From the IMG/VR virus record IMGVR_UViG_3300020200_002063, positions 1 to 20,323 of that record: DNA of 20,323 nucleotides; one strand, 5' to 3'. The position numbers and the translations under genes are program-made. Positions within the stretch are counted from its first letter, which is position 1. Every line of letters begins with the position of its first letter. The DNA is from a virus. Below the pieces are notes generated by a model. The model was not told the DNA's origin. It made no database searches and was given only the letters and a program-made list of their open reading frames with translations. Shown one piece after another: positions 1 to 20,323 of this stretch.

Positions 1-780
1 TTGCTCCGAGTGCTGCAGCGCGTATTCGGCGATGTCCATGTCGAATACTTCGGGTCGCTTGGCTCGGGCCTCTTTCGCATCCTTGAAGCCGAGTGCCTTT
101 GCCACCGCGAGGTCCAACTTGGAAAACCGCCACTTGCTCGGTGAGGCATCGCGGTTGATCACAACTCGGTTGTAGTTGGTGTCGTACGGCGCGCTCACCA
201 ACTGCGGACGGTACTTCCAGAGCTTCTTCGTCTTCGCATAGACGAGCAGGTACTCGGCGGCCGTATACACGCCCGGATTCACGACTGCGAACCCTGACGG
301 TGCCCTGGTCTCAATCGTGATGGTGGAGACGTGATTGGCGCGGTCGAAGACCTCGTCCATCACGACCTTGAAGTAGTGCATCTCGTGGTGGTCAAGGTGG
401 ACGAAGATGGCTCCGTCACGAGCCAGGAGGCGCTTCAGCAGCAGCAGGCGATCACGCATCAAGGTGAGCCAGATCGAGTGCTCGCGCCCATCTTCGTAGT
501 GCTCAAACGCCGCTCCCGTATTGAACGGCGGATCTATGTAGATCAGCTTCGCCTTTTCTGAGTACTCGGGGAGGAGGGACCGCAGTGCAAGGAGGTTGTC
601 GCCTTTCACCATGAGGTTCGGGGCGGACTCGCCGATCTCATCGCGAATGTCGATCAGCCGCGGCTCCGCAACCCGATAGTCGGTGCTCTCGACCCACTCG
701 AATGAGTCCGCAGCAGTTGTTAGGAGCCGTAGGTTCTTGTTGGGCCATGTGAGCTCAAGGCGATTTCGGCGTGGAGGCAA
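1..780 (-). CDS. Mod-type (type III-like) adenine-specific DNA methyltransferase, 3' end outside window
   Basis: Read on the minus strand, the first 260 codons of a beta-class N6-adenine methyltransferase are present; the rest lies beyond position 1. The N-terminus has the family opening RLELTWPNK (residues 7-15), then VKGDNLLALRSLLP (58-71), then LIYIDPPFNTG (79-89), which holds catalytic motif IV (DPPF, residues 83-86). After it come HSIWLTLMRDRLLLLKRLL and a FVHLDHHEMHYFKVVMDEVF segment typical of Mod subunits, then NPGVYTAAEYLLVYAK. The SAM-binding FxGxG motif should lie in the missing C-terminus. I chose TTG at 780-778 because the family usually begins just before RLELTWPNK; an in-frame ATG at 834-832 is the alternative. 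No partner restriction (Res) gene is visible. It is oriented against the rest of the window, and its third codon positions are less GC-biased than those of the late genes, which hints at separate acquisition. Confidence 0.9.
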   Translation of the reverse strand, partial: MPPRRNRLELTWPNKNLRLLTTAADSFEWVESTDYRVAEPRLIDIRDEIGESAPNLMVKGDNLLALRSLLPEYSEKAKLIYIDPPFNTGAAFEHYEDGREHSIWLTLMRDRLLLLKRLLARDGAIFVHLDHHEMHYFKVVMDEVFDRANHVSTITIETRAPSGFAVVNPGVYTAAEYLLVYAKTKKLWKYRPQLVSAPYDTNYNRVVINRDASPSKWRFSKLDLAVAKALGFKDAKEARAKRPEVFDMDIAEYALQHSEQ

Positions 781-890
781 TTTCGACCCACCGCTCCTTA
801 CTTGCCGCGTTCGCGAGTGTAGGAACCAGATCATCGAGCCTTTGCGAGGCGGGTGCGTCGCGCTCAATTTTCCGCCTGTTTGCGGGAGGT

Positions 891-1209
891 CTATTGCTCG
901 GTCGTGGCACCGAGCCGCATGCGGTACTCCTCGATCGATCTCACCTCGGCCTGGTGCTCCCGATCGTCGTCGTCCGGCCGAACGTGTTCGATGCCGAGGC
1001 GCAGGCGCGCACTCGGAGTCAGGCCGAGCTGCCGCGCATGCTCCAGGAGGTGGCCGAGTACGTCGCTGCGCACACGCGCAAGGGGGTTCGGAGCCAGACC
1101 GGGACGGTAGCCGGCCTGGACAAGCATCCCGGTCTTCTGGAGGTTGGCGTCGAACGCCTGGGCGAGGGCAGCCCGATGAAAGAGGTCAAGGAGCCGCGGC
1201 TCCAGGCGC
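891..1209 (-). pseudogene. 5'-truncated P27-family terminase small subunit (C-terminal part)
   Basis: The minus-strand frame from an in-frame stop at 1212-1210 to the stop at 893-891 encodes about 105 residues. They resemble the C-terminal half of P27-type small terminases: ALAQAFDANLQKTGMLVQAG, then NPLARVRSDVLGHLLEHARQ, then the hallmark LGLTPSARLRLG. P27 proteins are usually around 150 residues and carry an N-terminal helical part that is absent here. The only ATG in the frame (1127-1125) would make a 78-residue product and cut into the conserved part. Because similarity appears to continue upstream of that ATG to about 1205, I read this as a truncated remnant, not an intact small gene. 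It overlaps the start of the plus-strand gene at 1176. The active-looking TerS of this genome is a different type at 10017-10490. A short expressed protein from 1127 cannot be excluded. Confidence 0.6.
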
Positions 1210-1580
1210 TAGATGAGATCGTGTCGCTGGATCGGTGGATCGTCTCCCCCGAGCGCGCGGAGACCTGGGCGCGCTGCCTCACCGCCACCAAGCCCGGCCA
1301 GGGGCTCGGGCTCGCGGACCTGGGGCTGCGGCCCCGGCGGATGGCGACCTTCTACCGGGCGACGTACGACGACCCCGAGGAGGAGGGGGTGGCGGTCTCC
1401 AGCCTGGCGATCGCCCAGGCGAAGCCGCTGGAGCTGTACGGGCCGCAGGAGGACCCGTACGGGTCGCCCTTCATCGGCACCGGCCGGAGCCACGCGCTCT
1501 GGACCCGGCGGGCCGTCAGGCGCATCCAGGTCCACCTCGGGGTGGATGAGCGCCTCGCGGTGGATGAGATGGGCGGCTAG
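1176..1580 (+). CDS. Hypothetical protein, 134 aa
   Basis: I do not recognise this family. The frame from ATG 1176 to TAG 1580 has strongly GC-biased third positions from about 1220 onward, as the clear genes of this genome do, and the product is soluble with no signal peptide or membrane segment. Notable stretches are WARCLTATKPGQGLGLADLG, RRMATFYRATYDDPEEEG and PYGSPFIGTGRSHALWTRRA. The start is uncertain: ATG 1176 has only a weak GAGGG at 1164-1168, and an in-frame GTG at 1221 fits the onset of coding bias better. The 5' end overlaps the antisense terminase fragment, so this gene may itself have lost its original N-terminus at a recombination joint near 1200. It is followed after 43 bp by the winged-helix-like gene. 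Confidence 0.6.
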   Translation: MKEVKEPRLQALDEIVSLDRWIVSPERAETWARCLTATKPGQGLGLADLGLRPRRMATFYRATYDDPEEEGVAVSSLAIAQAKPLELYGPQEDPYGSPFIGTGRSHALWTRRAVRRIQVHLGVDERLAVDEMGG

Positions 1581-1587
1581 GACGAAC

Positions 1588-1616
1588 TTGCATTCCGGTC
1601 GGCTGCCTGGTACGCT
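1588..1616 (+). promoter_or_regulatory. Candidate promoter, probably leaderless
   Basis: TTGCAT (1588-1593) and TACGCT (1611-1616) are separated by 17 bp, a fair match to a housekeeping sigma promoter. The -10 element ends 7 nt before ATG 1624, so transcription would begin at or next to the start codon, and no Shine-Dalgarno sequence is present in between. The same -10 to ATG spacing recurs at 10004-10017. It would drive the 1624-to-5407 gene chain. Confidence 0.5.
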
Positions 1617-1623
1617 GCCACGC

Positions 1624-1860
1624 ATGAGCAGCAAGGGACACCGCCTAGAGACCCCGGCGACCCGCAGGCTGGACGCCCGCGTGTTCCAGGCGGTCTCCTA
1701 CGCGACGGACGAGGCGCGCGACCTGGCGCTGGAGAACCGGGACCCGATCTCGGCGGTCCGGCCGTCCGGCGTGCGCCTATCGTCGCTCCGTCGCTCGCTC
1801 GCGCGGCTGTCCCGCAAGGGGCTCGTGACGTTCCGCAACGGCGCATGGAGGAGGGTGTGA
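1624..1860 (+). CDS. Small winged-helix-like DNA-binding protein, 78 aa
   Basis: This is a short basic protein. Residues about 17-76 read as two helices followed by a recognition-helix and wing pattern: DARVFQAVSYATDEARDLAL, then RPSGVRLSSLRRSLARLSRK, then GLVTFRNGAWRRV. The order 'helix - S-x-x-R-R-x-L-x-R-L - KGLV' is typical of small winged-helix proteins in phage early regions. No domain name can be assigned with certainty. ATG 1624 lies 7 nt downstream of the TACGCT -10 element and has no Shine-Dalgarno sequence, so it is probably read from a leaderless transcript. Its stop codon overlaps the next start (TGATG). As the first gene after a promoter it could be an early regulator, but that is inference. 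Confidence 0.65.
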   Translation: MSSKGHRLETPATRRLDARVFQAVSYATDEARDLALENRDPISAVRPSGVRLSSLRRSLARLSRKGLVTFRNGAWRRV

Positions 1861-2084
1861 TGGCCGAGGCATCGTTCGGGCAGCACGTCCGCCGGGTGGA
1901 CCGGCTCTGCCTCTGCGGCGGCATCGAGCGCGAGCACGTCGTCCTGGGCAACCGCGGGCAGGGGTGCTCGCACCTCGGATTCGATGCCGAGACCGCGCCG
2001 GACGGCCGCTTCACGAGCCTCACGGCGAAGTGCCCGTGCCGGAAGTTCAAGAACACCGGGCTTACGAGGACGGTGGGGGCGTGA
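1860..2084 (+). CDS. Small Cys/His (probable zinc-binding) protein, 74 aa, copy 1 of 3
   Basis: The protein has the ligand pattern CLCGG...H (residues about 17-26), then GCSHLGF and KCPCRKF near the C-terminus. It shares the layout 'C-x-C, His, Cys, then C-x-C-x-x-F' with the products at 5496-5675 and 5999-6172. Such short proteins are common in phage accessory regions, and their roles are mostly unknown. They probably bind one zinc ion and act as adaptors or nucleic-acid-binding modules. ATG 1860 overlaps the previous stop (TGATG), and its own TGA at 2082-2084 overlaps the GTG start of the first methyltransferase, so translation looks coupled. An in-frame upstream ATG at 1845 lies inside the previous gene and is less likely. 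Confidence 0.75.
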   Translation: MAEASFGQHVRRVDRLCLCGGIEREHVVLGNRGQGCSHLGFDAETAPDGRFTSLTAKCPCRKFKNTGLTRTVGA

Positions 2085-3424
2085 CGCGAGGCGTGATGCC
2101 CCACGGCAAGGACGCCGCGTTCACCACCCCATCGGTAACGGTGTATCAAGGCGACGTGCTGGACGTGCTGCGCGACCTTCCCGACGAGAGCGTGGATTGC
2201 GTGGTGACCAGTCCTCCATATTGGGGACTCCGCGACTACGGCACTGCGAAATGGTCGGGCGGCGATCCTGAGTGCAAGCACGCGATAGGGCGAATGATGG
2301 GGAACGCGAACAAGGGCCACGTTCGGCAGGTGCTCGATGGGGACCGGGATACGTGTCGCTGCGGCGCTTCTCGCGTTGACTCACAGATCGGCCTAGAGCG
2401 CACCCCTTCGGAATACGTGGAGAAGATGGTCGCGGTGTTCCGCGAGGTGCGCCGGGTGTTGAGTGGCCGGGGAACGTTGTGGCTGAACCTGGGCGATAGT
2501 TACGCCGCGCAGGGTGGTGGAAAATCCGAAGGCCAGTATGTCGAGAAGCGGGTATCGACTTGGCAGAAGCCGCGGAGTGTTCCGGGGGGCCTCAAACCCA
2601 AAGACCTTGTGGGCATTCCGTGGCGCGTGGCGTTCGCTCTCCAGGCTGACGGCTGGTACTTGCGCTCCGACATTATCTGGGCGAAGCCGAATCCAATGCC
2701 CGAGAGCGTCACCGACCGCCCGACCAAGAGCCATGAGTACATCTACCTCCTGAGCAAGAATGAACGCTACTACTACGATGCGGATGCGATCCGGGAGGAT
2801 GCGGTAACGAATGGTCTAAATGGCGGTGCATACTCCCCTCCAGGTCAGCCTCCTCATAGCAACGCCCGAAAAAGCGTGGCCCGCGGCGACTTCAACGGCA
2901 AGACCAACGCGCTTCCTGGCCGCGAGGCGTTCCGCGCTGTTACGTCATTTCGCAACGCCCGCTCCGTCTGGACTATCGCCACGACGCCGTACCCCGAGGC
3001 CCATTTCGCAGTGTTCCCCCGAGAACTACCGGAGCGAGCGATCAAGGCCGGATGCCCGGAGCGGGTTTGCGAAACGTGCGGGAAGCCGAGCGAGAGGATC
3101 GTAGAGAGAGAGCGCGTTCCGCTGCAACGCACGTACAGAGGTGCGGTTCAGACCGTGGAGACGATGACGCCGCAGGGTGTTCGTTGGGGTGGCGACGGGG
3201 TACCGTCACGCATCGCTTCAACGACTACCGGCTGGACTGATTGTGGCCACGGCACTTGGCGTCCCGGAATCGTCCTCGACCCGTTCGCTGGCAGCGGCAC
3301 CACGCTTGCCGTGGCCCGCGACCTTGCCCGCAAGTCCATCGGCATTGAGTTGAATCCCGAGTACGTGCGGCTCATCGAGCGGCGCGTGGCGCAACTCGCG
3401 CTGGACTTGGTGGTGAAGGAGTGA
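2081..3424 (+). CDS. DNA methyltransferase, N4-C/N6-A beta class (SPPYW type), 447 aa
   Basis: A SAM-dependent DNA base methyltransferase of the N6_N4_Mtase family. Motif order is that of the beta class: catalytic motif IV first (TSPPYWGLRDYG, SPPYW at residues 44-48), SAM-binding motif I last (VLDPFAGSGTT, then SIGIELNPEYVRLIERRV). SPPY is often linked to N4-cytosine methylation, but the base cannot be settled from sequence. The central part has YIYLLSKNERYYYDADAIRE, usual in phage-borne members. Before motif I a CETCGKP segment and a later DCGHG form a likely zinc knuckle. GTG 2081 overlaps the preceding stop (GTGA); ATG 2096 is an in-frame alternative. Third positions are less GC-rich than in the late genes, suggesting acquisition from elsewhere. 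No cognate nuclease is seen, so it is probably an orphan that guards phage DNA against restriction. Confidence 0.93.
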   Translation: MTRGVMPHGKDAAFTTPSVTVYQGDVLDVLRDLPDESVDCVVTSPPYWGLRDYGTAKWSGGDPECKHAIGRMMGNANKGHVRQVLDGDRDTCRCGASRVDSQIGLERTPSEYVEKMVAVFREVRRVLSGRGTLWLNLGDSYAAQGGGKSEGQYVEKRVSTWQKPRSVPGGLKPKDLVGIPWRVAFALQADGWYLRSDIIWAKPNPMPESVTDRPTKSHEYIYLLSKNERYYYDADAIREDAVTNGLNGGAYSPPGQPPHSNARKSVARGDFNGKTNALPGREAFRAVTSFRNARSVWTIATTPYPEAHFAVFPRELPERAIKAGCPERVCETCGKPSERIVERERVPLQRTYRGAVQTVETMTPQGVRWGGDGVPSRIASTTTGWTDCGHGTWRPGIVLDPFAGSGTTLAVARDLARKSIGIELNPEYVRLIERRVAQLALDLVVKE

Positions 3425-4584
3425 GTTCGCCCGTAACCGTTCACCGTGGCGATTGCATCGAGGTCATGCGGGCGATGCCCGAGAACAGCGTCGACGCAGT
3501 CGTGACCGACCCGCCGTACGAGTTGGCCTTTATGGGCCGTTCCTGGGATCAGGCGGGCGTAGCCTTTGACCCTGCAACGTGGGCCGAAGCCCTCCGAGTC
3601 CTCAAACCTGGCGGGCATCTGCTCGCCTTTGGCGGCACCCGCACCTATCACCGAATGACCTGTGCCATCGAGGATGCGGGGTTCGAGGTGCGCGACTGCC
3701 TCGCGTGGATGTACGGCTCCGGCTTCCCCAAGTCCCTCGACGTGAGCAAGGCGATCGACAGGGCAGCGGGAGCGAAGCGGGAAGTAGTTGCTGAGCGCCC
3801 CGCAAGCAAGGCATCTGTGGCATGGAGAGAACGAGAGGGCCGTTCTGATCGTCTGACCCCCGCGCCTATTACTGCCCCTGCCACTGACGACGCCCAACGC
3901 TGGCAAGGATGGGGTACGGCGCTGAAGCCCGCATTTGAGCCAATCGTGCTCGCCCGCAAGCCACTCACCGGCACGGTTGCCCAGAACGTGCTCGCCCACG
4001 GCACCGGGGCGCTCAACGTCGACGGAAGTCGGATCGGTACGGCAGATGGTCATGGCGGCGGGGCTAAGGCGAGTGGCGGCTTCGTATCCGGGTACGAGCG
4101 GGGCGACGGATTCTCGGCCTCGGCGGTGGGCCGCTGGCCCGCCAACGTCGTATTGGACGAGGCGGCGGCGGCGATGCTCGATCAGGCGAGCGGCGAGCGT
4201 ACGAGCGGCAAGGTGAAACCGCACCACCGCAGTCACGGCAAGGCCGACGATCTGCGTTATGGCAAGTTCCGCGGCGACATTCCGCTAGTTGGATACGGTG
4301 ATACCGGCGGTGCCTCTCGATTCTTCTACACCGCGAAAGCCGACGCAGAGGACCGAGGCCCGGAGAATCATCATCCGACCGTGAAGCCTGTATCGCTCAT
4401 GGCGTGGCTGGTGAAACTCGTCACGCCCCCCGGCGGCGTGGTGCTCGACCCCTTCGCCGGATCGGGCTCCACGCTCATCGCCGCACGCCACCACGGATTC
4501 CAGGCCATCGGCATTGAGCGGGAGGCGGAGTACGTGGCAATCATCGAACGACGCTTCTGGCCCGAGACGGTCACGGTCCTGTGA
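3421..4584 (+). CDS. DNA adenine methyltransferase, beta class (DPPY type), 387 aa
   Basis: The second methyltransferase of the block. Motif IV is VVTDPPYELAFMGRSWD (DPPY at residues 30-33), followed by FDPATWAEALRVLKPGGHLL, AFGGTRTYHRM and the conserved WMYGSGFPKSLDVSKAID segment. The C-terminal part carries FFYTAKADAEDR, NHHPTVKPVSLMAWLVKL and motif I as LDPFAGSGSTLIAARHHGF, then AIGIEREAEYVAIIERRF. This arrangement is that of widespread phage and prophage m6A methyltransferases. The specificity region is expected between about residues 90 and 290. GTG 3421 overlaps the stop of the previous methyltransferase (GTGA), so the two are translationally coupled. It probably acts with its neighbours to mark phage DNA at different target sites; the targets cannot be read from sequence. 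Confidence 0.93.
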   Translation: MSSPVTVHRGDCIEVMRAMPENSVDAVVTDPPYELAFMGRSWDQAGVAFDPATWAEALRVLKPGGHLLAFGGTRTYHRMTCAIEDAGFEVRDCLAWMYGSGFPKSLDVSKAIDRAAGAKREVVAERPASKASVAWREREGRSDRLTPAPITAPATDDAQRWQGWGTALKPAFEPIVLARKPLTGTVAQNVLAHGTGALNVDGSRIGTADGHGGGAKASGGFVSGYERGDGFSASAVGRWPANVVLDEAAAAMLDQASGERTSGKVKPHHRSHGKADDLRYGKFRGDIPLVGYGDTGGASRFFYTAKADAEDRGPENHHPTVKPVSLMAWLVKLVTPPGGVVLDPFAGSGSTLIAARHHGFQAIGIEREAEYVAIIERRFWPETVTVL

Positions 4585-4706
4585 GTCACCTGAAACCTAC
4601 GAACGCGCCCGCCTCGATCCCGCACCTGACCCTTATGGAACGTGGTCCGCTCCTCGACTCGGACGGTTGGGACGACTGCACCTATGCCCTATGGAGCAAG
4701 TGGTGA
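4581..4706 (+). CDS. Possible small protein, 41 aa, linking two methyltransferase genes
   Basis: A short frame begins at GTG 4581 overlapping the previous stop (GTGA) and ends at TGA 4704-4706, which in turn overlaps the GTG start of the third methyltransferase. The product begins VSHLKPTNAP and ends LLDSDGWDDCTYALWSKW. I do not recognise it. The double GTGA overlap matches the way real genes are joined throughout this window, and a frame kept open exactly between two overlaps argues for use, at least as a translational bridge. It is too short for coding statistics. Confidence 0.4.
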   Translation: MSHLKPTNAPASIPHLTLMERGPLLDSDGWDDCTYALWSKW

Positions 4707-5407
4707 AGCCGTACTACGAGCACGGCGGCATCACGATCTATCGGGGGGATTCTCGGGAACTGCTGGTTGATTTGGCAATAGCGGGGCCGGAGGTGTGGTT
4801 GACCGACCCGCCGTATTCGTCTGGGGGATTTCAAGAGGCGGGCAGGCTTTCGGGAAGCATTGGCAAAATGGGAGAGTTGTCTAAGGATGACCGAATCCCC
4901 GCAGACACGTTATCGACTCGGGGATACATGAATCTCATGCGTGAAGTGCTGCGCCATTCTCGGTCGGTGTTGGAGATCGGCGTGTTCACCGATTGGCGGA
5001 TGTGGGTCAATACGGCTGACGCTCTTGAATATGCGGGGTTCGCCCTACGAGCGATGGTCGTGTGGTCGAAGGGAAATAACGGGATCGGTCGCCCGTGGCG
5101 CAACCAGCACGAGCTTCTTGCGTTTGGGATGAGACTGTCGGCCGAGAAAGACCGTATTGCCAAGCACGGCAACGTTATCGATTGTGGCAGGAGTGGCAAT
5201 CAGTGGCATCCAACGGAGAAGCCGCTGGAACTCGTTACCAAGATTCTCGACAACATGATTCCGGGGGTTGTGGTCGATCCGTTTATGGGGAGCGGCACGA
5301 CCCTAGTTGCGGCAAAGGCGCTCGGCCGCAAGGCAATCGGAATCGAGATCGAGGAACGCTATTGCGAGATCGCCGCGCAGCGCCTTAGTCAAGAGGTGCT
5401 TTTGTGA
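4703..5407 (+). CDS. DNA adenine methyltransferase, beta class, compact, 234 aa
   Basis: The third and smallest methyltransferase. It opens with VKPYYEHGGITIYRGDSREL, the standard N-terminus of phage m6A enzymes. Motif IV is VWLTDPPYSSGGF (DPPY at residues 35-38). A HPTEKPLELVTKIL segment (168-181) is followed by motif I VVVDPFMGSGTTLVAAKALG (188-207) and AIGIEIEERYCEIAAQRL. The VFTDWRMWVNTADALEYAGF block lies between. GTG 4703 is preferred over ATG 4691 because GGAG at 4693-4696 sits 6 nt upstream, the protein then begins at the conserved point, and the GTG overlaps the stop of the short frame before it. The gene ends in TTTTGTGA, where the next GTG overlaps. A short enzyme with little room for a target-recognition domain probably recognises a short site; that is inference. 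Confidence 0.93.
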   Translation: MKPYYEHGGITIYRGDSRELLVDLAIAGPEVWLTDPPYSSGGFQEAGRLSGSIGKMGELSKDDRIPADTLSTRGYMNLMREVLRHSRSVLEIGVFTDWRMWVNTADALEYAGFALRAMVVWSKGNNGIGRPWRNQHELLAFGMRLSAEKDRIAKHGNVIDCGRSGNQWHPTEKPLELVTKILDNMIPGVVVDPFMGSGTTLVAAKALGRKAIGIEIEERYCEIAAQRLSQEVLL

Positions 5408-5499
5408 AGCGGATCGTCTGCGTCATCCAGGCGCGCATGAACAGCCGCCGCCTCCCCGGTAAGGTGCTCTGTCGGGCGGACGAGCCAGGGCCGCAGTGA
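5404..5499 (+). pseudogene. N-terminal stump of an SpsF-like cytidylyltransferase
   Basis: The 31-residue frame begins GTG (overlapping the methyltransferase stop as GTGA) and encodes IVCVIQARMNSRRLPGKVL at residues 4-22, the nucleotide-binding signature at the N-terminus of SpsF/NeuA-like cytidylyltransferases. Those enzymes make activated sugars for spore-coat or surface glycans and are roughly 230-250 residues long. Here the match stops after KVL and the frame ends at TGA 5497-5499 within another ten residues. I therefore call it the 5' remnant of a deleted gene. Its stop overlaps the GTG of the next small gene, so the stump still works as a coupling frame. It marks the right-hand joint of the methyltransferase block. 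Confidence 0.7.
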
Positions 5500-5675
5500 A
5501 GGCCGAAGTGAGGTGCGCCGTCTGCGGCCACGGGATGCACGACCACGAGTTGTACGAGCGGCTCGACGGCGAGCGGCGCCCTGGGCGGTGCGAGGTGAAG
5601 GAGTGCCGGTGCCGGTACTTCCGCTTCCCGTCGTACGACGACCCTCCGGCGAGCCCGGCGTGGCGCACACGGTAG
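5496..5675 (+). CDS. Small Cys/His (probable zinc-binding) protein, 59 aa, copy 2 of 3
   Basis: The product has CAVCGHGMHDHE (residues 7-18) and RCEVKECRCRYF (31-42), that is C-x2-C-G-H-x2-H-D-H, a spacer, then C-x5-C-x-C-x2-F. This is the clearest member of the three-copy family (see 1860-2084 and 5999-6172). One zinc site is likely; function is unknown. GTG 5496 overlaps the stop of the SpsF stump (GTGA). The C-terminal tail PSYDDPPASPAWRTR is not conserved in the other two copies. It is returned to strongly GC-biased codon use, unlike the methyltransferases just upstream. Confidence 0.75.
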   Translation: MKAEVRCAVCGHGMHDHELYERLDGERRPGRCEVKECRCRYFRFPSYDDPPASPAWRTR

Positions 5676-5709
5676 GATGGTCACTCGGATCGCGTCGGGA
5701 GGATTGACT

Positions 5710-5976
5710 GTGGCAGAGACCGGGAACCGTGCGCGCGAGGCGCGCGAGCGATCGGCGATCAAGTTGGCGCTGGACCCCAACTACTTCCGCAGGCTCGGGC
5801 GCCGCGGCGGCAACCGCACGCTCCAGCGGAAGGGCAAGGACTACCTCCGCAAGATCAGCATGAAGGGCGGCAAGGCGAACGCCGCAGCCCACGACTCCGA
5901 CCATTTCCGCCGCCTCGGCAAGATCGGCGGCAAGAGTCTCGTGGACAAGGTCAAGGGGTCCGCGCGGAAGCGATAA
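5710..5976 (+). CDS. KGG-motif basic protein, 88 aa
   Basis: A small, very basic protein with three related units: YFRRLGRRGGNRTL, YLRKISMKGGKANA and HFRRLGKIGGKSLV. Each is a helix followed by a (K/R)-x-GG turn. The pattern recalls KGG-repeat general-stress proteins (Con-10/YciG-like), which are often found in phages and are thought to be disordered or nucleic-acid binding. The start is GTG 5710 because GGGAGGA at 5697-5703 lies 6 nt upstream; ATG 5677 would add eleven residues of no family likeness. TAGGAT at 5673-5678 could be a -10 element, but no convincing -35 is present. A role in DNA compaction or binding is plausible but unproven. Confidence 0.75.
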   Translation: MAETGNRAREARERSAIKLALDPNYFRRLGRRGGNRTLQRKGKDYLRKISMKGGKANAAAHDSDHFRRLGKIGGKSLVDKVKGSARKR

Positions 5977-5998
5977 GGGAGAGAGGTGTGAATCGACC

Positions 5999-6172
5999 GT
6001 GAACCACTGCATCTGCGTCCATTCCAGAGCGATGCACCACGACATCCCGCCCGCGTCGTGCGCGTACCCGGACTGCCGGTGCAAGCAGTTCTCGCGCCGG
6101 GAGCCGGACACCCTTGGCGAGGCGCGCGAGATCGAGGACGAGCGCAAGGCCGAGGGGGAGGCGCGGCCGTGA
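5999..6172 (+). CDS. Small Cys/His (probable zinc-binding) protein, 57 aa, copy 3 of 3
   Basis: The third member of the family: CICVHSRAMHHD (residues 4-15), then SCAYPDCRCKQF (20-31), keeping the C-x-C, double His and C-x4-C-x-C-x2-F spacing of the copy at 5496. A charged tail EAREIEDERKAEGEARP follows. The start is GTG 5999. A strong purine stretch, GGGAGAGAGG (5977-5986), lies 12 nt upstream, longer than ideal, but no better start codon exists in this frame. The TGA at 6170-6172 overlaps the GTG of the NADAR gene. The three copies differ enough in spacer and tail to be old paralogs or independent acquisitions, not a fresh duplication. Confidence 0.75.
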   Translation: MNHCICVHSRAMHHDIPPASCAYPDCRCKQFSRREPDTLGEAREIEDERKAEGEARP

Positions 6173-6621
6173 GGCTGATCAACCGCTTCGACGGCACCGA
6201 GTACGACTTCCTCTCGAACTTCCACCCGAGCCCGATCTCCCTGTACGGCCGGGTGTACCCGACGGTGGAGCACGCATACCAGGCAGCGAAGGCGATCACG
6301 CTGGAAGAGTCTGATTACGTCGGCTCCGCCGATACGCCGGGCCAGGCCAAGAGACGCGGCAACCATGTGATCGCCATGCGCACCGATTGGGACGACGTGA
6401 AGTTCGACGTCATGCGGCTGCTCATCGCATTGAAGTTCAAGCGAGGCTCGGACCTCGCGGAGCGGCTCCTCTGCACCGAGAGCGCCGTGCTCATCGAGGG
6501 CAACGATTGGGGCGACCAGGTGTGGGGCGTCGCAGATGGTAGCGGAGAGAATTGGCTGGGTCGAATCCTCATGGAGCGCCGGTCCGCGCTCCAGTCCTTG
6601 CACCTCACTGGGAAGCGGTGA
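6169..6621 (+). CDS. NADAR-family hydrolase (YbiA-like), 150 aa
   Basis: The protein matches the NADAR fold along its whole length: FLSNFHPSPISLYGRVYPTV (residues 14-33) and EHAYQAAKA (34-42), then TPGQAKRRG (56-64), MRTDWDDVKFDVM (70-82), LKFKRGSDLAERLLCTE (88-104), LIEGNDWGDQVWGV (108-121) and ENWLGRILMERR (127-138). The family cleaves N-glycosidic bonds. YbiA acts on riboflavin-pathway intermediates, and some members remove ADP-ribose from guanine bases, opposing DarT-type toxins. Length is normal and the key blocks are intact, so it is probably active. GTG 6169 overlaps the upstream stop (GTGA). No toxin is adjacent, so it may be a free-standing counter-defence or NAD-metabolism gene; see the ART-like domain in the giant protein. 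Confidence 0.92.
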   Translation: MRLINRFDGTEYDFLSNFHPSPISLYGRVYPTVEHAYQAAKAITLEESDYVGSADTPGQAKRRGNHVIAMRTDWDDVKFDVMRLLIALKFKRGSDLAERLLCTESAVLIEGNDWGDQVWGVADGSGENWLGRILMERRSALQSLHLTGKR

Positions 6622-6625
6622 TAGT
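6598..6625 (+). promoter_or_regulatory. Possible promoter upstream of the hairpin array
   Basis: TTGCAC (6598-6603) is followed after 16 bp by GATAGT (6620-6625), overlapping the last codons of the NADAR gene. Shifting the -10 to TAGTGT (6622-6627) gives an 18-bp spacer. The match is modest. If used, the transcript would begin near 6633 and run straight into the row of stem-loops, supporting a structured leader or small RNA. Confidence 0.3.
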
Positions 6626-7009
6626 GTCCGCCGCGGACAAAAAGAAAAGCCGGGGTGGAACCCCGGCCTCCTCGTCTGCTCGACGAGGCTCATCGTACCA
6701 GCCAATCGCGGCTGGTCAAGGGCTACCGACCCAGCCCGCAAGGGGTCGGCACGAAATGGGCCTAATCCAGCCCGCCGGGACGCTCTGATGTCGAACGAGC
6801 CCGGACTCCTCGGGCCACTAGACAAAACAGAGACACCCCCCAGCCGCCAGCGGGCACGGAGCGAGGCGCGCCGACGACGGCGCCCGACGCCTATGACCTC
6901 CGTGAGTGAGATGCCAGAGCCGGGCGACGGTCCTACGGCTTCTTCACGACTCCCCTCGCAAGGGGGGAGTCTGCCTGGCGCGGGCTCTGGTCCCCGGCTT
7001 CAAGGAGGG
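6622..7009. other. Non-coding, hairpin-rich intergenic region
   Basis: This 388-bp gap is the longest without a convincing gene. Frames crossing it show mixed third-position composition and low-complexity products, unlike the coding sequence on both sides. It holds perfect stems at 6626-6638 (5 bp), 6649-6667 (7 bp, 5-nt loop), 6670-6688 (7 bp, 5-nt loop), 6697-6716 (7 bp, 6-nt loop), 6726-6749 (7 bp, 10-nt loop), 6799-6815 (5 bp) and 6949-6970 (7 bp). The first five lie almost end to end. No tRNA cloverleaf can be drawn. It could be a structured small RNA, a 5' leader of the 7010 operon, a terminator cluster or a replication origin. The sequence alone does not decide. Confidence 0.6.
6639..6667 (-). 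terminator. Possible intrinsic terminator for minus-strand transcripts
   Basis: The stem GCCGGGG / CCCCGGC (6649-6667) is preceded on the plus strand by AAAAAGAAAA. Read on the minus strand this is a GC-rich hairpin followed by TTTTCTTTTT, the form of a rho-independent terminator. No minus-strand gene is visible to the right of it, so either an antisense transcript is being stopped or the A-rich stretch has another purpose. Confidence 0.4.
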
Positions 7010-7279
7010 GTGAGCGAGATCAAGTGGACGCGCATCGACTGGCGAGCGAGTGGGTACGACGAGGCGACCATCCTCACGGGAGTGGCGTCGCTCCTGGAGG
7101 GTCCGCCGGGTCGCCACATTCGACCCGGCTCCGTTCGCAAGCCCGCGCTGTGCGGCGAGCAATTCCCGAACACCCACCACGACGCGATCCGGCAGTTCCC
7201 GAGTGCCTACGAGGGGATCGACTTCTGCCGCGACTGCCTGGCCGTGTTCGCACGCGAGTCCCTGGCGGCTGCGACGTGA
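7010..7279 (+). CDS. Small probable zinc-binding protein, 89 aa
   Basis: No named family recognised. The N-terminus (IKWTRIDWRASGYDEATILT) is followed by RHIRPGSVRKPALCGEQF and ending IDFCRDCLAVFARE. The late C-x2-C plus the earlier Cys and His residues (H at RHIR, C at ALCGE, HH at NTHHD) suggest one zinc site. The same arrangement occurs in many short phage proteins of unknown role. GTG 7010 is chosen because codon bias becomes clearly coding at that point. The AAGGAGG just upstream (7002-7008) is only 1 nt from it, which is unusually close. An ATG at 6788 would add 74 residues of non-coding character and is not favoured. The stop overlaps the next GTG (GTGA). Confidence 0.6.
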   Translation: MSEIKWTRIDWRASGYDEATILTGVASLLEGPPGRHIRPGSVRKPALCGEQFPNTHHDAIRQFPSAYEGIDFCRDCLAVFARESLAAAT

Positions 7280-7770
7280 GCGAGATGGACCGCATGATCC
7301 GCGAGGAGCAGCGCCTGATCCGCTCGCAGCAGAAGGAGGCGATCACGCTCTGGCTCGCCGAGCGCAAGAAGTGGCTCGACAAGAGCGGGTTCGCGTACAG
7401 CCGCTGGGGCTCGCGGCCCGAGGTGCGCCAGGCGATCGAGCGCCAGGTCGAGATCGCGCTCGGCTACGGCTACCCGTTCGCGGCCATCGAGCGCGCGATC
7501 GTGCGCCTGTGCGCCGACCCGAAGGGCAGCCCGTGGCAGATCGCGCAGGAGGCCGACCGCTACACGGACGAGGAGCGCGAGGCCGTCCACCAGGCGCAGA
7601 AGTTCGAGGTCCCGAGGGACCCTGCCGTGGTGGCGGCCTTGGGCGGCCTCCAGCACGTATCCGGGCCCGCTGCGACTCCCGGGCCTGGTCCGTGGGCCCG
7701 GCGCTGCTGGGAGCCTTCCTGCGGCCTCACCGCGATCTACAACCAGCGGGGTTGCGCGGCGCATCTGTGA
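7276..7770 (+). CDS. Hypothetical protein with C-terminal zinc-ribbon-like motif, 164 aa
   Basis: The first 110 residues are helical and charged (MIREEQRLIRSQQKEAITLW, ERKKWLDKSGFAYSRWGSRP, then IALGYGYPFAAIERAIVRLC). A Pro/Gly/Ala-rich linker follows, then RRCWEPSCGLTAIYNQRGCA with a final AHL. The C-x4-C-x10-C-x2-H spacing is a likely zinc site. It may be a DNA- or protein-binding accessory factor; I cannot name a family. GTG 7276 overlaps the previous stop, and its own TGA (7768-7770) overlaps the GTG of the winged-helix gene, so it sits inside the coupled accessory operon. Confidence 0.7.
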   Translation: MSEMDRMIREEQRLIRSQQKEAITLWLAERKKWLDKSGFAYSRWGSRPEVRQAIERQVEIALGYGYPFAAIERAIVRLCADPKGSPWQIAQEADRYTDEEREAVHQAQKFEVPRDPAVVAALGGLQHVSGPAATPGPGPWARRCWEPSCGLTAIYNQRGCAAHL

Positions 7771-8183
7771 CCGACGACCACGTCTGCGCCTACCAGCGCA
7801 TCCCGTATACGGACCTGGAGAGATGCGCGTGTGGATCGAAGCGCAACGTCCCGGCAGAGCGCGTCGTCTCGAAACCCCCCGAGCGCCTCGCCAAGCTCCG
7901 CGCCCGGCACTACCAGGCTACGTCGGCCGAGGCGCTCCGCTCGATCGACCCCGCCTCGGTGGCGGGGCGGGTGTACGCCTTCCTGCTCTCCCACCCGGCG
8001 ACGACCGACGAGACTGAGGCCGCCCTCCACCTCCGTCATCAGACGTGCTCCGCGGCCATCTCGCACATGTGGGACGAGGGCCGCGTGCGCGACTCCGGCG
8101 CCCGGCGCAAGACGCGCTCGGGCCGGTACGCGATCGTGTTCGAGGCGCTCCGCCCCGAGCCCGTGCAGCAGGCCCTGCTGTGA
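7767..8183 (+). CDS. Winged helix-turn-helix protein with N-terminal Cys motif, 138 aa
   Basis: The N-terminus has HVCAYQRIPYTDLERCACGS (residues 5-24), a possible zinc knuckle C-x12-C-x-C. Residues 65-125 form a MarR-like winged helix: VAGRVYAFLLSHPATTDETE, then AALHLRHQTCSAAISHMWDE with the recognition helix, then GRVRDSGARRKTRSGRYAIV as the wing. 'HQT.SA.....L.....V.DSG..R.TRSGR.A.V' is a recurring signature of small phage winged-helix proteins thought to act as transcriptional or replication regulators. The start GTG 7767 overlaps the upstream stop (GTGA). It probably binds DNA; the site and target are unknown. Confidence 0.8.
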   Translation: MTDDHVCAYQRIPYTDLERCACGSKRNVPAERVVSKPPERLAKLRARHYQATSAEALRSIDPASVAGRVYAFLLSHPATTDETEAALHLRHQTCSAAISHMWDEGRVRDSGARRKTRSGRYAIVFEALRPEPVQQALL

Positions 8184-8323
8184 CAGGGGCACGCATGTTC
8201 TGCCTGGCACTCTTTGCTCTTGCGCTGGTGTTGTCAGAGCAACGCGAGCGCGAGGGGCTCCGAGGGCTGTCTCTGATGTGGCTCGTCGCCGCCGCGGCGC
8301 TCCTGGTCCTGGCTGCGGCATGA
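8180..8323 (+). CDS. Small two-helix membrane protein, 47 aa
   Basis: The product has two hydrophobic segments, MFCLALFALALVL (residues 6-18) and MWLVAAAALLVLAAA (33-47), joined by a charged loop SEQREREGLRG. It ends directly after the second segment. GTG 8180 overlaps the previous stop; ATG 8195 is an alternative with GGGG upstream. Function is unknown. A holin-like role is possible given the lytic enzyme at 9062-9613, but two-helix mini proteins have many other uses in phages. Confidence 0.6.
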   Translation: MTGARMFCLALFALALVLSEQREREGLRGLSLMWLVAAAALLVLAAA

Positions 8324-8439
8324 ACGAGGAGATGGCGCTCACGATCTCGGCGCTCCTCGCCACCGCGGATGGCGGCTGCTCGAACTGCGCCCACGGCCTT
8401 GCGCGGTTCCAGACGATGATCGTGAAGTACGAGGAGTGA
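8320..8439 (+). CDS. Small CxxC protein, 39 aa
   Basis: ATG 8320 overlaps the previous stop (ATGA), and the TGA at 8437-8439 overlaps the GTG of the HNH gene. The product contains ISALLATADGGCSNCAHGLA, a helix then GG-C-x2-C, then a second helix. This layout is familiar from tiny phage proteins that may dimerise or bind one zinc ion. No function is assigned. Its place between two overlapping starts supports it being translated. Confidence 0.6.
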   Translation: MNEEMALTISALLATADGGCSNCAHGLARFQTMIVKYEE

Positions 8440-8894
8440 AGCGCACGCCGCTGCGCCGCAGGACGCGGCTCGCCCCGATCTCCGAGCGCCAGGCCGAGCG
8501 CGCCGCCGACCTCAAGGTGGGCAAGTTCGCCAAATGCTTCTGGTGCAAGGCTCGCGGCCTGATCGCCGACGCGGTCGAGAAGGACCACCTCATCCCGCGC
8601 TCGCTCCTCCCGGGGGAGAACCGCGACCACCCGGACAACGTGGTGGACTCGTGCCGCCATCACAACACGCGCCGCGCCGAAGGCCACCCGGAGCGGTGGG
8701 ACTACCTGACCCCGCGCCAGCAGCGGTTCATCTTGCAGCAGAAGGGGGTGCGTTTTGCCGAGAGGTATTTCGTTGGGGTCCCTGAAAATGACAGCGGAGC
8801 AGCGGCAGGAGAGCAGTCGGGCGAGCAGCCGTCTCTGGTACGCAAGGAACCGGGAGAGGGTGAAGAAGCGCGTCGTCACCCTCCTGATCGGTGA
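8436..8894 (+). CDS. HNH endonuclease, 152 aa, with over-extended C-terminus
   Basis: A basic N-terminus (VKRTPLRRRTRLAPISERQA) leads into a zinc-binding HNH fold: C34 and C37 (AKCFWCKARG), DHLIPRSL (50-57), NVVDSCRHHN (68-77, with C73 and the HHN triplet) and RAEGHPERWDYLTPRQQRFI. HNH nucleases encoded close to the terminase genes commonly take part in DNA packaging; others are homing or nicking enzymes. GTG 8436 overlaps the upstream stop (GTGA). The last 36 or so residues lie over the next gene (from 8788), in a frame with weak GC bias while the other frame is strongly biased. The native C-terminus was probably near GVRFAERYFVG, and the present tail looks like read-through into a non-native frame. 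Confidence 0.9.
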   Translation: MKRTPLRRRTRLAPISERQAERAADLKVGKFAKCFWCKARGLIADAVEKDHLIPRSLLPGENRDHPDNVVDSCRHHNTRRAEGHPERWDYLTPRQQRFILQQKGVRFAERYFVGVPENDSGAAAGEQSGEQPSLVRKEPGEGEEARRHPPDR

Positions 8895-8985
8895 CGACAC
8901 GGTGTTCAACCGAGATCAGGAGCAGGAGCAGGCCAAGCGAGCGGAGGACGCCCTCGCCGCCCTCGACCGGGAGGGTGAGGGGTGA
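8788..8985 (+). CDS. Small charged helical protein, 65 aa
   Basis: The product MTAEQRQESSRASSRLWYAR, then NRERVKKRVVTLLIGD, then QEQEQAKRAEDALAALDREG is helical and highly charged. It is not recognised. By my count its third positions over the HNH overlap (8788-8894) are about 86% G or C, against about 53% in the HNH frame, so this is the real coding frame there. ATG 8788 is preferred. TTG 8755 has a better Shine-Dalgarno (AAGGGGG, 6 nt spacing) but lies where the HNH frame still looks genuine. The stop overlaps the next GTG (GTGA). Confidence 0.6.
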   Translation: MTAEQRQESSRASSRLWYARNRERVKKRVVTLLIGDDTVFNRDQEQEQAKRAEDALAALDREGEG

Positions 8986-9065
8986 GCGACTACACGCTGC
9001 CGTTCCTCATCGTGCTCCTCTACGGGTTCGTGCTCGGAGTGTTCGTTGGGAGGGTGACGCGGTGA
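8982..9065 (+). CDS. Tiny single-span membrane protein, 27 aa
   Basis: The frame encodes VSDYTLPFLIVLLYGFVLGV then FVGRVTR: one hydrophobic helix of about 19 residues with a GFVLGVFVG glycine pattern and a short basic tail, which predicts the N-terminus outside and the C-terminus inside. GTG 8982 overlaps the previous stop and its TGA (9063-9065) overlaps the GTG of the RlpA-like gene, so it is tightly coupled to a secreted lytic enzyme. A holin, pinholin-like or spanin-like helper role is an inference from that position. It is far shorter than known holins. Confidence 0.55.
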   Translation: MSDYTLPFLIVLLYGFVLGVFVGRVTR

Positions 9066-9613
9066 TCCGCCCCTTCGCCACCGTCGCGTGCCTGGTCATA
9101 CTGGCGCTGGGGTCCGCACCCAGCGCGGAGCCGATTGTCACGACCAGCGGTGCAGACACAGCCGCCTCTGTCATGGGAGACGCGGCCATGACTGGAACCC
9201 CGCCCGGCTCCGCAGTGCGTGCGGGACCACGGACACCGGAGGGACGGGCGGGTAAGCCGGTAAATCAACCGGAACAGGCCGATCCGCCTCCCGTCGAAGT
9301 TCGCCCCGCGCGCACCGTGATCGCCTCTTGGTACGGGCCTGGGTTCTACTCAAACCGGACCGCGTGCGGCCAGACGTTCACGCCGGAGATCGTGGGGGCC
9401 GCGCACCGATCGCTCCCGTGCGGCACCCTGGTGACGCTGCGCTACCGCGGCGTCACGGTCACGATCCCCGTCATAGACCGGGGCCCGGGCTGCACGTTCT
9501 ACACCTGCGACGACCCGCCGCCCCACCTCGCCGGGCGCGAGTTCGACCTGTCGAGCGCAGCCCGCGCGTTCCTGGGCTGCTCGGACCTATGCCGGGTGGA
9601 GTGGCTGGAGTGA
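9062..9613 (+). CDS. Secreted RlpA-like double-psi beta-barrel protein, 183 aa
   Basis: Residues 1-22 are a Sec-type signal peptide (VIRPFATVACLVILALGSAP then SA before EP). A Pro/Ala/Gly-rich linker runs to about residue 82. The rest is a double-psi beta-barrel of the RlpA/expansin type: ASWYGPGFYSNRTACGQTF (88-106), AHRSLPCGTLVTLRYRG (114-130), VTIPVIDRGPG (133-143, with the Asp that RlpA enzymes use at D139) and GREFDLSSAARAFLG (158-172). RlpA lytic transglycosylases cut peptidoglycan strands lacking stem peptides. The SPOR domain of cellular RlpA is absent, and six Cys in the barrel suggest disulfides. In a phage this is a likely cell-wall enzyme for lysis. GTG 9062 overlaps the mini membrane gene. 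Confidence 0.85.
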   Translation: MIRPFATVACLVILALGSAPSAEPIVTTSGADTAASVMGDAAMTGTPPGSAVRAGPRTPEGRAGKPVNQPEQADPPPVEVRPARTVIASWYGPGFYSNRTACGQTFTPEIVGAAHRSLPCGTLVTLRYRGVTVTIPVIDRGPGCTFYTCDDPPPHLAGREFDLSSAARAFLGCSDLCRVEWLE

Positions 9614-9633
9614 AAGGCAAAGGAGTTGCGATC

Positions 9634-9906
9634 GTGGCCCAACGAACACCGCTCGCCCGTGGGACCCGAGCCCTATCCCGCCTTTTCGGAAACCGCGCCT
9701 TCCTCGAATCACGCTCTGTACGCCGGGACGTGGCGATCGTGTACAAAGCCTTCACTGACTTGGCGCGTCTTATGTCCGAGAACCGTGAGGCGCTTCTCTC
9801 TGAGGATATGGTCCACCATCAAGGCCTCCGCAGCCCGATTCCTGCAAGCACGCGCGTGAAGCGTCCGGCGCCATGCCGTGCCGCGCGCCAGGTGTTCAAG
9901 GCGTGA
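9634..9906 (+). CDS. Hypothetical basic protein, 90 aa
   Basis: I do not recognise this protein. It is basic, with a predicted helix AIVYKAFTDLARLMSENREA in the middle and an Arg/Pro-rich C-terminal tail (RVKRPAPCRAARQVFKA). GTG 9634 is chosen for the strong Shine-Dalgarno AAAGGAG (9619-9625) 8 nt upstream. GTG 9610, which overlaps the preceding stop as GTGA, would add eight residues and fits the local coupling habit. Codons such as CTT, TCT and GTA are commoner than in neighbours, suggesting recent arrival. It is the last gene before the terminator at 9964. Confidence 0.6.
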   Translation: MAQRTPLARGTRALSRLFGNRAFLESRSVRRDVAIVYKAFTDLARLMSENREALLSEDMVHHQGLRSPIPASTRVKRPAPCRAARQVFKA

Positions 9907-9963
9907 ACGACAAGCTTGAGCGTGACCCCGACGGCTAGCCCATAACCCAGGGTTCGGGAGCGC

Positions 9964-9993
9964 GAGGCCCCGGTGATAGCCGGGGCCTCTTGC
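9964..9993 (+). terminator. Intrinsic terminator ending the accessory operon
   Basis: A perfect 10-bp GC-rich stem, GAGGCCCCGG (9964-9973) with CCGGGGCCTC (9980-9989), closes a 6-nt loop and is followed by TTGCT. It lies 57 nt after the last accessory gene and just before the start of the packaging module. The T-tract is short, so termination may be partial. It separates the two transcription units. Confidence 0.75.
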
Positions 9994-10003
9994 TATCCGC
10001 CGC

Positions 10004-10009
10004 TACACT
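10004..10009 (+). promoter_or_regulatory. Candidate -10 element of the late operon
   Basis: TACACT ends exactly 7 nt before ATG 10017, the same distance as TACGCT before ATG 1624. No good -35 hexamer is found 16-18 bp upstream, where the terminator stem lies. No Shine-Dalgarno sequence separates it from the ATG. This suggests a leaderless late transcript, possibly needing an activator. Confidence 0.45.
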
Positions 10010-10016
10010 CCCGCAT

Positions 10017-10490
10017 ATGGCACTTTCCACGGAGACATCCGAGCATACGGATACGACCGGAACCGATGCCTTCGACAAGAGGTACGACGATCTGCGCGTC
10101 GAGTTCCTCGCCTGGCTCATGGACCCCGACCGGCCGCGCGAGGAGACCCAGCGCCAGTGGGCCGCCGCTCACCGTGTGCACGAGGACACCGTCTCGAAGT
10201 GGAAGCACTCGCCCGAGGCCCGCGAGATTCTCCTCCGCTGGCAGGAGCCATACCGGGTCAAGTTCGTTGAGATCGCCAAGTCCCTGTTCTCCGCGGCCAC
10301 CGACCACGAGCACCCGCAAATGGTGCAGGCTGCGCGCACGATGGCCGAACTCCTGAACATGTACCCGGAGAAGAAGCCTCAAGGGCTCGACATCCGGCTC
10401 ACCGTGGCGCAGTTGTACGCCGAGGCTGCCCGCGCGCTCGAATCCGGCGAGGTGATTGAGGGGGAGGTGTCCAGTGCCCCAGCGGGGTAA
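10017..10490 (+). CDS. Terminase small subunit (HTH type), 157 aa
   Basis: The protein that selects phage DNA for packaging and hands it to TerL. A disordered, Thr/Ser-rich N-terminus (1-19) is followed by a helix-turn-helix, TQRQWAAAHRVHEDTVSKWK (44-63) then HSPEAREILL, the usual DNA-recognition part of small terminases. A helical oligomerisation region comes next (EIAKSLFSAATDHEHPQMVQ, ARTMAELLNM), then an acidic C-terminus (ESGEVIEGEVSSAPAG). The call is supported by position directly before TerL and portal. ATG 10017 follows a -10 element at 7 nt. It is unrelated in type to the P27 fragment at 891-1209. Its 3' end overlaps the next gene by 17 nt. Confidence 0.8.
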   Translation: MALSTETSEHTDTTGTDAFDKRYDDLRVEFLAWLMDPDRPREETQRQWAAAHRVHEDTVSKWKHSPEAREILLRWQEPYRVKFVEIAKSLFSAATDHEHPQMVQAARTMAELLNMYPEKKPQGLDIRLTVAQLYAEAARALESGEVIEGEVSSAPAG

Positions 10491-10656
10491 GCCAGCGCCC
10501 AAGCCCACCACCTACCCCTCCCTCGCCTTCTGCGCCGACTGCGGGGATGTCCATTTTTGGCATCGGCTGGAAGGGTGCCTCTCCTGCCAGGAGCGCCACC
10601 AGGACGGCCAGCACCCGTTCCGGGCCGTACAGGGTTCCGTAGAGCCCACGGGCTAA
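10474..10656 (+). CDS. Zinc-ribbon protein between TerS and TerL, 60 aa
   Basis: The product contains FCADCGDVHFWHRLEGCLSC, a C-x2-C-x12-C-x2-C zinc ribbon, with a short basic N-terminus (VPQRGKPAPKP) and a His/Gln-rich end. GTG 10474 has GGGAGG (10461-10466) 7 nt upstream, so the start is well supported although it overlaps TerS by 17 nt. Genes this small between the terminase subunits are often overlooked. A role in DNA recognition or in bridging TerS and TerL is possible from position only. Confidence 0.7.
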   Translation: MPQRGKPAPKPTTYPSLAFCADCGDVHFWHRLEGCLSCQERHQDGQHPFRAVQGSVEPTG

Positions 10657-10657
10657 G

Positions 10658-12166
10658 GTGCAGGCACCCGAACTCGCTCTCGGGGTGGCTGCGCTCCAGC
10701 GCACGCGCCGGGACCCCATCTGGTGGGTCGAGCAGACGTTCGGCGAGAAGGTGATCGGCAAGCAGCGCGAACTCCTCGAACTCGCCGCCACCCCGGACCT
10801 CCGCGAACTCCACTGCAAGTCCTGCCACGACTCCGGCAAGACGCACACCGTCTCCCGGCTCGCGCTGTGGTGGCTCATGTGCTGGCCGGGCGACTCGATC
10901 GTGGTCACGACCGCGCCGTCCTGGAACCAGGTCAAGAACCTCCTCTGGCGCGAGATGCGCGACGGGTTCCTCCGGGCCCAGCGCCGGGGGCCGGGGCTCG
11001 GGGGCCGGATGCTCACGACCCACTACGAGCCCGCGGGCGCCGCGAGTCCGCTGTGGTACGCGACCGGCTTCTCCACCGACGAGCCGGTGAACTTCCAGGG
11101 CTTCCACGCCAAGCACATCCTGGTGGTCGTGGACGAGGCGGACGGCGTGCCCCAGGCCATATGGGACGCGATCGACGGCATCGCCACCTCGAAGCACGTC
11201 CTCATCGTGGGGATCGGCAACCCGATCGACCCGCAGAGCGCGTGGCGCAAGCGGTTCCAGTTCGCGCAGCACGAGTCCAACATGCGGACCATGACCATCG
11301 CTGACACGGACGTGCTGCCGCTCGCCGCGACGTACGACTTCCTCCTCCAGCCCGAGTGGGTCGAGGACAAGCGCCGCCGCTGGAGCGAGGGCAGCCCGCT
11401 CTGGCTGTCGAAGGTCAAAGCGCAGTGGCCGGACCAGGGATCGGACACGCTCATCCCGATGCGCTGGCTCCAGGCCGCGGTGGGCAAGCAAGTGGAGCGC
11501 GGGCTGCGGACGTACGGCGTGGACGTGGCCCGCTTCGGCGTGGACCGCTCGGTGTCCTCGCTCATGGAGGGCGGGCTGCTCCTGTGGCAGCATCCGATGC
11601 CCCAGCAGGACACGTACGTCACAGCCTCTTGGGTGATCTCGGAGATACAGCAGTACGGGCCGGTGGCCCTGGCGATCGACGCCGTCGGGCTCGGGGCGGG
11701 CGTCGTGGACCCCGTCCGCCACTGGCTGCGCTCCCAGGGCGGGAGCCGGGAGCAGATGCTGACCGAGCACATCGCCAACGCCAAGCCGATCGACCCCGAG
11801 CGGTTCGCCAACCGGGGCTCCGAGGTGTACTGGAACGTCCGGGAGGGCTTCGAGAAGGGCCTGTTCGCCTTCGGGACCGAGGACCCGGAGGGCATGGACG
11901 AACTGATCAACCAACTCAACCAGCCCCGGTTCGGCTACCTGGGCGGGGGGCTCAACCCGGGCAAGATCGCCGTCAATAAGTTCGGCCTCAAGGTGACCCA
12001 GTCCGAAGCCGCGCTAGACTCCGAGACGCGCGCTTCGCGCTCACCGGACCGCGCCGACTCGTTCGTGATTACCGCGACAGCGGCGACAACGTACATCGGC
12101 AAGACGGAGGCCCCGAAGATGGTCCGGGTATGGCACGGATTCAAGCCCGGCGTGGTGAACGCATGA
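10658..12166 (+). CDS. Terminase large subunit, 502 aa
   Basis: The packaging motor: an N-terminal ATPase and a C-terminal RNase H-like nuclease. The Walker A region is SCHDSGKTHT (residues 55-64, GKT core), motif VVTTAPSWNQVKNLLW follows (82-97), Walker B is ILVVVDEAD (154-162), and a coupling-motif candidate is VGIGNPID (184-191). The nuclease shows YGVDVARFGVDRS (286-298; first catalytic Asp D289), LAIDAVGLGAGVVD (338-351; D341) and RADSFVITA (465-473; D467). All expected catalytic residues are present and length is normal. GTG 10658 follows the zinc-ribbon stop by 1 nt and has no clear Shine-Dalgarno, so translation is probably by re-initiation. The TerL lineage would predict the packaging mode; I cannot run that comparison. 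Confidence 0.95.
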   Translation: MQAPELALGVAALQRTRRDPIWWVEQTFGEKVIGKQRELLELAATPDLRELHCKSCHDSGKTHTVSRLALWWLMCWPGDSIVVTTAPSWNQVKNLLWREMRDGFLRAQRRGPGLGGRMLTTHYEPAGAASPLWYATGFSTDEPVNFQGFHAKHILVVVDEADGVPQAIWDAIDGIATSKHVLIVGIGNPIDPQSAWRKRFQFAQHESNMRTMTIADTDVLPLAATYDFLLQPEWVEDKRRRWSEGSPLWLSKVKAQWPDQGSDTLIPMRWLQAAVGKQVERGLRTYGVDVARFGVDRSVSSLMEGGLLLWQHPMPQQDTYVTASWVISEIQQYGPVALAIDAVGLGAGVVDPVRHWLRSQGGSREQMLTEHIANAKPIDPERFANRGSEVYWNVREGFEKGLFAFGTEDPEGMDELINQLNQPRFGYLGGGLNPGKIAVNKFGLKVTQSEAALDSETRASRSPDRADSFVITATAATTYIGKTEAPKMVRVWHGFKPGVVNA

Positions 12167-12222
12167 ACCTCACCACCATGCGCACCCTGATCGCGTTCCG
12201 CGCGGGCTGGGGCAGCGAGTGA
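12163..12222 (+). CDS. Possible 19-aa coupling frame between TerL and portal
   Basis: ATG 12163 overlaps the TerL stop (ATGA) and the frame ends at TGA 12220-12222, overlapping the portal GTG (GTGA). The peptide is MNLTTMRTLIAFRAGWGSE. It may simply let ribosomes travel from TerL to portal without dissociating. It is too short to judge as a functional protein. Confidence 0.3.
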   Translation: MNLTTMRTLIAFRAGWGSE

Positions 12223-14249
12223 GCACGATCTACAAGGGCGCACGGCCCACGACTTACGAGCAGTACCAGCGCACGCGCTACCGGGGCGTGCACGACGCCG
12301 TCACCGCCATGACGACGATGAGCGAGCCGCTCCATCGCCGCGGGGGCGGGGGCGACGGGGTCGCGGGGGCGATGTCCTTCGCCGAACTTCTCGACCTGTA
12401 CAAGCAGTTCGAGTCGTACTGGACCCCGGTGCACGCCGAGCAGGAGATCGACCGGCGCATCTTCAACCTCGCGCAACAGGTGAACGTGCCCGACGGCTAC
12501 AACGTCGTGCGCCCCTCGACGGGCAACAGCGTGATCCTCACGCTCGCCGACCACGTCGCGGGCGACCGGCCGATGTTCAAGGTCCCCGAGCAGAACCTGT
12601 CGCTCAAGGCCGCGCGCAACTCGGAGCACATCGAGAAGGGACTCCAGGCGGCGATCGACAAGTTCACCGGGAACCTGCCGAACAACCCTGTTCGCACGAT
12701 GGTGGTGAACTTCGGGTGGGCGGGCATGGCCGTCTCGCAGGGCCCGATCTTCCTCCCTGAACTGTGGGGCTACGAGCCCGAGCGCAAGTTCTTCAAGTCC
12801 GAGGAGGAGTACGAGGAGGCGCTCGGCGACTACCAGGCGAATAAGCGCCTCCAGTGGCCGTTCTGGTGGCGGATGGTGGACCCGCGCTACTCCTTCCCCG
12901 ACCCCGGCACCACGGGCAAGCAGATGGTGATGGTCTCGTACGATCGGACCGTCGCCTCGATCAAGGCGCAGTTCCCCGAGTGGAGCGGCCGGAAGACGAA
13001 CTCGTACGAGGAGTGGCCGATCCAGCAGCGGCTGCGCTGGCTGGAGGCGTGGGACTGCACGCACCGCTACTACACGGTGGGCTATCAGACGGACGGCGAG
13101 ATCATCGACGTGGCGCGCCACCGCTACGTCAAGCCGCCGTTCCAGATCAGGGCCGCGGGCTTCGGCGACGAGACCGGCGAGACGTTCGAGCAGTTCCGCT
13201 CGCTGATCTTCCCGGCGCGCTCGCTGATCAACCAGGAGATCAGGGTTCTCACGCAGTTGGACGCCGTCATGCGGAACGCCGCCTGGACGCAGATGCTGAC
13301 GCCCGAGGGCTCGAACTTCACGCAACTCATGCCCGGCACCGTGACCCCGATGAAGCGCGAGGACATCGACCTCACCCGGCCCGTCACCGAACTCCGGGGC
13401 GAGGTGGTGCAGGCGCTGCTCCAGGAGCACGAGATCATCTCGAACGGGATCGAGGAGGCCACCTACCCGAGCGTGGTCCGCGGCGTGCGAACGAAGGGCG
13501 TAAGCTCGGGCTACGGGCAGAACTCGCTCGCCGCGCTCGGCAAGATCAAGTTCGGCTCCGTCGCCGGGCAGACGGCGTCTCTGCTCCAGGAGTGGGGCGC
13601 GGACTTCCTGCGGTGCGTCGAGCGGGTCGTGGAGGAGCCGCTCCCCATCTGGGGCCCGAACGCCGCGAAGGGCTTTGACGACTTCGCGCTCAAGCCGAAG
13701 GACATCAACGGCTACTACTACTGCCTGGTCACGCTCAACCCGAAACTGCCGATCGACCGGGCGAACGAAATCCAGGTGGGCTCGGTCCTCTACAATAACG
13801 GCGAGGGCGTGATCGACTCGGACACGTACCTGTCCGACTTCGCGGGCTACGAGCAGCCCGAGGAGATGCGTATTCGCGTGATGCGTGACCGGATCATGCG
13901 CCTGCCCCAGGTGCAGCAGGTGATGATGCTCGCGGCGCTGGACGAGACCGGGATGCTCGACTTCCTGGTCGAGGCGGCGCGCAAGATCGGCATGGAGCCG
14001 GGCCAGGTGCTCGCCTCGCTTGGCCTGCTCCAAGCACCCCAGCAGGCTCCGGTTGGCCCCGGAGGCGGCGCGCCCGGAGGGGGCGGGGCGGCCTCCCTCT
14101 CCGGTGCGCGCATGAACCCCGGGCCGAGCGCCCAGGCCGAGCCCATGCCCGGCGGTATCAACTCGGTCGCGCAGCCCATGAGCCAGGCCGAGGCCGCGGC
14201 TGGGGCGGGCGTCCCGGGCCCCGGCGGCGTGTCCGGTGGGTACACCTGA
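12219..14249 (+). CDS. Portal protein, 676 aa
   Basis: The dodecameric vertex through which DNA enters and leaves the head, and onto which TerL docks. Size and position after TerL are typical. The N-terminus has LLDLYKQFESYWTPVHAEQE (residues about 55-75); the wing/stem region includes WWRMVDPRYSFPDPG and RYVKPPFQIRAAGFGDETG. The helical core has EHEIISNGIEEATYPSVVRG and GQTASLLQEWGADFLRCVER, and the end of the folded part has RIMRLPQVQQVMMLAALDET. The last 70 residues are Gly/Pro/Ala-rich and probably disordered. I see no fused protease or head-morphogenesis domain. GTG 12219 overlaps the 19-aa frame. The call rests on context plus these features; the protein is divergent. Confidence 0.82.
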   Translation: MSTIYKGARPTTYEQYQRTRYRGVHDAVTAMTTMSEPLHRRGGGGDGVAGAMSFAELLDLYKQFESYWTPVHAEQEIDRRIFNLAQQVNVPDGYNVVRPSTGNSVILTLADHVAGDRPMFKVPEQNLSLKAARNSEHIEKGLQAAIDKFTGNLPNNPVRTMVVNFGWAGMAVSQGPIFLPELWGYEPERKFFKSEEEYEEALGDYQANKRLQWPFWWRMVDPRYSFPDPGTTGKQMVMVSYDRTVASIKAQFPEWSGRKTNSYEEWPIQQRLRWLEAWDCTHRYYTVGYQTDGEIIDVARHRYVKPPFQIRAAGFGDETGETFEQFRSLIFPARSLINQEIRVLTQLDAVMRNAAWTQMLTPEGSNFTQLMPGTVTPMKREDIDLTRPVTELRGEVVQALLQEHEIISNGIEEATYPSVVRGVRTKGVSSGYGQNSLAALGKIKFGSVAGQTASLLQEWGADFLRCVERVVEEPLPIWGPNAAKGFDDFALKPKDINGYYYCLVTLNPKLPIDRANEIQVGSVLYNNGEGVIDSDTYLSDFAGYEQPEEMRIRVMRDRIMRLPQVQQVMMLAALDETGMLDFLVEAARKIGMEPGQVLASLGLLQAPQQAPVGPGGGAPGGGGAASLSGARMNPGPSAQAEPMPGGINSVAQPMSQAEAAAGAGVPGPGGVSGGYT

Positions 14250-14542
14250 TGCCGTCGGACAAGACGCTCTCCCCCGAGACCCGCGCCGTCAAACTGGCGG
14301 CGAAGGACCTGGGCGCCTTCCGTGACTCGTTCCGAAACCAGGGGTCGCTCTTTATGCAGGCCCGGCGCAGCCCGTCCACGGAGCGCCTCCGGGCGGCCGT
14401 CCTGGCGAGCCCGGCCGCCCGCGACCTGATGGCGAACGGGCACCCGCTCACGCTCGCCGCGCGTGTGGCTCGCATCGAGGCGCGCGAGAGGCGGGATAAT
14501 CCGCTCGCCGCGCTCCTCGCAGAGCACCCGGAGGAGGTCTAG
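14249..14542 (+). CDS. Hypothetical protein, 97 aa, in head module
   Basis: A basic, helical protein not recognised: KTLSPETRAVKLAAKDLGAF, FRNQGSLFMQARRSPSTERL, then LTLAARVARIEARERRDNPL. ATG 14249 overlaps the portal stop (TGATG). Its size and place between portal and a large virion protein would suit a scaffold-like helper or a head accessory protein, but no motif shows this. Codon bias is strongly coding. Confidence 0.65.
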   Translation: MPSDKTLSPETRAVKLAAKDLGAFRDSFRNQGSLFMQARRSPSTERLRAAVLASPAARDLMANGHPLTLAARVARIEARERRDNPLAALLAEHPEEV

Positions 14543-16561
14543 ATGCCGCTCACGATCCGCGATGCCAACGGCGCGACCATCCTCATCGACCCGCTCACCG
14601 GCCAGGTGATCACGCCCGACCGGATGCGCTCCGCCGCGTTCGCCGTGGCGCAGCAGCGCGGCATGGACCCCAACGACTTCGTCGCCCAGGTGAACGCCGT
14701 CAATGGCTTCAACCCCGGCGCGTTCGGCGAGGACCCGACCACCACGCTCATGCAGATGGCGGACATGGTGGCAGGAGGCCGCGTGCTCACGGGTGGACCG
14801 AATGGCCCCGGCTCCGAGCCAGAAGTGGACCCCGGCCGCGTGCTCACGGGTGGACCGACGGAGCCCGCGCCGCCGTGGAAAGTGAAGGACACCTCGCCGG
14901 GCGGGATCAAGAACGTATTTGTGAGCCCGCTGAACGGCAAGGTCGTGGTCGAATACAAGGACGCCATCGCGTACCCCCCGGATGAGATCACGGTCCAGCA
15001 GTTCGCAAGCGTCTACCCGAGAGCCCGCTTCGACAAGAACGGGCGCCTCGCGGCCTGGAATGACGACGACGACGACGCGGTGCCCGCGTCCACGATCGCC
15101 ACGAACCAGGCTGCGATGGAGCGCCAGCGCGAGGCCCAGCGGTTCCAGGCCGGGCAGTCCGCGCTCCTCCGCCAGGATGAGCAGCGCCGCTGGCAGGAGA
15201 GCTACGACTTCGACAAGGCGAAGTACAACGCGGGCCTGGAGGTCGCCCACGCCCGCGAGCAGCAGCGGATCGCGGAGAGCACGCGCGACTTCAAGGCCGC
15301 CGAATACTGGCGCTCCCGCGGCGACGAACTCGACCGGATGCGCTTCTCCGAGGACCGGCGCCGGTTCGACGCGAGCCTGGAGCACCGCAAGGGCCAGGAC
15401 CTCCTGAACCTGGGCACCCGGCCCGAGACGTTCCTCAAGTACCTCTACGCGCTGCGCGGGCTCCAGTCGCCCCAGGGGCTCGACGTGTCCCCGGCCGTGC
15501 TGCCGGGGTTCGGCTCGCAGGCCGCGGCCCCCGCAGCGGCAGCGAGCAGCACGCCCGCGCCAACCGTGCCCAGCGGAGGGGGCGCACCCGCGCTCCCTGG
15601 GAGTGCTCCCTCCGCCTCTGGCACGGGGCTGCCCGCGATGGCGGCTGCCGCGCCTGCGCCTGCACCCGCTCCCGTCGGGAACGGCATGGGCGCTATCGCG
15701 CTTCAGGACCTCCTGGCGCGCCAGCAGGGCCTGCCGGTGCCTGCTCGGGCCGGGCTGCCGCACGGCACGAACATCGCCGGGCCGACCTCGCCGCGGCCAT
15801 CCATGCCGCTCCAGAACGTCCTGGTGCCGCAGCCGTCGGTGTTCAAGATCGGCAACACGGAGGTCCTGGCGAAGGACGCCCAGCCCGCGGGTGCCATCTC
15901 GGTGAATGCGGGGCAAATCCTGCCCGGCACGGTGGCGCGCATCCCGATGCCGCAGAACTGGTCTACCAACCCGGCTGCCACGGTCACGAGCATCGACGTG
16001 ACGCCCGACGGCGAGGTGGTCGAGCACGGTATGCGCGAGGTGATCCAGCCCCAGCACCTCGGGGGCGGCACGCGCTGGGAGGCGTACGCCGACGGGGGCC
16101 CGATCCGCGAGCCCGTGATCGGCCGCGGCGTGATCTCGGGGCTGCCGTACATGTTCGGCGAGGATGGCACCGAGCACGTCGTGCCCGAGGGCAAGACGCT
16201 GGACGACGTGAAGGGCAAGCGCCCGAAGAGCCGCAAGTACGCGACCGGCGGCGCCGTCGGCGGCGTGCCGCAGTACGCACGCTCCGTGTTCAACCCCGCG
16301 GGACTCGCCGCGAAGTTGCGGAAGAGCGAACTTTCGCCCGGCGTGCCGGTGCTCCCGCAGTTCCGATACCTCACCGGCCAGGGCGAGTCCCTGATCCCCG
16401 GCGCCCAGCAACTCACAGGCTCGACCCCGAGCGAGCAGGCGCTTTACCGTGGCTTCCTCACGGACTACGCGGGCGTGAACGCGGACGACGTGTTCTCCCT
16501 CGCGCAGCGGATGCGGCCACAGGCGAATGCCCGGCCGACGCGCATCGCGTCGTCGTACTAG
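14543..16561 (+). CDS. Probable virion structural protein, 672 aa
   Basis: I do not recognise a single family. From N to C: a compact start (MPLTIRDANGATILIDPLTG); a Gly/Pro stretch with two copies of GRVLTGGP (see repeat 14777-14858); a folded part with VFVSPLNGKVVVEYKD; a long Gln/Arg/Glu-rich helix at about 192-292 (AMERQREAQRFQAGQSALLR onward) likely to form a coiled coil; an Ala/Pro linker at about 315-385; and a C-terminal part with YADGGPIREPVIGRGVISGL then PYMFGEDGTEHVVPEGK (FGEDG at about 538) and KYATGGAVGG. The 'GG.. - FGE.G.E.VVP' combination is a hallmark of C-terminal regions of tape-measure and other phage virion proteins. GAGGAGG precedes ATG 14543. It may be an internal or ejected head protein. 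Confidence 0.6.
   Translation: MPLTIRDANGATILIDPLTGQVITPDRMRSAAFAVAQQRGMDPNDFVAQVNAVNGFNPGAFGEDPTTTLMQMADMVAGGRVLTGGPNGPGSEPEVDPGRVLTGGPTEPAPPWKVKDTSPGGIKNVFVSPLNGKVVVEYKDAIAYPPDEITVQQFASVYPRARFDKNGRLAAWNDDDDDAVPASTIATNQAAMERQREAQRFQAGQSALLRQDEQRRWQESYDFDKAKYNAGLEVAHAREQQRIAESTRDFKAAEYWRSRGDELDRMRFSEDRRRFDASLEHRKGQDLLNLGTRPETFLKYLYALRGLQSPQGLDVSPAVLPGFGSQAAAPAAAASSTPAPTVPSGGGAPALPGSAPSASGTGLPAMAAAAPAPAPAPVGNGMGAIALQDLLARQQGLPVPARAGLPHGTNIAGPTSPRPSMPLQNVLVPQPSVFKIGNTEVLAKDAQPAGAISVNAGQILPGTVARIPMPQNWSTNPAATVTSIDVTPDGEVVEHGMREVIQPQHLGGGTRWEAYADGGPIREPVIGRGVISGLPYMFGEDGTEHVVPEGKTLDDVKGKRPKSRKYATGGAVGGVPQYARSVFNPAGLAAKLRKSELSPGVPVLPQFRYLTGQGESLIPGAQQLTGSTPSEQALYRGFLTDYAGVNADDVFSLAQRMRPQANARPTRIASSY
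14777..14858 (+). repeat. In-frame direct repeat of 25 bp, two copies
   Basis: Identical 25-bp copies at 14777-14801 and 14834-14858 are offset by 57 bp (19 codons). Both encode GRVLTGGP inside the 672-residue virion protein, within a Gly/Pro-rich linker. Identity at third positions indicates a recent duplication. Confidence 0.9.
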
Positions 16562-16570
16562 GGAGGAAAC

Positions 16571-19500
16571 GTGCCGCGCACCGCCGAGGAGCAGCGGGGA
16601 CCGAAGCGACCGCCCCGGCTTCCGCGCGACATCGAGATCGGCATGGGGACGCCCGTGAGCAGCGCCGTCGGGGTCTCACCGCATCCGCAGCCCCCGGGCC
16701 CGCTCGACTTCCTTGAGGGAACCCCCGTCTCGGGGGTGTTGGACTGGATCACCCGCGAGGCGCCGCGCCGCGCTCGGGGTGAGCCGGGTGCGCTCCCCGG
16801 CTCGGTCGAGCCCCTGCCGGTCCTCGGCACCGAAAAGTCCGGTATCCCGGACCTCATGCACTTGATCACGGCGCGGCAACGATGGACCCAGGCGGCGATG
16901 CAGAATCCGCCGTTGCCGCGCGAGGGTATGTCGGACGCCGAGATCGAACGGCGCCGTGAACTTGTGGAGCAGGGCCTGTCGATAGACGATGCGGGCCGCC
17001 GGGCGCGCCTGGAGACCGCCGGCCGGGCGTTGAAGGGGCTGGGCGAGTTGGGCACCGGGCTGGTGGGCGGCACTGCGCTCACGTTGTCAGCGTTTACCCG
17101 CGGGGAGGTCCAGAGGCGGCTGGACCCGGACGCCTGGGTGGAGAACATCCGCCGCGGAGGGCAACGGCTGCCGGAAGGCAGCATGGGGCGTTCGATGGTC
17201 GATCTCGGCGTGCCGGATGTCGGCGCCTTTTTCGCCCTCTCAGCCCCCGTACGGGCCGCCCGGGCCGCAGCGCGGTCCCTCGCGCTCACCGAGGGCTACC
17301 GCCTCTCCTTGGCCACGGAGACCCTGACCGACGCCGTCCGAAGCGGGAGGCCCTACAGGGAGGCGTTGGAGGAGACCGCGGCCCGGCACCCGCGCGTGGA
17401 CATCGGCGACTTGGCGGTCGAGTACGCGCGCCGCGCCTCTGGGGGTGCTGGTCGATCACCTGGTACGTACGTGCCCTCGGTGCCCGGCTCCACCAAAACC
17501 GTCCCCGTCCTTGTCAACAGCGAACGGTTGCCTGAGCCGTTGCCTGAGCCGTTGCCTGAGCCGTCGATCATGCCCGAGGAGATCACCCAGCGCATGAAGG
17601 ACGCGGGCTACTCGCGCATCCTCATCGCCCCCGGCGCCTCGGCCACCCGTGCGCCCGAGTACGCCGCCGAGGTGGAGCGGGCGCTCGCGCAGGCCGCCGA
17701 CCGCGAGACGGCGCTGCTCAAGGGCAACGCGCGATTTGTGGGCGATGAGGATGCGCGAGTAGCCCGCGTCCTTCACGGGAGAAGGCCTCCTCCACAAGAG
17801 GAGGCCTTCTCCCGTACGAAACCCACGCCGTGGGCGGTCCGCATGGAGCCCGAGGGCGTGCTCGCCGCCGAGGGTCGCGGCATGGTGATCGCGCCGTCCG
17901 GCCAGATGTACGCGGACCGCCTCCCTGGCACCACGCCGTACGACATGCTGGTCAAGATCACGGACAAGGGCTACCCGTCGCGCATGGTCGTGGACGCGGA
18001 CAGGGTGCGGGCCCGCTCGTCCCTTGGCAACCTCTCCCGGTACAACATCGCGCACCGAGCCTCGATCAACACGGGCGCCGGGGCGCTCCCGGAGGGGCTC
18101 CGCGTGAACTACCGAGCGGACGCCGCCTCGATGGCGTCCGCTCGGCGCGAACTTCTGCGTGAGGCGTTCGAGGACAACGCTGGTGCGTTCGGGCGCACCG
18201 GACTGGTCACGGTCGAGGTAGATCGGCAGCAGTTGTCGCGCGCCTTCGGCGACACGCGGCGCACGCTGCGGGTGAACGTCGTGGGCCGCCCGACGGTCGC
18301 GCAGATGGACGCGATCGAGCGCATCGTGCTGCACGCCTCCACCGCCGAGACGCGCGGCATCCCGATCGACCTGGAGTGGCGCGTGGTCGGCCTCGGCAAA
18401 GGGAGCGGCGGCCAGTTCACCGAGATCGCCAGCGAGGCGCTCGGTGGAGTGAAGCGCGGCCGGGTCACGGTGTCCCCGGAGGAGGGGCCGTCGATCTTCG
18501 AGAAGTTCCGCGCGCTGAGCGCGGCGGTGCGCCAGCAGGGCGACATGGCGGCGGGGCTTGACCTCCAGACGGCGATGAAGCCGGGCATGGGGCTGCGCGA
18601 TTTCAAGGAACTGGTGCCCGAGTTCCGCGATTGGGCCAAGCGTGCCGGGGTCACGATCAAGGAGGTCGGGGTCGGCAAGAGGGTCACTTCGGGCTGGGGC
18701 GCGGAGAACGACCTCGAACTCCTGGTCAAGGGTCCCGAGCGGGGTGTCGAGTGGCTCGGCGCGAAGGCCGCCGACGAGATGGGCCAGAGCGCGTTCATCG
18801 CGGTGCACCCTGGCACCAGGGACTTCGTCTCCCGGGTGACGTTCGACGCGATCCCGCGCGACCAGATGGACGCGCTCGCGAACCTAGTGAAGCCCTACCT
18901 GAACGCCCACATCATCCCGGACAAGAATGGCAACGCGGTGGGGCTCGTGGCGGTGGGGCCGCGCGGGGACGTGAGTGCCTCGACGCAACTGGTCAAGTTC
19001 CTCGCCAATCCTTCGGTCCAGGAGAGGCTCTCCAATATCAACCGGGCAGACAGCCGGGCGAAGGTGGTAGCATATGGGCGTGACGAAGCAAACAAAGCCT
19101 TCTACGAGGGACTCGGCTTCGAGTCCCGCACCTATTCGGAGGCTCTCGCCAGAGGACCTCGCGGCACTGCTGGAGGCCGCGCGAGAAGCCTTCTCGACTC
19201 CGCCGACCCCGGAGGAGTTGGCGAGGGAACGCGAACGCCTCGCCCAGGCGAAGCCGCTGGAGGAATCGGTGCTGCTTTTCCCCGACCAGGCGCGTACAGG
19301 GAATGGGTCGCCCGCAAGCAGACTCCCTACGGATACGACTGGCAGGACTCCTGGCGGCGCCAGCGTGCCGCCGAGGCCGCCGAGCGCCTAGACCCCTACC
19401 TCGGCACGGCGGACCTGTCGCTCCCCGTGGAGCAGCGCGTTGGCCTCTACAGGCGCGAGTCAGACATCCTCCGCTCGATGGTGGGCGACCTCGCCGACTA

Positions 19501-20323
19501 CGAGAAGCGGGCCCTCGCCGCGCGGTGGGGCGTGAAGGCGAAGGACCTCCGCGGCATCGAGCGCATGAGCGACGAGGCGCGGCGCGCGGGCTTCCTCGCC
19601 GATATGACCGTCGTGGAGCAGCGCATCGGACGCCCGCTCAACGGCGAGGAAATCGCGTACCTCTCCGACGTGTACGCGCTCCCGGTCGAGGGAAAGCCCT
19701 CGAAGGTCGTGGTCGATATGAAGCAGATCGTCCACGGCCAGCCCGTCGTGTTCCGCGGGTGGCACGGCACGGGCGCCTCGTTGGAAGAACTCCGCCAGGG
19801 CTTCAGAGTCCCGGCCCAGGAGGTCGGGCCGCTCTCCGGCAGCCGCGTCAACGTGATGCGCCGCGAGGGCTGGATGGGCAAGGGCGTGTACCTCACCGAC
19901 CAAAAGGACTTCGCCGGGCGGTTCGGCAAGGCGCTGTCCATCGACGCCGTCCTCCGCAAGCCGTACGTCGTCCAGGGTGGCCGGAAAATCACCTGGCCCG
20001 AGGTGCAGAAGTTTGACCCCGAGGCGCTCATGGCCCAGGGGTACGACTCGATCGTGGTGCTTGGCGGTCGGAGCCACGGCTGGAAGGGCGAGACGTTCCG
20101 CGCCGTCACCGTGTTCAACCCGAGCAACGTGTTCCCGACGCCGGGCTCCAAGTGGGTGCGGGGAGTGGGAACGTTCTTCCCACGGATACGCCGCCCTCGC
20201 CTGCGGGACTACGACTCGGCGAACCTCCCCGCGGTGGCCGCGCTCCCCGCCGGGGCGAGCGCGACGGACGAGGACCTCCCCGAGGAGGAGCGCCAGCAGC
20301 GCGCGGCGCTCGCGGGTGGGCTC
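16571..20323 (+). CDS. Giant virion-associated (polyvalent-type) protein with ART-like domain, at least 1251 aa, 3' end outside window
   Basis: One frame is open from GTG 16571 (after GGGAGGAAAC) to the window edge. Residues 1-60 are Pro/Arg-rich; about 60-310 are helical (RGGQRLPEGSMGRSMVDLGV; LALTEGYRLSLATETLTDAV); 320-331 are (LPEP)3; 342-415 hold the inverted repeat and hairpin; about 430-860 contain unrecognised alpha/beta domains (GLRDFKELVPEFRDWAKRAG; RVTSGWGAENDLELLVKGP). Residues about 1060-1180 resemble ADP-ribosyltransferases of phage polyvalent proteins: FRGWHGTG (H1065), GWMGKGVYLTDQKDFAGRFG (Y1107), AQGYDSIVVLGG, GETFRAVTVFNPSNVF (E1174). Such giant proteins are often packaged and ejected with DNA to counter host defence. 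The triad looks complete, but activity is inferred. About 854-910 is read in a frame with poor coding bias. Confidence 0.8.
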   Translation, partial: MPRTAEEQRGPKRPPRLPRDIEIGMGTPVSSAVGVSPHPQPPGPLDFLEGTPVSGVLDWITREAPRRARGEPGALPGSVEPLPVLGTEKSGIPDLMHLITARQRWTQAAMQNPPLPREGMSDAEIERRRELVEQGLSIDDAGRRARLETAGRALKGLGELGTGLVGGTALTLSAFTRGEVQRRLDPDAWVENIRRGGQRLPEGSMGRSMVDLGVPDVGAFFALSAPVRAARAAARSLALTEGYRLSLATETLTDAVRSGRPYREALEETAARHPRVDIGDLAVEYARRASGGAGRSPGTYVPSVPGSTKTVPVLVNSERLPEPLPEPLPEPSIMPEEITQRMKDAGYSRILIAPGASATRAPEYAAEVERALAQAADRETALLKGNARFVGDEDARVARVLHGRRPPPQEEAFSRTKPTPWAVRMEPEGVLAAEGRGMVIAPSGQMYADRLPGTTPYDMLVKITDKGYPSRMVVDADRVRARSSLGNLSRYNIAHRASINTGAGALPEGLRVNYRADAASMASARRELLREAFEDNAGAFGRTGLVTVEVDRQQLSRAFGDTRRTLRVNVVGRPTVAQMDAIERIVLHASTAETRGIPIDLEWRVVGLGKGSGGQFTEIASEALGGVKRGRVTVSPEEGPSIFEKFRALSAAVRQQGDMAAGLDLQTAMKPGMGLRDFKELVPEFRDWAKRAGVTIKEVGVGKRVTSGWGAENDLELLVKGPERGVEWLGAKAADEMGQSAFIAVHPGTRDFVSRVTFDAIPRDQMDALANLVKPYLNAHIIPDKNGNAVGLVAVGPRGDVSASTQLVKFLANPSVQERLSNINRADSRAKVVAYGRDEANKAFYEGLGFESRTYSEALARGPRGTAGGRARSLLDSADPGGVGEGTRTPRPGEAAGGIGAAFPRPGAYREWVARKQTPYGYDWQDSWRRQRAAEAAERLDPYLGTADLSLPVEQRVGLYRRESDILRSMVGDLADYEKRALAARWGVKAKDLRGIERMSDEARRAGFLADMTVVEQRIGRPLNGEEIAYLSDVYALPVEGKPSKVVVDMKQIVHGQPVVFRGWHGTGASLEELRQGFRVPAQEVGPLSGSRVNVMRREGWMGKGVYLTDQKDFAGRFGKALSIDAVLRKPYVVQGGRKITWPEVQKFDPEALMAQGYDSIVVLGGRSHGWKGETFRAVTVFNPSNVFPTPGSKWVRGVGTFFPRIRRPRLRDYDSANLPAVAALPAGASATDEDLPEEERQQRAALAGGL
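17528..17563 (+). repeat. Three tandem 12-bp repeats (LPEP)3
   Basis: TTGCCTGAGCCG occurs three times without interruption and in frame, encoding LPEP three times in the giant protein. The perfect copies make it a small minisatellite that could change in copy number by slippage without shifting frame. It probably forms a stiff Pro-rich spacer between domains. Confidence 0.95.
17595..17775. repeat. Perfect 36-bp inverted repeat around a 109-bp segment
   Basis: The 36 bases at 17595-17630 recur exactly as the reverse complement at 17740-17775, with 109 bp between. The left copy is in good coding context and encodes MKDAGYSRILIAP. The right copy read in the gene's frame gives DEDARVARVLHG with atypical codons. 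So the right copy looks like an inverted duplicate inserted into the gene, keeping the frame. It ends exactly where the next hairpin begins. Confidence 0.95.
17775..17815. repeat. Perfect palindromic hairpin, 18-bp stem and 5-nt loop, inside coding sequence
   Basis: ACGGGAGAAGGCCTCCTC (17775-17792) pairs fully with 17798-17815 around the loop CACAA. It shares base 17775 with the right arm of the 36-bp inverted repeat. In the giant gene's frame it encodes GRRPPPQEEAFSRT. No T-tract follows, so it is not a typical terminator. Such a stem could pause the ribosome or polymerase or be a scar of template switching. Confidence 0.95.
19074..19391 (+). CDS. Alternative-frame ORF, 105 aa, overlapping the giant gene
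   Basis: In the frame one base ahead of the giant gene, ATG 19074 has AAGGTGG about 6 nt upstream and the ORF runs to TAG 19391. Its middle part (19135-19290) encodes LSPEDLAALLEAAREAFSTP and PTPEELARERERLAQAKPLE, a convincing helical sequence. By my count its third positions are about 78% G or C, against about 50% for the giant gene's own frame there. The first 20 residues look non-coding. Either this is a nested gene, or the giant gene has gained a pair of compensating frameshifts and this is the ancestral reading. I favour the second. Confidence 0.35.
   Translation: MGVTKQTKPSTRDSASSPAPIRRLSPEDLAALLEAAREAFSTPPTPEELARERERLAQAKPLEESVLLFPDQARTGNGSPASRLPTDTTGRTPGGASVPPRPPSA

Follow-up and report, generated by a model that had tools for sequence, protein, structure and literature searches.

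A probable 57-bp templated insertion joining an inverted copy to a perfect hairpin in a long gene of an uncultivated phage

Short inverted insertions in described systems

Short template switches are established as a source of reverse-complement insertions and perfect stems (PMC8794818; PMC7954356), and an account of quasipalindromes documents such switches in E. coli (PMC7202029). In these short-range events, described by the four-point model of Loytynoja and Goldman and by the E. coli quasipalindromes, the reverse complement of nearby sequence is inserted at a point, a perfect stem can form in one event, and synthesis returns to the original strand. The window analyzed here is a complete IMG/VR record from an uncultivated virus (20,323 bases, 68% G+C) and contains a probable insertion with the same properties, each of its bases belonging to a perfect inverted copy of sequence close by. 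However, whereas the short-range switches have two joins and yield one contiguous inverted patch with four switch points, the phage insertion requires two inverted patches, drawn from two places, and has three joins; it is further set apart from that class by its occurrence, in frame, in a gene of an uncultivated phage. We therefore class it as compound: it behaves like a template switch but is not a canonical four-point one.

Three other classes bear comparison. The microhomology-mediated templated or foldback insertions that arise locally at breaks (MMBIR, alternative end joining) similarly consist of short inverted copies of the flanks, possibly several, with 0–2 nt of microhomology; in the phage, in contrast, the template of the second patch must have been intact across the insertion point and the site has suffered no deletion. 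Small inverted triplications (DUP/INV/DUP; PMC13334657) have in common with it an inverted, hairpin-forming fragment placed between direct sequence and iterative switching, but the phage insertion lacks a direct duplication and its donors measure only 22–35 nt, one of them lying 110 nt away. The inverted chimeras generated by MDA or library preparation (PMC1855051) also comprise inverted local copies with little complementarity at the joins; they usually show one join and a deletion, whereas the phage insertion returns precisely to its origin. The mechanism of insertion is an already known kind of mutation and the established picture is unchanged. What the locus would add is a fully parsed example of one replication error that endows a phage gene with a perfect hairpin and, at the same time, with a new peptide in frame. 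It also cautions that a hairpin in a viral contig may be a scar of mutation or amplification rather than an element.

Parsing the putative insertion

The repeat search recovered a perfect inverted repeat of 36 nt (17595-17630 and 17740-17775; 100% identity, 109 nt apart) and a perfect hairpin (17775-17792 and 17798-17815; 18-nt arms, 100% identity, 5-nt loop), with base 17775 common to the 36-nt repeat and the hairpin arm. This reproduces exactly the preliminary description, which had reported a 36-bp segment with an inverted copy 109 bp downstream, adjoined by an 18-bp-stem hairpin sharing its last base, and our reading of the open reading frame bears out its further claim that the insertion leaves the frame open. 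In 20 simulated versions of the window (first-order Markov), the maximum length of an inverted repeat, regardless of spacing, was 17 nt; hence, 36 nt at a spacing of 109 nt is not a chance occurrence. Apart from these two pairs, the window has no inverted repeat of at least 18 nt inside 400 bp, and a comparison set of phage or viral DNA from elsewhere (about 258 kb) yielded just one (an 18-nt pair with a 3-nt gap).

The join is placed independently by a match absent from the preliminary description: the hairpin loop, CACAA, equals the opposite strand of TTGTG at 17736-17740, which lies directly left of the insertion point and borders the left edge of the inverted copy. This match is unnecessary for hairpin formation. 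Excision of 17741-17797 (57 bp, 19 codons on the plus strand, GDEDARVARVLHGRRPPPQ) leaves a continuous site in which GCGATTTGTG is joined in frame to GAGGAGGCCTTCTCCCGT (NARFV followed by EEAFSRTKPTPW in translation). Reverse-complemented, the excised 57 bp resolve into two exact pieces of this site, viz., TTGTGGAGGAGGCCTTCTCCCGT (17736-17758 of the empty site) and GAAGGACGCGGGCTACTCGCGCATCCTCATCGCC (17596-17629). Accordingly parsed, patch 1 (17741-17775, minus orientation) is the reverse complement of 17595-17629, and patch 2 (17775-17797, minus orientation) that of 17736-17740 and 17798-17815 as joined in the putative empty site; the boundary T, base 17775, can be assigned to either, so that the patches measure 34–35 and 22–23 nt. 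The plus-strand segments around them would be original, namely the left arm that served as donor of patch 1 (17595-17630, encoding KDAGYSRILIA), the 109-bp coding spacer between donor and insertion point (17631-17739), and the right flank (17798-17815, encoding EEAFSR), which is both the donor of patch 2 and the right arm of the hairpin. The inserted residues had previously been placed at 390-415; an insertion there stands, with its boundaries moved to residues 391-409 (17741-17797), the right hairpin arm being original sequence.

The two exact inverted local copies cover 57 of the 57 inserted bases and leave none unexplained. When every 57-bp segment of the window was examined for full coverage by inverted copies of at least 8 nt drawn from surroundings within 300 bp, a single one of 19,623 passed, namely 17741-17797. 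No longer segment excised at the insertion site behaves in this way, nor does any of 30–80 bp elsewhere in the window (outside 17500-17900). The insertion point shows neither a deletion nor a target duplication.

Codon usage distinguishes the original from the copy. The 19 inserted codons rank second lowest among the 1233 19-codon windows of the gene, and their GC3 is 0.47, against 0.86 upstream and 0.88 downstream. Scored against background, the left arm has good usage (0.92 bits/codon; GC3 1.0) and its inverted copy does not (-0.04), while the codons of patch 2 (GGG AGA AGG CCT CCT CCA CAA) score -1.78 and the right flank EEAFSR 0.42 bits/codon. The poor fit of the inserted codons argues that 17740-17775 was copied from 17595-17630, the original arm, and that the insertion is foreign to the reading frame. 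Either the insertion is recent, the arms being still identical, or their identity is kept by conversion between them. Each patch alone would shift the frame, which would then run into a stop (codon 432 or 519). The frame stays open only with all 57 bp in place, the two patches summing to a multiple of 3 that adds 19 codons, which favors a single event. A two-step origin, with the hairpin first and the inverted copy later, was considered and set aside, as each step alone shifts the frame and one event is simpler.

Searches for relatives, from which very close records may be missing, were negative throughout. A related-locus search with three pieces of the gene and with the whole gene returned no relative; one with the gene at 12219-14246 and the terminase gave only two distant terminase matches, neither with a gene related to the one bearing the insertion. 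No relative of this gene was obtained by tblastn in phages and plasmids or with degenerate DNA patterns for the donor region and the putative empty site (NARFVEEAF), and when the protein was compared by tblastn with five loci carrying related terminases, the matches were at chance level only. As no relative with an empty site was found, the ancestral state is a reconstruction; the empty site that we infer is supported by the sequence, the frame, and the codon bias.

A probable complex template switch and competing origins

We consider it likely, judging from the parse, the frame, and the codon usage, that 17741-17797 is a 57-bp local templated insertion, produced by a single complex template switch while the phage DNA was being replicated or repaired. 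This was one of three options offered in the preliminary description, and it gains support from the resolution of the whole insert into two local inverted copies. That the event took place in vivo, in one step, and through polymerase switching, as well as the direction of synthesis, is what we infer. With the top strand read as the growing strand, which is a choice of direction, synthesis would arrive at GATTTGTG(G), whereupon the 3' end would move some 110 nt back, onto the opposite-sense template, and copy 34–35 nt backwards (17629 to 17595). It would then jump to a position on that template just past the insertion point, copy 22–23 nt backwards across this point (to 17736), and return to the original template exactly at the departure point. 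The outcome would be an inverted copy of upstream sequence and, right behind it, a snap-back copy of downstream sequence, so that the perfect hairpin abuts the inverted copy; because the patches total a multiple of 3, the gene would have survived. Against this reading stand the failure to find a relative with an empty site, the need for three switches (two patches and an exact return) rather than the two of the usual four-point event, and the minimal microhomology at the junctions on the top strand (2, 1, and 0 nt).

The insertion looks like a tolerated mutation, and we propose no function for it. As single-stranded RNA, 17590-17820 folds at -174.9 kcal/mol, compared to a shuffled mean of -105.7; this strong fold would follow from the insertion event and could slow translation. 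The hairpin has no T run, was not called by terminator prediction, and matched no Rfam family.

There is a minor but appreciable chance that the same insert arose in vivo through a double-strand break at the insertion point, with templated insertions copied from the flanks and closure by end joining. Yeast breaks acquire local inverted templated insertions with 0–5 nt of microhomology, including multi-piece ones (PMC11724301); the microhomologies in the phage fall in this range, and the outcome of break repair would be hard to tell by sequence from that of a replication switch. However, patch 2 runs continuously through the insertion point and hence points to an unbroken template; broken ends alone could not have served, which speaks for copying at a fork or from a sister copy.

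A similarly minor but appreciable chance attaches to a chimera formed in vitro, i.e., a switch during whole-genome amplification or library preparation that was carried into the contig. In its favor, the record is an uncultivated IMG/VR contig; over 85% of phi29 amplification chimeras are inverted, formation within one molecule is favored, and more than 70% use 2–21 nt of complementarity (PMC1855051), while T7 strand-displacement reactions form hairpin chimeras (PMC9484634). Yet in-vitro chimeras mostly have single joins with an intervening deletion, as opposed to the three joins, exact return, and absence of a deletion here; moreover, an in-frame result would be a one-in-three stroke of luck, and the assembler would have had to prefer the chimera to the normal allele.

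An improbable alternative is that the insert is a single piece, derived from a tiny circle or a tandem duplication of a local unit of about 164 bp and inserted in reverse. Read on the bottom strand, it runs from 17736-17740/17798-17814 directly into 17595-17629, which constitutes a head-to-tail junction of such a unit. Were this origin true, it would suggest that small circular or concatemeric DNA intermediates feed insertions in phage genomes.

The other two options of the preliminary description fare worse than the template switch. It is very improbable that 17631-17739 is a small invertible segment flipped between the 36-bp arms, a suggestion that found no support: such arms could recombine, and flipping would also leave the frame open, but a Pfam scan of the ten main genes of the window, a partial contig, contained no recombinase, the arms comprise a native coding segment and a poor-codon copy of it rather than two functional sites, and the hairpin would be left unexplained. 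Occasional passive recombination between the arms could still take place. Like palindromic elements of other genomes, such as those of Rickettsia, the phage hairpin is perfect and lies in frame inside a gene; nevertheless, a palindromic mobile element that captured a neighboring fragment can be rejected with near certainty, given that a search of the window allowing 3 mismatches revealed no second copy of the hairpin and that the viral or genome contigs searched held no exact match to it, that its inserted half repeats, in reverse complement, the original sequence beside it, with all 57 inserted bases, loop included, deriving from the adjacent flanks, and that there is no target duplication.

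The long gene and its neighborhood

The gene bearing the probable template-switch insertion occupies 16571-20323 on the plus strand as an open reading frame of 1251 codons that runs off the end of the contig. Residues 1035-1251 of its product (19673-20323) match ART-PolyVal (E = 0.054) and the C-terminal part encoded by the same stretch matches PARP (E = 0.24), both below the cut-off. This weak ADP-ribosyltransferase likeness would fit a phage polyvalent protein, and the product is possibly one with an ADP-ribosyltransferase-like C-terminal region. Structure predictions made without an alignment (pLDDT 34–35) were uninformative. In the same stretch of the gene as the insertion, 30 bp upstream of the donor arm, 17522-17564 carries a slippage-type repeat made up of three 12-bp units in tandem (TTGCCTGAGCCG-like), with PEPLPEPLPEP as the encoded peptide.

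Elsewhere, the window codes for a terminase large subunit (PHROG 2, E = 1.9e-29), downstream of which lie large genes without family matches, and for a DPBB (RlpA-like) protein (Pfam). A further gene, at 6058-6621, encodes a NADAR domain (Pfam, E = 1.3e-23), so that one fragment carries both an ADP-ribose-related protein and the possible ART domain. The first 5.4 kb hold four genes for N6/N4-type DNA methylases (Pfam; 1-867 on the minus strand and 1964-5407 on the plus strand), which is dense for a phage fragment of 20 kb.
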